Of a DNA stretch of 64,000 nucleotides, positions 1 to 64,000 are shown one piece after another (the first letter of the stretch is position 1; the number at the start of each line of letters is the position of its first letter). The position numbers were made by a program, and so were the translations under genes. The DNA comes from Lentzea albida (GTDB taxonomy: Bacteria; Actinomycetota; Actinomycetes; Mycobacteriales; Pseudonocardiaceae). The stretch spans positions 1-64,000 of the forward strand of contig NZ_FOFV01000006.1 of the NCBI RefSeq assembly GCF_900111005.1, written 5' to 3'. The notes beneath the pieces are model-generated. The model ran no database searches. It saw only the letters and a list, made by a program, of their open reading frames with translations, and was not told the DNA's origin.

Positions 1-66
1 GGCGGCGGTCTGGCGGGTGACAGGCGGCGGTCTGGCGGGTGACCGGCGGCGGTCTGGCGGCTGACA
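1..66. repeat. 22-bp tandem repeat, three units
   Basis: Three head-to-tail 22-bp units begin at 1, 23 and 45, each starting GGCGGCGGTCTGGCGG. Unit two differs from unit one in its last base and unit three in one internal base. Decayed copies (for example GGCGGTCTGGCGG near 101) continue to about 117. The unit is not a multiple of three, so it is unlikely to encode a peptide repeat. The array touches the window edge and may extend upstream. It lies downstream of the LysE gene on the minus strand. Confidence 0.8.
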
Positions 67-187
67 GCGGCGGGTGAGCTGGCAGCGGTGGCGAGCGACA
101 GGCGGTCTGGCGGTGCGGGCGGGCACCTGATGGCCAGCGCGGTTGCGCGGCGGGGCCGACCGGCCAAGCGCTGCTCGCCGGCGAGCG

Positions 188-805
188 TCAACGCGCCTCG
201 AACGCCAGCTTCAGCCCCAGCGCGACGAACACCGACGCCGTCACGCGGTCGAGCAAAGCCCGCTGGCGCAACAGGAACGCGCGGGCACGTCCGGCCACCG
301 CGATCAGGACCGGCATCCACACCAGGCCGAGGCCGAGGTGGACGGCGACGAGCACGGCACCCCAGCCCGTCTGGCCGGCGGGCATGAACTGCGGCAGCAG
401 CGACAGGTAGAAGACGCCGACCTTCGGGTTCAGCAGGTTCGTCAGCAGTCCCACGCGCAACGAGGCTCCGGCGCCGGGAACCGGGCGCGAGTCGTCCAGC
501 GAGGCGGCCGCGCGGGCCGAGAACGACAGCCACAACGCCTTGGCGCCCAGGTAGATCAGGTAACCGGCACCTAGCCAACGCACGACGTCGTAGGCCAGTT
601 CGGACGCCCTCAGCAACGCCGTGAGGCCCGCCAGGCTCGCCGCGCCCCACACGAGGCACCCGAGCGTGATGCCGAGCACCACGCCCATCGCCGCGCGCCT
701 GCCGCTCAGCAACGCCGTGCGCACCACCATCACCGTGTCCAGACCCGGTGTGAGGACGGTGAGCAACGCGACGAGCGAGAAGCTCAGGAGTGCGGCGGTC
801 GACAT
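188..805 (-). CDS. LysE/RhtB-family amino-acid exporter (copy 1)
   Basis: Integral membrane protein of 205 residues with about six hydrophobic segments, the usual size for LysE/RhtB translocators that export amino acids or their derivatives by proton exchange. The N-terminal MSTAALLSF segment, the LTPGLDT motif near residue 20 and the central TNLLNPKVGVFYLSLLPQF block are characteristic of the family. The start was set at the internal ATG giving MSTAALLSF, because the second copy begins with the same residues. It lies directly downstream of that close paralogue (825-1433) on the same strand with a 19-bp gap, so the two look like a recent tandem duplication and probable operon. The substrate cannot be told from sequence. 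Confidence 0.85.
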   Translation of the reverse strand: MSTAALLSFSLVALLTVLTPGLDTVMVVRTALLSGRRAAMGVVLGITLGCLVWGAASLAGLTALLRASELAYDVVRWLGAGYLIYLGAKALWLSFSARAAASLDDSRPVPGAGASLRVGLLTNLLNPKVGVFYLSLLPQFMPAGQTGWGAVLVAVHLGLGLVWMPVLIAVAGRARAFLLRQRALLDRVTASVFVALGLKLAFEAR

Positions 806-824
806 GAGGCCATCAGACCACACG

Positions 825-1433
825 TCACCGCGCGTCCGCCGCCGTCTTCAAGCCGAACGCGATCAGCGCGGAAGCGGACAACCGGTCGAGCAGGAGTCGT
901 TGCCGCAGCAGGAAAGCACGCGCCCGCCCGGCCGCCGTGATCAGGATCGGGAACCACACCAGCCCGATGCCGAGGTGGATCGTCACGAGCACGGCGCCCC
1001 ACGCGGGCTCGCCCACGGGCAGGAACTGCGGCAGCAGCGAGACGTAGAAGACGCCCGGCTTGGGGTTGAGCAGGTTCGTCAGCAGCCCGACCCGGACGGC
1101 CGCGCGCGCCGACGGCACCGGCGCCGGTTCGTCGACCTCCGCCGGGCGCCGGGACTGCCACAACGCCTTGACGCCGAGGTAGACCAGGTAACCCGCGCCG
1201 AGCCAGCGCACGACGTCGTAGGCGAGTTCGGACGCCTGCAACAACGCCGTCAGCCCGACGAGACCCGCCGCCGCCCACACCAGGCATCCGAGCGTGCTGC
1301 CCACCACGACGCCCAAGGCGGCACGGCGGCCGACCAGCAACGCGGTGCGCAGCACCAGCAGCGTCTCCAGGCCGGGCGTGATCACGGTCAGCAGGGCGAC
1401 GAGCGTGAAGCTCAGGAGCGCGGCAGTCGACAT
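825..1433 (-). CDS. LysE/RhtB-family amino-acid exporter (copy 2)
   Basis: A 202-residue membrane protein, highly similar along its whole length to the downstream neighbour (both start MSTAALLSF and share ELAYDVVRWLGAGYL and TNLLNPK-GVFY-SLLPQF). It belongs to the LysE/RhtB family, exporters that relieve intracellular amino-acid excess. It is the promoter-proximal copy. Two paralogues side by side may differ in substrate or form a heteromer; that is an inference. No regulator of the LysG type is adjacent. Confidence 0.85.
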   Translation of the reverse strand: MSTAALLSFTLVALLTVITPGLETLLVLRTALLVGRRAALGVVVGSTLGCLVWAAAGLVGLTALLQASELAYDVVRWLGAGYLVYLGVKALWQSRRPAEVDEPAPVPSARAAVRVGLLTNLLNPKPGVFYVSLLPQFLPVGEPAWGAVLVTIHLGIGLVWFPILITAAGRARAFLLRQRLLLDRLSASALIAFGLKTAADAR

Positions 1434-1494
1434 GACGTCATCAGAGCACGGGAACGCGGCGCCACCAGAAGATTTAACGCTCCCGACACGGGTG

Positions 1495-2016
1495 TCAGCG
1501 GTACCAGGCCCTGACGCCCATCCTCCCGGTGCTGCCCAGATCGATCAGCACGGAACTCTGCGGCGACGTGGCGACCAGCGGCTGCCGGACGCCGCCGGGC
1601 GCCGCCGCGATGTCGACGTGCTTGCCGACCAGCGGCGGCTCCACCGACGTGTGCGTGTTCCGCCACACGAACGCGCTCTTGGCGCTCTCGCCCGGTTGCA
1701 CGGTGATCGGTTGCGGCGCGTCGTCGAAGCCGTCGAGGTAGGCGATGCCGCCCGAGCCTTCGAGAACCGCGACGTCCAACGGCACCCGCCCGGCGTCCAG
1801 CACCTCCACCTGCGGATATCCGTTGAGCTGCAACGGTTCGCTGCCGCAGTTGGTCACCTCGACCGACATCACGCGCAGGCCCATGGCCGCGCTGGTGCCG
1901 TTGGTGGTGAACCGCGCACCGGTGTCGCACGGTTCTTCTGACGCTTGTGCCCCTGTCGCGCCGGCCAGTGCTGCGAGCACGGCGACCACGACGAGAATTC
2001 TGCCCCCAGATCTCAT
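1495..2016 (-). CDS. secreted DUF4232-domain protein
   Basis: A 173-residue protein with an N-terminal signal peptide (MRSGGRILVVVAVLAALAGA followed by a likely AxA-type cleavage site), then one DUF4232-like beta-rich domain. Visible features are the early Cys (EPCDTG), a second Cys in EVTNCGSEPLQLNGYP, and the C-terminal VLIDLGSTGRMGVRAWYR strand pattern. The family is widespread in actinomycetes as secreted or lipid-anchored proteins of unknown function. There is no lipobox, so it is probably released or loosely associated with the cell wall. Its neighbours on both sides are separately transcribed, so context gives no clue to its role. Confidence 0.75.
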   Translation of the reverse strand: MRSGGRILVVVAVLAALAGATGAQASEEPCDTGARFTTNGTSAAMGLRVMSVEVTNCGSEPLQLNGYPQVEVLDAGRVPLDVAVLEGSGGIAYLDGFDDAPQPITVQPGESAKSAFVWRNTHTSVEPPLVGKHVDIAAAPGGVRQPLVATSPQSSVLIDLGSTGRMGVRAWYR

Positions 2017-2080
2017 GTGGCCGATCGTGCCACAGATCGTGGGTGCTCCACCGAAACCTTCACAAGCGGAGCGAGATCCG

Positions 2081-2752
2081 TCAGGTCAGCCGGTACCCGT
2101 GCGCGGGCCGGTTCGCCATGCCGTAGCGCGGCTGCACCTCCGCCTTGCCGATGGTCACCAGGTGCTCCAGGTAGCGGCGGGCGCTCACGCGCGACAGCCC
2201 GGCGCGGTCGCCGACCTCCTGCGCCGACAGGTCGTTCTCGCTGTCCCGCAACGCGTCCGTCACCAGCCGCAGCGTCACGGCGGACAGCCCCTTGGGCATG
2301 ATCGGGCTGCGCGGGCGGTGGTGCATCAGCGAGTCGACCTCGTCCTGGTCGAGCACCTGGCCGAGCCGCTGCACCTCGATCCGTTGCGCGAGGTACTCCC
2401 GCATCCGGTCGAGGAACGCCGTGCGCGTGAAGGGTTTCACCAGGTAGTTGTCGACGCCGCGGGACATTGCCTGCCGCACGGTCTCGCGTTCGCGGGCGGC
2501 TGTCACGGCTATGACGTCGACCGGCGGTCCGCCGCGGGCGCGCAGCCGCGACAGCACGTCCAGCCCGGACATGTCGGGCAGGTGGATGTCGAGCAGCACG
2601 AGGTCCGGCCGCAACGCCTCCACTGCGCGCAACGCCTCGCCGCCCCGGTGCGCCTCACCGACCACCTCGAACTCCGGCATCGCCTCCAGGAACCCGCGGT
2701 GGATCGCCGCGACGGCGAAGTCGTCATCGACCACGAGCGTTCGCACGCTCAT
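2081..2752 (-). CDS. CitB/DcuR-type response regulator
   Basis: A 223-residue response regulator. The receiver domain fills residues 1-120, with the acidic pocket DDD at 9-11, phospho-acceptor Asp55 in LLDIHLPD and a conserved Lys in LVKPF. The C-terminal third carries a helix-turn-helix (AQEVGDRAGLSRVSARRYLEHL) of the type seen in CitB/DcuR/DpiA regulators of C4-dicarboxylate and citrate uptake. The ATG at 2752 overlaps the kinase stop codon as ATGA, showing translational coupling. The pair is divergent from the tctCBA transporter genes, so it most likely senses the transported carboxylate and activates that operon. Confidence 0.9.
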   Translation of the reverse strand: MSVRTLVVDDDFAVAAIHRGFLEAMPEFEVVGEAHRGGEALRAVEALRPDLVLLDIHLPDMSGLDVLSRLRARGGPPVDVIAVTAARERETVRQAMSRGVDNYLVKPFTRTAFLDRMREYLAQRIEVQRLGQVLDQDEVDSLMHHRPRSPIMPKGLSAVTLRLVTDALRDSENDLSAQEVGDRAGLSRVSARRYLEHLVTIGKAEVQPRYGMANRPAHGYRLT

Positions 2753-4320
2753 CGGTTCCCCGTTTCCGGCAGCCACACGTCGAACGACGCGCCGCCGAGC
2801 TCCGAGTCGGTGATCGCCACCCGGCCGCTGCGCCGGGTCACCACCCTCGACACCAATGCAAGACCTATTCCCCTGCCGTGCGCGCCCTGGACGTCCTTGG
2901 AGCTCACGCCCAGGTCGAAGATCCGGCCGCGTTGCGACTCCGCCACCCCCGGCCCGTCGTCGTCCACGACCACCCTCACTCCGGTGACCGACGAGCGCAC
3001 CAGCACCCGCACGGTTCCCCCCGTCTCCACGGCGTCGACCGCGTTGTCGACCAGGTTTCCCAGCACTGTCAACGCGTCGTCGCCCGCACGGATGTCGACG
3101 GAGCTGCCGGGATCCAGCCGGAGCTCCACCCCTCGTTCGTGCGCGGTGGAGGATTTCGCCAGCAGCAACGCCGCCAGCGCGGGGTCGGCGTTCGCCCCGT
3201 CGATGATGTCAGCCGTGAGCGATCCGGCTCCGCCGACCCGTTCGATGTAGGCGACGGCGTCGGAACCGCGGTCCAGCTCCAGGAGTCCGCCGATCACGTG
3301 CAGGTGGTTCGAGAACTCGTGGGCCTGCGCACGCAGCACCTCCGTGACGGTGCGTTGGCCGTCGAGCTCCCGCAACGCGTCGTGCAGCTCCGTCCGGTCG
3401 CGCAACGTCAGCACGACGCCGACGGCGCGTTCGTTCGTCTTCGCCGTCATCCGGTTCGCGACCAGGACCCGTTCTCCCGCGAGGACGAGGCGGTCCGCGA
3501 CGTCGTCCTCACCCCGCGCCAGGGCGAGCAGCCCGTCGTCGAGCACCTCCGCCGCCGGGCGTCCGCTCGGGTTCTCGTCGAGCCCCAGCAGCCGCATCGC
3601 CTCGTCGTTGACCAGAGCGAGCTTCTCCTGGTCGTCCACGGCGACAACGCCTTCGCGGATGCCGTGCAGCATCGCGTCCCTGGTCTCCAGCAGCTGCGCG
3701 ATCTCGGCCGGTTCGAGCCGGAACGTCCGCCGGCGCACGTGCTGCGTGACCAGCGCGGCGCCGAGCACGCCTATCAGCGCGGCCGCCGCGAGCCAGCCGA
3801 TCAGCTCCGGCAGGTCCTCGGCGAGGTCGGCGGACAGCTGGCTCTCCAGGATGCCGACCGAGGCCATGCCGATGATCTTCCCGTCGGCGGCCCGGATCGG
3901 CACCTTCGCGCGGAGCGACGTGCCGAGCGTGCCGGTCTCCGTGCCGACGAAGACCTCACCGGACAGGGCCGTGGACGGGTCGGTCGACACGCGCTCGCCG
4001 ATGCGCTTCGGGTCGGGGTGGGCGTAGCGGACGCCGTTGTGGTCGGTGACGACCACGTACGTCACGTTCGACGCCTTCCGGATCACCTCAGCCAACGGCT
4101 GGATGGTCTCGACCGGGTCAACGGAGTTGAACGCGTCGATCACGGTAGGTAGCCGCGCCACACTCTCCGCGACGGACAGCATCCGGTCCTTGTACGAGTC
4201 GCGGATCCGGTCGCTCTGCAGTTTGGCCGCGAGCAGACCGGCGGCACAGGTCGTCACCAGCACGATGACCACCTGCAACGCCAGAAGCAAGGCTCCAAAC
4301 GACACAGATCGACGGAACAT
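2749..4320 (-). CDS. CitA/DcuS-type sensor histidine kinase
   Basis: Membrane sensor kinase of 523 residues. Order: TM helix near residues 10-30, periplasmic single-Cache sensor (about 40-165), second TM, PAS domain, then a SpoB-type dimerisation helix with the phosphorylated His in AQAHEFSNHLHVIGG, and an HATPase domain with DNAVDAV, DDGPGV and GRGIGLALV boxes. This is the CitA/DcuS architecture that detects citrate or C4-dicarboxylates outside the cell. A GTG at 4395 would add 25 residues, but that stretch contains two TTA codons, rare in this genome, so the ATG at 4320 is preferred. It is co-transcribed with the response regulator and divergent from tctCBA. Confidence 0.9.
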   Translation of the reverse strand: MFRRSVSFGALLLALQVVIVLVTTCAAGLLAAKLQSDRIRDSYKDRMLSVAESVARLPTVIDAFNSVDPVETIQPLAEVIRKASNVTYVVVTDHNGVRYAHPDPKRIGERVSTDPSTALSGEVFVGTETGTLGTSLRAKVPIRAADGKIIGMASVGILESQLSADLAEDLPELIGWLAAAALIGVLGAALVTQHVRRRTFRLEPAEIAQLLETRDAMLHGIREGVVAVDDQEKLALVNDEAMRLLGLDENPSGRPAAEVLDDGLLALARGEDDVADRLVLAGERVLVANRMTAKTNERAVGVVLTLRDRTELHDALRELDGQRTVTEVLRAQAHEFSNHLHVIGGLLELDRGSDAVAYIERVGGAGSLTADIIDGANADPALAALLLAKSSTAHERGVELRLDPGSSVDIRAGDDALTVLGNLVDNAVDAVETGGTVRVLVRSSVTGVRVVVDDDGPGVAESQRGRIFDLGVSSKDVQGAHGRGIGLALVSRVVTRRSGRVAITDSELGGASFDVWLPETGNR

Positions 4321-4462
4321 GGAAGAGATTCTGACGTATCGGCTGTGAAACAGGTCACGAACTAAACGACCAATACGGAACTTACGACCTAACACTTACG
4401 TGTGTACACAGCCGTTACCTAGCGTCCCCGCCCAACGTTCGCGACGAAGCGAGGAGTGTTCG

Positions 4463-5437
4463 ATGGGTACGGCATGGAGACGAGCGGTGGCGGTCGCTGC
4501 CGCCGGACTGGTGCTCGCGGGCTGCGGTCAGGGGGCCAAGAGCGCGAGCGGCGGTGACTCCATCGCGAAGCTGGAGATCATGGCGCCCGCCGACCCCGGT
4601 GGCGGCTGGGACCAGACCGCGAGGGCGATGCAGTCGGCGGTGCAGGGCGCCAAGCTCGCCAACTCCGTGCAGGTCACCAACGTCGGTGGCGCCGGCGGCA
4701 CGGTCGGTCTGCAGAAGCTCCTCAACGAACGCTCCGAGTCGTACCTGATGATCACCGGCCTGGTCATGGTCGGCGCGGTGGAGACCAACGCGTCGCAGGC
4801 CCGGCTGGAGGAGACCACGCCGATCGCTCGGCTGACCGCGGAGGACGAGGTCGTCGTCGTGCCGGCCGACTCGCCGCACAAGACCATCGACGACCTGCTC
4901 AACGCCGTCAACGAGAAGGGCAAGGGCGTCTCGATCACCGGCGGCTCGGCCGGCGGCACCGACCACATCCTCGCCGGCATGCTGCTCAAGGCGAAGAACA
5001 TCGCCCCCGACAAGCTCAACTACGTGCCGTACTCCGGCGGTGGTGAGTCGCTGGCGGCACTGCTGGGCAAGAAGGTCGACGCGGGCATCTCCGGCATCGG
5101 CGAGTACAAGGAGCAGATCAAGGCGGGCAAGCTGCGCGCGCTGGGCACGTCGGGCCCGAACCCCGTTCCCGAGCTGAACGTGCCGACCTTCGGCGAGCTG
5201 GGCGTCGAGCTCATCAACTGGCGCGGTGTCGTGGCGCCTGCGTCGATCAGCGCCGAGGCGAAGCAGCGGCTGACCAAGCTGGTCACCGACATGCACGCGA
5301 GCGAGGAGTGGAAGGCCGAGCTGTCCAAGAAGGGCTGGACGGACACGTTCCTGACCGGCAGCGAGTTCTCCACGTTCATGGCCAAGGAGATCGGGCGGGT
5401 GAAGCCCGCACTGCAGGACATCGGGCTCGTGAAGTGA
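4463..5437 (+). CDS. tctC: tripartite tricarboxylate transporter substrate-binding lipoprotein TctC
   Basis: Extracytoplasmic solute receptor of 324 residues. The N-terminus is a lipoprotein signal with lipobox LVLAGC. The mature protein has the Bug/TctC fold signature: PADPGGGWDQTARAMQ for carboxylate binding, GGAGGTVGLQ, and the ADSPHKTIDDLL and GTDHILAGMLL segments. TctC proteins bind citrate or other carboxylates and deliver them to TctAB. The ATG at 4463 is preceded by GAGGAG at 4451-4456. It is first gene of an operon in which the next start overlaps its stop codon, and is divergent from the CitA-like two-component system that probably controls it. Confidence 0.92.
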   Translation: MGTAWRRAVAVAAAGLVLAGCGQGAKSASGGDSIAKLEIMAPADPGGGWDQTARAMQSAVQGAKLANSVQVTNVGGAGGTVGLQKLLNERSESYLMITGLVMVGAVETNASQARLEETTPIARLTAEDEVVVVPADSPHKTIDDLLNAVNEKGKGVSITGGSAGGTDHILAGMLLKAKNIAPDKLNYVPYSGGGESLAALLGKKVDAGISGIGEYKEQIKAGKLRALGTSGPNPVPELNVPTFGELGVELINWRGVVAPASISAEAKQRLTKLVTDMHASEEWKAELSKKGWTDTFLTGSEFSTFMAKEIGRVKPALQDIGLVK

Positions 5438-5925
5438 TCGCTGCCAAAGTCGAGGAGTACGCGTTCGGCGGTCTGGTCGCGGCGATCGGGGTCTTCACCC
5501 TGGTCGACGCGACCACGATCGCCGCGCGCGACGACAACGCCGTAGGACCACGTGCGTTCCCGTACGCCGTGGGCATTCTTCTTGTCGTAACGGGAATCGC
5601 CGCGATCATCGCGACCGCCCGCGGGAAACTCGGCCAGGCCGAGGAAGCCGAGGACGTCGACGAGAACGTCCGCACCGACTGGGTCACCGTGGCCAAGCTC
5701 GTGGCCGTGCTGGTCGCGCACCTGGTGCTGATCGACCTCGTCGGCTGGCCGGTCGCGGCGGCGCTGCTGTTCTTCGGCGCCGCCTGGACGCTCGGCGCGA
5801 CCTGGTGGCGCGCGCTGCCGATCGCGGTGGTGCTGGCGCTCGTCGTGCAGGTGGTGTTCGCGTCGGGTCTGGGCCTGTCGCTGCCCGCCGGGATCTTCGA
5901 AGGGGTGCCGTTCCTCGATGGATAG
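5434..5925 (+). CDS. tctB: tripartite tricarboxylate transporter small membrane subunit TctB
   Basis: Small membrane protein of 163 residues with four hydrophobic segments, the usual TctB layout. A conserved-type [19 protein letters not shown] motif follows the first helix. The GTG start at 5434 overlaps the tctC stop as GTGA, so an apparent upstream extension of the frame inside tctC is not part of the gene. TctB forms the membrane complex with TctA for sodium- or proton-driven carboxylate import. Its last bases overlap tctA by 8 bp. Confidence 0.88.
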
Positions 5926-7417
5926 CATCACCGCCCTGCTGGAGGGGTTCGCGACCGCCGCGCAGCCCGAGTTCCTGCTGTACGCGTTGCTGGGCGTCAC
6001 GCTCGGCACGGCCGTCGGCGTGCTGCCGGGCATCGGACCGGCGATGACGGTGGCGTTGCTGCTGCCGTTGACGTACACGCTGGAGCCGACCGCGGCACTG
6101 ATCATCTTCGCGGGCATCTACTACGGCGGCATGTACGGCGGTTCGACGACGTCGATCCTGCTCAACACCCCGGGCGAGTCGGCGTCCATCGTGACTGCTC
6201 TAGAGGGCAACAAGATGGCCAAGGCCGGACGCGGTGCTGCCGCGCTCGCGACCGCCGCCATCGGCTCGTTCGTGGCGGGCACGATCGCCACGGTGCTGCT
6301 CACGTTGCTCGCGCCGACCATCGCGGACGTCGCCGTGCAGCTCGGCCCGGCCGACTACGTGGCACTGATGGTGGTGGCGTTCACGACCGTGGCGGCGTTG
6401 CTCGGGTCCTCCCCCGTGCGTGGCCTCGCGTCGTTGGGACTCGGTCTGTTCATCGGGCTCATCGGCACCGACATGCTCAGCGGTCAGCAGCGCTACACCC
6501 TCGGGGTGGCGACGCTGGCCGACGGCATCGACGTGGTCGTGGTCGCCGTCGGCGTGTTCGCGGTCGGCGAGGCGCTGTACGTGGCGTCGCGGCTGCGGCA
6601 CGGACCGATCGAGGTCATCCCCGTGGGCGGCAAGTGGATGACGCGCGAGTTCTGGGCGCGGTCGTGGAAGCCGTGGCTGCGCGGCACGTTCATCGGCTTC
6701 CCGATCGGCACCGTGCCGGCCGGTGGCGCGGACGTGTCGACGTTCCTGTCGTACGGCGCGGAGAAGAAGCTCTCGAAGCGGCCGGAGGAGTTCGGCAAGG
6801 GCGCGATCGAGGGCGTCGCGGGTCCGGAGGCGGCCAACAACGCCGCCGCGGCAGGCGTTCTCGTGCCGTTGCTGACCCTCGGCCTTCCCACCACCGCCAC
6901 GGCGGCGGTGATCGTGGCGGCGTTCCAGAGCTACGGCATCCAGCCGGGACCGTTGCTGTTCACCAACAACTCCGCGATGGTGTGGGCGCTGATCGCGTCG
7001 CTGTACATCGGCAACGTGATGCTGCTCGTGCTGAACCTGCCGCTGGTGAAGATCTGGGTGAAGGTGCTGCAGATCCCGCGGCCGTACCTGTACGCGGGCA
7101 TCCTGCTGTTCGCGGCGCTGGGCACCTACGCGGTGAACTTCGTCGTGGACGACCTGATCGTGCTGCTGGTCATCGGCGTGATCGGGTTCTTCATGCGGCG
7201 CCACGGTTATCCGGTCGCACCGCTCGTCGTCGGACTGATCCTCGGGCCGATGGCGGAGGAGCAGGTCCGGCGCACGCTGCAGATCAGCGAGGGCGACCTG
7301 ACCGCGCTCGTCGCCAGCCCGTTCGCGGCGACCGCCTACGGCGTGCTCGTCGTGCTGCTGGCGGTGGCCGTGGTGCTTCGGTTGCGCCGCAAGAAGAACA
7401 CCGAGGTGACGGTCTAG
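5918..7417 (+). CDS. tctA: tripartite tricarboxylate transporter large permease TctA
   Basis: Membrane protein of 499 residues with about 11-12 hydrophobic helices. The signature [19 protein letters not shown] near residue 35 and the repeated half [25 protein letters not shown] near 260 are the two re-entrant substrate-gate motifs of the TctA family. The segment [23 protein letters not shown] is also typical. It is the transport channel partner of TctB and TctC. The start overlaps the end of tctB. The stop meets the convergent tetR gene tail-to-tail (4-bp overlap), leaving no room for a separate terminator. Confidence 0.93.
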
Positions 7418-8001
7418 TTCCGCACGGCGGCGAGTGCTTGTTCGTACAGTTCGAACACGTCAGCCTTGCCGCCGTGCAGGACCCACAGCTCCGACGCGGC
7501 GTCGACGCACGCGAACACCGTGGCGATGACGCCCACCGCGCGGGCGTCCGGGACCTCTCCCGACTCGATGCCCATCCGTTCCTCGACCACGGGGACGAGC
7601 GCCCGTTGCCACTTCAACCGCTTCTCGAAGTACCTCGAGCGCAGCGACGGGTTCGTGAAGATCAGCGTGGAGATCTCCAGCACCCGTTGCTCGGTGTGGT
7701 CCGACGCGGTGAGGATCGTGGTGAACCCGGCCGCCAGGGCGTCCCAGGTGGACATCTCCGGGGGCTGCGCGGCCACGGTGGACACCAGCAGGTCGCCCAG
7801 CTGCTCCTGCTCGCCGCAGACCAGGTCCTCCTTGGTGCCGAAGTACCGGAAGAGCGACCGCTGCGACACGCCTGCACGTGACGCGACCTGGGCCATCGTG
7901 GTCGCCTCGTAGCCCTGCTCCGCGAACAACGTCAGCGCGGTCTCGACAATCTCGGCGACCACGGCCTGACGCGACCGGTCCCACAGCGTCGCCTTGCCCA
8001 T
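7414..8001 (-). CDS. TetR-family transcriptional regulator
   Basis: A 195-residue TetR/AcrR repressor. The N-terminal helix-turn-helix is clear ([26 protein letters not shown], residues about 37-62), followed by an all-helical ligand domain that resembles the TetR C-terminal families common in actinomycetes. The next gene on the same strand (SDR, 8011-8799) lies upstream with a 9-bp gap, so the two are probably one transcript and the regulator may control the SDR. The ligand is unknown. Confidence 0.85.
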
Positions 8002-8010
8002 GACCTCACT

Positions 8011-8799
8011 CTAGCTCTGCCGCACCATTCGCCCGACGACCCGCGCGCCCATGGCGCGCGAGGAGAAGTGGCGTCCGGCGAACGCCATCACGCGGTTCAT
8101 CCGGCCCGAGATGACACCCACCGGCGTGACCTTGCGGTCCAGCGCGCGCATCGCCGTCGCGACCACCTCGCCGGCGGTCTGCATCCGGCTCCCGCCCGCC
8201 ATCTCGTCGGTGCCGACGACCTCGAAGAACTCGGTGCGCGTGGCACCGGGCGACAGCGCCATGACGCGCAGGCCCGTGCCACGCGACTCCACCCACAGCC
8301 CCTCGGTGAAGCTCACCACGAACGCCTTCGTCGCGCCGTAGACCGACGACCACGGCGTCGCCTGGTACGCGGCCATGCTCGCCACGTTGATCAGGAAGCC
8401 GTGACCGTTGGCGCGCAAAGGTTCGATGAACGCCCTGCTGATCTCGACGACGGCGTTGACGTCGACCGCGACCTCCTGCCGCAGCCGTTCGGGGTCCTCC
8501 TCGTGGAACGGCCCGAAGGTCGCGAACCCGGCGTTGTTGACGAGGCTCGTGACGCCCAAGCCGGCGACCTCCTCCGCCAGCCGCTGCCCGATGCCGGGCT
8601 GGGCGAGGTCCGCGGCCACGACGTGCACGGTCACGCCGTGCGGCCGCAGCTCCGCGGCCAGCTCCTCCAGCCTGTCCTCGCGGCGCGCGACCAGCACCAG
8701 ATCCGATCCGCGCGCCGCCAGCCGCCGCGCGAACTCCGCGCCGATGCCCGAACTCGCCCCGGTGACCAGCACCGTCTGCTTCGTGAAGTCGACTCCCAT
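8011..8799 (-). CDS. short-chain dehydrogenase/reductase
   Basis: Classical SDR of 262 residues. It has the cofactor motif TGASSGIGAEFA near residue 12, the NNAG motif, catalytic Ser in NVAS and catalytic YGATK. The Arg pair VARRED after beta-2 suggests NADP(H) preference. The frame is open 18 codons upstream, but the ATG giving MGVDFTKQTVLVTGA puts the Rossmann fold at the normal distance from the start. It is the promoter-proximal gene of a probable SDR-tetR operon. The substrate is not predictable. Confidence 0.85.
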   Translation of the reverse strand: MGVDFTKQTVLVTGASSGIGAEFARRLAARGSDLVLVARREDRLEELAAELRPHGVTVHVVAADLAQPGIGQRLAEEVAGLGVTSLVNNAGFATFGPFHEEDPERLRQEVAVDVNAVVEISRAFIEPLRANGHGFLINVASMAAYQATPWSSVYGATKAFVVSFTEGLWVESRGTGLRVMALSPGATRTEFFEVVGTDEMAGGSRMQTAGEVVATAMRALDRKVTPVGVISGRMNRVMAFAGRHFSSRAMGARVVGRMVRQS

Positions 8800-8857
8800 G
8801 CCGACACCGTACGCCAGCCTGTCAGTGACTGCCAACCTGTCTTTGTCTGTCATCTCT

Positions 8858-8880
8858 GCGTTCTGCTGGTAGCAGAACGC
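8858..8880. promoter_or_regulatory. PopR/ClgR-type operator upstream of the XRE gene
   Basis: Perfect palindrome with 10-bp arms GCGTTCTGCT / AGCAGAACGC separated by GGT. Its core TTCTGCT-3N-AGCAGAA closely matches the PopR box I recall from Streptomyces lividans (TTCTGCC-3N-GGCAGAA, from memory). It lies 38 bp upstream of the ATG of the PopR-like gene, in the divergent promoter region with the SDR gene. A related site is found in front of the clpP pair at 10551-10567. Confidence 0.7.
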
Positions 8881-8917
8881 CCCTTTGCGGTGGTCGCGGT
8901 GCTGTCACCATGACCAC

Positions 8918-9265
8918 ATGGCGGAGATCCTGGACTTCACACGCGAACCGGAGCCCCTCTGGAGAGAAGCCCTGGGCCGCAAACTGCGCGAGACCCGGGA
9001 GGAGCGCGGCGACCGGCTGGTCGACGTGGCCGAGCGGGCGGGCATCTCGGTGCAGTACCTGTCGGAGATCGAACGCGGGCGCAAGGAGCCGTCGAGCGAG
9101 ATGATCGCGGCGGTGGCCGGCGCGCTCGGCGTCGAGCTGGCCGACCTGCTGATCGGGATCGCGGGCCAGGTGCGGAACCTCCGCGTGCAGCAGTCCCGCC
9201 ACTTCCACACGTCACGGCCGATGGGCAGGCCGTCCGGTCCGGTGGCGATGGCTCTGGCCGCCTGA
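8918..9265 (+). CDS. PopR/ClgR-like XRE-family regulator of clp genes
   Basis: A 115-residue protein with one XRE helix-turn-helix (LRETREERGDRLVDVAERAG, then ISVQYLSEIERGRKEPSSEM, residues about 18-60). YLSEIERGRKEPSSE is close to the recognition region of ClgR/PopR regulators, which activate clp protease genes in actinobacteria and are themselves Clp substrates. The C-terminus ends in ALAA, consistent with a hydrophobic degron of the type that targets PopR/ClgR for degradation (inference). The gene is convergent with two clpP genes and has a matching palindrome upstream. Confidence 0.8.
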   Translation: MAEILDFTREPEPLWREALGRKLRETREERGDRLVDVAERAGISVQYLSEIERGRKEPSSEMIAAVAGALGVELADLLIGIAGQVRNLRVQQSRHFHTSRPMGRPSGPVAMALAA

Positions 9266-9273
9266 GGCTGAAG

Positions 9274-9295
9274 CGGTCCGGTCGTGACCGGACCG
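9274..9295. terminator. bidirectional hairpin between popR-like gene and clpP
   Basis: Perfect inverted repeat CGGTCCGGTC / GACCGGACCG with a 2-nt centre, between the convergent stop codons at 9265 and 9308. There is no T-tract, as is common for actinomycete terminators. Confidence 0.65.
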
Positions 9296-9307
9296 TTCAC
9301 CACCCAC

Positions 9308-9898
9308 TCACGCCCGCTGGTCCAGCACCCGGTCCACCAGCCCGTACTCCACCGCACCCGCCGCATCGAACACGCGGTCCCGGTCCGTGTCGTGGCGCAG
9401 TTCGGCCACGGTCCGGCCGGTGTGCCGCGCCAGGATCGCCTCCAACTGCGTGCGCACCCGCACCACCTCGTCCGCCGCGAGGATGAGGTCCGGGATCGTG
9501 CCCCGCCCCTGCGCCGCCGGCTGGTGCAGCACGACCCTGGAGTGCGGCAGCACGGACCGCCGTCCCTCCGCGCCCGCGGCCAGCAGCACCGCACCGGCCG
9601 CAACCGCTTGCCCCACGCAGGTCGTGGCGACCGGCGCCTTGATGTAGCGCATGGTGTCGTAGAGCGCGAGCATCGCCGAGGGATCGCCGCCCTCGCAGTT
9701 GATGTAGAGGTTGATTTCGAGATCCGGGTTGTCGGCCTCGAGGTGGAACAGCTGCGCGATCAGCGCGTTGGCGACGCCCGAGTCGATTCCGGTGCCGAGG
9801 TAGACGATCCGCTCGGACAGCAGGTGCGAGTAGACGTCCATGACCCGCTCGCCGCGTGCGTCCCGCGTGATGACGTTGGGGATGGTGTAGGTGCTCAT
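9308..9898 (-). CDS. ClpP-like subunit lacking the catalytic serine
   Basis: ClpP-family (S14) subunit of 196 residues, ending EYGLVDRVLD as usual. The nucleophile region normally reads GQAAS; here it is GQAVAAGAVLL, with codon GCG (Ala100) at the Ser position. His125 (VVLHQP) and the Asp of TDRDR (about 174) are kept. The oxyanion-loop segment is also unusual (INCEGGD in place of INSPGG). The ATG overlaps the stop of the upstream clpP as ATGA, so both subunits should be made together. It is probably a non-catalytic ring partner, analogous in principle to cyanobacterial ClpR. Whether all orthologues share the substitution cannot be told here. Confidence 0.85.
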   Translation of the reverse strand: MSTYTIPNVITRDARGERVMDVYSHLLSERIVYLGTGIDSGVANALIAQLFHLEADNPDLEINLYINCEGGDPSAMLALYDTMRYIKAPVATTCVGQAVAAGAVLLAAGAEGRRSVLPHSRVVLHQPAAQGRGTIPDLILAADEVVRVRTQLEAILARHTGRTVAELRHDTDRDRVFDAAGAVEYGLVDRVLDQRA

Positions 9899-10509
9899 GC
9901 GACGGCTCCCGAGTGCAGTCCCAGCTTGTGCATGCGGACGGGGACGACCTGGCCCAGGTCGCTGACGACGTGGTCGATGAACCCGTACTCGCGTGCCTGC
10001 TCGGTGGTGAACCACCTGTCGTGCAGCGAGTCGGTGAAGATCCGGTCGAACGGCTGCCCGGTGTCGGCCGCGATCAGTCCGAGCACGGTGTCCCTCGTGT
10101 AGCGCAGGTCGTCGGCCTGCACCTCCACCTCGACGGCCGAGCCGCCGATGCCCGCACTCCCCTGGTGCATCAGGATCCGCGCGTGCGGCAACGCGAAGCG
10201 CTTGCCCGGCGTCCCCGCCGACAGCAGGAACTGCCCGGCACTGCAGGCGAGTCCGAGCGCCAGCGTCGCCACGTCGCACGGCACCAGCCGCATCACGTCG
10301 CGGATCGCCAGCATCGACGGCACCGACCCGCCCGGCGAGTTGATCCACAACGCGATGTCCTGCCGCGGGTCCTCGCTCGCCAGCGACAACATCTGCGTCG
10401 CCAGCACCGTGCCGTTGTCGTCGTCGAGGGCGCCGTCGAGGATCAGCACCCGCTGACCGAAGAACCGTTCTCGCAGCCCTGGGCTGAAGAGCTTCTCGCT
10501 GTTCGTCAT
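9895..10509 (-). CDS. ATP-dependent Clp protease proteolytic subunit (catalytic)
   Basis: ClpP of 204 residues with an intact triad: Ser90 in GLACSAGQFLL, His115 in ILMHQG and Asp164 in LHDRWFT. The INSPGGSV oxyanion segment is standard. It forms tetradecameric chambers that degrade proteins unfolded by ClpX or ClpC. It is the first gene of a two-clpP operon; the second subunit lacks its nucleophile. The arrangement beside a PopR-like regulator resembles the clpP3-clpP4 locus of Streptomyces, which is induced when ClpP1/P2 activity falls. A PopR-type palindrome is located 42 bp upstream of the start. Confidence 0.9.
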   Translation of the reverse strand: MTNSEKLFSPGLRERFFGQRVLILDGALDDDNGTVLATQMLSLASEDPRQDIALWINSPGGSVPSMLAIRDVMRLVPCDVATLALGLACSAGQFLLSAGTPGKRFALPHARILMHQGSAGIGGSAVEVEVQADDLRYTRDTVLGLIAADTGQPFDRIFTDSLHDRWFTTEQAREYGFIDHVVSDLGQVVPVRMHKLGLHSGAVA

Positions 10510-10550
10510 GGCACCGACGATGCCGGTCGGCGCAGGGGGTGCGCCGCCTT

Positions 10551-10567
10551 CTCTGCTGTGGGCAGAT
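10551..10567 (-). promoter_or_regulatory. PopR-type operator upstream of the clpP pair
   Basis: CTCTGCT-GTG-GGCAGAT, an imperfect palindrome that matches TTCTGCC-3N-GGCAGAA at 11 of 14 arm positions and shares the layout of the perfect site at 8858-8880. It lies between the end of the lasso B gene and the clpP start, at the position expected for the clpP promoter. Confidence 0.6.
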
Positions 10568-10583
10568 CAGCTCACAGCAGCCC

Positions 10584-11288
10584 TCACACGGCCAGCACCC
10601 GTTGGTAGGTGGGCGGAACCGGGTCGTCGAACGGGTCGGTGACCGGCTCGCCGTCCGCCTCGATCCACGCGTGGAACGCCTGCGGATCGCTCGCGACCCC
10701 CAGGCACCACTGCACCTCCCGGCCGCGCAGAGCCGCGGTCAGCGCGGCGGTCAGCGAAAGCTCGAGGCACGCCACCCGGCCCGGGTGGAACCTGCTCACG
10801 CGCTTGGCGGCCGCAAGCGCTTGCAGCGCTTCGGGTTTCGTCGCCGGACGCCTGGCCAGCCCCCGCTTCACGAACTTGAAGGCTCCCACCGTCCTGCGGA
10901 ACGGCAACCTCAGCAGCAGGAGCGCCACCGGCAACGCCACCGTCGCCACCAGCTGCGGCCTCCAGCCGGCGGAACCACGGGGAGCCAGTGCGATCGGCAC
11001 CCCGCCACTGCCGCGCACCGGGCTCTCGGGCTCGAGCAGGCCTCGTTCCACCAGGGCCGACACGCACCTCTCCGCGTGCAGTCGGACCTGCTCCCGCGGC
11101 TCCCCCGGATAGCGGCCGACGAACGTCTCGACCGCTGCCTCCACACCGTCGGCGCAGATCGCCGCGAAGAGCTCGTTCCCGCTGCGGTTCAGCTTGTGCC
11201 ACTGGCCGGTGGTCACGTTGAGCAGGACGAGACTCCCGTCGTCGTCAGCCTTCACGTGCACCGAATCGGGAACCACGAAGCGGGTCAT
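10584..11288 (-). CDS. fused lasso-peptide B protein (RRE + leader peptidase)
   Basis: A 234-residue protein with two parts. Residues 1-90 are a PqqD-like RRE (B1) domain (LVLLNVTTGQWHKLNRSGNELF, then a helical stretch), which binds the precursor leader. Residues 110-234 are a transglutaminase-fold B2 cysteine protease with Cys174 (GRVACLELSL), His206 (AFHAWIE) and Asp218 (PVTDP). A hydrophobic stretch at 111-130 separates them. The B2 part removes the leader so that the cyclase can close the ring. The ATG overlaps the cyclase stop as ATGA. Actinomycete lasso clusters usually encode B1 and B2 separately, so the fusion is notable. Confidence 0.9.
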   Translation of the reverse strand: MTRFVVPDSVHVKADDDGSLVLLNVTTGQWHKLNRSGNELFAAICADGVEAAVETFVGRYPGEPREQVRLHAERCVSALVERGLLEPESPVRGSGGVPIALAPRGSAGWRPQLVATVALPVALLLLRLPFRRTVGAFKFVKRGLARRPATKPEALQALAAAKRVSRFHPGRVACLELSLTAALTAALRGREVQWCLGVASDPQAFHAWIEADGEPVTDPFDDPVPPTYQRVLAV

Positions 11289-12955
11289 GCCGAAGCCACC
11301 TCTCTCGCGTTCGCCCGGAGCCACACTTCTACGGCGAGCACCTGGTTGAGCGCACCCCACGGCACCCGCAACCCGTTCACCGCGTCCTCGAGCGCCTGGC
11401 GAACAGGTGCCGGTTCGATGAGGCCGAAGTCGGCTGCCGCCGAGTCGGCCAGCAGCCTCCTGAGCCGGGGCGCCGCCCGCCGGAGACCCCGGTAGGCGTC
11501 GGAGCTGTAGTCGCCCTTGGTCTCCCTGGACAGGACCGCTTCGGGCACGAGGCCCGTCAGCGCCTTCTTCAGCAGAGGCTTCGCCACGGCCGGGTCGGCA
11601 CGCCGGTGCGCCGGGACCGCCATGGCCGCCCGGACGACGGCCGTGTCGAGGAACGGTGCGTGAACGGCGACTCCGGCCTGTTCGCCCACTTCCCGGTGAA
11701 CCTGTTGCGTGAGACCGTGCAGACGCAGCTGACTGAGCACAACGGACTCACCGGCGTCCACATCGGACTCCCGTTCCGCCACCTCGCGGGCCTGGGCGGC
11801 CAGCAGGGACCGGGTGTCCGCGGTCAGCCAGTCCACCCGCGGCACGTCCCAGCGAGCGACCACCGAGACTTCCCAGGGCGGGTCACCGACGGGCCCGCCC
11901 CGGTCCAGGGTGCCGGCGAGCCGGAGCAACGCGCGCCGGCGACCGAGTGCCGCCATGACCACGGACTGCCGGAACACGCTCAGCGGCGACCGGTTGCGCA
12001 TCCGCGCCCACGCGAAGCAGTGCCGCCACAACGTCACGAGCTCACCTCGCCGGGCGAGGTCGATGAAGTAGGCGCCGGGCGCCCACAGCACTGCGTCGCC
12101 ACCTTCACCCATCAGGTGGAGGTCGGCACCGAGCGCGGCCGCGGCGGAGAACCGGAGGCTTGCGGGACCGCAGGAGATCGAAGCCGCGTGCGGTTCGTCC
12201 CCCCACGACGCCAGGTCCTGGTAGGGAAGGTGTTCCGGCGACACCTTCACCAGTTGGTGGTCGAACCGCCGTTCGGACCTGACGTACCACTCCGCGCGGT
12301 CCAGGTCGTCGAGGACCGGGGAGTCCGGGTTGTGGTGCGTCAGCACGGGAAGCGTCGTCACGTCGTCTAGCGCGAGGTGGGCGAGCGTCGTCGAGTCGAG
12401 GCCACCGCTGAAGTCGGAGACCAGCTTCCGCGCGGACCGCGCGCGTGCCCGGACAGCGGTCACGAGCGCGTCGCGGAGCATGTCCGCGGCGTCCACAGTG
12501 GTCACATCGGGATCGGCGCTCAGCGGAGCACAGGACTCCTCGCCGAGGACGCCGTCGCCGAGGCGGACGGCGTGACCCTCGCGCACCCGCCGGACGCCCG
12601 CGCGCAGGCTGCGGTTCCCGAGGAGACCGGCTCCGTCGAGGCAGGCCAGCCGAGTGGCGAGGTAGACCCTGTCGAGGGCCGTGCCGAGCTCGACCGCCTT
12701 CGTGCCATGTCGCCCGGAATCGTCGTAGTAGAGCGGGAACTGGCCCACCGGGTCGGCGAACAGCGTCGTCACGCCGGGCTGCCGCACGACCGCCGAGTAG
12801 CACCCGACGTGGCCGGTCACCGGGCGGTGGTCACCGGTCTCGGTGAACTCGGCGAGCGACCGCGCGAGGACGCCCTCCTCGGCGAAGCACTGGCCGAAGA
12901 CCTCGAGGGAACCGGTGGAGTCCGGTGGCCTAGTTGAAACTCTGGCCGGAGGCAT
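11285..12955 (-). CDS. lasso-peptide macrolactam synthetase (asparagine-synthetase-like C protein)
   Basis: Asparagine-synthetase-B-like protein of about 556 residues. The ATP pyrophosphatase loop SDFSGGLDSTT is at about 180-190, and the C-terminal synthetase domain continues to WLRANAREVASA. The N-terminal glutaminase-like domain lacks an N-terminal catalytic Cys, as expected for lasso cyclases, which adenylate the side-chain carboxylate of Asp/Glu rather than use glutamine. Position between precursor and B gene supports this over true asparagine synthesis. The best start is the ATG at 12955, which lies inside the precursor core codons (26-bp overlap). It lacks a strong ribosome binding site, so the exact start is uncertain. 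Confidence 0.88.
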   Translation of the reverse strand: MPPARVSTRPPDSTGSLEVFGQCFAEEGVLARSLAEFTETGDHRPVTGHVGCYSAVVRQPGVTTLFADPVGQFPLYYDDSGRHGTKAVELGTALDRVYLATRLACLDGAGLLGNRSLRAGVRRVREGHAVRLGDGVLGEESCAPLSADPDVTTVDAADMLRDALVTAVRARARSARKLVSDFSGGLDSTTLAHLALDDVTTLPVLTHHNPDSPVLDDLDRAEWYVRSERRFDHQLVKVSPEHLPYQDLASWGDEPHAASISCGPASLRFSAAAALGADLHLMGEGGDAVLWAPGAYFIDLARRGELVTLWRHCFAWARMRNRSPLSVFRQSVVMAALGRRRALLRLAGTLDRGGPVGDPPWEVSVVARWDVPRVDWLTADTRSLLAAQAREVAERESDVDAGESVVLSQLRLHGLTQQVHREVGEQAGVAVHAPFLDTAVVRAAMAVPAHRRADPAVAKPLLKKALTGLVPEAVLSRETKGDYSSDAYRGLRRAAPRLRRLLADSAAADFGLIEPAPVRQALEDAVNGLRVPWGALNQVLAVEVWLRANAREVASA

Positions 12956-13070
12956 CGCTCGAACCGCTGGCGCTTCCGAAGGTGATGTCGTACACGGACC
13001 CCAGGTCGAACAGGACAGGCGGCTCGTACCCCTGGTCAGCCGCAACTCCGACGACGTCGTCCTCGATCAC
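12930..13070 (-). CDS. lasso-peptide precursor, predicted core GSASGSSDASGQSFN
   Basis: Precursor of 46 residues. The leader (1-31) holds the YxxPxLxxxG recognition motif (YEPPVLFDLG, Tyr15, Pro18, Leu20) bound by the RRE, and the conserved Thr at position -2 (Thr30, then Phe31). The core is 15 residues, codons 12933-12977. Gly1 and Asp8 give an 8-membered macrolactam ring, with a 7-residue loop and tail; Phe14 or Gln12 could be the plug. Start: GTG at 13070 preceded by GAGAGG with 7-nt spacing; GTG codons at 13085 and 13127 are in frame but lack this. The core is unusually Ser-rich (six Ser). Followed directly by the cyclase and B genes. Confidence 0.9.
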   Translation of the reverse strand: MIEDDVVGVAADQGYEPPVLFDLGSVYDITFGSASGSSDASGQSFN

Positions 13071-13218
13071 GAAAGTGCCTCTCACAGGTGGGCCCCAGCC
13101 AGCGGAAGGCGTAAGGGTAGCTCCCACTGTTGATCACCACGAGTCGGGCCTGAGGATACGAATCGCACGCTTGGCGGCTTCCAAATGATGCCTCGCACGC
13201 CGCTACCATGATTCGGCG

Positions 13219-13231
13219 CTTCGATTCGAAG
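13219..13231. promoter_or_regulatory. palindrome between lasso operon and ROK gene
   Basis: Perfect inverted repeat CTTCGA-T-TCGAAG in the 181-bp divergent region, 20 bp upstream of the ROK GTG start and just before its AGGAGG ribosome binding site (13240-13245). It could be an operator for the ROK protein acting on its own gene and on the lasso promoter. The assignment is a guess from position. Confidence 0.35.
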
Positions 13232-13251
13232 CTGAGGGCAGGAGGCACCGG

Positions 13252-14466
13252 GTGCCCACTGGCGGCGACAGGCACGCGCGAGAACTGATCTGGGGCCGGA
13301 CACCGGACACCCTGCGCGCCCTCAACCGCAGACGCGTGCTCCGCGCGATCATGGTCGCCCCCGCCACCCAGGTGCACCTCGCCGACTTCACCCGCCTCTC
13401 CCAGGCGACCGTCTCCGGGATCGTGCAGGAGCTGCAGCGGGACAACGTGGTCGCCGTCGACGGCACCGACAACGAACGAGGCAAGAAGATCGGCCTCACC
13501 AACGTCCGGGGCGTGGCCATCGGCGTCGAGGTCAGCTACGACACGGTCACCGTCGCCGCACGCCGGGTGGACGGCCCCCGCGTCGAGGTCGACAGGTCCG
13601 GGCGCGGCGCCGAACACGGCAGCCAGGCCTGGATGCGCGAGTGCGTGCAGCTGATCAGGGACGTCGTCCGGCGGACAGGCCTCGACGAGACCGACATCGT
13701 CGCGATCGGACTCGGCATCCCCGCCGCGGTGGACCCGCGCACGAGCACGATCTCCCAGGTCGCGTGGGCTCTCGACTGGGAACGCGGCGCGGATCCCGGC
13801 GCACGTCTGCAGGAGCACTTCCCCGGTGTGCCGGTGATCATGGACAACGAGGCGAACTACGCGGCGTACGGCGAACACCTCTACGGCGGCGGGCGCGGCA
13901 CCGAGACCATGCTGTTCGTCAAGTCGTCGACCAGTGTGAGCGCGGGACTGGTCATCGGCGGCCTGATCTACCGGGGGAGGCACGGCCTCGCGAGTGAGAT
14001 CGGGCATCTCGTGATGGACCCGAACGGCGTCGTCTGCCAGTGCGGCAACAGGGGCTGCCTCGAGACCGCGGTCGGCGGCGCACGCCTGGTCGAACAGGTC
14101 CGCCGGGCCTACGTCGGCTACCGCGTCGACCTGCCCACGAGCCTCGCGAACATAGTCGAGCGGGCGAAGACCGGGGACCTGTTGTGCCGCAGGGTCCTGC
14201 AGGACGCGGGCCGCGGCATCGGGATCGCGCTGGCCAGGACCTGCAACCTGCTCAACCCGGAGAAGGTGTTCATCGGCGGGGAGCTCGGCAGGGCCGCCGA
14301 CCTCGTGATCGAGCCGGCAGTGCAGTCGATGCGCCTGCACTCGCTCGGCGGGATGTTCAACTACGTGGCCCCGATGACCGTGGAGACCTCCGAACTGGGC
14401 CTGCAGGCGGGAGCGCTGGGCGCGCTCGCGTACGCGCTGACCGTGGACCACGTCCGGCAGAATTGA
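13252..14466 (+). CDS. ROK-family transcriptional regulator
   Basis: A 404-residue ROK (NagC/XylR-type) regulator. Residues 20-85 form a MarR-like winged helix (QVHLADFTRLSQATVSGIVQELQRD). The ROK kinase-fold follows, with a sugar-binding ExGH segment (EIGHLVMDPNG) and zinc site CQCGNRGCLE. The DxGxT phosphate loop at the start of the ROK domain is altered (GVAIGVEVSYDTV), so it is a sugar-sensing regulator rather than a kinase. GTG start with AGGAGG six bases upstream. It is divergent from the lasso-peptide operon and is the obvious local candidate regulator for it, implying carbon-source control. Its true target could equally be elsewhere. Confidence 0.9.
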   Translation: MPTGGDRHARELIWGRTPDTLRALNRRRVLRAIMVAPATQVHLADFTRLSQATVSGIVQELQRDNVVAVDGTDNERGKKIGLTNVRGVAIGVEVSYDTVTVAARRVDGPRVEVDRSGRGAEHGSQAWMRECVQLIRDVVRRTGLDETDIVAIGLGIPAAVDPRTSTISQVAWALDWERGADPGARLQEHFPGVPVIMDNEANYAAYGEHLYGGGRGTETMLFVKSSTSVSAGLVIGGLIYRGRHGLASEIGHLVMDPNGVVCQCGNRGCLETAVGGARLVEQVRRAYVGYRVDLPTSLANIVERAKTGDLLCRRVLQDAGRGIGIALARTCNLLNPEKVFIGGELGRAADLVIEPAVQSMRLHSLGGMFNYVAPMTVETSELGLQAGALGALAYALTVDHVRQN

Positions 14467-14618
14467 AGCACCCGAGTCTTTGATTTCGGCGTGATCAACG
14501 ATCACCTCAAACGACGAGGCCTTTCCCAAAGAATTCGTTGTTGCTTCTCCCACACGAATTTAACCTGGTCGTGGCGCCACACTCCACCCCGGCAAGCCGA
14601 TTCGCAAGGGGGCCCACC

Positions 14619-15224
14619 ATGACCGCCTCGCCCGACAGGTCCGGTCGATCCACCGGTCGATGGGACCACGTCAACCACTCCCTCCTGTTCCTCGAAATCG
14701 CTTCCCTGCACGGACCCGGCGGCACCGAGAGCGACCGCGAGGTCGCTCGGGCACCGCTGCACCGGGTGGTGCGCAACGCTTTCGCGGACTCGGACATCCC
14801 CTGGAGCAACTGCCGCCACGTCGAACGACACGACGGCGTGCTGGTCGTCATCCCTCCCAGCGTCACCACGTCGGTGATCGTCGACCGGCTGATCCCCCAC
14901 ATCCAGAACGGTGTGCGGCGCTACAACCGCGAAGCCGCGCCCGTCCGGATGCAGCTCCGGGCTTCGCTGCACGTCGGTCCCGTCACCGTGAGCCCGGACG
15001 GCTTGTCGGGGCAGGCGATCGCCGCGGCCGCCCGTCTCCTGAACACGCCGGAACTGGCCGGCAGCGACGCCGACCTCGCGGTGATGGTGTCCTCGCAGGT
15101 CTACGAGACCGTGATCCGGCACGCTTCCGGATTCGCCGATCCCACGCGATATCTGGAGATCAGCTCGGGAGCGTGGTTGTTCGCGCCGGAACCCGGTGTG
15201 TACCCGCGGCACTGGGCGGGCTGA
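14619..15224 (+). CDS. nucleotidyl-cyclase-fold protein, probably inactive
   Basis: A 201-residue protein preceded by an AAGGGGG ribosome binding site. The pattern of a leading strand (HSLLFLEIASL), a central HDGVLVVIPPSV strand and ASLHVGPVTVSPDGLSGQAIAAAARLLNTPEL resembles the class III adenylyl/guanylyl cyclase homology domain seen in many actinomycete orphan proteins. The metal-binding Asp pair and base-specificity residues are not recognisable, so catalytic activity is doubtful. It may be a degenerate cyclase used as a regulator. It stands alone, 150 bp after the ROK gene. The assignment rests on pattern only. Confidence 0.55.
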   Translation: MTASPDRSGRSTGRWDHVNHSLLFLEIASLHGPGGTESDREVARAPLHRVVRNAFADSDIPWSNCRHVERHDGVLVVIPPSVTTSVIVDRLIPHIQNGVRRYNREAAPVRMQLRASLHVGPVTVSPDGLSGQAIAAAARLLNTPELAGSDADLAVMVSSQVYETVIRHASGFADPTRYLEISSGAWLFAPEPGVYPRHWAG

Positions 15225-15447
15225 GCCGGGACGAACCCGTCCGCCGGGCGGCCCGGTACGTCGACGTCCACGGCGAACAGCGCGCGGTCCAGCCGTCCGT
15301 CCGGGCGGTAGCGGCGGGCGCCCAGGTCGCGGTCAGAAGGAGAACGCAGGGCCGTCCGGGATCGTCAGTCCTTTGAGGACTGGACATGACGATCCCCGGC
15401 GGCGCAGGGACCTCCCCCTGCTCGCCGAGCGCGAGCACGTCGGTCAT
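15160..15447 (-). pseudogene. remnant ORF coupled to the mutarotase gene
   Basis: The stop of the mutarotase-like gene overlaps an ATG as ATGA, as if a second gene followed in the operon. That frame begins MTDVLALGE, which looks like the start of a PfkB-type sugar kinase, but then turns into low-information Arg/Thr/Pro-rich sequence and ends after 95 codons. Its last part lies antisense to the preceding gene. A plausible reading is a kinase gene reduced by internal deletion. It could also be a chance ORF. Confidence 0.35.
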
Positions 15448-16202
15448 GCCGTTCCTCCCGCGAGGGCGGTGATCGTCAGGCGCCAGCGCACCGAACCCGA
15501 GGCGGGCACGACCGCCACCGGACGGGTGGTGTCGGCGCGGTCGAAGGTGCGGCCGAGCATGGGTTCCACGCCGACGCTGCGGTACGGGGCGTCTTCCGGC
15601 CAGCCGCGCAGGTTGCGCCACAACGCGATCGACACGGGCTGGTCATCGCACTCGACGCGCAGGTCCAGCTGCTGGTCTCCGTCGACCACGCGGATCTGGT
15701 CGCGTTCCAGCACCGCGCCTACCGCCGTGCCGTCATCGGGGCCGAGCGCGTCGAGGCCCGCCGGCCACTCGCGCAGCAGCGGTTGTGGGTCCGTGATCAG
15801 CACCGGGGTGCCGGGAGGGGCGTCCAGGCGGGCGGACGCGCTGACGTCGAGCAGGGCGTGCGCCGCCCAGACGAAGCGGTAGCCGGGCTCGGCGGTCAAC
15901 TCGTAGTCGGCGACGACCGCGCCGCCGTCGGAGGCGAGCACGCGGGTGAGCGCGAAGTCGGGGCAGTCCACGCCGGTCCGGTGCCACGGCCTGCTCCAGG
16001 CGTCGCCGTGGTCGGGTACGCCGCGCACCGTCGGGACGCACTCCTCCAAGCCGCCCGCGTCGACGAACGCGGACCCCGGCACCACCTCGGCGCGCGCGGG
16101 ATCGGCCCTGTGCCACAGCCATTCGCGGTCTGCCGCGCGCAGCGAGGTCCAGCGGCCGCCCAGGGCGTGGTCGACCTCGACGTGCAGCGGCACGACCCGC
16201 AC
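15444..16202 (-). CDS. galactose-mutarotase-like (aldose 1-epimerase-fold) protein
   Basis: A 252-residue, beta-rich protein. The spacing of segments such as GGLEECVPTVRGVPDHGDAWSRPWHRTG (substrate-side His/Asp), YELTAEPGYRFVWAAHALLDVS and a late SGSVRWRLTITAL strand fits the supersandwich fold of aldose epimerases and related mutarotases. The central WAAHALLD contains the His at the usual catalytic-His position. The GTG start has GGAGG six bases upstream. Upstream it carries a copy of the half-site found in the PTS operator, so it may belong to the same sugar regulon. The sugar is unknown. Confidence 0.7.
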   Translation of the reverse strand: MRVVPLHVEVDHALGGRWTSLRAADREWLWHRADPARAEVVPGSAFVDAGGLEECVPTVRGVPDHGDAWSRPWHRTGVDCPDFALTRVLASDGGAVVADYELTAEPGYRFVWAAHALLDVSASARLDAPPGTPVLITDPQPLLREWPAGLDALGPDDGTAVGAVLERDQIRVVDGDQQLDLRVECDDQPVSIALWRNLRGWPEDAPYRSVGVEPMLGRTFDRADTTRPVAVVPASGSVRWRLTITALAGGTA

Positions 16203-16221
16203 GGCTCACCTCCGGGCAAGA

Positions 16222-16250
16222 GCAAACCAGTTAATTACTAATTTATCTTG
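16222..16250 (-). promoter_or_regulatory. AT-rich promoter region with a half-site shared with the PTS operator
   Basis: On the minus strand this stretch reads ...AATTAACTGGTTTGC upstream of the mutarotase-like gene. The 10-mer ACTGGTTTGC is identical to one half plus spacer of the perfect palindrome at the PTS promoter (21874-21899). The rest is strikingly AT-rich for this genome (TTAATTACTAATTTA on the plus strand), consistent with a promoter. Confidence 0.4.
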
Positions 16251-16274
16251 CCACGGTGGCCGCCGGACCCACAG

Positions 16275-17192
16275 TCAGCCCGTCGTGCAGGCGGCCTCGT
16301 TGAGTGTGAACGAGGACGGCGCGGTGTTCCTGCCGCCGGAGGCCCCGATGAACCCGATGGTCACCTCGCCGCGGGACGGGATGGTCCTCGCCTGGTCGAC
16401 GCCGGTCACGCTCACGGAGCCGTTGCGCTGGGACACCGTCGCGTTCCACACCTCGCGCACCGTCTGACCGTCCGCGAACGACCACCGCAGCGTCCAGCCG
16501 TTGATCGAGGAACCGCCGTTGTTCCTGATGGTGACCCGGCCCTGGAAGCCGCCCTGCCACTGGTTGTCGACCCGGTAGGCGACCGTGCACGTGGCCGCCG
16601 CCGCGGTGGGCGTGACGACGGGAGGCGCGGTCGTGGTCGTGGCCGCGGCCTTCGACGACTCGGCGGGTTGTGAGGAGGACGGAGCCGTCGTGGTCGTCGG
16701 TGCCGCCGATGACGACGACGTGTCCTTGCCGTTGCAGGGCGCACCCCACAGACCGCGGTCCTCGCGCTCGGCGCCCTTCTCGGCGTCGGCGAGCGCACCG
16801 GCCCCGGACTGGGCCCGCAACGCGCCCTCCCGCACGGCGAGCGACGCGTAGTCGGTGTCGTCCTCCAGCCGGAGGTGCACCTCCCCCGGGGTCACCGTGG
16901 TGACGCGGACCGTCTTGGCCAGCAACCGCTTCTCGGCGAACGTGCGCGCGGAGGCCGCCCAGCAGGTCGCGGGCGGCGCCAGCGACGACACCTGGACGCG
17001 CTCACCGGTGTCGAGCTCGATCGTCCGGCCGTCGATCACCTTGCGCACCACGGCCGACAGCTCGCCCTGGACGTCCTTGACCAACGTCGGCTGACGCACC
17101 TGCACAGGAGGCGTCGCGGGAAGAGGCGGACTTTCCGCCCCGCACGCACACGCGAAAAGAACCAGCAGAAAAGCCAAGGACTTCCGTAACAC
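16275..17192 (-). CDS. lipoprotein with SNase-like domain and C-terminal CBM2
   Basis: A 305-residue secreted protein. Parts in order: lipoprotein signal (LRKSLAFLLVLFAC), a thermonuclease/SNase-like beta-barrel at about 45-140 (SAVVRKVIDGRTIELDTGERV, then TFAEKRLLAKTVRV and a final DRGLWG), a Ser/Thr/Pro-rich linker, and a family 2 carbohydrate-binding module (CTVAYRVDNQWQGGFQG, INGWTLRWSF, closing Cys) that binds cellulose or chitin. The catalytic Arg/Glu set of true nucleases is not evident. The GTG start at 17192 has GGGGGAG upstream; its second codon is the rare TTA. It may be a surface protein held to plant polysaccharide. Confidence 0.75.
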   Translation of the reverse strand: MLRKSLAFLLVLFACACGAESPPLPATPPVQVRQPTLVKDVQGELSAVVRKVIDGRTIELDTGERVQVSSLAPPATCWAASARTFAEKRLLAKTVRVTTVTPGEVHLRLEDDTDYASLAVREGALRAQSGAGALADAEKGAEREDRGLWGAPCNGKDTSSSSAAPTTTTAPSSSQPAESSKAAATTTTAPPVVTPTAAAATCTVAYRVDNQWQGGFQGRVTIRNNGGSSINGWTLRWSFADGQTVREVWNATVSQRNGSVSVTGVDQARTIPSRGEVTIGFIGASGGRNTAPSSFTLNEAACTTG

Positions 17193-17336
17193 GAGGGACT
17201 CCCCCACACGTTCATCCAACCGCCATGATCGTAGCGCCCTGCGCGCACGGCCGACACCGATCGTTCGGTATCGACCGGTCGGCGCGGAGTCGCCGGCCCG
17301 GAACCATTTACCTGATCACTCGGGCATAATGGCGCT

Positions 17337-18101
17337 GTGCCCCGCTCCAAGCATGTTCCCGCGGACGATCTGGAATTCCCGGACGCGTTGGCTCCCGACC
17401 GGCCGAAGGGCGACCAGCTCAGGGAGATCCTGGAGAACGTCGCGGTCGAGGCGGGGCCGGGCAGGCTGATTCCGTCGGAACGTTTTCTGGCCGAGCACTA
17501 CCAGATCTCCAGGAGCACGGTTCGATTGGTGGTCAATCGGCTCGTCGCCGACGGGCTGCTGTACCGCCAGCACGGCAACGCCACCTTCACGGCGGAGCGT
17601 CCGCCCACGCAGATCGACATGCTCACGTCGTTCACCGAGGACATCAGGGCACGCGGCTCCGCGCCGGGAACGAAGGTACTGCTCGCCCTCGTGGAATCCG
17701 CGGGTGCCGAGATCGCCGGGCGCCTGAACATTCCTCCGGGTGCGCCGGTTTTTCGCCTGGAAAGACTCCGTCTGGTCGATGACGAGCCATTCGCGTTGGA
17801 GCGCACAAACCTCTCGCTCGATCTTTTTCCCGGCATCGACGCATTCGACTGGGCCGCGAACTCGTTGCACAAGACGCTCGAAGAACGGTTCGGCGTGGTG
17901 CCGGATTGGAATGACACGGCCATCAGTGCCGTGCTGCCCCCACCGCAGGACGCCGCGTTGCTGGAGATCGAGCCGACCCAGCCGTGCCTCGTCCTCAAGG
18001 GCACGCTGCACGCCGCGGACGGCCGGGTGATCGAGGCGGGACGGTCGCTCTACCGGGCCGACCGCTACACCGTGTTCACCACCGCGCGCCGTTCGCGGTG
18101 A
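17337..18101 (+). CDS. GntR/HutC-family regulator with UTRA domain
   Basis: A 254-residue regulator. The winged helix covers about 25-90 (LIPSERFLAEHYQISRSTVRLVVNRLVADGLLYRQHGNATF). A UTRA effector domain follows (RLNIPPGAPVFRLERLRLVDDEPFALERTNL to YRADRYTVF). HutC-type proteins such as DasR and NagR bind sugar phosphates or related ligands and recognise ACTGGT-N4-ACCAGT-like palindromes. Just such a site lies at the promoter of the convergent PTS operon, making it the probable repressor with the PTS product as ligand. The 3' end overlaps the ceramidase-like gene by 37 bp, tail to tail. Confidence 0.88.
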   Translation: MPRSKHVPADDLEFPDALAPDRPKGDQLREILENVAVEAGPGRLIPSERFLAEHYQISRSTVRLVVNRLVADGLLYRQHGNATFTAERPPTQIDMLTSFTEDIRARGSAPGTKVLLALVESAGAEIAGRLNIPPGAPVFRLERLRLVDDEPFALERTNLSLDLFPGIDAFDWAANSLHKTLEERFGVVPDWNDTAISAVLPPPQDAALLEIEPTQPCLVLKGTLHAADGRVIEAGRSLYRADRYTVFTTARRSR

Positions 18102-19363
18102 GCGCGTAACAGCTCGGTGCAGCGCTCCACGAGCACTTCCGCCGCACCCTGTTCCACCAGCGCGATGTAGGACTCGTAGAGCCCCTCGCGGTAGGCGTCC
18201 TGGTCGGGCAGGTAACCCGCGTAGCCGTCGGTGTAGCCGATCACCCTCGTGTGCGCGAACGGGCTGGCGGCCTTGATGCGCAGGCCGATCGACGAGAACA
18301 GCTCGAACGGCGTGTGCAGCCACGCGACCTCGCCGAGCGACACGACGGTGACGGGCACCTCCGCGTCCCCGTCCAGGCCGACGGCGGCCAGGGTGCTGAG
18401 CATCAGCGTCCCCTCGTACCGGGTGCGCGCGACGCGGACGGCCGGGTCGCTCTCGTCGCAGGGCAACAACTTCCGCCACCCGCGTTCGGCGCCCTCGCGC
18501 AACCGCCTGCACTCGGCCTGCGACGGCAGCGCGCGGTGGGGCATCCGCAGGACCGTGCGCGTCAGCCGGAGCGGTTCCCCGACCGGTTGACCGGACGGCA
18601 GCAGGCGTGTGATCGACTCGGCGAGCCTGCCGCCGAGCGCGGAAACCTCGGCGTGCCCCTGGGCGCGCCGGACGAACCGCGAACTGGCGTCGCCCGCCGC
18701 GCCCTGCAGGAACGCGACCACCGGGGCGAGCCCGGCCAGCTCCCTTCGAGTGGCGCCCGGCCAGTCCGCCGACCAGGCGAGGTTGTCAGCGCCCAGCACG
18801 GTCGGGTGGCTGGCGTAGTCGAAGAGCAGCGCCGCCGGGGTGCCGTCGGGGTGGTGCAGCGTCAGAACGCCCACCGAGTCGTCGTGCGGGCCGTCCTGCC
18901 GGTGGCGGTTGGCGCCGACGCGGGCCGCCGCGCCCTCGTGCCAGCGAGCGAGCACCGGAGTCCTCTGTGGACATATTTGGCGCGCCACCGCCCCGACCCG
19001 CTCTATCAGTCCGCGCACGAGCTCGGGCTCCCGCTGCGCGGGCATGCCGGGGTGGATCGACCCGGTCCACCCGTCCGGCGCGGAGTGGGTGTGCGACGCG
19101 CACACCAGCACGCGGCCGGCGGGGACCCCCGTCTCCTGCGCGACCACGGCGGCCAGCGCGCGGGTCAGCGAGACGTCCGTGGCGAGCGCGTCGAGCGTCA
19201 CCCACACCACGCCCGGATCGTCCTCTGTGGACAACCAGACCAGGGTGGCCTCCAGGTCGTCGTGCACGCCGCAGGCGACGCCCTCCCTGGCGAGGTAGCC
19301 GCCCATCGGGTGGCCGGATCCCGGGGTGATCACCGTGCGACCGGCCGCGAGCAGGAGGGTCAT
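18065..19363 (-). CDS. neutral-ceramidase-fold hydrolase, cytoplasmic
   Basis: A 432-residue protein of the neutral/alkaline non-lysosomal ceramidase N-terminal family. It starts with the family pattern ITPGSGHPMGGY, then has the zinc-ligand region ASHTHSAP near 95, NRHRQDGPHDDSVGVL, and DYASHPTVLG. Ceramidases cleave N-acyl amide bonds. There is no signal peptide, unlike secreted ceramidases, so it should act on an internal substrate. Its start overlaps the PTS IIA stop as ATGA and it is the last gene of the PTS operon. I infer that it hydrolyses an imported phosphorylated N-acyl sugar or amide; the substrate is unproven. Confidence 0.75.
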   Translation of the reverse strand: MTLLLAAGRTVITPGSGHPMGGYLAREGVACGVHDDLEATLVWLSTEDDPGVVWVTLDALATDVSLTRALAAVVAQETGVPAGRVLVCASHTHSAPDGWTGSIHPGMPAQREPELVRGLIERVGAVARQICPQRTPVLARWHEGAAARVGANRHRQDGPHDDSVGVLTLHHPDGTPAALLFDYASHPTVLGADNLAWSADWPGATRRELAGLAPVVAFLQGAAGDASSRFVRRAQGHAEVSALGGRLAESITRLLPSGQPVGEPLRLTRTVLRMPHRALPSQAECRRLREGAERGWRKLLPCDESDPAVRVARTRYEGTLMLSTLAAVGLDGDAEVPVTVVSLGEVAWLHTPFELFSSIGLRIKAASPFAHTRVIGYTDGYAGYLPDQDAYREGLYESYIALVEQGAAEVLVERCTELLRAHRERRAVVNTV

Positions 19364-19746
19364 CGGCTCAGCACCGGTTCGGTCAGAACCCCGCCCTTCC
19401 CCGCTGCCTGGGCGATCGCCGCCAGCTCGTCCACGTCCCCGTCGCGCACCAGCACCTCCAGCAGCATCGGCAGGTTGAGACCGGTCACGATCCGCACGCC
19501 CGTCCGGCGCGCCGCGAAGAGCTTCGCGGCGTTGGCGGGGGTGCCTCCGGGGAGGTCGGCCAGCACGAGCACCTCCGGGGCGTCACCGACGAGGTCCGCG
19601 AGCCGTTCCCCGTACGTGTCAGGACTTTCCGCCGGACCGAGCTCACAAACCAGGAGCCGGGACTGCGGTCCGACGACGAACTCGGCGGCGTCGGCGGCAC
19701 CGGACGGCAGCGCGCCGTGCCCGGCCAGCAGGACGGGGATGGTCAT
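19360..19746 (-). CDS. PTS mannose-class EIIA component
   Basis: A 128-residue cytoplasmic EIIA of the mannose/fructose/sorbose class. His10 in VLLAGHGALPSG is the residue that accepts phosphate from HPr. The LVLADLPGGTPANAA segment and the VVTGLNLPML-like stretch (IVTGLNLPMLLEVL) are diagnostic. It passes phosphate to the IIB protein of the same operon (21367-21843). It is the third PTS gene, 9 bp after IIC-IID, and is translationally coupled to the ceramidase-like gene. Confidence 0.92.
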   Translation of the reverse strand: MTIPVLLAGHGALPSGAADAAEFVVGPQSRLLVCELGPAESPDTYGERLADLVGDAPEVLVLADLPGGTPANAAKLFAARRTGVRIVTGLNLPMLLEVLVRDGDVDELAAIAQAAGKGGVLTEPVLSR

Positions 19747-19755
19747 CGCTCGTTC

Positions 19756-21360
19756 CTAACTCTTGGGGGCGGCGGGCGCGAACCAGCCGAACCAGCCCAG
19801 CGCGACGCCCACCACGACGACGACGCCGATCACCACCGCGGGCTTCAACCTGGCCTTGACCAGCAGCAGGTACGCGGCGGCGGTGACGAGCACGGGAAGC
19901 AGGTGGGGCAGCAGGTCGTCGAGGCGGTCCTGGATCGGCACGGTCTGCGTGACCGGTTCGCCGTTGACCGTCGTGGTCTGCCGGTACGTGAGCGTCGTGA
20001 CGACCTTGACGCTCAACGGGATGAACCCGCCGAGCACGACGAACCCGAGCACGGTCGCACCGCGGGACAGCCGGTCGAGCGTGCCGACGGCGAAACGGGC
20101 GATGAGCCTCTTGCCCTCGCGGTAGGCGAGGCGGAACTGCCAGCGGCGCACCAGCGCGTACGGGACCAGCACCATGACCATCGCGAACACGGGGCCGAGC
20201 CAGTTGCCCTGCAGCGCGAGCGAGGCGCCGATGGTGAAGATGATGCTGTTGTACAGCGCGAAGACGAGGGTGTCGCCGATGCCGGCCAGCGGCCCCATCA
20301 AAGCGACCTTGGTGCTTTCGGCGGACTGCGGCGACCGCGCCTCCTCCATCGCGATCGCCGACCCGAGGATCAACGGCCCGCCGACCAGCACCGAGGTGTT
20401 GAAGAACTGCATGTGCCGCTGGAGGCCCTGCGCGTACTCGTGCGCGTCCGGGTAGAGCCGGCGCAGCACGGGTTCCATGGCGTACGCGAACCCGAGTCCC
20501 TGCATCCGCTCGTAGTTCCACGACACCTGGCTGGACCAGAAGTACCTGCGGTAGGCCCTCTTCAGGTCCTGCTCGGCCAGCACGCGGTCCACTTCGGACG
20601 TTTCTTCCTCCGCGACCACCGGCGCCGGCTCGCTCCTGCCGACGACCAGGAACGCGATCGCGACGCCCAGCAACGCGATGCCGAGCACGGGGACGTCCAT
20701 GTAGGCGAACGCGACGAACCCGATGAGCAACAGGTACCAGTACTTCGACAGCTGCATCATCGACAGCAGCAACGCGAACCCGACCGCGGGCAGCAACGAC
20801 CCGGCGAGCGTCATCCCGTTCACGAACCCGGCGGGAATCCCCCGCGTCAGGTCCTCGACCACACCGCTCGAGGCGGTCAGCGCGGCCAGGAACGTCGGCA
20901 CCGCCCGGACCCCGCACCACGGCACGAGCCCGAGCCAGTGGATCCGGGCCAGTCCCCGCGCGTCCCCCGACGCCGCGTAGTGGTCGGCCCGGTGCACCAG
21001 CCCCGTCGTGATCATCTTGCCGACCGGGTCCAGCGCGGCCAGCAACACGGCGGCGGGCAGCGCCACCGCGATACCGACCGCGACCTGAGCGCTGAGCGGC
21101 CCCGCCGCACTGCCGGCGAGCGCGGTGCCGACGATGGCCCCGGTCTGGTAGTCCGGGATCGTCGCGCCGCCGTACTGGTACACCCCCAGTGCCACCAGTT
21201 CCAGCGTCGCGCCGATCGCCATGCCCAGCAACGGGTCACCCGTGATGAGCCCCGCCACCGACCCGGCGACGAGCGGACGGCCCGCGAAGATCAGAAAAGG
21301 CCCCAGCACGTCGTAGGTGCAGATGACGGCCCACAGCGTCAAAGCCAGTGCCACGAGCAT
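19756..21360 (-). CDS. PTS mannose-class permease, fused EIIC-EIID
   Basis: A 534-residue membrane protein that joins two normally separate subunits. Residues 1 to about 270 are EIIC (hydrophobic helices, GDPLLGMAIGATLELVALGVYQYGGATIPDY). A Glu-rich linker (VAEEETSEVD) leads to EIID (about 285-534), with QVSWNYERMQGLGFAYAM, MGPLAGIGDTL and VSLALQGN-like segments. EIIC and EIID together form the sugar channel of mannose-class PTS. Fusion enforces equal stoichiometry. The gene is 6 bp downstream of IIB and 9 bp upstream of IIA. Mannose-class PTS systems are uncommon in actinomycetes. Confidence 0.9.
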   Translation of the reverse strand: MLVALALTLWAVICTYDVLGPFLIFAGRPLVAGSVAGLITGDPLLGMAIGATLELVALGVYQYGGATIPDYQTGAIVGTALAGSAAGPLSAQVAVGIAVALPAAVLLAALDPVGKMITTGLVHRADHYAASGDARGLARIHWLGLVPWCGVRAVPTFLAALTASSGVVEDLTRGIPAGFVNGMTLAGSLLPAVGFALLLSMMQLSKYWYLLLIGFVAFAYMDVPVLGIALLGVAIAFLVVGRSEPAPVVAEEETSEVDRVLAEQDLKRAYRRYFWSSQVSWNYERMQGLGFAYAMEPVLRRLYPDAHEYAQGLQRHMQFFNTSVLVGGPLILGSAIAMEEARSPQSAESTKVALMGPLAGIGDTLVFALYNSIIFTIGASLALQGNWLGPVFAMVMVLVPYALVRRWQFRLAYREGKRLIARFAVGTLDRLSRGATVLGFVVLGGFIPLSVKVVTTLTYRQTTTVNGEPVTQTVPIQDRLDDLLPHLLPVLVTAAAYLLLVKARLKPAVVIGVVVVVGVALGWFGWFAPAAPKS

Positions 21361-21366
21361 CTGCGC

Positions 21367-21843
21367 CTACAGCCCCTTCTTGTCGAGCAGCGCGGTGAAG
21401 TCGGCGGCCTTGTCCCGCGGCATCATCTGCGCGACAACCGGAATCCCCTCGGCGGCGAGCCGGCGGTACCCCTGCGCGTCCTCGGCGGTCACGGCGATCG
21501 ACCTCGTCACCATCGTGTACCGCTCACCGGGGCGGGGTGCGACGTTCCCGACGTTCACCACCTCTGGCCGCACCCCGCCCTCGACGAGGCGGAACGCGTC
21601 GGCCGGATGCTTGGCTATCAGCATCACGTCCTCTCCCCAGACGCGTTCCACCACCTCGGCGACGGTGAGCACCTCGGTCGGCAGCCCCCTCGCCGCCTGC
21701 GGGAGCAACATCCGCTGCAGTTCGTCACCGGCGACCTCGTCGTTGCACACGACCAGCTTCCGCACGCGCAACCCCCCGGTCCACGCGACGGTCACCTGGC
21801 CGTGGATCAACCGGTTGTCGACCCGCAGATGCACTCCCGCCAT
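21367..21843 (-). CDS. PTS mannose/sorbose-class EIIB component
   Basis: A 158-residue EIIB. The phosphorylated His14 sits in the family signature RVDNRLIHGQVTVAW. The segment VVCNDEVAGDELQRMLLPQAA and RPEVVNVGNVAPRPGERY are also typical. The ATG at 21843 has GGGGGAG seven bases upstream; an in-frame GTG at 21849 is less well placed. It is first gene of the PTS operon, and receives phosphate from IIA to pass to the incoming sugar. Its promoter region carries a perfect palindrome. Confidence 0.92.
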   Translation of the reverse strand: MAGVHLRVDNRLIHGQVTVAWTGGLRVRKLVVCNDEVAGDELQRMLLPQAARGLPTEVLTVAEVVERVWGEDVMLIAKHPADAFRLVEGGVRPEVVNVGNVAPRPGERYTMVTRSIAVTAEDAQGYRRLAAEGIPVVAQMMPRDKAADFTALLDKKGL

Positions 21844-21873
21844 GCCCACTCCCCCTGGTCAGCCGAAGTAGGG

Positions 21874-21906
21874 CCAATACTGGTGCAAACCAGTATTGGC
21901 TGTCAA
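21874..21906 (-). promoter_or_regulatory. PTS operon promoter with GntR-type operator
   Basis: Perfect inverted repeat with 11-bp arms CCAATACTGGT / ACCAGTATTGG around GCAA (21874-21899). The inner ACTGGT-N4-ACCAGT has the layout of HutC-subfamily (DasR-like) sites. On the minus strand a consensus TTGACA (-35) at 21901-21906 abuts it, so the operator covers the spacer and -10 region and a bound repressor would block polymerase. The start codon of IIB is 31 bp downstream of the palindrome. Confidence 0.75.
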
Positions 21907-22040
21907 CGGGCGTCACGGGACGCGCCCGGAACGGGCAAAAGGCTCCACTGTGGATGCGGCCGGCAGCGGCGACGGGGGCCGGACGACGCGGCCCCCGGGA
22001 CAAACCTGTTGGGGTGATCCGCTAGAGTTCACCCTGCTAC

Positions 22041-22114
22041 GCCCCCGTAGCCCAATCGGCAGAGGCAGCGGACTCAAAATCCGTCCAGTGTGCGTTCGAG
22101 TCGCACCGGGGGCA
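22041..22114 (+). tRNA. tRNA with anticodon CAA (Leu), short variable region
   Basis: A 74-nt cloverleaf. Acceptor GCCCCCG pairs with CGGGGGC plus discriminator A. The anticodon stem GCGGA/TCCGT encloses loop CTCAAAA, anticodon CAA. The T arm GTGCG-TTCGAGT-CGCAC is regular. CCA is not encoded. The variable region is only 5 nt (CCAGT), whereas standard bacterial tRNA-Leu has a long variable arm. Identity as Leu rests on the anticodon alone. Confidence 0.85.
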
Positions 22115-22184
22115 CGATCTTCGGGCGAGGTCCAGTTCGCGGAATGCGCGAACCCGGCCTCGCCCGTGGCGTTTTCAGGACCTC

Positions 22185-22466
22185 TTACGACTTAACGAGT
22201 CGCCCGATCGCGGCGGAGGCCTCCGCGAGCTTCTCCTCGGCCACCGGGCCGCCTTCCGCCGCGGCCTGCGCCACACAATGCTTCAGGTGCTCGTCGAGCA
22301 AGCCCAGCGAGACCGCCTGCAGCGCCTTCGTGGCCGCGGAGATCTGGGTGAGGACGTCGATGCAGTATTCGTCGTTCTCGACCATGCGCTGGAGGCCGCG
22401 GATCTGTCCCTCGATGCGGCGCAGTCGCTTGAGGTATGCGTCCTTGTCCGCGGTGTACCCGTGCAT
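22185..22466 (-). CDS. csoR: CsoR-family metal-sensing repressor
   Basis: A 93-residue all-helical DUF156 protein. The Cys-x-His-Cys copper ligands of CsoR are present: Cys in NDEYCIDVLTQI and His/Cys in LLDEHLKHC. CsoR tetramers release DNA when Cu(I) binds. The ATG at 22466 is chosen because the upstream extension has no family similarity and runs across the operator. A canonical pseudo-palindrome lies 18 bp upstream, so the gene is probably autoregulated. No copper ATPase gene is adjacent; a 25-residue CxxC ORF is divergent. A sulfur-sensing CstR role is less likely given the His ligand. Confidence 0.88.
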   Translation of the reverse strand: MHGYTADKDAYLKRLRRIEGQIRGLQRMVENDEYCIDVLTQISAATKALQAVSLGLLDEHLKHCVAQAAAEGGPVAEEKLAEASAAIGRLVKS

Positions 22467-22483
22467 CGGCCCCTGACCTTCCC

Positions 22484-22498
22484 TACCCCTGGCGGGTA
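22484..22498. promoter_or_regulatory. CsoR operator
   Basis: TACCCCTGGCGGGTA, a G/C-tract pseudo-palindrome of the standard CsoR type, between the divergent csoR gene and the small CxxC ORF. A second, weaker G/C-tract element (ATACCCGCACCGGATGGGGGT) follows at about 22506-22527. Confidence 0.75.
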
Positions 22499-22532
22499 TG
22501 TCGAGGATACCCGCACCGGATGGGGGTGCGTT

Positions 22533-22610
22533 ATGTGCAACGACTGCTCCGTCGGCGGGAATGGGGAAGCGTCCGGCAAGCCCAGCAACGGGTCGGAGTA
22601 CGACGACTAG
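22533..22610 (+). CDS. 25-residue CxxC microprotein next to the CsoR operator
   Basis: A short ORF beginning MCNDCSVGGNGE and ending in an acidic EYDD. It has an ATG and a plausible ribosome binding site (GGGGG six bases upstream). The CxxC pair at residues 2-5 could bind Cu(I) or zinc. It is divergent from csoR with a CsoR operator 35 bp upstream, so copper-inducible expression is plausible. It is well below usual gene-calling length and no homologue is known to me; it could be a non-functional ORF. Confidence 0.45.
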   Translation: MCNDCSVGGNGEASGKPSNGSEYDD

Positions 22611-22791
22611 CAGCACATTTTGGACCCATAACACCCGTGCGGTTTACCGGGTAAATGCCCCGACCGGGCGGTTGGGGTCACATTTTAGCTGCGAAAGGTT
22701 CGCCGTTTTTCGTCATGTGGACTATGGTGTTGTCGAAGCACGTGGTTACGTCGAGGATCCGCGTGCTATGTGAGTACCCAACGGAGGAACA

Positions 22792-23133
22792 GTGGCACAG
22801 CAGACCGTCGTCCAACTCATCGACGACCTCGACGGCGGAGAAGCCGACGAGACCGTGACCTTCGCACTTGACGGTGTCGAGTACGCCATCGACCTGTCGA
22901 AGGGAAATGCGGAGCGGCTTCGCGAGTCGCTGGCGGACTTCGTCGGCAAGGCCCGTCGTGCGGGTGGCCGCAAGCAGCGCAAGGGCACCGGCAAGTCCAC
23001 GGTCAAGGCCACCGACAAGGCTGAGGCGCAGCGCATTCGCGACTGGGCCCGCGCGCAGGGGCACCAGATCTCGGACCGCGGCCGCATTCCGCAGAACCTG
23101 GTCGTGCAGTTCCAGGAAGCGCACGCCTCCTGA
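22792..23133 (+). CDS. lsr2: Lsr2 nucleoid-associated protein
   Basis: A 113-residue Lsr2. The N-terminal dimerisation domain (QTVVQLIDDLDGGEADETV, FALDGVEYAIDLS) is followed by a basic linker and the C-terminal DNA-binding domain with the AT-hook-like motif near residue 97 (ISDRGRIPQNLV). Lsr2 bridges AT-rich DNA and silences acquired genes such as secondary-metabolite clusters in actinomycetes. The GTG start has GGAGGAA just upstream. It is monocistronic, with a hairpin terminator after the stop. Confidence 0.95.
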   Translation: MAQQTVVQLIDDLDGGEADETVTFALDGVEYAIDLSKGNAERLRESLADFVGKARRAGGRKQRKGTGKSTVKATDKAEAQRIRDWARAQGHQISDRGRIPQNLVVQFQEAHAS

Positions 23134-23157
23134 CCTGGGCGAACGCTCGAGGTTTCC

Positions 23158-23187
23158 ACACGTCGGCCGGGATGCCGGCCGACGTGT
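23158..23187 (+). terminator. terminator after lsr2
   Basis: Perfect 13-bp inverted repeat ACACGTCGGCCGG / CCGGCCGACGTGT with loop GATG, 25 bp after the lsr2 stop and followed by TTAAA. It may also serve the convergent pabAB gene. Confidence 0.8.
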
Positions 23188-23244
23188 TAAACCCCAAAGA
23201 CCTAACACGTCCCGGTTCGTTCACACTATCCCCGGAACGCGGGA

Positions 23245-25230
23245 TCAACGACCGGGAAAGTGCGCTCCGAACAGGCGCGACACCGCGGCGGCCTTGACCG
23301 CTGTCTCCTCGAATTCCTCGTCAGGGTCGGACAGCGAGATGACCGCTCCGCCCACACCGAAACTCACCCGTTCGCCGTTGCGGACCAGCGTTCGGATGAC
23401 GATGCTGAAGTCGGCGGCTCCGTTGAGCGAGAAGTAACCCAGCGCTCCCGAGTACACCCCGCGTGGACCGGCTTCCAACCCATCAAGGATCTGCATGGTG
23501 CGGATCTTCGGCGCACCGGTCATGGAACCACCGGGAAACGCGGCCCGAACACAACGGACGGCAGAACTGCCCGGCCGAAGTCGGGCGCGCACGGTGCTCA
23601 CCAATTGGTGCACGGTCGCGTAGGTCTCGACGTCGAACAACCGCGTCACCTCGACCGAACCCACTTCCGCGCAGGTGCCGAGATCGTTGCGGACGAGGTC
23701 CACGATCATCAGGTTCTCGGCGCGGTCCTTGACAGAACGCGCCAACGTTGTGCGCAACATCTCGTCGTCCGCCGCATCAACACCGCGCGGACGCGTCCCC
23801 TTGATCGGCGACGACTCCACGACGCCATCTCGGTCCACCCTCATAAATCGTTCGGGTGACGTGCTGAGCACGGACAGGTCACCGAAACGCAGCAACGCCC
23901 CGAACGGAACGGGATTTGCGGCGCGAAGCAGCCGATAAGTGTCCCACGGGTCGATCGAGGCACGCCACGACATCATGTTCGTCAGACATGCCTCGTACGT
24001 CTCCCCCGCCGTGATCGCTTCCTGGCAGGCGCCGATCAGCTTCAGGTAGTGCGCGCGGGGATGTCTCAACGTCACGTCCGACACGACCGGCCGGGAAGGT
24101 TCGGCCAAAGGCGTCAGCGCGGCCAGAACGACCGAAACCTCGTCGAACCAGTTGTCGTCGGACAGCGAGAGCAAATAGACGCAATCCTCCGCGTGGTCGA
24201 CGACCACGGCGCGGTCGGCGAAGACGAACGACGCGTCGGGCTGTTCGGCGCGGTGGGCGAAGTCGCCGCCGCACTCCGCCTTGAGCTCGTAGCCGAGGTA
24301 GCCCACCCATCCCAGGGCGAAGTCGAACGGCACGTCGGGCTGCTTGACGGCCCACTCCGCGAGGTCGTCGTCCAGCCAGCTGAAGAAGGACGGGCAGTGC
24401 CTCGGTGCGCCGTCGAGCGTGAGCACCTGGTCCTGCACGCAGTACTGCGCGAAGCGCGCGAGGGGCCCCGAGGAATCCCCCATGAAGGAGAACCGCCCGC
24501 CGGAGCCGCTGTCCAGCCAGAACGCCGTCTCAGACGCCCCGTGGAGTGCCGCGAACGCCTGCTCCGCGTCGACGGCCACGGCGAGCTTCCGCACGTGCAC
24601 AGGGCGCTTCTGAGGCGTTGGGCGAACCAGCACCGGTTCCGGCACGGCGGCCGTGCGCGTCGGGGTCAGCGCGGCGAAGTTCGCGAGCATCTCGCGGCCG
24701 GACTCCGTGCAGATCGACTCGGGGTGGAACTGCACACCCCACGCGGGCCGGTCGAGAGCGCGCACGCCCATGAGAACGGAATCGTCGCTCCACGCGATCG
24801 CTTCCAACGAAGGAGGCAGATCCGTGACGGCGAGCGAGTGATACCGAACGACTTCCATCGGCGATGGCAATCCAGCGAAAAGATCAATGCCTTTGTGCGT
24901 GATCGGCGAAATAATTCCATGTCGCGGCACGGGCGCGGGTCCCACCACAGCGCCGTAGGACAGGCACAGGCCCTGATGCCCGAGGCACACGCCGAGCAAC
25001 GGGATCTCGGCGTGGTCGATCACCGCGCGGCAGAGGCCGAAGTCGGCGGGGTTGCCGGGCCGGCCGGGGCCGGGGGAGATCACCACGTGGTCGAACGACC
25101 GCAGCGTGGACAGCCGGAACCGCGGGTCGTCGTTGTGGACGACCACGGGCTCGGCGCCGTTCACCTCCGCCAGGTGCTGGAAGAGGTTGAACGTGAACGA
25201 GTCGTAGTTGTCGATGAGCAGAGTCCGCAT
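23245..25230 (-). CDS. pabAB: fused aminodeoxychorismate synthase (PabA-PabB)
   Basis: A 661-residue fusion. Residues 1-195 are a class I glutamine amidotransferase with Cys in GVCLGHQGL and His-Glu in FHPESI. The C-terminal 430 residues are a chorismate-binding enzyme with SSPIKGTRPRG (Lys in PIKGT marks PabB; anthranilate synthase has PIAGT), FPGGSMTGAPKIRTM and GVYSGALGY. It converts chorismate and glutamine to 4-amino-4-deoxychorismate. Fused PabAB is frequent in antibiotic producers (candicidin, pristinamycin), but here no biosynthetic genes or pabC are adjacent, so folate supply is as likely. The ATG at 25230 gives MRTLLIDNYDSFT, the standard N-terminus. Confidence 0.92.
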   Translation of the reverse strand: MRTLLIDNYDSFTFNLFQHLAEVNGAEPVVVHNDDPRFRLSTLRSFDHVVISPGPGRPGNPADFGLCRAVIDHAEIPLLGVCLGHQGLCLSYGAVVGPAPVPRHGIISPITHKGIDLFAGLPSPMEVVRYHSLAVTDLPPSLEAIAWSDDSVLMGVRALDRPAWGVQFHPESICTESGREMLANFAALTPTRTAAVPEPVLVRPTPQKRPVHVRKLAVAVDAEQAFAALHGASETAFWLDSGSGGRFSFMGDSSGPLARFAQYCVQDQVLTLDGAPRHCPSFFSWLDDDLAEWAVKQPDVPFDFALGWVGYLGYELKAECGGDFAHRAEQPDASFVFADRAVVVDHAEDCVYLLSLSDDNWFDEVSVVLAALTPLAEPSRPVVSDVTLRHPRAHYLKLIGACQEAITAGETYEACLTNMMSWRASIDPWDTYRLLRAANPVPFGALLRFGDLSVLSTSPERFMRVDRDGVVESSPIKGTRPRGVDAADDEMLRTTLARSVKDRAENLMIVDLVRNDLGTCAEVGSVEVTRLFDVETYATVHQLVSTVRARLRPGSSAVRCVRAAFPGGSMTGAPKIRTMQILDGLEAGPRGVYSGALGYFSLNGAADFSIVIRTLVRNGERVSFGVGGAVISLSDPDEEFEETAVKAAAVSRLFGAHFPGR

Positions 25231-25277
25231 TGCGGACGGCACTCTACCTGGCAAAACACCCGATGGGAGCAACGAGA

Positions 25278-25306
25278 GAGGGCGGCCACAGATCGTGACC
25301 GCCCTC
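25278..25306 (-). terminator. terminator hairpin downstream of the anti-sigma-like gene
   Basis: Inverted repeat GAGGGCGGcCAC / GTGaCCGCCCTC with one mismatch and a 5-nt loop, 17 bp past the stop at 25323 and upstream of pabAB. Confidence 0.55.
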
Positions 25307-25322
25307 CGGGTGGAACGAGAAC

Positions 25323-26171
25323 TCAGCTGCCGAGCAGGAACTTCGGATCAGCCGCCAGCTCCGCTAGCTGCGGGGTGAAGAACGGTTGCGCGTCCAGCTT
25401 CGGATAGTCGCTGTGGGCGTACTCCTCTTCCTGCCCGACCGTCACCGTCCAGCCGTTGGCCGCCCGGTAGGACGCCCAGGTGGAGGCGGGCTGGCCGGGG
25501 CCGCTCATCGAGGCCAGGGTCGCGACCTGCTTCCCGGCGACCTCGTAGGTCTTGCAGCTGCCGGAACCGCCCGCGGGCCGCTTGAGGATCGCGCACGGAT
25601 CGGCCGGGTCCTCCGGGTTCGGCGTGGACACGCGCACCGTGAGCCTGCCGACCTTGTCCCCCTTCCGCACCGGCACGTACGCCGTGTACTCCCAGACCTC
25701 CGGCGTCTCGCCCTTGTCCGACGAGACCTGCGCCTGGCCGCGGAGCATCCCGCCGCGGAAACCCGGGTCCTTGTACTGCAGGTCGGGGGTGTCGTACCCG
25801 GCCGGCACGGACGCCTTCGCCAGCTCCAGCAGCTGCGTGCCGCGGTCGGCCTGCGGGCCGCTGGTGGCCGTCCGGTCGGTCTGCCCGACCGGCCACGTCT
25901 CGCCCCACTGCGTCTCGGGCACACCCGAACTGGAGCTGCTCGGACCCGCTCCCGTCATGTACTCCTTCGCGCCCTGCGGGTTCAGCGCGAACGCCGACCC
26001 GAGGCCGACGCCGACCACCAGCACGGCGACCACGGCCCCCGTGACCGACGCGCGCCGCTTGGACCTGGCCTTGTGCGCCCTGGCGAGCGCGTTGCCCGGA
26101 TCCATCGACGGCGGCGGGCTGCTCGCCACCACCACGTCCTGGAAAGCTCGCTTGAGGTCCTCTTCGTTCAT
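25323..26171 (-). CDS. membrane-anchored partner of the SigE-family sigma factor
   Basis: A 282-residue protein. A cytoplasmic N-terminus (MNEEDLKRAFQDVVV, about 45 residues) is followed by one TM helix (VTGAVVAVLVVGVGLGSAFAL, roughly 45-63) and an extracytoplasmic domain with Cys residues (DPCAILKR, GSCKTYEV). Its ATG overlaps the sigma-factor stop as ATGA, the usual arrangement for an anti-sigma factor or regulator of SigE-type sigma factors in actinomycetes. No zinc-anti-sigma motif (HxxxCxxC) is seen, so the mechanism is unclear. Confidence 0.7.
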   Translation of the reverse strand: MNEEDLKRAFQDVVVASSPPPSMDPGNALARAHKARSKRRASVTGAVVAVLVVGVGLGSAFALNPQGAKEYMTGAGPSSSSSGVPETQWGETWPVGQTDRTATSGPQADRGTQLLELAKASVPAGYDTPDLQYKDPGFRGGMLRGQAQVSSDKGETPEVWEYTAYVPVRKGDKVGRLTVRVSTPNPEDPADPCAILKRPAGGSGSCKTYEVAGKQVATLASMSGPGQPASTWASYRAANGWTVTVGQEEEYAHSDYPKLDAQPFFTPQLAELAADPKFLLGS

Positions 26172-26665
26172 CGAACCCTCTCCTGCTCCGAGAGCAGGCC
26201 GCGCAGCGTCTGCAGCCCCCGCGCGGCCTGGCTCTTCACGGTTCCTTCCGAACACTTGAGGACGATGGCCGTCTGCTCGACGGACATGTCCTCCCAGTAC
26301 CGCAGGACGAGGCACGCACGTTGCTTCGGAGGCACCTTCGCCAGCGCCTCCAGCAACACCATGCGTTCCTCGGGGTAGGAGCCCGGTGGAGCGGCCGAGT
26401 CGGTCAGGTCGTCACTCGCCGACTCGAACCGGAACCACCCGCGCCGTCGCTCGGACAGGAACGTCCGCACCACGATCTGCCTGGTGTAGGCGTCCAGCGC
26501 CTCGTGCCGCTCGATCCTGCGCCAGGCCAGGTACAGCTTGGTGAAGGCCTGCTGCACGAGGTCTTCCGCGCGATGCCAGTCGCCGCACAGCAGGTATGCC
26601 GTGCCGCGCATGGCGTCGGAACGGGCCGCGAAGTACTCCTGGAACGCGGCGTCCCGATCACTCAT
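26168..26665 (-). CDS. SigE-family ECF RNA polymerase sigma factor
   Basis: A 165-residue ECF sigma factor. Region 2 (FQEYFAARSDAMRGTAYLLCGDWHRAEDLVQQAFTKLYLAW) and region 4 (VPPKQRACLVLRYWEDMSVEQTAIVLKCSEGTVKSQAARGL) are complete. It belongs to the actinomycete SigE family, which controls envelope-stress or other extracytoplasmic responses. The ATG at 26665 has GGGGGA upstream. It is first gene of an operon with its membrane partner, so it is probably held inactive until a signal arrives. The divergent metallophosphoesterase gene begins 90 bp away. Confidence 0.9.
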   Translation of the reverse strand: MSDRDAAFQEYFAARSDAMRGTAYLLCGDWHRAEDLVQQAFTKLYLAWRRIERHEALDAYTRQIVVRTFLSERRRGWFRFESASDDLTDSAAPPGSYPEERMVLLEALAKVPPKQRACLVLRYWEDMSVEQTAIVLKCSEGTVKSQAARGLQTLRGLLSEQERVR

Positions 26666-26754
26666 CAGGTTTCCCCCTATCTGCGGTGCCGGGTTACTCA
26701 CGCCACCTGGGGCCTGGCGGGTTGCACGGAGTTCTCGAAACGCATACTGATGTC

Positions 26755-27939
26755 GTGATTTTCCTTTTGCTCCTCGGCGTACCCGTCGCGCTGGGCCATT
26801 TGTACCTGTGGCGGCGGCTGGTCGTGGACACCACGCTCCCGCGCACCGCCGGACGCCGGATCGGCACCGTGGCGATCGTCGCCGCGTTCCTCGTGCTGAT
26901 GAGCGCTCTGGTCGTCACGCGCAGGGTGCCGCCGGAGTACGGGAAGTTCTTCGCCTGGCCGGGGTTCGTCTGGCTCGCCGTGCTCTTCTACCTGGCGATC
27001 GCGCTCGGGATCGCCGAGATCCCGCGCCGGATCCTGCTCAGGCGCGTCGCGGCCGCGCCGGTGGCCGTGGGCGCCGGTCCCGAGCCCGTCGAACCGGTCG
27101 AGGTCGTGCCGGACCCGTCGCGGCGGCTGTTCATCGCGCGCTCGGTGGCGATCGGGTCGGGCATCGCGGCGGGTGGCGTCGTCGGGTACGGCATGACGCA
27201 GGCGCTGGGCGCCCCGCAGCTGCTGAACGTGCCGGTGACGCTCGACAAGCTGAGGTCGTCGCTGTCGGGTTTCCGGATCGCGGTCGTGAGCGACATCCAC
27301 CTCGGGCCGCTGCTCGGGCGTTCGCACACCGAGCGGATCGTGCGGATGATCAACGAACAGGAGGCCGACCTCGTCGCGATCGTCGGCGACCTGGTCGACG
27401 GCACCGTCGCGGAGCTGGGCGAGGCCGCCGCGCCGCTGCGGGACCTGGTGTCCAAGCACGGCAGCTTCTTCGTGACGGGCAACCACGAGTACTTCTCCGG
27501 TCACGAGCAGTGGATCGCGGAGCTCGACAGGCTCGGCGTGAACCCGTTGCGCAACGAGGGTTTGACCGTCGCCGGCGGCATCGACGTCGTGGGCGTGAAC
27601 GACGTCACCGGCAAGTCCTACGACGACGGGCCGGACTTCGGCCGCGCGCTGTCGAAACGCGATCCGAACAACCCCGTCGTCCTGTTGTCACACCAGCCGG
27701 TGCAGGTCACCGACGCGTCTTCACACGGCGTCGACCTCCAGTTGTCCGGTCATACACACGGCGGACAGATGGTGCCGTTCAACTTGTTCGTGCCGCTGCA
27801 GCAGCCCAGCACCGCGGGGTTGTCGAAGGTGGACGACACGTGGCTCTACACCAGTCGTGGCGCGGGTTTCTGGGGTCCGCCGGTGCGCGTGGGCGCCCCG
27901 CCGGACATCACGATGATCGAGCTGCGTTCTGCTGGCTAA
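26755..27939 (+). CDS. membrane-anchored metallophosphoesterase
   Basis: A 394-residue protein. The N-terminal 110 residues hold three hydrophobic helices, then a fourth after a linker at about 125-150. The catalytic calcineurin-like domain has all metal motifs: SDIHLGP, GDLVDG, GNHEY, LLSHQP and GHTHGGQM. Similar YkuE/YaeI-type proteins hydrolyse nucleotide or lipid-linked phosphates at the membrane. The natural substrate is unknown. The GTG at 26755 is the first start close to the hydrophobic N-terminus; the long open frame upstream lies over the sigma-factor gene. Confidence 0.82.
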   Translation: MIFLLLLGVPVALGHLYLWRRLVVDTTLPRTAGRRIGTVAIVAAFLVLMSALVVTRRVPPEYGKFFAWPGFVWLAVLFYLAIALGIAEIPRRILLRRVAAAPVAVGAGPEPVEPVEVVPDPSRRLFIARSVAIGSGIAAGGVVGYGMTQALGAPQLLNVPVTLDKLRSSLSGFRIAVVSDIHLGPLLGRSHTERIVRMINEQEADLVAIVGDLVDGTVAELGEAAAPLRDLVSKHGSFFVTGNHEYFSGHEQWIAELDRLGVNPLRNEGLTVAGGIDVVGVNDVTGKSYDDGPDFGRALSKRDPNNPVVLLSHQPVQVTDASSHGVDLQLSGHTHGGQMVPFNLFVPLQQPSTAGLSKVDDTWLYTSRGAGFWGPPVRVGAPPDITMIELRSAG

Positions 27940-28047
27940 ATCACACTCGCCTGGACTGGCTTGCGCACTTCGGGTGTTCAGGCCGTAGAGTGGACGGCCG
28001 TGCCCGCGTGCGGAACGCGAGGCGGATGAAGGGGGACCCCTGGGGAA

Positions 28048-29214
28048 ATGACCGAGAGCTTCGCCGTTGATCGGCGCAACGAGGCAGAGGCTCGTATTCG
28101 GCGTTTCCTGGACCAGGAGAACCCGTCGACACCGTGTCTGGTGATCGACCTCGAGACGATTCGCGCGCGCTACCAGGCAATCCACGCGGCCATGCCGGCC
28201 GTCGACATCTTCTACGCGGTCAAGTCGAACCCGGAGTCCGACGTGGTCGGCACGCTGGTCGCGGAGGGTGCGCGGTTCGACGTGGCGTCGCCCGCGGAGA
28301 TCGACCTGTGCCTGGCGCGCGGCGCCGCGCCGTCGTCGATCTCCTACAGCAACCCCATCAAGAAGGCCGCCGACATCGCGTACGCGTACTCGCGCGGCGT
28401 GCGGATGTTCGTGTCGGACAGCGAGCAGGACGTCCGGTTCGTCGCCGAGCACGCGCCCGGTTCGTCCGTGCTGGTGCGGATCCTCGTCCACAGCAAGGGT
28501 TCCACGTACCCGTTCGGCAACAAGTTCGGTTGCGATCCCGAGATGGCGACGGACCTCTTGCGGCTCGCGCACGAATTGGGACTCGTTCCTCTCGGAGTCG
28601 CGTTCCACGCGGGCTCGCAACAACTCTCCGTCGAGGGCTGGGACACCGGCATCGCCGACGCCGCCCTGATCGCCGCCAAGCTGCGCGCGGAGGGCATCGA
28701 GACCACGACGGTGAACCTGGGCGGCGGGCTTCCCGCCGTGTACCAGGAGTCCACGCCGTCACTGGAGTCCTTCGCCTCTGCCATCGAGGCTTCGCTCGCG
28801 CGACACTTCGGTGCGGTGCGTCCCAGGGTGATGATCGAGCCGGGCCGGGCGATCTCCGCCGAGGCCGGGATGATCCGTTCGTCGGTCGTGCTGGTGTCGC
28901 GGAAGTCCTATTCGGACGAACGCCGGTGGGTCTACGTCGACATCGGCCGCTACCAGGGTCTCGCCGAGACCGAGGGCGAGGCGATCGCGTACCGGTTGCG
29001 GACCTCGCGCGACGGCGGTCCCGCCGGACCGGTGGTGCTGGCCGGTCCCACGTGCGACGCGGACGACGTGATCTACCAGCACACCCGCTACGACCTGCCG
29101 CTCGACCTGCAGGCGGGCGACCACGTGGACATCCTCCACGCCGGCGCCTACACCTCCTCCTATTCGTCCGTGTGCTTCAACGGCTTCCCGCCGTTGGCCA
29201 CGTACTGCATCTAA
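28048..29214 (+). CDS. PLP-dependent ornithine/lysine-type decarboxylase (fold type III)
   Basis: A 388-residue alanine-racemase-fold decarboxylase of the eukaryotic ODC family. Signs: PLP Lys in FYAVKSNPE, HAGSQQ, the Gly-rich NLGGGLPAVY, MIEPGR, catalytic CDADDVIY and the closing TSSYSSVCFNGF. It forms putrescine or cadaverine. An extra N-terminal 20 residues precede the core. It is first gene of a three-gene operon with SpeD and a spermidine-synthase-like protein, so the product is probably a diamine acceptor for aminopropylation. Ornithine versus lysine cannot be decided here. Confidence 0.88.
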   Translation: MTESFAVDRRNEAEARIRRFLDQENPSTPCLVIDLETIRARYQAIHAAMPAVDIFYAVKSNPESDVVGTLVAEGARFDVASPAEIDLCLARGAAPSSISYSNPIKKAADIAYAYSRGVRMFVSDSEQDVRFVAEHAPGSSVLVRILVHSKGSTYPFGNKFGCDPEMATDLLRLAHELGLVPLGVAFHAGSQQLSVEGWDTGIADAALIAAKLRAEGIETTTVNLGGGLPAVYQESTPSLESFASAIEASLARHFGAVRPRVMIEPGRAISAEAGMIRSSVVLVSRKSYSDERRWVYVDIGRYQGLAETEGEAIAYRLRTSRDGGPAGPVVLAGPTCDADDVIYQHTRYDLPLDLQAGDHVDILHAGAYTSSYSSVCFNGFPPLATYCI

Positions 29215-29248
29215 GACCGTTTGCACATCACATAGTTTGGAGTGATTG

Positions 29249-29644
29249 ATGTCCGAAGCGCCCTGTCAGACCGAGGAGACCGTCGGTTTGTTCGCGGGAC
29301 AGCACGTACTTGCAGAGCTTTCGGGTGTGAGTGCCGATCTGCTCGATGACGAGCAGTTCCTCAAGCACGCCCTCGGTGAGGTTCTCACGCAGGCCGACGC
29401 AACCGTGCTGGAGGTGATCTCCAAGAAGTTCGATCCCCAAGGAGTCACCGTGCTGGCCCTGCTGTCGGAATCCCATGCCTCGATCCACACGTACCCCGAA
29501 GTGGGTTCGGTGTTCGTCGACGTGTTCACCTGCGGTACTCGTGCGAAACCCGCGCTGGCCGTCCAGCTACTCGCTGACGCCCTGGGCGCTGCTCATGTGA
29601 GCACGGATCTCGTCACTCGTGGCGTCAAGGAGCATGTCGCGTGA
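29249..29644 (+). CDS. speD: S-adenosylmethionine decarboxylase proenzyme
   Basis: A 131-residue prokaryotic-type SpeD. The proenzyme cleaves itself in SESHASIHTYPE, making the N-terminal pyruvoyl group from Ser. The downstream VFVDVFTCG contains the conserved Cys. It makes decarboxylated SAM, the aminopropyl donor for spermidine. ATG at 29249 with GGAG upstream. The next gene starts within its stop codon (GTGA), so SpeD and the aminopropyltransferase should be made in equal amounts. Confidence 0.93.
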   Translation: MSEAPCQTEETVGLFAGQHVLAELSGVSADLLDDEQFLKHALGEVLTQADATVLEVISKKFDPQGVTVLALLSESHASIHTYPEVGSVFVDVFTCGTRAKPALAVQLLADALGAAHVSTDLVTRGVKEHVA

Positions 29645-30489
29645 ACACCATCAACGAGCCTCTTGCCGAGGGCATGACCCGCCACTGGCAGGTGGACGAG
29701 GTGCTGGTCGACACCAAGACCGACTTCCAGCACCTGGTGATCGCCCGCACGGCCCAGGGGTTGTCGCTCTTCTGCGACAACGACCGCCAGTCGACGGAGT
29801 TCAGCCAGCTGACCTACCACGAGGCCCTGATGGTGCCGGCGCTGCTGCTGGCCGAGACCGTCGAGCGCGTGCTGGTCATCGGCTCCTCCGAGGGCGTCGT
29901 GTGCCAGATGGCCGTTCAGCACGGTGCGACCGTCGTCGACCACATCGACATCGACGAGCAGGCCGTGAAGCTGTGCGCGGAGCACCTCCCGTACGGCTAC
30001 ACGACCGAGGAGCTGGCCGCCGCGGAGAAGGGTGACGGCCCGATCCGCGTGCAGTACATCGACGGGTTCGAGTACATCCGCACGACGTCGGAGAAGTACG
30101 ACATCGTGCTGGTGGACCTGCCCGACGAGCGCGAGGAGGAGGCGCAGCACAACCGCCTGTACGGCGCGGACTTCCTGCGCATGTGCAAGGCGCTGCTGCG
30201 TCCCGGCGGCGTCGTCGTCAACCAGTCCGGGTGCCAGACGATGTGGCGCAACACCACGCTGATCCGCTCCTGGCAGCGGTTCAACGAGGTGTTCGAGACG
30301 GTCGCGTACTACGGCTCGGACGAGCACGAGTGGGCGTACCTGTTCGGCCGCGCGGACGTCGTCGAGGACCCGACCGCGCTGATGGTCGAGCGGTTGAAGA
30401 CGGCCGGCTACCAGCCGGAGTCGATCGACGACCTGGCGTTGCTGGGCAACAGCATCCCGCCGTACCGGGTGCGGCAGTCGCTGGCCTGA
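29641..30489 (+). CDS. speE: spermidine-synthase-like aminopropyltransferase
   Basis: A 282-residue protein with the SpeE layout: N-terminal beta-strand domain (WQVDEVLVDTKTDFQHLVIA, LFCDNDRQSTEFSQLTYHEALMVPAL), then a Rossmann core. The usual GGGDG motif is replaced by GSSEG (VLVIGSSEGVVCQMAV), and the catalytic DSTDP-like motif reads VDLPDERE. Such changes suggest altered substrate or donor handling. It should transfer an aminopropyl group from decarboxylated SAM to the diamine made by the first gene. The GTG start overlaps speD. A strong double terminator follows. Confidence 0.82.
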   Translation: MNTINEPLAEGMTRHWQVDEVLVDTKTDFQHLVIARTAQGLSLFCDNDRQSTEFSQLTYHEALMVPALLLAETVERVLVIGSSEGVVCQMAVQHGATVVDHIDIDEQAVKLCAEHLPYGYTTEELAAAEKGDGPIRVQYIDGFEYIRTTSEKYDIVLVDLPDEREEEAQHNRLYGADFLRMCKALLRPGGVVVNQSGCQTMWRNTTLIRSWQRFNEVFETVAYYGSDEHEWAYLFGRADVVEDPTALMVERLKTAGYQPESIDDLALLGNSIPPYRVRQSLA

Positions 30490-30501
30490 TCGAGGCACGA
30501 G

Positions 30502-30537
30502 AAAGGGGCGCTTCCCGTTCGCGGGAAGCGCCCCTTT
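30502..30537. terminator. terminator after the polyamine operon
   Basis: Perfect 16-bp stem AAAGGGGCGCTTCCCG / CGGGAAGCGCCCCTTT with loop TTCG, followed by a T on the plus strand and an A-run on the other, so it can act in both directions. Confidence 0.9.
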
Positions 30538-30547
30538 TCGCCGTCTC

Positions 30548-30577
30548 GGGGGCGTCTCCCGTCGCGGAGACGCCCCC
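30548..30577. terminator. second terminator between convergent operons
   Basis: Perfect 12-bp stem GGGGGCGTCTCC / GGAGACGCCCCC with a 6-nt loop and trailing TTT, 10 bp from the end of the S9 peptidase gene. Confidence 0.85.
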
Positions 30578-30587
30578 TTTGCCGTCC

Positions 30588-32645
30588 CTATGCCAGTGAC
30601 TGCTTCAGGAAGTCGACCTGCAGCAGCAGGAGGTTCTCCGCCACCTGCTCCTGCGGCGTCATGTGCGTGACGCCCGAGAGCGGCAGCACGGTGTGCGGGC
30701 GGCCCGCGGCGAGCAGCGCGCTGGACAGGCGCAGCGTGTGCGCGGCCACCACGTTGTCGTCGGCCAGGCCGTGGACGATCATCAGCGGGCGGGACAGCTT
30801 GTCCGCGTCGTCGATGAGCGAGTTGCGGTCGTAGACCTCGGGCTCGGCGTCCGGGTGGCCGAGGTAGCGCTCGGTGTAGTGGGTGTCGTAGAGGCGCCAG
30901 TCGGTGACCGGGGCGCCGGCGATGCCCGCGTGGAAGACGTCCGGGCGGCGCAGCACGGCCAATGCGCTCAGGTAGCCGCCGTAGGACCAGCCCCGGATCG
31001 CCACGCGCGTCAGGTCGAGGTCGGGCTCGACCGCGGCGGCCGCTTCGAGTGCGTCCACCTGGTCCTCGAGGGTGGCGCCGGCGAAGTCGAACGCGATCGC
31101 GCGCTCCCACGCGAGGCCACGGCCGGGGGTGCCGCGGCCGTCGGCGACCAGCACCGCGAAACCCTGGTCCGCGAGCCACTGCGAGGCCAGGAAGGCGTTC
31201 TGTGCCGACACGACGCGCTGGGCGTGCGGGCCGCCGTACGGGTCCAGCAGCACCGGGAGCTTGGTGCCGGGAACGTGGCCGGTGGGCAGCAGGAGCGCGG
31301 CGCGGAGACCTCGTTCGCCGAGGGTCAGCATGCGCGGGGACGCCGTGATGACCGGCGTGTCCGCCCACGACTCGATCACGTGGTCGCCCACGCGCACCTT
31401 CGCTCCGAACCAGTCCAAAGTGGCTGACACGAGCACAACCGTGTCACCGCCTCGAACCGCGGCGTGCACACCGTCCTCGGAGGACAGCCGGGTGGTCTCG
31501 GCGCCGACCGAGTAGACGTGCGTCTGCGTCGGGTCGTCGGCGGAGGCGGCGACTAGGATGGAGTCGTCGCCGATGTCGAGGACCCGGCGCACCTGCAGAC
31601 CGGACGTCAGGACGTCGTCGCCGACCTGCAACGCGTACTCGTCGCCGGAGCCGACGATCCGCACGAGGCGCCCGTCGGGGGTCCAGGCCGGAGCTCCGTC
31701 GCTGACCTCGAGCCACACCGGGTCGGTCTCGGTCGCGAGCTCGGTGACCGCGCCGGTGTCGGGGGCCAGGGCGTAGATCGTGCGGGTGCGCTGGTCGCGG
31801 GTCTGCGTGGTGATCAGCGGGACGCCGCCGGACGACCAGTGCACGTCGTTGAGGTAGTCGAACTCGAGCAGCACCGGGACGGAGGTGCCGTCGAGCGACA
31901 CGACGTGCAGCGACACCGCGGCGTTCTCCGTGCCCGCCGCGGGGTAGGCGATCTCGGTCGCGGCGGTGGCGGGGTTCGCCGGGTCCGCGATGTACCAGCG
32001 CTGCACCGGGGAGTTGTCCACGCGCGCGGCGATGAGCCGCTTGCCGCCCGGCTCCCACCAGTAGCCGCGGTAGCGCGACATCTCCTCGGCCGCGATGAAC
32101 TCCGCGAGGCCGAACGTCACGTCGTCGCCGTCCGGCTCGGCGACGGCGTGGTCGTCGCCCGACTCCAGCTCGACCACCCGCAACGTGCCACGCGTGACGT
32201 AGGCGACGCGCTCCCCCGTCGGATCGACGCGCGGGTCGATGACCCCGCCCCCGGTCGGCAGCTCGCGGACGTCACCGCTGGTCAGATCGGCCACGAACAG
32301 GCGGCCGGACAGCGCGAACGCGGCCACCGAGGCGTCCCGCGAGAGCGAGTAGCCGACGAGGCCCGCTCCCGACTCGCGCGTGCGCTCCCGGCGCGCCCTC
32401 TCCTCCGCGGGCAGGTCCTCCGGGTCCGACAGCAGCGTCGCCGGGTCGGCGAGCAGACGTTCGGTTCCGGTGGAGGTGTTCAACTCCCAGAGGCCGTTGG
32501 CCCGACCTGCGGCCGTGGCAGGGCGGAGGAAGAAGACACGTGCGCCGTCAGCCGACACCGCGAACGTCCTCGGTGCGCCGACGGTGAACCGCTGGGTGCG
32601 CGCCTGCTGGCGCGGAAAGGAGATGTCGTTGCCCACGGGCCCCAC
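30588..32645 (-). CDS. S9-family prolyl oligopeptidase/dipeptidyl peptidase
   Basis: About 685 residues. The N-terminal two-thirds is a beta-propeller (repeats such as GYSLSRDASVAAFALSGRLFVADLTSG, and the DPP-IV segment EFIAAEEMSRYRGYWWEPGG). The C-terminal alpha/beta hydrolase domain has Ser in RGWSYGGYLSA, Asp in HGLADDNV and His in SGVTHM. These enzymes remove dipeptides or cut short peptides after Pro/Ala. There is no signal peptide, so it is cytoplasmic. GTG at 32645 or 32636 are the plausible starts; the long open frame further upstream has no family similarity. Confidence 0.88.
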   Translation of the reverse strand: MGPVGNDISFPRQQARTQRFTVGAPRTFAVSADGARVFFLRPATAAGRANGLWELNTSTGTERLLADPATLLSDPEDLPAEERARRERTRESGAGLVGYSLSRDASVAAFALSGRLFVADLTSGDVRELPTGGGVIDPRVDPTGERVAYVTRGTLRVVELESGDDHAVAEPDGDDVTFGLAEFIAAEEMSRYRGYWWEPGGKRLIAARVDNSPVQRWYIADPANPATAATEIAYPAAGTENAAVSLHVVSLDGTSVPVLLEFDYLNDVHWSSGGVPLITTQTRDQRTRTIYALAPDTGAVTELATETDPVWLEVSDGAPAWTPDGRLVRIVGSGDEYALQVGDDVLTSGLQVRRVLDIGDDSILVAASADDPTQTHVYSVGAETTRLSSEDGVHAAVRGGDTVVLVSATLDWFGAKVRVGDHVIESWADTPVITASPRMLTLGERGLRAALLLPTGHVPGTKLPVLLDPYGGPHAQRVVSAQNAFLASQWLADQGFAVLVADGRGTPGRGLAWERAIAFDFAGATLEDQVDALEAAAAVEPDLDLTRVAIRGWSYGGYLSALAVLRRPDVFHAGIAGAPVTDWRLYDTHYTERYLGHPDAEPEVYDRNSLIDDADKLSRPLMIVHGLADDNVVAAHTLRLSSALLAAGRPHTVLPLSGVTHMTPQEQVAENLLLLQVDFLKQSLA

Positions 32646-32750
32646 ACTAACCCGCGCTCCGGCCACGACGGCACCGCGCGAGGACGGGCCGCTCACCCGC
32701 CTGCCGACCGCGCGGTGCGCGTGCCGCACCGGACGGCCACGACCGAGCAG

Positions 32751-32900
32751 ATGACGTGCGCCAGTGAGGCGACGAGCATCCGGCCGCAGCTCACCGACGT
32801 CGCGGCGCGAGCGGGCAGGCTCCAGGCGACGGTCGTCCGGACGGTCGCGCTGATCCTCGCCGCGTCGAAAGTCCGGGAAAGCGCTTACCGCTACCTGTGC
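32751..32900 (+). pseudogene. relic of a LacI-type helix-turn-helix
   Basis: The frame from ATG 32751 reads ...PQLTDVAARAGRLQATVVRT..., then KVRESAYRYL. This follows the LacI pattern LTDVAARAGVSQATVSR...KVRE..., but with altered turn residues (RL for VS, V for S) and no effector domain: the frame stops at 32990. It looks like a decayed 5' fragment. Short similarity by chance cannot be excluded. Confidence 0.3.
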
Positions 32901-32936
32901 TCGGCGAAACTCGCCGCAGCGGTCTGGCACCTGCCC

Positions 32937-32975
32937 GGTCCTGCTCGCGCTCGCACGAAGAGCGCGAGCAGGACC
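32937..32975 (-). terminator. terminator after the CFA synthase operon
   Basis: Perfect 15-bp stem GGTCCTGCTCGCGCT / AGCGCGAGCAGGACC with a 9-nt loop, just past the stop at 32980. Confidence 0.8.
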
Positions 32976-32979
32976 GTTC

Positions 32980-33753
32980 TCAGGCCTTGACTCGACTCTT
33001 CGGAGGCAGCGGGAAGAAGCCGCTGGTGCGCCGGACGTACTCGGCGTACCCAGGACGGCGCGACACGATGTCCTTCTCCAGCAACGGCTTGCCGCTGCCC
33101 TTCGCGAGCAGCCACGTCATGACAACCGGGCCGATGATCGTGAGCGCGGCGACCCACGAGTGCAACGCGAACAGGTACAGGCCCCACCAGACGACCGAAT
33201 CACCGAAGTAGTTCGGATGCCTCGTGTAGCGCCACAACCCTCTGTCCATCACGGCGCCCTTGTTCGCCGGATCCGCACGGAACCGGGAGAGCTGCCAGTC
33301 ACCCACGGCCTCGAAGACGAAGCCGACCAACCACACGCCAGTGCCCACCCAATCCAGCACTCCGAAAGGGGCCGAAAGGTGCTGCGCGGCCTGCACCGGC
33401 AGCGACACGATCCACATCAGCACGGCCTGCAACAGGTAGACCCGGTACATCTTCAGGCGGGGATTTCCCTTGGCACGCCTCAGGATGTCCTGATACCGCG
33501 GATCTTCGTCCTTGCCCTTGTTGCGCGAGTGGATGTGCACGCCCAGGCGTACGCCCCACACCGCGGTGAGCGCGGTGATGATCCACTGCCGAGTCGGTTC
33601 GCCCTCCGCGAACACCAACGTGAGCACCGCGATCACGGCGAAGCCGGGGCCCCACACGGAGTCGATCAGGTCGTACCGCTTGCGGGAGTCCGCGTACAGG
33701 AACAGCCCGCTCAGCAGTGCGAGGACCGCGACGAGGGTGATCAGGAAGCTCAT
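32980..33753 (-). CDS. DUF1295 membrane protein (steroid reductase/ICMT-like)
   Basis: A 257-residue polytopic membrane protein with about six helices. It carries DUF1295 marks: DSVWGPGFAVIAV, LGVHIHSRNKGKDEDPRYQ and, near the C-terminus, RYTRHPNYFGDSVVWWGLY with the HPNY motif used in cofactor binding by isoprenylcysteine methyltransferases and steroid 5-alpha-reductases. It is translationally coupled (ATGA) to cyclopropane-fatty-acid synthase, so it probably modifies or reduces membrane lipid intermediates, for example in methyl-branched or cyclopropane fatty-acid formation. The exact reaction is unknown. Confidence 0.8.
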   Translation of the reverse strand: MSFLITLVAVLALLSGLFLYADSRKRYDLIDSVWGPGFAVIAVLTLVFAEGEPTRQWIITALTAVWGVRLGVHIHSRNKGKDEDPRYQDILRRAKGNPRLKMYRVYLLQAVLMWIVSLPVQAAQHLSAPFGVLDWVGTGVWLVGFVFEAVGDWQLSRFRADPANKGAVMDRGLWRYTRHPNYFGDSVVWWGLYLFALHSWVAALTIIGPVVMTWLLAKGSGKPLLEKDIVSRRPGYAEYVRRTSGFFPLPPKSRVKA

Positions 33754-35003
33754 CGGGCGACCAGCTCACGCCGCACGCGCGGCATGCCGCTGCGCCCGTT
33801 CTCGCTCCTGCGCACCGCGAGGACCTGGTCGACCCCCATCCGCCCCTCCTCGAACGTCAGCGCGCCACCCGCCAGGTACAGCCGCCAGACCCGCGCCTGC
33901 CCCTCACCGACCAGCGCGACGACCTCGTCCCACCGCTCCTCGAGAGTGTCCGCCCACGCGCGCACGGTCCACACGTAGTGCTCGCGCAACGCGTGCACGT
34001 CACGGATCTCGAGGCCGGCACTTTCGAGGAAGCCCGTCGTCTGGCTGATCGGCCGCATGTGCATGTCCGGTGCGACGTACGACTCGATGAACGCGCCACC
34101 GCCGGGCGCGTTGCGTCCGCGCGACATCTGCTGGAGCAGCAGGCGCCCCTCGGGCTTGAGCAGCCGGTACAGCGTCGAGGCGTACTCGGGGTAGTTGCTC
34201 TCGCCGACGTGCTCGCCCATCTCGATCGTGGAGATCGCGTCGAACGGCTCGTCACGCACCTCGCGGTAGTCCTGCAGCCGCACCTCGACGCGCCCGGTCA
34301 GCCCTTCGGCCTCGATCCGCTTGAGGATGTGCTCGCGCTGCTGCGCGGAGATCGTCACACCCGTCGCGTGCACGCCGTAGTGCTTCGCCGCGTGGATGAT
34401 CATCGAACCCCACCCGCACCCGACGTCGAGCAGCCGCATGCCCGGCTCGAGGCCGAGCTTGCGGCACACGAGGTCGAGCTTGTTGTGCTGCGCCTGCGCG
34501 AGCGGCTCGTCCTCGGACGTGAAGTACGCGCACGAGTACGCCATGCTCGGGTCGAGCACGAGCTGGTAGAACGCGTTGCTCAGGTCGTAGTGGTGCGAAA
34601 TGGCGTCCCGGTCGCGGCTCTTGGTGTGCAGCGCGCCCTTGAGCCGCGCCTCCTCCTTCGGCGCGTCCGGGTTCGGCCCCAGCACCTTGAGCTTCACCGC
34701 GAGCTTCGCGACCTCCGAGATCTTCGGCCGCCGGGTGACACCCCGCCGCACGAGCCCCCAGATCTGCGAGAGACCGCTCGCGAGGTCTCCCTCCACGTCG
34801 AGCTCCCCGCTCACGTACGCGCGCGCGAGCCCCAACTCGTTCGGACTCCACACGAGCCGGCGCAACGCGTCCCGCGACCGGATCACGAGCACCGTGCCGT
34901 CCTGCGGCCCGGCGACGCTCCCGTCCCACGCCCGAATTCCGATCGGCAACGGCGCACCCAGCACCCGTTCGGCCATTCCCGCCAGCTGACCAGCGACGAC
35001 CAC
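33750..35003 (-). CDS. cyclopropane-fatty-acyl-phospholipid synthase family methyltransferase
   Basis: A 417-residue SAM-dependent enzyme. The N-terminal 120 residues resemble the CFA substrate-binding part. The methyltransferase core contains HYDLSNAFYQLVLDPSMAYSCAYF, the SAM loop LLDVGCGWGSM, and EMGEHVGESNYPEY, which is followed by QQMSRGRN. CFA-type enzymes add a methylene or methyl group from SAM to a cis double bond in membrane lipids. The GTG at 35003 follows AGGAGG by six bases; the upstream open frame is not part of the gene. It is first in a two-gene operon with DUF1295. Confidence 0.88.
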   Translation of the reverse strand: MVVAGQLAGMAERVLGAPLPIGIRAWDGSVAGPQDGTVLVIRSRDALRRLVWSPNELGLARAYVSGELDVEGDLASGLSQIWGLVRRGVTRRPKISEVAKLAVKLKVLGPNPDAPKEEARLKGALHTKSRDRDAISHHYDLSNAFYQLVLDPSMAYSCAYFTSEDEPLAQAQHNKLDLVCRKLGLEPGMRLLDVGCGWGSMIIHAAKHYGVHATGVTISAQQREHILKRIEAEGLTGRVEVRLQDYREVRDEPFDAISTIEMGEHVGESNYPEYASTLYRLLKPEGRLLLQQMSRGRNAPGGGAFIESYVAPDMHMRPISQTTGFLESAGLEIRDVHALREHYVWTVRAWADTLEERWDEVVALVGEGQARVWRLYLAGGALTFEEGRMGVDQVLAVRRSENGRSGMPRVRRELVAR

Positions 35004-35130
35004 CCTGCACCTCCTGCGTGACCTGGCTCCGCCAGACGTTCGAGCGGCGAGGAGGTTCGGTTCGTTTCTGAACCGAGACGCAACCCCGCCCGTATGGCCT
35101 CGATAGAGCGAACGGATGGACAAGGAGGAC

Positions 35131-35808
35131 ATGAGTGTGATCCGACGTAACCGCATTGCCATCGGGCTCGCCGCGGGACTGGCAGTTGTGCTGGGTCTGG
35201 GTGTCTGGAGCGCCACGGGAAGTGGCTCGAACAACTCCAAGCCGGTGGCACAGACCGAAACCGACCTGGGCGTCCTCGGTGACTACGGCGACGTGGGTCA
35301 GCCCCCGGTACTCCAGGAACCCGCTGCGGCACCCGAGACCCCCGTCCAGCAGCAGGCCCCCGAGACCCCGGCCGCACAGCCCGCGGCGCAGCCTCCGGCA
35401 GCAGCCCCGGTCAGCACGTTGAGGCTGGTCGGCAAGAGCGTCGACAAGATGGGCCAGGTCGTCCAGGACGGCGACGGCCGCACCCTCTACCGCTTCGACA
35501 AGGACGTCCCGAAGCCGGAGGGCAAGTCCAACTGCAACGACCAGTGCGCCGTGACGTGGCCGCCGCTGCTGTCGGACACGATCCCGCAGCTGGAGGGCGT
35601 CGACCAGAAGCTGGTCTCCCTGATCACCCGCGCCGACGGCAAGAAGCAGGTCGCCATCGACGGCTGGGCCCTCTACACCTATTCGAAGGACCCGGCGCCG
35701 GGCAAGTGGGCGGGCCAGGGCATCGGCAACACCTGGTTCGTGATCCAGCCCAACGGCAAGCGCAACGTCGAGTGCCTCCCGCCCGGTGTGACGGCCCCCG
35801 CGGCGTAA
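35131..35808 (+). CDS. secreted protein with two PF03640-type repeats
   Basis: A 225-residue protein with an N-terminal membrane anchor or signal (NRIAIGLAAGLAVVLGLGVW) and no lipobox. A long Pro/Ala/Gln/Glu linker (about 50-95) leads to two copies of the actinomycete 'secreted repeat': QDGDGRTLYRFDKDVPKPEGKSNCNDQCAVTWPPL and IDGWALYTYSKDPAPGKWAGQG. The two Cys in the first repeat probably pair. Such proteins are thought to be cell-wall associated; a redox role has been suggested for some relatives. AAGGAGG precedes the ATG. Monocistronic. Confidence 0.78.
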   Translation: MSVIRRNRIAIGLAAGLAVVLGLGVWSATGSGSNNSKPVAQTETDLGVLGDYGDVGQPPVLQEPAAAPETPVQQQAPETPAAQPAAQPPAAAPVSTLRLVGKSVDKMGQVVQDGDGRTLYRFDKDVPKPEGKSNCNDQCAVTWPPLLSDTIPQLEGVDQKLVSLITRADGKKQVAIDGWALYTYSKDPAPGKWAGQGIGNTWFVIQPNGKRNVECLPPGVTAPAA

Positions 35809-35867
35809 CCCACACAGCATCCCGTTAGGACGGTCCATCTGAGACACACATCACCCTGACACGGTGA

Positions 35868-35897
35868 AACCCCGGCCCTGGGGAAGGGGCCGGGGTT
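35868..35897. terminator. terminator after the secreted-repeat gene
   Basis: Perfect 11-bp stem AACCCCGGCCC / GGGCCGGGGTT with an 8-nt loop, 60 bp after the stop. Confidence 0.8.
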
Positions 35898-35921
35898 CCC
35901 GTCGTTTCGCTCTCGGGTCAC

Positions 35922-35956
35922 GGAAGGGCGCCACCGGTTCGCGGTGGCGCCCTTCC
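35922..35956. terminator. second bidirectional terminator
   Basis: Perfect 15-bp stem GGAAGGGCGCCACCG / CGGTGGCGCCCTTCC with loop GTTCG, 19 bp from the end of the convergent small membrane-protein gene. Confidence 0.8.
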
Positions 35957-35974
35957 CTGTTCACCGGTGCTCGT

Positions 35975-36175
35975 TCACACCAACCCGGCCTCGTGCAGCC
36001 TCACCAGTACGGCGAACACACCGCCAGCTCCCGTCACCGACATCAGAACGAGCTTGAGCACCTTGTACGCGTCGGCGCGCTTCTTCGAGCAATCGACCCC
36101 CGACGCGACGAATCCGGCGAAACCGGTGAGCGCCACGAGCACTCCGGTGTAGCCGCCGACCAACCAGCCCCACAT
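35975..36175 (-). CDS. small two-helix membrane protein
   Basis: A 66-residue protein starting MWGWLVGGYTGVLVALTGFAG, with a short loop containing Cys (SGVDCSKKRADAYK) and a second helix (VLKLVLMSVTGAGGVFAVLV). The ATG at 36175 is preceded by AAGGGA. No family recognised. It lies alone between a double terminator and the glyA terminator region; two DnaA-box-like sequences lie upstream. Confidence 0.55.
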   Translation of the reverse strand: MWGWLVGGYTGVLVALTGFAGFVASGVDCSKKRADAYKVLKLVLMSVTGAGGVFAVLVRLHEAGLV

Positions 36176-36251
36176 GGACGAGATCCCTTCGCCTGCCTTC
36201 CTCGCCAGTGTGTTGCCGGGCAGCCGACAGGTGGCCTGATCCCGGCCAAGC

Positions 36252-36278
36252 TGTGGACAACTCGCAAAATGTGGACAA
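36252..36278. other. pair of DnaA-box-like 9-mers
   Basis: TGTGGACAA occurs at 36252-36260 and 36270-36278, each an exact reverse complement of the consensus TTGTCCACA, in the same orientation, 18 bp apart. They are located upstream of the small membrane-protein gene. They may titrate DnaA or give DnaA-linked regulation; there is no other sign of a replication origin. Confidence 0.35.
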
Positions 36279-36350
36279 GTCATGATCAAGAACCGCGCGA
36301 ACGGACCAGTTCCGAGATTTCTGCGGTAGTGGAGTCCACCCCGGAACAGC

Positions 36351-36381
36351 GAAGAGGGGACCTCACCGAGGCCCCCTCTTC
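36351..36381 (-). terminator. terminator after glyA
   Basis: Hairpin GAAGAGGGGaCCT / AGGcCCCCTCTTC with one internal mismatch, 14 bp after the glyA stop. Confidence 0.75.
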
Positions 36382-36394
36382 GTCCAAGCAACGA

Positions 36395-37660
36395 TCAGAG
36401 CGTCGAGTACAGCGGGTGCTTCGCCGCCAGCACCTCGACCCGGGCCCGCAGCTCCTCAACAGCCGCACCGGGCTTCAAGGCCTCCGCGATCACATCGGCG
36501 ACCTCGGCGAAGTCGACCTCACCGAACCCGCGCGTGGCCAACGCCGGCGTGCCGATCCGCAGCCCCGACGTGACCATCGGCGGACGCGGGTCGTTCGGCA
36601 CGGCGTTGCGGTTGACCGTGATGCCGATCTGGTGCAGCACGTCCTCGGCCTGCTTGCCGTCCAGCTCGGACGACACCAGGTCGACCAGGACCAGGTGCAC
36701 GTCGGTGCCCCCGGTCAGCACCTTCACGCCGGCCGCGGCGACGTCGGCCTGCGACAGGCGGTCGGCCAGGATGCGGGCGCCCTCCAGCGTGCGGCGCTGG
36801 CGGTCCGCGAACTCCGGCGAGGCCGCGTGCTTGAACGCCACGGCCTTGGCCGCGATCACGTGCTCCAGCGGGCCGCCCTGCTGGCCGGGGAACACCGCGG
36901 AGTTGATCTTCTTGGCGATGTCCGCCTCGTTGGAGAGGATCACGCCGCCACGCGGGCCGCCGAGGGTCTTGTGGGTCGTGGTCGTCGTGACGTGCGCGTG
37001 CGGCACGGGCGACGGGTGCAGGCCCGCGGCGACGAGGCCCGCGAAGTGCGCCATGTCGACCATCAGGTAGGCCTCGACCGAGTCCGCGATGCGGCGGAAC
37101 TCGGCGAAGTCCAGCTGACGCGGGTAGGCGGACCAGCCAGCGACGATCAGCTTGGGCCTGTGCTCCTGGGCCAGGCGCTCGACCTCGGCCATGTCGACGC
37201 GGCCGTCGCCGTCGGAGACGTGGTACGGCACGACGTTGTAGAGCTTGCCGGAGAAGTTGATGCGCATGCCGTGCGTCAGGTGGCCGCCGTGCGCCAGGTC
37301 CAGGCCCAGGATCGTGTCGCCGGGCTGCAACAGGGCGAACATGGCGGCCGCGTTGGCCTGCGCGCCGGAGTGCGGCTGGACGTTCGCGAAGCCGGCGCCG
37401 AAGAGCGACTTGATGCGCTCGATGGCGAGGCGTTCGACGACGTCCACGTGCTCGCAGCCGCCGTAGTAGCGGCGGCCGGGGTAGCCCTCGGCGTACTTGT
37501 TGGTCAGCACCGAGCCCTGGGCCTGCAGGACCGAGACGGGCGTGAAGTTCTCCGAGGCGATCATCTCGAGAGTGCCCTGCTGGCGTGCCAGCTCGGCCGC
37601 AACGGCCTCGGCCACCTCGGGGTCGTACTCCGCGAGGGAAGCGTTGAACTGGTCGGACAT
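36395..37660 (-). CDS. glyA: serine hydroxymethyltransferase
   Basis: A 421-residue PLP enzyme that interconverts serine and glycine with tetrahydrofolate. The key motifs are [17 protein letters not shown], the aspartate in [12 protein letters not shown] and the PLP lysine in [14 protein letters not shown]. Length and motifs are normal. It follows gcvT by 14 bp on the same strand behind a tandem glycine riboswitch, so excess glycine should raise its level together with the cleavage-system T protein. Starts at MSDQFNASL. Confidence 0.96.
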
Positions 37661-37674
37661 CTGGAAGATCTCCC

Positions 37675-38769
37675 TTACTTGGCGCGCTTGTAGAACGGAA
37701 GTGCGACGACCTCGACCGGCTGCTTCTTGCCGCGGACGTCCACCAGCAGTTGGGTGCCCGGCTCGGCACTGGCCTTGGTCACGTAGGCCATCGCGACGGA
37801 GTAGCCGAGGGTCGGGGACAGCGCGCCCGACGTCACCTCGCCCACGACCTCGTCGCCGTTCAGCACCGCGTAGCCGTGGCGCGGGGCGCGGCGCTCGGGG
37901 GTCTTCAGTCCGACCAGGACCGAGTCCACACCGGACTCCGCGACCTTGGTCAGGGCGTCGCGGCCCACGAAGTCGCCGGGCTTGTCGAGCTTCACGACGC
38001 GGCCCAGGTTCGCGTTGTACGGCGTGAGCGACGTCGTCAGCTCGTTGCCGTACAACGGCATCCCGGCTTCGAGGCGCAGCGTGTCGCGGCAGCCGAGACC
38101 GCACGGCTTGAGCTCGTGCGCCTCACCCGCGGCGAGCAGCGCCGCCCACACGGCGGACGCGTCAGCGGGCGCGACGAACAGCTCGAAGCCCTCCTCACCG
38201 GTGTAGCCGGTGCGGGCGAGCAGCGCGTCGACGCCGGCCACGGTGGACGGGTACGAGGCGTAGTACTTGACCGTCGACAGGTCCGTTTCGGTGAGACCCG
38301 AAAGGATCTCGACCGACTTCGGGCCCTGGATGGCGATGAGCGCGTAATCGGTCGACTTGTCCGTGACCACGGTGTCGAACCCGGCGGCGCGCTCGACCAG
38401 AGCTTCAGCCACCACTGAAGCGTTGGAGGCGTTCGCGACGACCATGAACTCCTCGTCGCCGAGGCGGTACACGATCAGGTCGTCGATCACGCCGCCGTCG
38501 GCCTGGGTGATCATCGTGTAGCGCGCCTTGCCGACGGCCAGCGCGGAGATGTGGCCGACCAGCGCGTGGTCGAGGGCCTCCCCCGCGGCCGGGCCGGTCA
38601 GCACGATCTCACCCATGTGCGTGAGGTCGAACAGGCCCGCGGTCGTGCGCACCGCGTGGTGCTCCGCGAGTTCGGACGAGTAGCGCAGCGGCATCCGCCA
38701 GCCCGCGAAGTCGGTGAACATCGCGCCGAGCTGCTCGTGCTCGGCGTTCAGAGGCGTGAGGCGGGACAT
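37675..38769 (-). CDS. gcvT: glycine cleavage system aminomethyltransferase (T protein)
   Basis: A 364-residue folate-dependent enzyme that takes the aminomethyl group from the H protein to give methylene-THF and ammonia. Motifs: [10 protein letters not shown] near residue 45, [20 protein letters not shown], the [10 protein letters not shown] segment and [18 protein letters not shown]. GcvP and GcvH genes are not in the window. The ATG overlaps the stop of a 24-residue leader ORF (TGATG) and has GGAGGAG upstream. The operon lies behind a glycine riboswitch. Confidence 0.95.
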
Positions 38770-38843
38770 CAGAACGCTCCTCCAGGGTGCGCCGAAGAGC
38801 CGGACGCGGCCGGCTGAGGCATCAGAAGAATGACACGGTCCAT
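38769..38843 (-). CDS. 24-residue leader ORF between riboswitch and gcvT
   Basis: ATG at 38843 preceded by GAGGAG at good spacing; the peptide begins MDRVILLMPQ and ends HPGGAF. Its TGA overlaps the gcvT ATG (TGATG), so translation could be coupled. It lies directly after the second glycine aptamer. It may be a leader peptide that tunes gcvT translation, or simply a spacer ORF. No homologue is known to me. Confidence 0.45.
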   Translation of the reverse strand: MDRVILLMPQPAASGSSAHPGGAF

Positions 38844-38861
38844 CGGAGACTCCTCACTAGA

Positions 38862-39042
38862 GCGAGCCTCCCCCTCTGTCATGAGCCTGAGAGCTTCACC
38901 ACCGGAGTGGCTTGCACCGTGGGCGAGGCCGCCGAGCGGCCTGCTTTCCAGAGTTGCCTTCGTCGCGCGGTACTTGTACCTGAGAGATTCCGGGGAGGAG
39001 TTGCTCCTTCGGCGCTCCCACCGAAGGGAGCTCTCCCGCGCG
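38862..39042 (-). ncRNA. tandem glycine riboswitch
   Basis: Two glycine aptamers in series on the minus strand. The first runs from CGCGGGAGAGCTCCC through GCCGAAGGAGCAACTCCTCCCCGGAAT to TCTCAGGTAC. The second has ACTCTGGAAAGC, GGTGAAGCTCTCAGG and closes with CAGAGGGGGAG. Both share the conserved GGAGAGC / CTCTCAGG cores. It is placed just upstream of the leader ORF and gcvT-glyA, the usual ON-switch arrangement that raises glycine catabolism when glycine is abundant. Confidence 0.93.
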
Positions 39043-39093
39043 ACGTCAACGGCCGTGTTCAGTTGGTAGCCCCAGACGCTAGCAGGCCAAACG

Positions 39094-39396
39094 TCACAGC
39101 GGGACGCCCTGCGCCGTCTTCTCGACCACCTTGCGCTCCGCCCAGAACGACAGGAACGGCACGGTGCCGGCGAGCAGCACCAGCAGGGTGCCCTTGATCG
39201 ACCAGCGCAGCTTGAGCGCCAGGTCGACGGAAATCACCAGGTAGATGGCGTAGAGGAAGCCGTGGACCGGGCCGACGACCTTCATCGCGCCACCCATGTC
39301 CGCGGCGTACTTGAGCACCATGGCCACGACCAGGAGCAGCAGGAAGACTCCGACCACGTAAGCCATGACCCTGAACCGGGTCAACGCACCCTTCAT
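39094..39396 (-). CDS. DUF3817 membrane protein
   Basis: A 100-residue membrane protein with three hydrophobic helices and the DUF3817 pattern (GPVHGFLYAIYLVISVDLALKLRW, then GTVPFLSFWAERKV near the C-terminus). Function unknown; widespread in actinobacteria. The ATG at 39396 is preferred; a TTG at 39414 would give a 4-base overlap with the upstream gene. Either way it is co-transcribed with that gene. Confidence 0.8.
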   Translation of the reverse strand: MKGALTRFRVMAYVVGVFLLLLVVAMVLKYAADMGGAMKVVGPVHGFLYAIYLVISVDLALKLRWSIKGTLLVLLAGTVPFLSFWAERKVVEKTAQGVPL

Positions 39397-39410
39397 CTGC
39401 CCGCCTTCGC

Positions 39411-39800
39411 TCAACGACCGTCCCGCGCGTTGAGGTCCGCGAGCATGCGGTTGTAGGCCGCGAGCTCCGCGTCTTCTTCGTCGTCGAACTGCTCGACAGG
39501 CGCGGGTTTGACGGCGACAACCGTACTTACCGGCGCAGGGGCTGCTGCAACCGGCTCGGGTGAGAGAGCCTCGTCACGGCGTTCGCGCGCGAGCCTGCGG
39601 AAGCGCCACACCATGAAGAGCGGGAAGAGGCCGAAGAGCGGCCACTGGAGCACGTAGCCGAGGTTCTGGAACGTGCCGCTGGCGGACTCGAAGCGCTGCC
39701 ACTGCCAGTACGCGAGCCCGCAACAGACGACCAGCGCCGCCAGACAGGCGAACGCGATCAGCACACGTTGGGGAGTAAGGAGGCCGCGCACGACCTCCAC
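39411..39800 (-). CDS. conserved actinobacterial membrane protein
   Basis: A 129-residue protein with two TM helices (LIAFACLAALVVCCGLAYWQW and LQWPLFGLFPLFMVWRF) enclosing FESASGTFQNLGYVL, followed by a Pro/Ala/Val-rich cytoplasmic region ending in an acidic segment (FDDEEDAELAAYNRMLADLNA). Similar proteins sit beside DUF3817 genes in many actinomycetes; some are labelled glucitol-operon regulators without good reason. Start is a GTG at 39800 (MEVVRGLLTPQ); the annotated frame is open further upstream. Confidence 0.7.
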   Translation of the reverse strand: MEVVRGLLTPQRVLIAFACLAALVVCCGLAYWQWQRFESASGTFQNLGYVLQWPLFGLFPLFMVWRFRRLARERRDEALSPEPVAAAPAPVSTVVAVKPAPVEQFDDEEDAELAAYNRMLADLNARDGR

Positions 39801-39884
39801 ACTACTTGGGTGAGGCCTCCGCGAAGAGGAGGCCACCCGTGAAGGGAACTGCAGGGCTCCCGCCTCCGAGAGCCCGTTGCCGAA

Positions 39885-40376
39885 CTACGCGACGCCGTCC
39901 CGGCGCTGCCTCTGCAGACGTGCGACGCACCAGGCCGCGGCCGAGCCACGGCGGAGGTGCTGGAGAACCGTCATCGGTCCCAGGCGCCGCCCGAGGTCGG
40001 CAGGCGTGAGGCCGGCCGCGCGGTAGTCGAGCGCGCGCTGGTCCAGCGGGCTGATGCCCGCGTCCCACCACTGCTCGGCCTCGGCGACGTCGCCCACCAG
40101 CTGCCAGTAGCTCGCCGCGGCGGCGAGCAGTGCCTCGGGTGCCTCCGGCGCCCGCTTGCGCATCGCGGCCACGTAGGCCGGATCCGCCGAGTCGACCTTG
40201 ACCAAGCCACGCGACCCGCTCCTGCCTCCCCGCTGCACGGGGATGCCTGGCGCCGAGGGGGGAGCCTCCGCGAGCCACGCGTTCTTGATCCGGTTCACCT
40301 CCTGCATCTCTGCGTCATCAGACCGTTCAGCCGCCCACTGCTGCAACAGCTCGTGGACCCCGGAGTCCTCGACCAT
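39885..40376 (-). CDS. hypothetical protein, acidic N-terminus and basic C-terminus
   Basis: A 163-residue soluble protein not recognised. An acidic start (MVEDSGVHELLQQWAAERSDDAEM) is followed by a Gly/Arg-rich patch (RGGRSGSRG), a helical region (YVAAMRKRAPEAPEALLAAAASYW) and LDYRAAGLTPADLGRRLGPMTVLQHLRRG, which could be a helix-turn-helix-like element. It ends in a basic Arg-rich tail. It may bind nucleic acid; this is only a guess. Monocistronic. Confidence 0.5.
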   Translation of the reverse strand: MVEDSGVHELLQQWAAERSDDAEMQEVNRIKNAWLAEAPPSAPGIPVQRGGRSGSRGLVKVDSADPAYVAAMRKRAPEAPEALLAAAASYWQLVGDVAEAEQWWDAGISPLDQRALDYRAAGLTPADLGRRLGPMTVLQHLRRGSAAAWCVARLQRQRRDGVA

Positions 40377-40540
40377 CAATGCCTCCTCGTCGGTCGGGGA
40401 TCGGCCATTGCAGCGGAAGGTATTCGGTAGGTCTGACAATCGCCAGACCCTGAATCACCAGAACACCCGTTACCAGTGCGTGATTGGCCGCATTCCACCC
40501 GTCCGGCTCAACGCGGACGGCCGAAGATCACCGTCCGTCA

Positions 40541-40720
40541 CTAGGCGAGAGGGGTGGCCGTCCCGAAGAGGCTCCTGACGAAGGTGATGATCGACTCCGC
40601 GCCCTGACGCAGCCAGCCGAGGACCTGCTGCACCGCCGAAGCGGACTGCTCGGGCTGGGTGATCAGGAGGAACAGCACCAGCGCGACGCCCGCCAGCACT
40701 AGCACCTTCTTGAGGTTCAC
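40541..40720 (-). CDS. small single-helix membrane protein
   Basis: A 59-residue protein with a GTG start (AGAGG upstream) giving MNLKKVLVLAGVALVLFLLI, one TM helix, and a short amphipathic tail (AVQQVLGWLRQGAESIITFVRSLFG). Similar small proteins with this helix-plus-tail layout are widespread in actinobacteria, function unknown. Confidence 0.6.
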   Translation of the reverse strand: MNLKKVLVLAGVALVLFLLITQPEQSASAVQQVLGWLRQGAESIITFVRSLFGTATPLA

Positions 40721-41056
40721 AGGTACCTCTCCGTCCGTGTCGTCCACAGGTCGGGCGGCACGCCGCCCGTGTCACCCGTCATGGTCCCTCATTCACCCTT
40801 GCGATGAACAACGACCACGCCCAAGTCGTCCCAGGATCCACCAGCGACGCACGCCTGCACGGCGGCCAATGTCACCCGAATGGCGGCTAAAGAGGGGCGT
40901 CAGCAGCGCCGATGTCCTGGGCACGAGGTGAACACGGAGACCCTCGCATCCCACAGCTTGGAAGAGAGACTGTTGCACCGGGCCTCACCCGGATGCCGAA
41001 CGCGCCCCATCACGCACCGTCACGCCCTCGTGGCGCAATAAAAGCGCGCCCAGGCA
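40721..41056. other. intergenic stretch, no convincing gene
   Basis: About 335 bp with no ORF that has coding character. It contains a GC-rich inverted repeat (GGGCGGCA / TGCCGCCC-like, about 40751-40768), which may terminate transcription into the region. No recognisable RNA or repeat is seen. Confidence 0.4.
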
Positions 41057-42181
41057 TTATCCAATTACTCCAGACCGCCGCAGTTCCATAATTCGGTCTT
41101 CCGACACACCCATGTCGGCAAGCACTTCCCCGGTGTTCGCCCCGGCCGGGACCGGAGGCGTCGGAACGGCCGCCGGAGTGCGGTCGAACCGGGGCGCCGG
41201 AGCCGGGTGCAGAGCACCGCCCACGTCCACGAAAGTGTGGCGAGCCGCGTTGTACGGGTGATTCGCCGCCTCCGCGGGGGTCAGCACCGGCGCCAGGCAC
41301 GCGTCCGTGCCCTCCGCGAGCTCGGCCCACTCGTCCCGCGACCGGGTCTTCACCGCCGCCGCGATGCGTTCCCGCAGCTCGGGCCAGTTCGCCGGGTCGT
41401 TGCGCGAGGGAGCGTCCTGCAGGCCCAGCACCCGCACCAGGTCCGCGTAGAACTTCTCCTCCAGCGCGCCCACCGCCACGTACCGCCCGTCCGCGGCCTC
41501 GTAGACGTCGTAGAACGGCACTCCACCGTCGAGCATGTTCTCGCCGCGGCCGCCGGACCACATGCCCGCGGAGCGCATCCCGTGCAGGAACGTCGTCAGC
41601 AACGCCGCCCCGTCGACCATCGCCGCGTCCACGACCTGGCCCCGCCCGGAACGTTCCCTTTCATACAGCGCGGCCAGGACGCCGAGGGCCAGCAGCAGCC
41701 CTCCCCCGCCGAAGTCGCCCAGCAGGTTGATGGGGAACGACGGCGGCCCGCCGGCCCGTCCCAGGGGCTCCAGCGCCCCGGCGACGGCGATGTAGTTGAT
41801 GTCGTGCCCGGCGCGGTCGGCCAGGGGCCCGTCCTGGCCCCACCCGGTCATGCGCCCGTAGATGAGGCGCGGGTTGCGGGCGAGGCACTGCGCGGGGCCG
41901 ATGCCCAGCCGTTCGGTGACGCCCGGCCGGAAACCCTCGATCAGCACGTCCGAGCGCTCGACCAGGCCCAGCACCAGCTCGGCGCCCTCGGGTTCGCGGG
42001 TGTCGATCGCGATCGAGCGCCGGCCGCGGGTGAGGAAGTCGCCGGGGACGGTCGAGCGGCTCCCCGGCTTGTGCACCTGGACCACGTCCGCGCCCAGGTC
42101 GGCCAGCACCATGGCGCCGAACGGCGCGGGCGCGAGCCCGGCCAGTTCGACGACCCGGAGTCCCGCCAGAGGGCCGCTCAC
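41057..42181 (-). CDS. CaiB/BaiF-family CoA transferase (alpha-methylacyl-CoA racemase-like)
   Basis: A 374-residue type III CoA-transferase-fold protein. AMACR marks: RVVELAGLAPAPFGAMVLADLGADVVQV at the start, EGFRPGVTERLG, GRMTGWGQDGPLADRAGHDINY with the His-Asp pair used in proton transfer, and DGGVPFYDVYEAADGRYVAVGALE. Racemases make (2S)-methylacyl-CoA so that branched chains can enter beta-oxidation. The GTG start overlaps the acyl-CoA dehydrogenase stop (GTGA), so the two enzymes likely act in sequence on branched or sterol-derived acyl-CoA. Confidence 0.88.
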   Translation of the reverse strand: MSGPLAGLRVVELAGLAPAPFGAMVLADLGADVVQVHKPGSRSTVPGDFLTRGRRSIAIDTREPEGAELVLGLVERSDVLIEGFRPGVTERLGIGPAQCLARNPRLIYGRMTGWGQDGPLADRAGHDINYIAVAGALEPLGRAGGPPSFPINLLGDFGGGGLLLALGVLAALYERERSGRGQVVDAAMVDGAALLTTFLHGMRSAGMWSGGRGENMLDGGVPFYDVYEAADGRYVAVGALEEKFYADLVRVLGLQDAPSRNDPANWPELRERIAAAVKTRSRDEWAELAEGTDACLAPVLTPAEAANHPYNAARHTFVDVGGALHPAPAPRFDRTPAAVPTPPVPAGANTGEVLADMGVSEDRIMELRRSGVIG

Positions 42182-43314
42182 AGGGACCTCGCGATGATTT
42201 CCTTCATGATCTCGTTCGTGCCGCCGTAGATCCGCTGGACGCGGGCGTCGGACCAGGCACGTGCGATCGGGTACTCGTTCATGTAGCCGTAGCCGCCGAA
42301 GAGCTGCACGCACTCGTCGACGACCCTGCTCAGCCGGTCGCTGGCCCACCACTTCGCCATCGCCGCGGTCGGCACGTCCAGTTCGCCGCGCAGGTGCTTC
42401 TCGACGCACTCGTCGATGAACGCCCTCGTCACGGACGCCTCGGTGGCGCACTCGGCGAGCTTGAAACGGGTGTTCTGGAACTTGATCAGCTCCTTGCCGA
42501 ACGCCTTGCGCTCCCTCACGTACTTCAGCGTGAGGTCGACGGCGGCCTCGATGCCCGCGATGCAGCAGACCCCGATGATCAGACGCTCCTGCGGCAGCTG
42601 CTGCATGAGCTGGACGAACCCCTGGCCCTCCTGCCCGCCGAGGAGGTTCGCGGCGGGCACGCGGACGTCGTCGAAGAACAGCTCGGCGGTGTCCTGGCCC
42701 TTCATGCCGACCTTGTCGAGCACGCGGCCGCGCCGGATGTCGTTCTCGACGACGAGCAGCGAGATGCCGGTGGCGCCCTGCGACGGGTCGGTCTTGGCGA
42801 CGACGATGACGAGGTCCGCGAGCGCGCCGTTGGTGATGAAGGTCTTCGAACCGTTGATGACGTACTCGTCGCCCTCGCGGATCGCCTTCGTGCGGATGCC
42901 CTGGAGGTCGGAGCCCGCGCCGGGTTCGGTCATCGCGATCGCGCCGACGTACTCGCCGGACGCGAGCTTGGGCAGCCAGCGCCGCTTCTGCTCCTCCGTG
43001 CCGTAGGAGTTGAGGTAGTGGGCGACGATGCCGCTGTGGACGCTGTTGCCCCACGAGCTGTCGCCGGCGCGCGCCTGCTCCTCCAGGAGCACGGCCTCGT
43101 GCGCGAACGTGCCGCCACCGCCGCCGTACTCCTCGGGGATGCTCAGGCACAGCAGCCCGAGCTCGCCCGCCTTCGTCCAGAGGTCGCGGTCGACCTGCTT
43201 CTGCTCGGCGAAGCGTTCGGCGTTCGGCGTGACCTCCTTCTCGAAGAACGTGCGCGCGAGCTGGCGCAACTGGTCCAGGTCGCTGTCCATCCACCGCGAT
43301 CGACGCTCTGCCAT
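42178..43314 (-). CDS. acyl-CoA dehydrogenase
   Basis: A 378-residue FAD-dependent dehydrogenase. Features: AMTEPGAGSDLQGI for FAD and acyl binding, KTFITNGALADL, MGMKG-like segment (VGMKGQDTAELFF) and the C-terminal QLFGGYGYMNEYPIAR with IYGGTNEIMKEII carrying the catalytic Glu. It introduces the first double bond in beta-oxidation. The start was set at MAERRSRWMDSD; MDSDLDQL (43290) is also possible. Coupled to the AMACR-like gene. Confidence 0.9.
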   Translation of the reverse strand: MAERRSRWMDSDLDQLRQLARTFFEKEVTPNAERFAEQKQVDRDLWTKAGELGLLCLSIPEEYGGGGGTFAHEAVLLEEQARAGDSSWGNSVHSGIVAHYLNSYGTEEQKRRWLPKLASGEYVGAIAMTEPGAGSDLQGIRTKAIREGDEYVINGSKTFITNGALADLVIVVAKTDPSQGATGISLLVVENDIRRGRVLDKVGMKGQDTAELFFDDVRVPAANLLGGQEGQGFVQLMQQLPQERLIIGVCCIAGIEAAVDLTLKYVRERKAFGKELIKFQNTRFKLAECATEASVTRAFIDECVEKHLRGELDVPTAAMAKWWASDRLSRVVDECVQLFGGYGYMNEYPIARAWSDARVQRIYGGTNEIMKEIIARSL

Positions 43315-43420
43315 GCGGTCCACGAAACCACCGCGCGATGATCCACACCATGACCGCCGCGCCAGGGCGTCACCCGAAAATCTGAGCGAAATTCCCACCC
43401 CGTCGTCCAGACTGGTCGGT

Positions 43421-43855
43421 ATGCAGATCCATCAGGTCGCGCCGGACGAGTGGCGGCTGTGGCGGGACATCCGCCTGGAGGCGCTGTCCAGCGACCCCGA
43501 GGAGTTCGGGTCGACGCTGGCGGTCGAGCAGGGGTTCGACGACGCCGAGTGGCGGGAACGCGCGGCCGAGGGCCTCAAGGTCGTCGCGCTCGACGACGAA
43601 CCCGTCGCCCTGGTCGCGGCCACCGCGAAGCCGGAGGGGCTCTACCTCTACTCGATGTGGGTGCGGCCGTCGCACCGCGGGCGCGGACTCGGGGAAGGCC
43701 TGCTCAAGGCCGTTCTCGAGTGGGCGGTGGAGGAGGGCTGGAAGGTCGTGCGACTGCGCGTGTGGGTCGACAACCTGCCCGCGCGCAGGCTCTACGAGCG
43801 GCTCGGGTTCGTCGAGACGGAGGATCCCGAGTACCTGCAGCTCGCGGTGAGCTAA
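43421..43855 (+). CDS. GNAT-family N-acetyltransferase
   Basis: A 144-residue GNAT enzyme with the acetyl-CoA loop in LYSMWVRPSHRGRGLGEGLLKAVLEWA and the C-terminal VWVDNLPARRLYERLGFVETE. The N-terminal QVAPDEWRLWRDIRLEALSSDPEEFG is a common start for small-molecule or peptide N-acetyltransferases. Substrate unknown. It is divergent from the acyl-CoA dehydrogenase and stands 55 bp ahead of the thiolase gene. Confidence 0.85.
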   Translation: MQIHQVAPDEWRLWRDIRLEALSSDPEEFGSTLAVEQGFDDAEWRERAAEGLKVVALDDEPVALVAATAKPEGLYLYSMWVRPSHRGRGLGEGLLKAVLEWAVEEGWKVVRLRVWVDNLPARRLYERLGFVETEDPEYLQLAVS

Positions 43856-43910
43856 TCGGTCACCCTTCACGGTCATGGCCAGGTCCGGGGAGCGGGCCTA
43901 GCGTGGTGTC

Positions 43911-45113
43911 ATGAGCGAAGCCTTGATCTTCGACGCGGTGCGCACGCCGCGCGGCAAGGGCAAGCGCGGGGCGCTGCACAGCGTCAAGCCCGTCGAGCTG
44001 GCCGCCGGTGTGCTGCGCGCCCTGTCCGAACGCAACTCCCTCGACACCTCCGCGGTGGACGACGTCGTGTTCGGCGTCGTGTCCCCGCTCGGCGAGCAGG
44101 GCGGCGACATCGCCCGCACGGCGCTGCTGGCCGCCGGGTGGGACCAGCGTCCCGCCGGTGTGCAGCTCAACCGGTTCTGCGCCTCGGGCCTCGAGTCCGT
44201 GAACCTCGCCGCGGCCAAGGTCGCGTCCGGGTTCGAGGACCTCGTGGTGGCCGGTGGCGTCGAGTCGATGTCGCGCGTGCCCATGGGCTCCGACGGCGGC
44301 GCGTGGGCGATCGACCCGCAGACGAACTTCGACCTCTCGTTCGTGCCGCAGGGCGTCTCGGCCGACCTGATCGCGACGCTCGAGGGCTTCTCCCGCACGG
44401 ACGTCGACTCCTGGGCCGCCCGATCGCACGCCCGCGCGTTCGAGGCGCAGAAGAACGGCTGGTTCGAGCGGTCCGTCGTGCCGGTCGTCGACCAGAACGG
44501 CACGGTGGTGCTCAAGGAGGACGAGACGATCCGTCCCGAGTCCACCGTGGAGTCCCTCGGCAGGCTCAAGCCGAGCTTCCAGTTCCACGGCGACCTCGGC
44601 TACGACACCGTCGCGATCGACCGCTACCCCACCGTCGAACGCATCAGCCACGTGCACACGCCGGGCAACTCGTCGCAGATCGTCGACGGCTCCGCCGCGA
44701 TGCTGATCGGCTCCGCGGCGGCGGGCAAGGCGCTCGGCCTGACCCCGCGCGCCCGGATCGTCTCCGTGGCCGTCGTGGGCACCGAGCCGACGATCATGCT
44801 CACCGGGCCGGCGCCGTCCGCGCGCAAGGCGCTCGACAAGGCGGGCCTCTCGGTCGAGGACATCGACCTGTTCGAGGTCAACGAGGCGTTCTCGTCGGTC
44901 GTGCTGAAGTTCCTGCGGGACATGAACATCCCCGAGGACAAGGTCAACGTCAACGGCGGCGCGATCGCGCTCGGCCACCCGCTCGGCGCCACCGGCTGCA
45001 TGATCCTCGGCACGCTGCTCGACGAGCTGGAGCGCCGGGACCTGCGCCGGGGCCTCGCCACGCTGTGCGTGGGCGGCGGCATGGGTATCGCGACGATCAT
45101 CGAGAGGGTCTGA
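43911..45113 (+). CDS. acetyl-CoA C-acyltransferase (thiolase)
   Basis: A 400-residue thiolase. Nucleophile Cys90 is in [11 protein letters not shown]; the His is in [14 protein letters not shown] and the second Cys in [11 protein letters not shown]. It cleaves 3-ketoacyl-CoA in beta-oxidation. The FadB-like gene starts 3 bp after its stop, making an FadA/FadB-type pair. It is the last enzyme in the acyl-CoA breakdown path encoded in this region. Confidence 0.94.
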
Positions 45114-45116
45114 GGC

Positions 45117-47147
45117 ATGCCGTTCCACTACGACAAGGACGCGGACGGCATCGTCACCCTGACGATGGACATGTCCGGCTCCGCCAACGTCATGAACGAC
45201 GAGTACCGCGACCTGATGGGCGACGCGGTCTCGAAGCTCGAGGGCGACGACATCACCGGCGTGGTCATCACGTCCGCCAAGAAGACGTTCTTCGCCGGTG
45301 GCGACCTGAACGTGCTGATCTCGATCACCCCGGAGAACGCCTCACAGGCGCTCGACGGCGTCGAGGAGCTCAAGTCGCAGCTGCGGCGACTGGAGAAGCT
45401 CGGCAAGCCGGTCGTGGCCGCCATCAACGGCACCGCGCTCGGCGGCGGGTTCGAGATCGCGCTCGCCTCGCACCACCGGATCCTGTTGAACGACAACGGC
45501 ATCCGCGTCGGCCTGCCCGAGGCGACGCTCGGCCTGCTGCCCGGCGGCGGTGGCGTCACGCGCATGGTGCGGCTGCTCGGCGTGCAGAAGGCGTTGCCAT
45601 TGCTCATGGAGGGCAAGCAGCTGCGTCCGGAACGCGCGCTGCAGGCCGGCATCGTGCACCGGCTCGTGGACACGCGCGAGGAGCTGATCTCCGAGGCGAT
45701 CGCGTGGATCAAGGCGAACCCGGCGCCGACGCAGCCGTGGGACGTGCAGGGCGCGGGCGTGCCGGACCTGAAGTTCGGCGACCCCAACAGTTACGGGCTC
45801 TTGGCCGCCGCTCCCGCCGTGCTGAGCAAGAAGACGCACGGCGTGTACCCGGCGCAGGAGAAGATCATGGCGACGGCCGTCGAAGGCGCCTTCGTCGACT
45901 TCGACACGGCGCTGAAGATCGAGGGCCGCTACTTCCTGGAACTGGCCTCCGGTCAGGTCTCCAAGAACATGATCACGGCGTTCTGGTTCAACCTCAACGA
46001 GGTCAACGGCCGCGCCTCCGCCACCGGCAAGCGCGTCTCGAAGCTCGGTGTGCTGGGCGCGGGCATGATGGGCGCCGGAATCGCCGAGGTGTCCGCGAAG
46101 GCCGGCATCGAGGTGGTCCTGAAGGACGTCAGCCTCGAAGGCGCCCAGAAGGGCGCTCAGGGCCTGGAAGGCATCACGCCGACCGACTCCGACGACGACC
46201 TCGCGGGCTGCGACCTGATCATCGAGGCCGTCTTCGAGAACCGCGAGCTGAAGAACAAGGTCCTGCCCGCGGCCGAGGAGAAGGCGCTGCCGGACGCGGT
46301 GATCGCGTCCAACACCTCCACGCTGCCGATCACCGGCCTCGCGTCGGCCGTGGCCGCGCCGGAGCGGTTCATCGGCCTGCACTTCTTCTCCCCCGTGCCG
46401 AAGATGCGGCTCGTGGAGATCATCCGCGGCGAGAAGACGTCCGAGGAGACGCTCCAGCGCGCGCTGGACTACGTGCGGCAGATCGGGAAGACGCCGATCG
46501 TGGTCAACGACTCGCGCGGTTTCTACACCTCGCGGACGTTCGGCACGTACGTGATCGAGGCGATCACGATGCTGGCCGAGGGCGTGGCGCCGGCGTTGAT
46601 CGAGAACGTCGCGAAGAAGTCCGGCATGGCCGTGGGCCCGCTGGCGGTGTCGGACGAGGTGACGCTGTCGCTGCAGCTCAAGATCCACGACCAGACGCTC
46701 GCCGACGACCCGACGCTCGTGTCGGACAGCCCGGCCTACGACCTGATCCGCGAGCTGGTGTCGTTGGGACGCAGCGGCAAGTCGACCGGCGCGGGCTTCT
46801 ACGAGTACCCCTCGGACGGGTCGAAGAAGTTCCTGTGGCCCGAGCTCACCACCCGGTACGCGAAGGCCGACGCGGGTGTGTCCGAACAGGACGTGCGCGA
46901 CCGGCTGCTGTTCGTGCAGTCGCTGGAGACCGTGCGGTGCCTGGACGAGGGCGTGCTGACGTCCGTGGCGGACGCGAACATCGGCTCGATCTTCGGGTTC
47001 GGGTTCGCGCCGTGGAGCGGTGGCACGCTGCAGTTCATCAACTCCTACGGCGTGCAGGCGTTCGTGGAGCGCGCGGACTACCTCGCGGACACGTACGGGG
47101 AGCGGTTCCGTCCCCCGGCCTCGCTGCGGGAGCGCGACAAGTTTTAG
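45117..47147 (+). CDS. bifunctional enoyl-CoA hydratase/3-hydroxyacyl-CoA dehydrogenase (FadB-like)
   Basis: A 676-residue multifunctional beta-oxidation enzyme. The N-terminal crotonase domain has the oxyanion-hole NGTALGGGFEIALA and GLPEATLGLLPGGGG. The 3-hydroxyacyl-CoA dehydrogenase domain starts near 300 with VLGAGMMGAGIAEVSA for NAD binding, then LHFFSPVPKMRLVEIIRG and NDSRGFYTSRTF. The C-terminal helical domain includes GAGFYEYP. It pairs with the thiolase. The end overlaps the convergent AraC gene by 4 bp. Confidence 0.94.
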   Translation: MPFHYDKDADGIVTLTMDMSGSANVMNDEYRDLMGDAVSKLEGDDITGVVITSAKKTFFAGGDLNVLISITPENASQALDGVEELKSQLRRLEKLGKPVVAAINGTALGGGFEIALASHHRILLNDNGIRVGLPEATLGLLPGGGGVTRMVRLLGVQKALPLLMEGKQLRPERALQAGIVHRLVDTREELISEAIAWIKANPAPTQPWDVQGAGVPDLKFGDPNSYGLLAAAPAVLSKKTHGVYPAQEKIMATAVEGAFVDFDTALKIEGRYFLELASGQVSKNMITAFWFNLNEVNGRASATGKRVSKLGVLGAGMMGAGIAEVSAKAGIEVVLKDVSLEGAQKGAQGLEGITPTDSDDDLAGCDLIIEAVFENRELKNKVLPAAEEKALPDAVIASNTSTLPITGLASAVAAPERFIGLHFFSPVPKMRLVEIIRGEKTSEETLQRALDYVRQIGKTPIVVNDSRGFYTSRTFGTYVIEAITMLAEGVAPALIENVAKKSGMAVGPLAVSDEVTLSLQLKIHDQTLADDPTLVSDSPAYDLIRELVSLGRSGKSTGAGFYEYPSDGSKKFLWPELTTRYAKADAGVSEQDVRDRLLFVQSLETVRCLDEGVLTSVADANIGSIFGFGFAPWSGGTLQFINSYGVQAFVERADYLADTYGERFRPPASLRERDKF

Positions 47148-48094
47148 GCACGGTAGGAGCCGGGTGACGACCCGGTCCAGCGTTTGAAAGCACGGTGGAA
47201 GGCGCTCGCCTCGGAGAACCCGAGGCGCAGCGCCAACTCCTCCACCGACTCCCCGCCCCGCACGAGCGAGGCCACCGCCTGGTCGCGCAGCAGCTGCTCG
47301 CGCACCTCGCGGAACGACGTCCCCTCGGCGGCGAGCCTGCGCCGCAACGTCGGCGCCGACACCCCCAGCTGGGCCGCCACGGCCTCCAGTCCCGTCACGC
47401 CGCGCCCGAGCAACCGCCGCACGTGACCCGCCGTGTCCGCGCCGTGGTCCCTGCGCGACAACAGCTCCGCCGGCGAGTGCCGCAGGAACCGCCGCAGCGC
47501 CGCCTCGTCCTGCACGACCGGCATGCGCAGGAACTTCGGGTCGAACGCGATCGTGGTGGCCGGCGCGTCGAAGCGCAGCGGGCAGCCGAAGATCAGGTGG
47601 TACTCGGCGGCGTGCGACGGCTCCGGGTAGGCGAACTCGGCGCTCTGCAACGGGATGCGGCGGCCGATGAGCCACGACGAGAAGCGGTGCCACAACACGA
47701 GAAGCGACTCGGTCAGGAAGTGGTCCGGGTCGCCGGGGATGTGCAGCGTGAAGCGGCCGCCGTCGAGCGACAGCTCCAGCGGCTCGTCGAAGAGCGCGTA
47801 GAACGCGAGACCCCTCTTGAGCGCTGCTTCGAGGTCCGGGCAGTGCACGGAGAGCAGGCACATCATGGCGAACGTGCCGCGCTTGGACGGCCGCGGCCCG
47901 AAGCCCATGAACTCGTCGTCGAGGACTTCCCACAGCGTCTGGATGAACTTCGTGTACTGGGCGGGCGTGACGCGCGCCCGGTCGTCCGCGAGGAGGCTGG
48001 GCGGGATGCCAGCACCGTGCAGGACGGCGGACGGCTCCGGGCACGCGCGGAGCGCCGCGCGCACGTAGTGGATCGCCACCGTCCTGGAGTGCAC
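47144..48094 (-). CDS. AraC-family transcriptional regulator
   Basis: A 316-residue regulator. The N-terminal 210 residues form the AraC ligand-binding-like (arabinose-binding PF12625) domain of the OruR/ArgR-type subgroup. The C-terminal AraC DNA-binding domain has two helix-turn-helices (LEAVAAQLGVSAPTLRRRLAAEG and SVEELALRLGFSEASAFHRAFKRWTG). The subgroup often controls fatty-acid or virulence genes and binds acyl ligands. Convergent with the FadB-like gene, so it is a fair candidate for its regulator. The GTG at 48094 is one of several possible starts. Confidence 0.85.
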   Translation of the reverse strand: MHSRTVAIHYVRAALRACPEPSAVLHGAGIPPSLLADDRARVTPAQYTKFIQTLWEVLDDEFMGFGPRPSKRGTFAMMCLLSVHCPDLEAALKRGLAFYALFDEPLELSLDGGRFTLHIPGDPDHFLTESLLVLWHRFSSWLIGRRIPLQSAEFAYPEPSHAAEYHLIFGCPLRFDAPATTIAFDPKFLRMPVVQDEAALRRFLRHSPAELLSRRDHGADTAGHVRRLLGRGVTGLEAVAAQLGVSAPTLRRRLAAEGTSFREVREQLLRDQAVASLVRGGESVEELALRLGFSEASAFHRAFKRWTGSSPGSYRA

Positions 48095-48247
48095 GAACCA
48101 CAGTAAACGCCACCGGCGGTGACGCGGCTCCGGGGAGAGCAGGAGTCGCGTCACCGCCGCAGTGGGCCCATCCAGTGAGCCGTGCTCCTTGTCGACGGGG
48201 CTTCCGCACGCCCATCGACAAGGGACGATGTGGTGTTGTTGACGTTA

Positions 48248-48277
48248 ACGCTATGTGGTCTAGACCAGGAAAGTCAA
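48248..48277 (-). promoter_or_regulatory. AraC promoter with dre-like palindrome in its spacer
   Basis: On the minus strand TTGACT (-35, 48272-48277), 18-bp spacer, TAGCGT (-10, 48248-48253), about 155 bp upstream of the AraC start. The spacer contains TGGTCTAGACCA (48256-48267), a perfect 12-bp palindrome matching the core of the DasR-responsive element (about ACTGGTCTAGACCAGT, from memory). A bound GntR-type regulator would block the promoter. Confidence 0.5.
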
Positions 48278-48309
48278 TACTGCGAAGAGCCCAGTCCGAA
48301 GTGGATGTT

Positions 48310-48846
48310 TCAGGCTTGTTCCAGTGGCGCTACGGCGAAGCCGGCACTGAACCGCTGGCACCAGATCACCACGCTCCGAATGGTGGACACGTCCACGCCC
48401 GCGGGAATTTCGTACACCTGGTCGCCACGGTTCCCCTTCAACTTGCCGAGGCTGGTGAATCCCTCACCGAACTTCTTCTCCGGCGAGCTCGACGGGTGCG
48501 GCGAGAGGTAAACGTACAGGTCAGGGCCGTCGCTGGTGTCCAGAGAAGCGAACTGGACCGAATGCGCGCCACCCGGCAGCGAGATCAGGCTCGCCTTACC
48601 GGTGGTCGCGTGCTCGAGCGAGCGCCACTGCCCCATCGCCACCTCCTTCGCCGTTTCGACAGGCGACTCGGCGGACGTCTCGGCGACCGCGGAGGTACTC
48701 GTCGACACGGGCGCGGGAGGCACGAGCAAGGCGTCGTGCGTTTCGCGAACCGTGAGCAGCCGCCACGGCTGGAACAGGTACAGCCCCACCCCGAGCGCGA
48801 CGACCAGGAAAACTGAGACGGGGATCAGAAATCGACGACTGCGCAT
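48310..48846 (-). CDS. membrane-anchored DM13-domain protein
   Basis: A 178-residue protein with an N-terminal signal-anchor (FLIPVSVFLVVALGVGLYLF), a Ser/Thr/Ala-rich linker (about 45-70), and a DM13 domain with the pattern GKASLISLPGGAHSVQF, DGPDLYVYLS, LGKLKGNRGDQVYEIP and VVIWCQRFSAGFAVAPL. The Cys in IWC is conserved in the family. DM13 domains are proposed electron-transfer or cell-surface modules. Monocistronic. Confidence 0.82.
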   Translation of the reverse strand: MRSRRFLIPVSVFLVVALGVGLYLFQPWRLLTVRETHDALLVPPAPVSTSTSAVAETSAESPVETAKEVAMGQWRSLEHATTGKASLISLPGGAHSVQFASLDTSDGPDLYVYLSPHPSSSPEKKFGEGFTSLGKLKGNRGDQVYEIPAGVDVSTIRSVVIWCQRFSAGFAVAPLEQA

Positions 48847-48906
48847 ACGGAAAATAGTGGCGCAAACCGGACCGAAAAGAGCTTACGGAGTTGTTAGGGT
48901 GCCGCC

Positions 48907-49257
48907 GTGGCGACACAGGCGAGGATCGGCCAGGCCGTGCTCGGCGTCCTGATGGTCGGCTGCGCGCTGACGGGCCTCTTCCCCAGACCGGTCCCGCTCC
49001 TCTTCGCCATCGCCGCGGTGGGCACGGCCAACGCCGCGTTCCCGGCCATGCGCACGTTCGGCTCCGCTCTGCTCGGCGGCGTGGCGGCCGCCTCCATCGC
49101 CCTCTCCTCGGTTCCGTTCGTCACCTGCTCGTCGGAACGCTTCACCGAGGTGTTCACCTGCTCGGGTGACGCTCCGACGTGGCACCTGACCGGAACCGTG
49201 CTGGTGGCAGGCCTTTCCGGGGCCAGTTTGGTACTCGCCCGGATCACAGTTCAGTGA
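48907..49257 (+). CDS. small four-helix membrane protein
   Basis: A 116-residue protein, GTG start, with about four hydrophobic helices (VLGVLMVGCALTGLF, LLFAIAAVGTANAAF, ALLGGVAAASIALSSV, TVLVAGLSGASLVLARI). A short extracytoplasmic loop holds two Cys (TCSSERFTEVFTCSG) that could form a disulfide. No family recognised. Confidence 0.6.
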   Translation: MATQARIGQAVLGVLMVGCALTGLFPRPVPLLFAIAAVGTANAAFPAMRTFGSALLGGVAAASIALSSVPFVTCSSERFTEVFTCSGDAPTWHLTGTVLVAGLSGASLVLARITVQ

Positions 49258-49395
49258 CGGTGATCACTCAACCGGGGCCATCAGGGAGCCGATAAGGCAT
49301 TCAGTCGAGCGTTCTCCCGCAACCGGTCCACCCGGTACTGTGCCGAGAGCGTGATCGATCGACTTCACACCGTGAGCATCTAGAGGAGGACCGCT

Positions 49396-49785
49396 GTGCG
49401 CGCACTGTGGGCCGCAGGTGGTTCCGCTGTGCTCGGGTCAGCGTTGCTCGGCGTGCTGGTGGGCATGGCGTTCCACGGAGCGGCAGGTGAGGACCCGCTG
49501 AGCAGAACACCCGCTTCCAGCTGGATCACGTCGACTTCCAGCACCGCACCGAGCACGACGGAGAGCTCGACCCCGACCAGCAGCGAATCGCCGAGCTCGA
49601 GCCCGACCCCGAGCACGCAGCAGAGCCCGAAGAAGACCACCCCGCCCCCGGCGGCGACGAACCCCGACCAGCAGCCGACGACGACGCCGGCACCCACGAC
49701 CACGGCAGCGCCGTCCTCGTCGGGGTGGCCGTGCAGTCCCCTGAACCCGTTGCCACCGCCCACCTGCAAGAACATGGGCGGCTGA
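49396..49785 (+). CDS. secreted Ser/Thr/Pro-rich protein
   Basis: A 129-residue protein with a GTG start after AGGAGGA. An N-terminal signal-anchor (GSAVLGSALLGVLVGMAFHG) is followed by some 80 residues made almost only of Ser, Thr, Pro and Glu, likely O-mannosylated, and a short C-terminus with two Cys (WPCSPLNPLPPPTCKN). It looks like a mucin-like cell-wall stalk. No domain recognised; codon use is typical of the genome. Confidence 0.65.
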   Translation: MRALWAAGGSAVLGSALLGVLVGMAFHGAAGEDPLSRTPASSWITSTSSTAPSTTESSTPTSSESPSSSPTPSTQQSPKKTTPPPAATNPDQQPTTTPAPTTTAAPSSSGWPCSPLNPLPPPTCKNMGG

Positions 49786-49787
49786 CA

Positions 49788-49830
49788 CGTCTCGGCCCCC
49801 GCCGGGCTGTGCCGGGCGGGGGCCGAGACG
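49788..49830. terminator. bidirectional terminator
   Basis: Perfect 16-bp stem CGTCTCGGCCCCCGCC / GGCGGGGGCCGAGACG with an 11-nt loop, placed between the convergent Ser/Thr-rich gene and the LacI gene. Confidence 0.85.
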
Positions 49831-49834
49831 CAGC

Positions 49835-50860
49835 TCAGGCGGACTCGCGCCGCACCAGCACCGTGGGCAGCATCTGCTGCTTGCGCTTCACGGTCTCATC
49901 CCGCAGCAGCTTCATCAGGTGCTCGACCATGTGGGCGACCTGCTCGTCGGAGTCCTGCCGAACGGAGGTCAACGGCGGTGAGGTGTGCTCCGCTATCGCC
50001 ACGTGGTCGTCGAACCCGACCACGGCGACGTCCTGCGGCACGCGCTTCCCGGCCTCCTGCAAGGTCTCCAGCGCCCCCGCGGCCATCAGGTCGGAGGCCA
50101 CGAACACGGCGTCGAGGTTCGGGATCTTGTTCAGCAGGACGGACATGGCCTTGCGCCCGCCCTCGCGCGTGAAGCCGCCGTCCTCGACGAACCGCGCGAC
50201 TCCCTTGTCGTCCAACGACAGGGCGGACTTGAAGCCGTTCAGGCGGTCTATGGCCGACAGCTCGTCCAGCGGGCCGGAAACGTGAACGATCTTCTTGCGG
50301 CCGAGCGACTTCAGGTGCTCGGTGGCGAGGACCGCGCCACCCTCGTTGTCGTTGTCCACGAGGTGCATGCCGCGCAACGAACCCCACGGCTTGCCGGCGT
50401 ACACGACCGGGAGCGGCAGCTTCTTCACGATCGAGACCAGCTCGTCGTTGCGGTGCGGCGCGAAGACCAGGGCGCCGTCGACGTGGCCGCCTGCGAGGAA
50501 GCGGTGTGCGCGCGCCTGGTCGTCCGGCGAGTGCACGAGCATGAGCACCATCTGCACGTCGACGTCCGCGAGAGCGCGCGCTCCCGCACGGATCAGGCGG
50601 GCGAAGTGCGGGTCATCGAAGATCTTGGGTTCCGGTTCGGAGAAGAGCACGGCGACGGCGCCGGTGCGGCGGGTGACCAACGCCCGCGCGGCGCGGTTCG
50701 GCTGGTAGCCCAGCGCCGACACGGCCGCGTTGACCGCCTCCAGCGCTTCCGGGCTCACGCGCGGTGACGCGTTCAGCACTCGTGACGCCGTGGCGCGGGA
50801 AACCCCTGCCCTCGCGGCAACGTCTTCCAACGTCGGACGCGCGTGGTTGGACACGAGCAC
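49835..50860 (-). CDS. LacI-family transcriptional regulator
   Basis: A 341-residue LacI/GalR regulator. The headpiece is complete (PTLEDVAARAGVSRATASRVLNASPRVSPEALEAV, residues about 8-45), followed by the hinge and a periplasmic-binding-like effector domain (DGALVFAPHRND, VVYAGKPWG, VDNDNEGGAVLATEHL, VAVVGFDDHVAIAEHTSPPLTSVRQD). It probably regulates sugar uptake, and lies 2.4 kb from the Ceb-like beta-glucosidase/ABC operon. Its own upstream palindrome differs from the one before that operon. Several GTG codons are possible starts; 50860 fits the GAGGAG site best. Confidence 0.88.
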   Translation of the reverse strand: MLVSNHARPTLEDVAARAGVSRATASRVLNASPRVSPEALEAVNAAVSALGYQPNRAARALVTRRTGAVAVLFSEPEPKIFDDPHFARLIRAGARALADVDVQMVLMLVHSPDDQARAHRFLAGGHVDGALVFAPHRNDELVSIVKKLPLPVVYAGKPWGSLRGMHLVDNDNEGGAVLATEHLKSLGRKKIVHVSGPLDELSAIDRLNGFKSALSLDDKGVARFVEDGGFTREGGRKAMSVLLNKIPNLDAVFVASDLMAAGALETLQEAGKRVPQDVAVVGFDDHVAIAEHTSPPLTSVRQDSDEQVAHMVEHLMKLLRDETVKRKQQMLPTVLVRRESA

Positions 50861-50889
50861 CACCACTCCTCGATGAAAACCTTTGAGTC

Positions 50890-50904
50890 GCTAAGCAGCT
50901 TAGC
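50890..50904 (-). promoter_or_regulatory. palindrome upstream of the LacI gene
   Basis: Perfect inverted repeat GCTAAGC-A-GCTTAGC, 30 bp upstream of the LacI start, a likely autoregulatory operator by position. Confidence 0.4.
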
Positions 50905-50938
50905 CCCAAGCGATCTCCGAGGAGGGTTTCCGCGCTGT

Positions 50939-51961
50939 TCATCGTGTTTTTTCGGCTATGACCCCAGCACCCCGCGCCCTCACACCGGTCGCACCAGGCG
51001 TGATCGAAACGCGGAGAAGACCGTCCTCCCGGCGTGTCGTGGCGGGGAGACCGGCGCGGCCGGCGGTCCGGACGAGCGCCGACTCCGAGGGCAGGCACCA
51101 CGCGACGAGCTCGGAGAAACCGGCGGCGCGGGCGTCCGCGGCCAGCGCGCTCAGCAGTGCCGTTCCGACGCCACGGCGTTGCCAGGCGTCCTCGACCAGC
51201 AGCGAGATCTCGGCGCACTCCGGTGTTCCGGTGTGGATGAGTTGCCCGAGGGCCACGACCTGGTCCCCGCCCTGCGCGAGGACCGTGGTGCCGCGCGGTG
51301 GGTTGAGCAGGCGGTGCACCCAGCGGCGGGGCAGCGCGCGCATGCCGGAGTGGTAGCGGTTGAACAGGGTCTTCATCGAACAGCGGGAGTGCAGGCCCGA
51401 CACGAGGTCCTCGTCGGAGGCGGAACCGGGGCGCAGGACGAGAGCCGCGCCGTCGTCGAGGACGGTCGCCCGCATCGTGGGCGCGGGGACGTCGACGAGG
51501 TCGAGCAACGCCTGCGCGCGCGTGAGTTCCACCTCCGTGAACCGGGCCCAGCCGCGCCGGGCGGCCCACTCTCCCAACTGGACCTGGCCGTCCGCGGCCT
51601 CCCCCGCGGTCACCGAGTCCGCGGCCAGCACCTGGCGGAGCGCCTCCCCCGTCCGCGACGGGTCGGCCAGCGCGATCCGGGCCGCCCGCAGCGCCGCCGT
51701 CGGTTCGTCCACCAGTTCCTTCAGGTCCGCGGTGGTGATCCCGACGCGTTTGCCGCCCTCGGACCGCACGGCGTCGACGAGGTCCGCGGGCAGCACGCCC
51801 TCACCGGCCCGCACCACGATCTCGTCCAGCACACCGCCGGGCACGGGGATCACGTGCAACGCGAGGACGTTGCAGTCTGCTGCGGCCAGCCGGACGGTGA
51901 CGCGGGCGAGCGCGCCGGGGCTGTCGCTGAGTTCGAAGCGCAAGCGCCAGGTCGTCGTCAT
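50939..51961 (-). CDS. amino-acid-regulated GNAT acetyltransferase (ACT-GNAT fusion)
   Basis: A 340-residue protein. An N-terminal ACT domain (LRFELSDSPGALARVTVRLAAADCNVLALHVIP) senses an amino acid. The C-terminal GNAT domain has ISLLVEDAWQRRGVGTALLSALAADARAAGF. Actinomycete enzymes of this architecture (AAPatA type) acetylate lysines of acyl-CoA synthetases and are gated by Asn or Cys. The protein here most likely ties acetate/acyl-CoA metabolism to amino-acid supply. Not in an operon with the LacI gene by spacing (78 bp gap), though on the same strand. Confidence 0.82.
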   Translation of the reverse strand: MTTTWRLRFELSDSPGALARVTVRLAAADCNVLALHVIPVPGGVLDEIVVRAGEGVLPADLVDAVRSEGGKRVGITTADLKELVDEPTAALRAARIALADPSRTGEALRQVLAADSVTAGEAADGQVQLGEWAARRGWARFTEVELTRAQALLDLVDVPAPTMRATVLDDGAALVLRPGSASDEDLVSGLHSRCSMKTLFNRYHSGMRALPRRWVHRLLNPPRGTTVLAQGGDQVVALGQLIHTGTPECAEISLLVEDAWQRRGVGTALLSALAADARAAGFSELVAWCLPSESALVRTAGRAGLPATTRREDGLLRVSITPGATGVRARGAGVIAEKTR

Positions 51962-52033
51962 GACGTCAAGAGTTCATGGAACTTGTTGCCGCGAGACGAA
52001 CCACGGGTAAAACGATCCTCATAGGGTCGCGGG

Positions 52034-53233
52034 ATGAGGAGAACACTGGCCGTAGGCCTCACCCTGCTCACCGTCACGGCACTGGCCACGCCCACCACCG
52101 CGGCACCTCAGGCGGCCGGCGAGAAGGGCCCGAAGCGGGCCGCGCTGACGAACTTCGCCTTCCTCCCGGCGGAGACGTACCTGCCCGGCAGCGAACCGAG
52201 CGGCGCGGCACTGGGGACCGCCCCGATCAACGGTGTCACGCCGCCGTTCGCGGACCAGCCGATCCAGGGCTTCAGCGGTCTCGTCCGCAACGGCGACGGC
52301 ACGTTCGACGCGATCTCCGACAACGGGTACGGCGCGAAGGCCAACAGCGCGGACTTCCTGCTGCGCATCCACCGCATCGCGCCCGACTTCGCGAAGGGCA
52401 CCGTCGACGTGCTCGGCGGCGTCACGCTGACCGACCCGCACGGCCACATCCCGTTCCCGCTCACCCGGCAGGACCGGGTGATCACCGGCGCGGACCTCGA
52501 CGTCGAGTCCGTCACGCGCGGCGCCGACGGCACCTACTGGATGGGCGACGAGTTCGGCCCGTACCTGCTGCACTTCGACCGCGCGGGCCGGCTGCTCGCC
52601 CCGCCCGTGCCGCTGCCGGGCGTGCGCGCCCCCGAGAACCCCGCCGGCAACCCGAACCTCGGCGGCAGCAAGGGTTTCGAGGGCATCACGCTCTCGCCGG
52701 ACGGCAAGAGGATCAACGCGCTGCTGGAGGGCACCGTCGCCGGTGACGCCCCGGGCACCCTGCGCCTCAACGAGTTCGACGTCGCCTCCAACTCGTTCAC
52801 CGGCAAGACCTGGCGCTACCGGCTGGAGGACCCGTCCTTCGCGATCGGTGACGCCATCGCGGTCGACGCCAACCGCCTGCTGATCATCGAGCGGGACAAC
52901 GGCCAGGGCGCCGCCGCGCTGGTCAAGCGCGTGTACCTGGCGGACAAGCGGGACCGCGACCGCGACGGCGAGCTCGACAAGACCCTCGTCGCCGACCTGC
53001 TGGACCTCGCCAACCCGAAGCACGTCGGCGGCCAGGCGGACCCGTTCCGCTTCCCGTTCGTCACGATCGAGGACGTCACCATCCTCGACGACCGCACGAT
53101 CGCGGTGCTCAACGACAACAACTTCCCGTCGTCGTCGGGCCGCACCCCGGGCAAGCCGGACAACAACGAGTTCATCACCATCAGGCTGGGCGAGAGCCTG
53201 CACGCCGACCCGCGGGTGCTGCGCAGGCGTTAG
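52034..53233 (+). CDS. secreted esterase-like phytase-family protein
   Basis: A 399-residue protein with an Ala-rich signal peptide (RRTLAVGLTLLTVTALATPTTAAP). The mature part matches the esterase-like activity of phytase family (PF13449): GFSGLVRNGDGTFDAISDNGYGAKANS, DVESVTRGADGTYWMGDEFGPYLLHFDRAG, GFEGITLSPDGK and IERDNGQGAAALVKRVY, with the closing VTILDDRTIAVLNDNNFPSSSGR. It forms a beta-propeller and may hydrolyse phosphate or other esters outside the cell. Monocistronic, followed by a long hairpin. Confidence 0.85.
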   Translation: MRRTLAVGLTLLTVTALATPTTAAPQAAGEKGPKRAALTNFAFLPAETYLPGSEPSGAALGTAPINGVTPPFADQPIQGFSGLVRNGDGTFDAISDNGYGAKANSADFLLRIHRIAPDFAKGTVDVLGGVTLTDPHGHIPFPLTRQDRVITGADLDVESVTRGADGTYWMGDEFGPYLLHFDRAGRLLAPPVPLPGVRAPENPAGNPNLGGSKGFEGITLSPDGKRINALLEGTVAGDAPGTLRLNEFDVASNSFTGKTWRYRLEDPSFAIGDAIAVDANRLLIIERDNGQGAAALVKRVYLADKRDRDRDGELDKTLVADLLDLANPKHVGGQADPFRFPFVTIEDVTILDDRTIAVLNDNNFPSSSGRTPGKPDNNEFITIRLGESLHADPRVLRRR

Positions 53234-53240
53234 ACGAGAG

Positions 53241-53285
53241 AGCGCTCCCACCTGCGGCACGGAGGTGTCCGCAGGTGGGAGCGCT
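53241..53285. terminator. long bidirectional terminator
   Basis: Perfect 17-bp stem AGCGCTCCCACCTGCGG / CCGCAGGTGGGAGCGCT with an 11-nt loop, between convergent genes. Its ends (GGGAGCGCT) resemble CebR half-sites but the stem geometry fits termination better. Confidence 0.85.
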
Positions 53286-53311
53286 GAGGCCCCCTCGGCC
53301 CGACTGCTGGG

Positions 53312-54718
<1,407 letters not shown>

Positions 54719-54722
54719 TCAC

Positions 54723-55547
54723 TCATCCCTTCACCGCGCCCTGCATGATGCCGCCGACGATCTGGCGCGACAGCAGGACGAAGATCGCGATCACCGGCAG
54801 CACCGCGATGGAGGCGCCGGCGAGCATCAACGAGTAGTCGGTGTAGTAGCCGCTGGCCAGCGTCGACAGCGCGACCTGCACCGTCGGGCTGTCGTTGGGG
54901 TCCAGCACGATCAACGGCCAGAAGAAGTCGTTCCACGCGGTCATGAACGTGAACATGCCGAGCACGGCCGCCTGGGGCCGCACCGCCGGGAACCCGACGT
55001 GCCAGAACGTCCGCAGCACCGAGCAGCCGTCGACGCGCGCGGCCTCGATCAGCTCGTACGGCACGGTCTCCTCGCACGCCTGGCGCATCCAGAACACCGC
55101 GAACGACCCGATCAGCACCGGCACGATGACGGCTTGCAGCGTGCCGTACCAGTCGAGGTCGGACATCAGCATGTACAGCGGGATCACGCCGAGCTGCGTC
55201 GGCACCATCGCCGTGCCGAGCACCACGAGGAACAGCGAGTCGCGGCCCTTGAACCGCAGCCGCGCGAACGCGAACCCGGCCAGCGTGCCCAGCACGACGT
55301 TCGAGATCGCCACGGTCGAGGCCACGATGAACGAGTTCTGCATGGCGAGCCAGAAGTCGACCGTGTCGAAGACGCGGGTGATGTTCTCGACCAGGTTGCC
55401 GCCGGGGACCAGCGGCGGGACCTTCTCGCCGAGGACCGAGTTGTCCTTCGACGCCACGATGAACGAGTAGTACAGCGGGAAGATCGACGCGGCGAGCACG
55501 GCGACCAGGAACCCGTAGAGCAGAGGGCCTGCCTTGGCGTTCTTCAT
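54723..55547 (-). CDS. carbohydrate ABC transporter permease (MalG/CebG type)
   Basis: A 274-residue inner-membrane permease with six helices and the ATPase-contact EAA loop (EAARVDGCSVLRTFWHVGFPAVRPQ). It is a CUT1-family permease. The partner is the upstream permease; a shared MsiK-type ATPase must come from elsewhere, as no ATPase gene is in the operon, which is typical of actinomycetes. Confidence 0.92.
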   Translation of the reverse strand: MKNAKAGPLLYGFLVAVLAASIFPLYYSFIVASKDNSVLGEKVPPLVPGGNLVENITRVFDTVDFWLAMQNSFIVASTVAISNVVLGTLAGFAFARLRFKGRDSLFLVVLGTAMVPTQLGVIPLYMLMSDLDWYGTLQAVIVPVLIGSFAVFWMRQACEETVPYELIEAARVDGCSVLRTFWHVGFPAVRPQAAVLGMFTFMTAWNDFFWPLIVLDPNDSPTVQVALSTLASGYYTDYSLMLAGASIAVLPVIAIFVLLSRQIVGGIMQGAVKG

Positions 55548-55551
55548 GTCC

Positions 55552-56532
55552 TCACCCCTTGCCCGCGATGCGCCGGGTCAGCGTGAAGTTGACGATCGCG
55601 ACCAGCAGGACGACCACGAACAGCATCCACGCGACGGTGGCCGCGTAGCCGGCGTCGAACAACCGGAAGCCCTTCTCGTACATGTAGAGCACCAGCGTCT
55701 GGAACTGCCGGTCGGAGCCGCCGGTCGAGTTGTTGGCGGCGAAACCGGGGTCGAACAGCGCGGGTTCGGCGAACAGCTGCAGGCCACCGATCGTCGAGGT
55801 GACGACGGTGAACAGGATGGTCGGCCGGATCGACGGCACGGTAATCGACCAGAACATCCGCCAGCGACCGGCACCGTCCAAAGTGGCCGACTCGTACATG
55901 TCCTTGGGCACCGACTGCATGGCCGCCAGGTACAGCAGCGCGTTGTAGCCGGTCCAGCGCCACATGACCATGGTGGACACCGCGAGGTGCGAGGCCCACG
56001 TCTCGGCGCGCCAGTCGATCGGGTCGATGCCGACGAAGCCGAGCAGGAAGTTCACGATGCCGAAGTCGCGGCCGAAGAACTGCGCGAACACCAGCGCCAC
56101 CGCGGCGACCGAGATGACGTTGGGCAGCAGCACACCGGCGCGCCAGAACGCGCTGCCGCGCAGACCGCGGTCGAGCAGCGCGGCGAGACCGAGCGCCGCG
56201 AGCAGCTGCGGCACGGTCGAGAGCACGAACAGGCTGAGCGTGTTGAACAGCGCGTTCCAGAACTTGGCGTCGCCGAACAGCTCGACGTAGTTGGCGAGAC
56301 CGACGAACCCCTGGTTGCCGTCGATCAGCTGCCAGTCGTGCAGCGACACCCACGCCGTGTAGATCAGCGGGTAGAGACCGAAGATCCCGAACACCAGGAA
56401 GAACGGCGCGATGATCAGGTACGGCGTGTACCTGGCGTCCCAGTTGCTCAGCCTGAAGCGCTTCGGCGGTTGGTTGGAAGGCGAAACCGAGGCGGCCGGG
56501 GCCACCTCGGTCTCTGGACGCGTCACCGTCAC
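55552..56532 (-). CDS. carbohydrate ABC transporter permease (MalF/CebF type)
   Basis: A 326-residue permease with six to seven helices and an EAA loop (ESATLDGAGRWRMFWSITVPSIRP). The first helix is in YLIIAPFFLVFGIFGLYPLI. GTG at 56532 overlaps the binding-protein stop as GTGA. Partner of the following MalG-type permease; the two form the CUT1 importer channel. Confidence 0.92.
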   Translation of the reverse strand: MTVTRPETEVAPAASVSPSNQPPKRFRLSNWDARYTPYLIIAPFFLVFGIFGLYPLIYTAWVSLHDWQLIDGNQGFVGLANYVELFGDAKFWNALFNTLSLFVLSTVPQLLAALGLAALLDRGLRGSAFWRAGVLLPNVISVAAVALVFAQFFGRDFGIVNFLLGFVGIDPIDWRAETWASHLAVSTMVMWRWTGYNALLYLAAMQSVPKDMYESATLDGAGRWRMFWSITVPSIRPTILFTVVTSTIGGLQLFAEPALFDPGFAANNSTGGSDRQFQTLVLYMYEKGFRLFDAGYAATVAWMLFVVVLLVAIVNFTLTRRIAGKG

Positions 56533-57791
56533 TTGGCGGCGTCCGTCGCTTCCTTCAGGGCCTGCGTCCACGCCTCAGCCGCGGACTGCTTGCCCTGCTC
56601 CACGCGGGTCAGCGCGGTGGCGAACACCGGTCCGACCTTCGAGTCCTTCGTGCCGCGGTAGGTCGGCTTCAGCGACTCCGCCGAGGTCGCGAAGATCTGG
56701 CCCACCGGAGCCTTGTTGAAGTACTCGTTGACGGTCGCCTGCACCTCGGCGTCCTGGTAGACCTTCGGCTGCGACGGCAGGTTGCCCGTCTCCTTGAAGA
56801 TCCGCTTCTGCTGCTCGGGGGCCGTGAGCCACTTGGCGAGCTCGTAGGCCTCCTTCGGGTGCTTGCCCTGCTTCGGGATGGCGAGGAACGAGCCACCCCA
56901 GTTGCCGCCACCGCCGGGCGCCGTCGTCACGTCCCACTTCCCGGCCGCCGCGTCGCCGGCACCCGCCTTGATCAGCGCGAGCGCCCAGGCCGGGCACGTG
57001 GTGGTGGCGAACGAACCCTGCTTCAGCGCGACGTTCCAGTCCTGGCTGAACGGCTCGAGAGCACCGGTCTGCCCCTTGGTGCCGAGCGCCGCGGCCGTGT
57101 CGAACGCCGTCTTGACCTTGTCGTTCTTCTCCGCGATGTAGGAGTCGTCCTTCGCGAAGTAGCCCTCCTCGGTCTGGTCGAGGATCGCCTTGTAGACGTT
57201 GCGGCCGGTGTCGACGAACTTCACGTTCGGCGTCTTCGCGGCGAACTGGTCGGCGACCTTCGAGTAGTCGGCCCACGTCGGCCACAGCTTCGCGACCTCG
57301 GCGCGGTCGGTGGGCAGGCCCGCCGCCGCGAACAGGTCGGCGCGGTAGCAGAGACCGAGGCTGCCCATGTCCGTGCCCAGCCCCAGCACGAACTCGCCGT
57401 TGTCAGCGGTGCCCTGGTTCCACTTCCACCCGGCCCACTGGTCCTTGAGGTCCTTGGCGCCGTACTCCGCCAGGTTCACGAACTTGTCCTTGGAGGCGCG
57501 GAACTGGCTGACCACGCCCTCCTCGAGGGCCACGATGTCCGCGGCACCACGACCACCCGCGAGCTGCGTCGCGAGCTGCGTGTTGTGCTGCTCCATCTTG
57601 ACCTTGCGCTGCTCGATCTTGATGTTCGAGTGCGAGGCCTGGTACTCCTCGATGAGCTTGTCGTACCCGAAGTCCGAGAAGAGGCCCAGCGACAGCTCGA
57701 TCTTGCCGTCGGCCTGTGAACCCCCGCCGCAACCGGCGACCATGACCATCACCATGGCCGCAGCAGCGCTGCCGACCAGCCTCTTGCTCAT
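56529..57791 (-). CDS. sugar ABC transporter substrate-binding lipoprotein (CebE-like)
   Basis: A 420-residue extracytoplasmic binding protein. The signal carries lipobox VMVAGCGGG near residue 21. The mature part is a family 1 binding protein (LSLGLFSDFGYDKLIEEYQ, VVSQFRASKDKFVNLAEYGAKDL, NWGGSFLAIPKQGKHPKEAYELAKWL). The operon with GH1 beta-glucosidase suggests a beta-glucoside such as cellobiose. A LacI-type palindrome lies 42 bp upstream of its ATG. Confidence 0.92.
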   Translation of the reverse strand: MSKRLVGSAAAAMVMVMVAGCGGGSQADGKIELSLGLFSDFGYDKLIEEYQASHSNIKIEQRKVKMEQHNTQLATQLAGGRGAADIVALEEGVVSQFRASKDKFVNLAEYGAKDLKDQWAGWKWNQGTADNGEFVLGLGTDMGSLGLCYRADLFAAAGLPTDRAEVAKLWPTWADYSKVADQFAAKTPNVKFVDTGRNVYKAILDQTEEGYFAKDDSYIAEKNDKVKTAFDTAAALGTKGQTGALEPFSQDWNVALKQGSFATTTCPAWALALIKAGAGDAAAGKWDVTTAPGGGGNWGGSFLAIPKQGKHPKEAYELAKWLTAPEQQKRIFKETGNLPSQPKVYQDAEVQATVNEYFNKAPVGQIFATSAESLKPTYRGTKDSKVGPVFATALTRVEQGKQSAAEAWTQALKEATDAAK

Positions 57792-57832
57792 CCGTCCTCC
57801 TCGACGACGCCGTGAGCGGCGCTTAACTGTGA

Positions 57833-57846
57833 TGAGAGCGCTCTCA
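57833..57846 (-). promoter_or_regulatory. CebR-type LacI operator upstream of the sugar ABC operon
   Basis: TGAGAGCGCTCTCA, a perfect 14-bp palindrome flanked by further symmetry (GTGAGAGCGCTCTCATCAC on the minus strand). It resembles the CebR box TGGGAGCGCTCCCA, 42 bp upstream of the binding-protein start. Confidence 0.75.
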
Positions 57847-58361
57847 CACTCAACCGGAGACGCGCGGGTGTCAAGCGGTCGACATCGTTCCGTAACTTTG
57901 TGGAGGCGGGCAACAAAAACGTTTGCCGGAACGGTGACCGGGCCGTGATGGGCGGTGACCGGTGCTGCTGAGAAGGCGAAGAGGGACGACCGGGCCCTCG
58001 CTCCGGTCGTCCCTCACCCCAGGTAGAGGGGGTTGCGGGCCTTTCGTGACGCGTGGGGTCGAAGATTTTCTCGGGAGTTCTGGTCGGGGGCGTCCGGAGG
58101 CGGGTAAGGGCCTGGGGTTATCGGACGGTGTTCATGCCGGTGGACATGGACCGGGTGGTCTTGCCGCGTTCGGCCGAGGTCGGCGCCAGCGAGGCCGGCC
58201 CCGCGTCGTCAGGCTCTCCGCCCCCTGCGGACACAGCGGAGGCCCGGTGCCCCGACAGCACCGGACCTCCACCGATCCCCCGGTCGTGCGGGCCCCTGTT
58301 CCCGCACTCCCGCACCCGCCCGGCCGTGGCCCCCGACAGCGAGGCCGGGCGGGGTGTCCTG
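57847..58361. other. 514-bp gene-free region with hairpins
   Basis: No ORF here has coding character on either strand. A perfect 11-bp hairpin GGGACGACCGG / CCGGTCGTCCC with 9-nt loop is at 57983-58013. GC-rich inverted sequences at about 58230-58350 could terminate the minus-strand FtsX gene. The first part is the AT-richer promoter of the sugar ABC operon. Nothing else recognised. Confidence 0.5.
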
Positions 58362-60878
58362 CTAGGCCTCCGCCATGCCCGCGACCACCGAGTTCCGAGC
58401 CGCACGGCGGGCCGGGAGGGCGGCGGCGAGGACGGCCGCCACCACGGCCAGGCCGAGCATCACGCCGATCTGTCCGAACGGGATCGAGAAGCTGATCTGG
58501 AACTCCGAGTTCGAGATCGACTGGACCAGCAGCCAGCCGAAGCCCGCGCCGAGCAGGACGCCCACGACGGCTCCGATCAGGGCCATCAGGATCGACTCGA
58601 CGACCAGCATCTGCCGCAGCTGGCCCCTGGTCAGGCCCAGTGCGCGGAGCAGGGCGGACTCGCGGGTGCGTTCCAGGACGGACAGGGTCAGGGTGTTCGC
58701 GATGCCGAACAGGGCGATGATCAGGGCCAGGCCGACCAGGGCCCAGATGAAGAGCAGGATCTGGTCGATCTGCGCGTTCAGTTCGGCCTTGGTCTCGGCC
58801 GCCGAGTTCAGGACGGCGACCGGGGAGGTCGCGATGACGCGTTCCAGGTCGGCTCGGGCCACCGTGATGTCGGTGCCGGGCGCCAGCTTGACCAGCATCT
58901 TCTGGTAGCCCTTCGAGGGCTCCTTCAGCAGGGAGTCGGCGGTGGCGAGGGTGACGATGCCGGTGCCGTAGCTGTTGTCCTTGATCAGGGCGACGACCTT
59001 GATGTCCTTGCCGCTGATCGGGACGGTGGAGCCGACGGTGAGGCCCGCTTCCTTGGCCTCCTTCTCGCGCATCGCGAGCTCGTTGTCCTTGAGGCCGGTG
59101 AGGGTGCCCGCGGCGACCTCGGGGCGGACGAGGGTGCCGATCGCGTCGGACGGGTAGCCGACGACGTCGGCGTACTGGAGCTTCGGCGACTCGCCGTACG
59201 CGGTGAGTTCGGGGGCGACCTTCTCGACGTTGTTCACCTTGGACAGTTCGTCGACGAACTTCTTCTGCAGCGGCTGGCTGTAGACGTTCGAGGTGACCTC
59301 GTAGTCGGCCGGGAAGCGGGCGTCGACCTTCTCGTTCATGGTCGCCCGACCACTGCCCGCCACGACGGTCACCATCGCGACGATGGTCACGCCGATCATC
59401 AGCGCCGCCGTGGTCGCGGCGGTCCGCTTGGGGTTGCGGCCCGCGTTGGCCGAGGCCAGCTTGGCCGGGACGCCGCGCAGGGCCTTGCCGAACAGGCGGT
59501 TCACCAGCGGCACGTACAGCGGGCCGAGGAGCAGCACGGCGAACAGCAGGACCATGGTGGCGCCGCCGGTGATGAACAGCGCCGGCTCCTCCTTCTCCTG
59601 CTGCAGGCCGAAGTAGACGCCCGCGGCACCGAGGAGGGCGATGAGGGTCGCGACGACGATCCGGACCTTGCCGGTGCGGGCCACGTCGTCGGAGCTGTCG
59701 GGCTGCGAGCGCAGGGCCGCCACGGGGGCGACCCGGGTGGCGCGGCGGGCCGGGAGCACGGCGGACAGGACGGTCACGACCACGCCGACGCCGAAGGCCG
59801 CGACGATCGTCACCCACGAGATCGGCAGGCGGATCGGGGCGTCCTCGCCGCCGGGGCCGCCGACGGTGCTGATGAACGTCTGCAGCAACGCCGAGACGCC
59901 GATTCCGCCGAGGAGGCCGAGCACCGACGCCGCGAGGCCCATGAAGACCGCTTCGGCGAGCACGGACCGGAACACCTGCCCGCGTTCCGCTCCGACGCAG
60001 CGCAGCAGCGCCAGTTCCTTCGTGCGCTGGGCGACGAGGATCGTGAAGGTGTTGTAGATGACCATGCCCGCGACGACGAGCGAGATGGCGGCGAACGCCA
60101 GCAGGAACGTCTTGATCTCGGTGGCCGCGTCGCCGACCTGGGCGAGCGTGGCCTCGGTCAGCTGCTCACCGGTCTGCACCTGGTAACCGGCGCCGATGGC
60201 CTTGGTGATGTTGTCGACGAGCTGCTGCTGCGTCACGCCGGACTTGGCGACCGCGACGATCTCGTAGATCTTCTGGTCCGGGATCAACGCGCGCAGGCCG
60301 TCCGGCGACAGCACCACGTGGTCGCTGCCGGACATCGAGATGCTGCTCGCGCCCTGCTGGTAGGTGCCGACGATGGTGTAGGCGTGCTCGGTGTTGTCCT
60401 GGTCGAGCAGCTTGAGCTTGTCGCCGACCTTGAGCTTCGCGACCTGGGCGGTCTTGGTGTCGACCGCGGCCTCGTCGGCCTTGGCCGGGTACCGGCCGTC
60501 CTTGAGGTTGAAGTCGCGCAGCTTCTCCGTGGTCGGCAGCGGCTGCACCAGCGCGTTGCGCGCCTTGCCCTCGCCGCCGAGCAACGCGGCGCTGCCGAAC
60601 TCGCGCGAGTCGGCGCCCTCGACTCCCGGCGTGCTGCGGATCTTCTGCAGGAAGCCGGCGGGGATGCCGTCCTCCCGGTTGGGGCTGTTCTCCGTCGTGT
60701 GCACGGCCGCGTCGACGTTGCGGGCGCTGCGGGCGAAGTTGTCCCTGGTCTGCTCCCCGACGGCGTCGCCGAGCACGAGCGTGCCCGTCACGAACGCGAC
60801 GCCGAGCGCGATGGCGATGCTGGACAGCACCAGCCTCGCCGTGCGGGCGCGCAGGCCCGCGAGGATCGTCTTCAGCAT
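58362..60878 (-). CDS. MacB/FtsX-type ABC transporter permease
   Basis: An 838-residue FtsX-family permease with two copies of the permease unit: N-terminal TM helix (ARLVLSSIAIALGVAFVTGTLVLG), an extracytoplasmic domain of about 200 residues, three TM helices (around 260-370), then two further helices near 430-490, a second extracytoplasmic domain, and three final TM helices. Such large proteins act with a LolD/MacB-type ATPase to export lipids, peptides or antibiotics, or to transmit signals. The ATPase gene lies 7 bp upstream. Confidence 0.9.
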   Translation of the reverse strand: MLKTILAGLRARTARLVLSSIAIALGVAFVTGTLVLGDAVGEQTRDNFARSARNVDAAVHTTENSPNREDGIPAGFLQKIRSTPGVEGADSREFGSAALLGGEGKARNALVQPLPTTEKLRDFNLKDGRYPAKADEAAVDTKTAQVAKLKVGDKLKLLDQDNTEHAYTIVGTYQQGASSISMSGSDHVVLSPDGLRALIPDQKIYEIVAVAKSGVTQQQLVDNITKAIGAGYQVQTGEQLTEATLAQVGDAATEIKTFLLAFAAISLVVAGMVIYNTFTILVAQRTKELALLRCVGAERGQVFRSVLAEAVFMGLAASVLGLLGGIGVSALLQTFISTVGGPGGEDAPIRLPISWVTIVAAFGVGVVVTVLSAVLPARRATRVAPVAALRSQPDSSDDVARTGKVRIVVATLIALLGAAGVYFGLQQEKEEPALFITGGATMVLLFAVLLLGPLYVPLVNRLFGKALRGVPAKLASANAGRNPKRTAATTAALMIGVTIVAMVTVVAGSGRATMNEKVDARFPADYEVTSNVYSQPLQKKFVDELSKVNNVEKVAPELTAYGESPKLQYADVVGYPSDAIGTLVRPEVAAGTLTGLKDNELAMREKEAKEAGLTVGSTVPISGKDIKVVALIKDNSYGTGIVTLATADSLLKEPSKGYQKMLVKLAPGTDITVARADLERVIATSPVAVLNSAAETKAELNAQIDQILLFIWALVGLALIIALFGIANTLTLSVLERTRESALLRALGLTRGQLRQMLVVESILMALIGAVVGVLLGAGFGWLLVQSISNSEFQISFSIPFGQIGVMLGLAVVAAVLAAALPARRAARNSVVAGMAEA

Positions 60879-60885
60879 CGGTAGC

Positions 60886-61638
60886 TCACGCCCCCAGGTG
60901 CGTGAGGGCGTTCACGACGGACTCGGTGGTGGGCTGGTGGATCTCGCCCGCGAGCCGGCCGTCGGCGAGCAGCACCACGCGGTCCGCGTAGCTCGCGGCC
61001 ACCGGGTCGTGCGTCACCATGATCACGGTCTGGCCCAGCTTGCGGACCGACATGCGCAGGAAGTCGAGGACCTCGGCGCCGCTGCGGGAGTCCAGGTTGC
61101 CGGTCGGCTCGTCGGCGAAGATGACCTCGGGACGGGCGACGAGCGCGCGGGCGCAGGCCACGCGCTGCTGCTGGCCACCGGACAGCTCGGTCGGGCGGTG
61201 CGTCAGGCGGTCGCGCAGTCCGAGCACGTTGACGATGGTGTCGAACCACTCCTTGTCGGGCTTGCGGCCCGCGAGTTCGAGGCCCAGCAGGATGTTCTGC
61301 TCGGCGGTCAGCGTCGGCAGCAGGTTGAACGCCTGGAACACGAAGCCGACGCGGTCGCGGCGCAGCTTGGTGAGGTCCTTGTCGTTCAGCTTGGTGATCT
61401 CGGTCTGTCCGATGTGGATCGCGCCGCCGTCCACCGTGTCCAGTCCCGCGAGGCAGTGCATCAGCGTGGACTTGCCGGAGCCGGACGGGCCCATGATCGC
61501 GGTGAAGCGGCCGGCCTGGAAGGCGACGTCGATGCCGTCGAGCGCCCGCACCGCGGTGTCACCCTTGCCGTAGACCTTCACCAGGTTGTGGGCCGCCGCG
61601 GCGGTCCGGGTGCCGACCTCGGACACCAGTGCAGACAT
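60886..61638 (-). CDS. ABC transporter ATP-binding protein (MacB/LolD type)
   Basis: A 250-residue ATPase with Walker A GPSGSGKST, Q-loop FVFQAFNLLP, signature LSGGQQQRVACARAL, Walker B VIFADEPTGNLD and H-loop MVTHDPVAA. It energises the FtsX-type permease encoded next to it on the same transcript. The operon starts about 115 bp after the end of the LuxR-family regulator and is on the same strand, so the regulator may control it. Confidence 0.94.
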   Translation of the reverse strand: MSALVSEVGTRTAAAAHNLVKVYGKGDTAVRALDGIDVAFQAGRFTAIMGPSGSGKSTLMHCLAGLDTVDGGAIHIGQTEITKLNDKDLTKLRRDRVGFVFQAFNLLPTLTAEQNILLGLELAGRKPDKEWFDTIVNVLGLRDRLTHRPTELSGGQQQRVACARALVARPEVIFADEPTGNLDSRSGAEVLDFLRMSVRKLGQTVIMVTHDPVAASYADRVVLLADGRLAGEIHQPTTESVVNALTHLGA

Positions 61639-61755
61639 GTCGATCGCCTTCCTCAGGGGGTGTTCCTTGCTGAGGAGAAAGCTAGGAGCAGGCCGAGTAC
61701 GCGGACATCAACTCGGCGACGCGATGCGCATCAGCCTGAGGTATGACAACCGGGG

Positions 61756-64000
61756 CTATTCGAGCAGACCCCGGTCGTACGCGATCGCGACGGCCTCGGC
61801 GCGCCGTGACGCCCCGAGCTTGGCCATGATCCGGGAAAGGTGCACGGAAACGGTCTTCTCGCTGATGTACAGCTCCTCGCCGACCTCGCGGTTCGTCCGT
61901 CCCGCGGCCACCAGGCCGAGCACGTCGCGTTCGCGAGGGGTGAAGAGGTCGACGTGCTCGCGCACCGGTTCGTCAGCCCTGAGGGTGATGCGGGCCCGCT
62001 TGGCGCACGACGCGACGGCCTCGGCGAGCGGCACGGCCTTGAGCTTCGTGGCCACCTCGTCGGCCTGGCGGAGCTGGTCGGCGGCCTCGTCCCGCCGGTT
62101 CTCGCCGAGCAACGCCTCCGCGAGCCGCCACCGGCACAGCGCCTGCTCGAACAGCACCCCGTAGGCGAACTCGTCGACGGCCGCCTGCCACAGCTCCGGG
62201 TCACCGGCCCCGGTCAGCCTGGACTCCTCGGCGAGCGCGCGGGCCAGCCACGCGCGGCCTTCCGGTCCGAGCACGCCGGCGCGCGGCTTGCCGTTCTGCG
62301 CGGTGAGCCGCACGTGCTCGGCGAGCTCGTGTCCTGCGGTGACGGCGTTCTTCTCGGCCTCGGCGTCCCGCTTGCGGCGTGCCTTGGCGGCGATCTCCGC
62401 GTGCGCCGCGATGCCGATCGCGCCGATCCGGATGCCCGCCAGCATCCACGGACTGCCGAGCTTGCGCGCCCACGCCAGCGCGTCCGTGACGCGTTCGACC
62501 GCCAGTTCCGGACGGCCGCGCCACAACGCGAGCTCCGCGCCCGTACCACCGGTGATCAGCGCGATCTGGATGTCGCGGTGCCAGTCGCTGCGCAGCTTCG
62601 TGATCATCCGCTCGGACTCGGCCAGGTCGCCGCGCGAGACGGTGAGGTGCGTGCTCGCCGCCGCCAGCCTGGCCAGCACGGTCGAGGACACGGACATGCC
62701 GGGCGGTTCGCTGGCCCACGCCGCGTAGTCCCAGTCGCCGAGGTAGTAGTGCACCAGCACCTGCAGGATGCGGATCTCCAGCCCGAACATGCTCCAGGTC
62801 AGGCCGGTCTCCTTGGCCCTGTCCCCCGCCAGGTTGAACACGCGCGCGGCCTCGGCCAGCTCGCCGCGGTCGTAGTGCATCAGGCCGTAGTAGTACCAAG
62901 CCCTCAGCTCGTTGTTGAACGCTCCGACCTCACGCGCGCACTCGATCGCGCGCTCGAAGCTGGCCTTCGCCACCTCGGGCTCGTCCGCGTGGTCGTCCAG
63001 GATCGCCAGGGTGCCCAGACCGTCCGCGACCGCTCCCGGCGCGTTCGCCGTCCGGCCGTTCTCGATCGCGAGCTCGGCGGCTTCGCGCGCGGCCGCGTCC
63101 TCGCGTTGCTGGCGCAGGGAAGAGGCCTTGCCCGCGAACACGCGGGCGCGGGTGGGGCTGGGCTCGCGGTCCTGCACGAGGGCGAGCGCCTTGCCGATGA
63201 CCAGGAAGCCCTCTTCCTCGTTGCCGTCGAGGATCGAGAGGGCCTGCGAGAGCCGCAGCCAGATCTCGGCGGCCTCCTCCGGCGTCTGCGCGGAGCTGAT
63301 GGCCTTGGTGGCGCTGCGGGCGAACGCGACGGCCCGTTCCGGCTGCCCCGCCGTGCCCGCGACCCACGACGCGCGCCGCAGCAGCACCGACTCGTCCACA
63401 TCGGACGGACGGTCGGCTTCGGGAACCGCGTTCCAGAGGTTGAGCGCCTTTTCCAGGTACCGCAACGACTCCGCGGGAGCACCGGCGCGTTCGGCCTCCT
63501 TGGCCGCCTGGATGGACGCGGTGAGCGCCTGCGGCAGGTCGTGGCTCTCGAACGCGTGGTGGGCGAGCGCCGCCGCGGTACCGCGTTCGTCCAGCCGCTT
63601 CGCCAGGTGTCGCGCGTAGGCGGCGTGCAGCCGGACCCGTTCACCGGGCAGCAGATCACCGTAGACGGCCTCGCGGACGAGGGCGTGGCGGAACGTGTAG
63701 ACCTCGTCGTCGCTCACGACGAGCAAGTGGTGCTGGACGAGCTCGCGCAAGGCCGTGTCGAACGCGAGGTCGTCCATGCCCGAGACCTCGTGCAGCCGGT
63801 AGTGCCGAACCCGGCGCCCCCACGCCGACGCGACGCGGACGGCGTGCTGCGCCTCGGAACTGAGGCTTTCGACGCGGCTGAGCAGCACGTCGGCGAGCGC
63901 GGACGGCAACGACCTCGCGTCGTCGCACGTGGCCACCGCGATGAGCTCCTCGGCGAAGAAGGCGTTGCCCTCGGAGCGTTCCGCGACCTGGCGCACGACG
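61756..64000 (-). CDS. large LuxR-family (LAL) ATP-binding regulator, 5' end outside window
   Basis: At least 746 residues; the reading frame is open to the window edge, so the N-terminal Walker A/B ATPase part is missing. What is visible: the end of an AAA16-type ATPase with RQVAERSEGNAFFAEEL, a long helical TPR-like middle, and a C-terminal LuxR helix-turn-helix (FTPRERDVLGLVAAGRTNREVGEELYISEKTVSVHLSRIMAKLG). LAL regulators respond to ATP and small molecules and often control secondary metabolism or sugar use. Directly upstream of an ABC exporter operon. Confidence 0.88.
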   Translation of the reverse strand, partial: VVRQVAERSEGNAFFAEELIAVATCDDARSLPSALADVLLSRVESLSSEAQHAVRVASAWGRRVRHYRLHEVSGMDDLAFDTALRELVQHHLLVVSDDEVYTFRHALVREAVYGDLLPGERVRLHAAYARHLAKRLDERGTAAALAHHAFESHDLPQALTASIQAAKEAERAGAPAESLRYLEKALNLWNAVPEADRPSDVDESVLLRRASWVAGTAGQPERAVAFARSATKAISSAQTPEEAAEIWLRLSQALSILDGNEEEGFLVIGKALALVQDREPSPTRARVFAGKASSLRQQREDAAAREAAELAIENGRTANAPGAVADGLGTLAILDDHADEPEVAKASFERAIECAREVGAFNNELRAWYYYGLMHYDRGELAEAARVFNLAGDRAKETGLTWSMFGLEIRILQVLVHYYLGDWDYAAWASEPPGMSVSSTVLARLAAASTHLTVSRGDLAESERMITKLRSDWHRDIQIALITGGTGAELALWRGRPELAVERVTDALAWARKLGSPWMLAGIRIGAIGIAAHAEIAAKARRKRDAEAEKNAVTAGHELAEHVRLTAQNGKPRAGVLGPEGRAWLARALAEESRLTGAGDPELWQAAVDEFAYGVLFEQALCRWRLAEALLGENRRDEAADQLRQADEVATKLKAVPLAEAVASCAKRARITLRADEPVREHVDLFTPRERDVLGLVAAGRTNREVGEELYISEKTVSVHLSRIMAKLGASRRAEAVAIAYDRGLLE

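Follow-up and report, generated by a model that had tools for sequence, protein, structure and literature searches.

The window analysed here is a stretch of 64,000 nt of the Lentzea albida contig NZ_FOFV01000006.1 (positions 1–64,000, forward strand), on which this soil bacterium is predicted to carry a compact gene set for a small knotted peptide. The lasso genes A, C and B all lie within 10584–13070 on the minus strand. An earlier note had proposed this three-gene locus without giving its strand, and our analysis confirmed it. Gene A (12930–13070, minus strand) is a lasso precursor gene of 46 codons. It starts with a GTG at 13070, has an AGAGG stretch upstream of this codon, and specifies the leader VIEDDVVGVAADQGYEPPVLFDLGSVYDITF (12978–13070) followed by the core GSASGSSDASGQSFN (12933–12977, minus strand). 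Lasso precursors follow a few rules, namely a YxxP motif in the leader, Thr at position −2, Gly1 at the head of the core and an Asp or Glu at positions 7–9. We observed all these features in A, with a predicted Gly1–Asp8 ring, just as they had been read before. The mass of the cyclised core, given earlier as ∼1339.53 (M+H ∼1340.53), was recomputed as 1339.528 (M+H 1340.535).

The identical core is carried by L. waywayandensis, whose leader end has diverged and whose cyclase is 79% identical to that of the window. Over the last 32 codons of A, which run from the Tyr of the leader through the whole core, the two genes differ by 0 amino-acid and 4 silent changes, and over the first 14 codons by 7 amino-acid changes, the start codon among them. 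As the last 32 codons change only silently, the precursor is more than a chance reading frame.

The cyclase gene C (11285–12955, minus strand) likely starts at the ATG at 12955, inside gene A. Its product matches PF00733 (1.4e-32; 114.2 bits against a cut-off of 21) and retains the SGGLDS loop in the alignment, and is a cyclase of the asparagine-synthetase type used in lasso biosynthesis. Against NF033561, the model of the albusnodin/ikarugamycin macrolactam cyclases, it scores 297.1 bits, just below the cut-off of 300; its relatives L097, L104 and L109 score 333.8, 310 and 299.8, respectively. Gene B (10584–11288, minus strand) joins C through an ATGA overlap. Its product has an N-terminal PqqD/RRE domain (PF05402, 27.8 versus 23.4 bits), on which the earlier note was silent, fused to a transglutaminase-like leader peptidase (PF13471, 4e-20); the match to NF033537 ('lasso peptide biosynthesis B2') reaches 84.8 bits, the cut-off being 33, and all three models score above their cut-offs. 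Of the Cys-His-Asp triad assigned previously to this peptidase, Cys174 and His206 are identical in all 10 aligned relatives. The Asp is less clear, the candidates being Asp218 (5/10) and Asp221 (8/10). These sequence comparisons support the earlier interpretation of the locus as a lasso-peptide operon, in which ring closure and threading are predicted steps. The precursor, core and mass of that interpretation stood; what it had missed were the family, the ROK regulator, the palindromic site and the RRE domain of B described here.

We scanned genome contigs using ten Lentzea cyclases as queries and obtained 41 loci. Thirty were classed as one family, and the other 11 comprise ten loci with a methyltransferase gene and one fragment. 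Precursors could be parsed for the window and 29 of the loci (n = 30); 11 have the ring residue at Asp8 and 19 at Asp9. The locus without a parsed precursor, L128, in which the core is frameshifted and the genes for the cyclase and ROK are split, was not used for the operator, the distances or the tree. L130, which runs into a contig end, was left out of the distances and the tree, and L132 and L134, which are broken or fragmentary, from the tree. L128 belongs to Streptomyces sp. P3 and represents either a decayed cassette or assembly errors. Gly1, the second Gly of the ring and its Asp do not vary in the alignment of 25 family precursors; a locus found later, L160 (core GVNGTTYEDNNKQTYD), departs from this pattern. 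The ring of the window, GSASGSSD, was found again in another genus (G114).

In a cyclase tree of 38 rows, the ring-8 group that includes the window (100/98), the ring-9 group (99/97) and the methyltransferase group (100/96) each occupy one side of a branch. The ring-9 members span three families, Streptomycetaceae, Pseudonocardiaceae and Streptosporangiaceae, and their core is near-invariant, mostly GSSSSG(N/T/S)ADANSQYYW. The match of one strain deposited as Nocardia (L122) is the same as that of G016, a genome assigned to Lentzea in the genome collection. Within Lentzea, 10 of the 24 genomes have the family cyclase and 17 have any cyclase match. The family members were taken as the best 10 matches (E 2.5e-58 or better), all with fitting cores; the next match (1.6e-51) has a different core. 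A single genome, that of Lentzea sp. NBRC 105346 (G019), has six lasso-type cyclase matches.

Such strong conservation of a core could point to a conserved signal or an intracellular ligand rather than a weapon. Ring-9 cores are on average 82% identical and their cyclases 48% (153 pairs). Across the 30 loci, we found no recurrent transporter or immunity gene in the conserved unit; an ABC-type cluster occurs in four of them (L103, L104, L106 and L107), its Pfam basis coming from L107 only. In the ring-8 clade of the window, however, the core varies like the cyclase (51% and 51%, 55 pairs), and other lasso groups, for example the methyltransferase group in this study, also conserve their cores. 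We therefore regard a signal or ligand as a tentative and rather unlikely explanation.

Divergent from A lies a gene for a ROK-family regulator (13252–14466, plus strand), the product of which has both a helix-turn-helix (HTH; PF12802, 28.1 versus 27 bits) and a ROK domain (PF00480, 8.9e-46; 157.2 versus 22.9 bits). Among the 24 Lentzea genomes, the 10 with the family cyclase, and no others, have this ROK at E 1e-60 or better (Fisher p 5e-7, genomes treated as independent). It lies inside the retrieved stretch at 29 of the 30 loci (30/31 with the window), the exception being L. jiangxiensis, where it is 7.8 kb away. We also surveyed 297 Pseudonocardiaceae genomes with limits of 1e-105 and 1e-110; the models A1 and A3 include rows from some of these genomes, so that the survey is not an independent test of detection. 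We drew the border of the family between 1.8e-134 and 9.0e-124, and 27 family cyclase copies (1.8e-134 or better) were present in 26 genomes, 16 of them outside Lentzea. A ROK gene is on the same contig in all 27 cases, within 1.3 kb in 24 and at 5.1, 7.8 and 8.1 kb in the remaining three. None of the six lower-scoring, more distant cyclases in these genomes has a ROK on its contig. The distances among the C sequences correlate with those among the ROK sequences (L109, which has no ROK in its stretch, being left out of the latter), with r 0.924 over 28 loci, a value reached in 0 of 2000 permutations; because the loci share descent, neither the locus counts nor the permutations amount to independent tests. 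These comparisons support the ROK gene as a constant partner of this lasso clade.

The predicted structure of the ROK protein (mean pLDDT 85.8) has its best matches in 1z05 (a homologue of Mlc), 5f7q (Lmo0178 bound to its operator) and 1z6r (Mlc). It shares with Mlc/NagC and Lmo0178 the HTH plus ROK domain architecture, and differs from them in its linkage to a lasso operon and in sequence, being only 22–23% identical to the structural matches. The ATP-binding DxGG motif is lost (by eye), and therefore the protein is not a kinase.

The palindrome GCTTCGATTCGAAGC (13218–13232), between A and ROK, is a candidate ROK binding site. The site of NagC/Mlc differs from it. The consensus of the palindrome, TTCRANTYGAA, was derived from the same family loci in which it was then counted, and has 31 copies in the 495,947 bases of the 30 loci. 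As many as 29 precede A, ROK or the gene adjoining ROK in seven relatives; one of the other two is ∼50–60 bases before the distant ROK of L. jiangxiensis, and one (L113) is unexplained. The exact palindrome has a promoter copy in 26 of the 30 loci and was not found at this place in L103, L112, L114 and L117, among which L103 and L112 have one-mismatch forms. When the half-sites were permuted (60 permutations, the motif included), the runner-up had 17 of 20 copies in promoters and overlaps the motif, and the others had at most 1. Twelve further stretches, ten with the cassette and two with ROK only, were scored with promoter windows wider than in the 30-locus count. Six of their seven copies are in promoters, yet only 5 of the 12 stretches have one, and an overlapping control half-site, TTCAR, has 8 sites in all versus 7. 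In four Streptomyces loci (L106, L107, L115 and L131) the palindrome sits before ROK instead, and they have in common GGCTAAAGTCGAATA, ∼190–200 bases ahead of the codon for the leader Tyr in A.

The window itself has one copy of the palindrome, and 100 shuffles of it have none. Genome-wide, the 13-base palindrome is not enriched, with 4 copies versus 4 for the reversed control. A wider ROK regulon in the genome of the window was rejected on this count. Two of the other three genomic copies are within reading frames, and one has no qualifying frame nearby. We searched 10450–15500 for sigma-70-like promoters and intrinsic terminators and found none. We propose that the palindrome is a local operator of ROK, not the mark of a regulon, and treat it as a candidate site.

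In seven relatives (L097–L103, e.g. L102:4396–6054), a glycerophosphotransferase-like gene adjoins ROK. Its full name, CDP-glycerol glycerophosphotransferase, comes from one weak Pfam match in L097 (24.6 versus 22.1 bits), with none for L102, and it gave one PDB match at E 0.049. This gene could be the true target of ROK, as a neighbour whose address the lasso operon merely shares. Such an arrangement would suit the five palindromes that precede the glycerophosphotransferase-like gene, and also two ROK copies, in G043 and the second one in G149, which this gene accompanies in the absence of a family cyclase. However, the other 27 of the 29 ROK copies in the 297 genomes share a contig with the cyclase, in both divergent and co-directional orders, and 15 palindromes precede A, most of which, in divergent loci, also precede ROK. 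Moreover, the genome of the window has ROK but no match to the glycerophosphotransferase-like gene. We consider it improbable that the lasso operon is a bystander, and retain ROK as its putative regulator.

On the other side of the cassette, a clpP pair starts 75 bp beyond B and is present in all 24 Lentzea genomes, 14 of which are without the cassette. The border is marked by a conserved element before the clpP pair (10553–10580, minus strand), 3 nt from the stop codon of B, which is retained, with slight differences, across the 13 Lentzea stretches compared. In genomes where the cassette is at another place or absent, the element is abutted by a truncated gluconolactonase-like gene (G001, by eye) or by the orthologue of 15444–16202 (G013); the orthologue of 16275–17219 abuts it in G006, G012 and G017, the cassette of G012 being elsewhere. 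Two distant cassette lineages, the window with L094–L096 and L100 with L102, occupy the same clpP-side place. The clpP-side border may be an insertion hot spot, or else a place of repeated deletion. The element forms a fixed border (regions 10553–10584 and 15224–15460 of the window) at which different genes or cassettes abut depending on the Lentzea species. The region 14538–15224 (plus strand, start uncertain) encodes a protein without a match in Pfam or NCBIfam. Its close relatives (72–84%) are confined to the flank of the cassette in G007, G022 and G011, and it is a probable passenger of the insertion. Distant relatives of this protein are present in 20 of the 24 Lentzea genomes, often within longer frames.

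Lassomycin acts on ClpC1, and the clpP pair might be a resistance copy that protects against a peptide antibiotic with ClpP or a partner of ClpP as its target. The genome of the window has two clpP pairs, the pair in question follows B on the same strand, and six of the ten Lentzea cassettes adjoin it. The distribution of the pair speaks against this: the extra copy is not confined to producers, as all 24 genomes have it and 10 have the cassette; four Lentzea cassettes sit elsewhere; and the front element is kept where no cassette is present. Furthermore, the pair is 88–99% identical in the genus, whereas the cassettes that occupy this place share only 44–45% identity in the cyclase. Self-resistance through clpP was rejected on these grounds, and we judge a ClpP-directed antibiotic to be extremely improbable.

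We compared the family with known lasso systems. The core GSASGSSDASGQSFN was not found in a search of open-access papers, and within this scope no described peptide has this core; the earlier note had likewise not recognised it as a known lasso peptide. The other family core strings searched there were also not found, except GSSSSGNAD, which appears as a 'putative macrolactam domain (GSSSSGNAD)' in a predicted lassopeptide of Streptomyces fildesensis So13.3 (PMC6522549). This is the ring string of our ring-9 member L105 from S. fildesensis INACH3013. The So13.3 peptide is a prediction only, with a ring of 9 as against 8 in the window, and the passage describing it lists other regulators and does not name a ROK (PMC6522549). 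Albusnodin of Streptomyces albus requires an acetyltransferase and has an acetylated Lys10 (PMC9266682). The window has in common with it the actinomycete lasso operon and the cyclase family NF033561 (at the scores given above); unlike albusnodin, its core lacks Lys, and the neighbouring genes that we scanned include none recognised as an acetyltransferase. In the cellulonodin-2/lihuanodin type, a methyltransferase forms an aspartimide (PMC9266682). The methyltransferase group, which includes Thermobifida cellulosilytica (L121), the source of cellulonodin-2, is of this type and sister to our family in the cyclase tree. Ten of its 11 loci carry the methyltransferase, and none a ROK of this kind; L121 has a ROK of 30% identity more than 6 kb away. 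The window, in contrast, has no isoaspartyl-type methyltransferase beside the cassette, and residue 6 of its core is Ser in place of the conserved Asp6.

Among open papers, we found none tying a ROK regulator to lasso peptides that bears on this family, and a search with NagC was also empty. Where 'ROK' occurs in the passages retrieved, it denotes a B. subtilis rok mutant used as host (PMC13381572) or listed ROK glucokinases (PMC10293955), both unrelated to the lasso-linked regulator. A survey of Lentzea genomes (PMC9120177) lists lasso clusters that show little similarity to known ones, and some of the family loci may be among these. The Ser/Gly-rich lasso family that travels with its own ROK gene and a common DNA site is apparently undescribed.

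We consider it likely that the locus makes a lasso peptide of class II (Cys-free, with a predicted Gly1–Asp8 ring) from a minimal A–C–B operon with its own ROK-family regulator, a reading for which comparison among the loci shows, at the level of sequence, the gene set, the conservation of the core, the linkage of ROK and the placement of the palindrome. By what is known of such enzymes, the RRE half of B would bind the YEPPVL leader motif, its peptidase half would cut after Phe(−1), and C would activate Asp8 and couple it with Gly1, closing the ring around the ASGQSFN tail. With Gln12 and Phe14 as the only bulky residues among the seven of the tail, the thread may not be stable. The ROK protein would bind the palindrome between ROK and A, its likely site, and would thereby control itself as well as A–C–B. 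By analogy with Mlc/NagC-type regulators, it would act as a repressor that is relieved by a sugar-type effector. As the conserved unit encodes no exporter, the peptide would either be released by another transporter or act inside the cell. A further variant, in which the exporter-less and, in ring-9 members, nearly unchanged peptide is a signal or regulatory ligand instead of a weapon, and is read by ROK in place of or together with a sugar, appears to us very unlikely.

The lasso operon of the window is real and ordinary in its make-up, and its interest lies in the family, with a conserved core, a constant ROK and a candidate operator. These features set apart a family of lasso peptides that has its own dedicated regulator. 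In many actinomycetes, finding the effector of ROK or removing ROK would offer a way into lasso operons that are silent. As the ring-9 core hardly varies and comes without a transporter, one may ask what function the peptide serves, and the two sister clades, one ring residue apart, allow homologous enzymes to be used in tests of how ring size is controlled.
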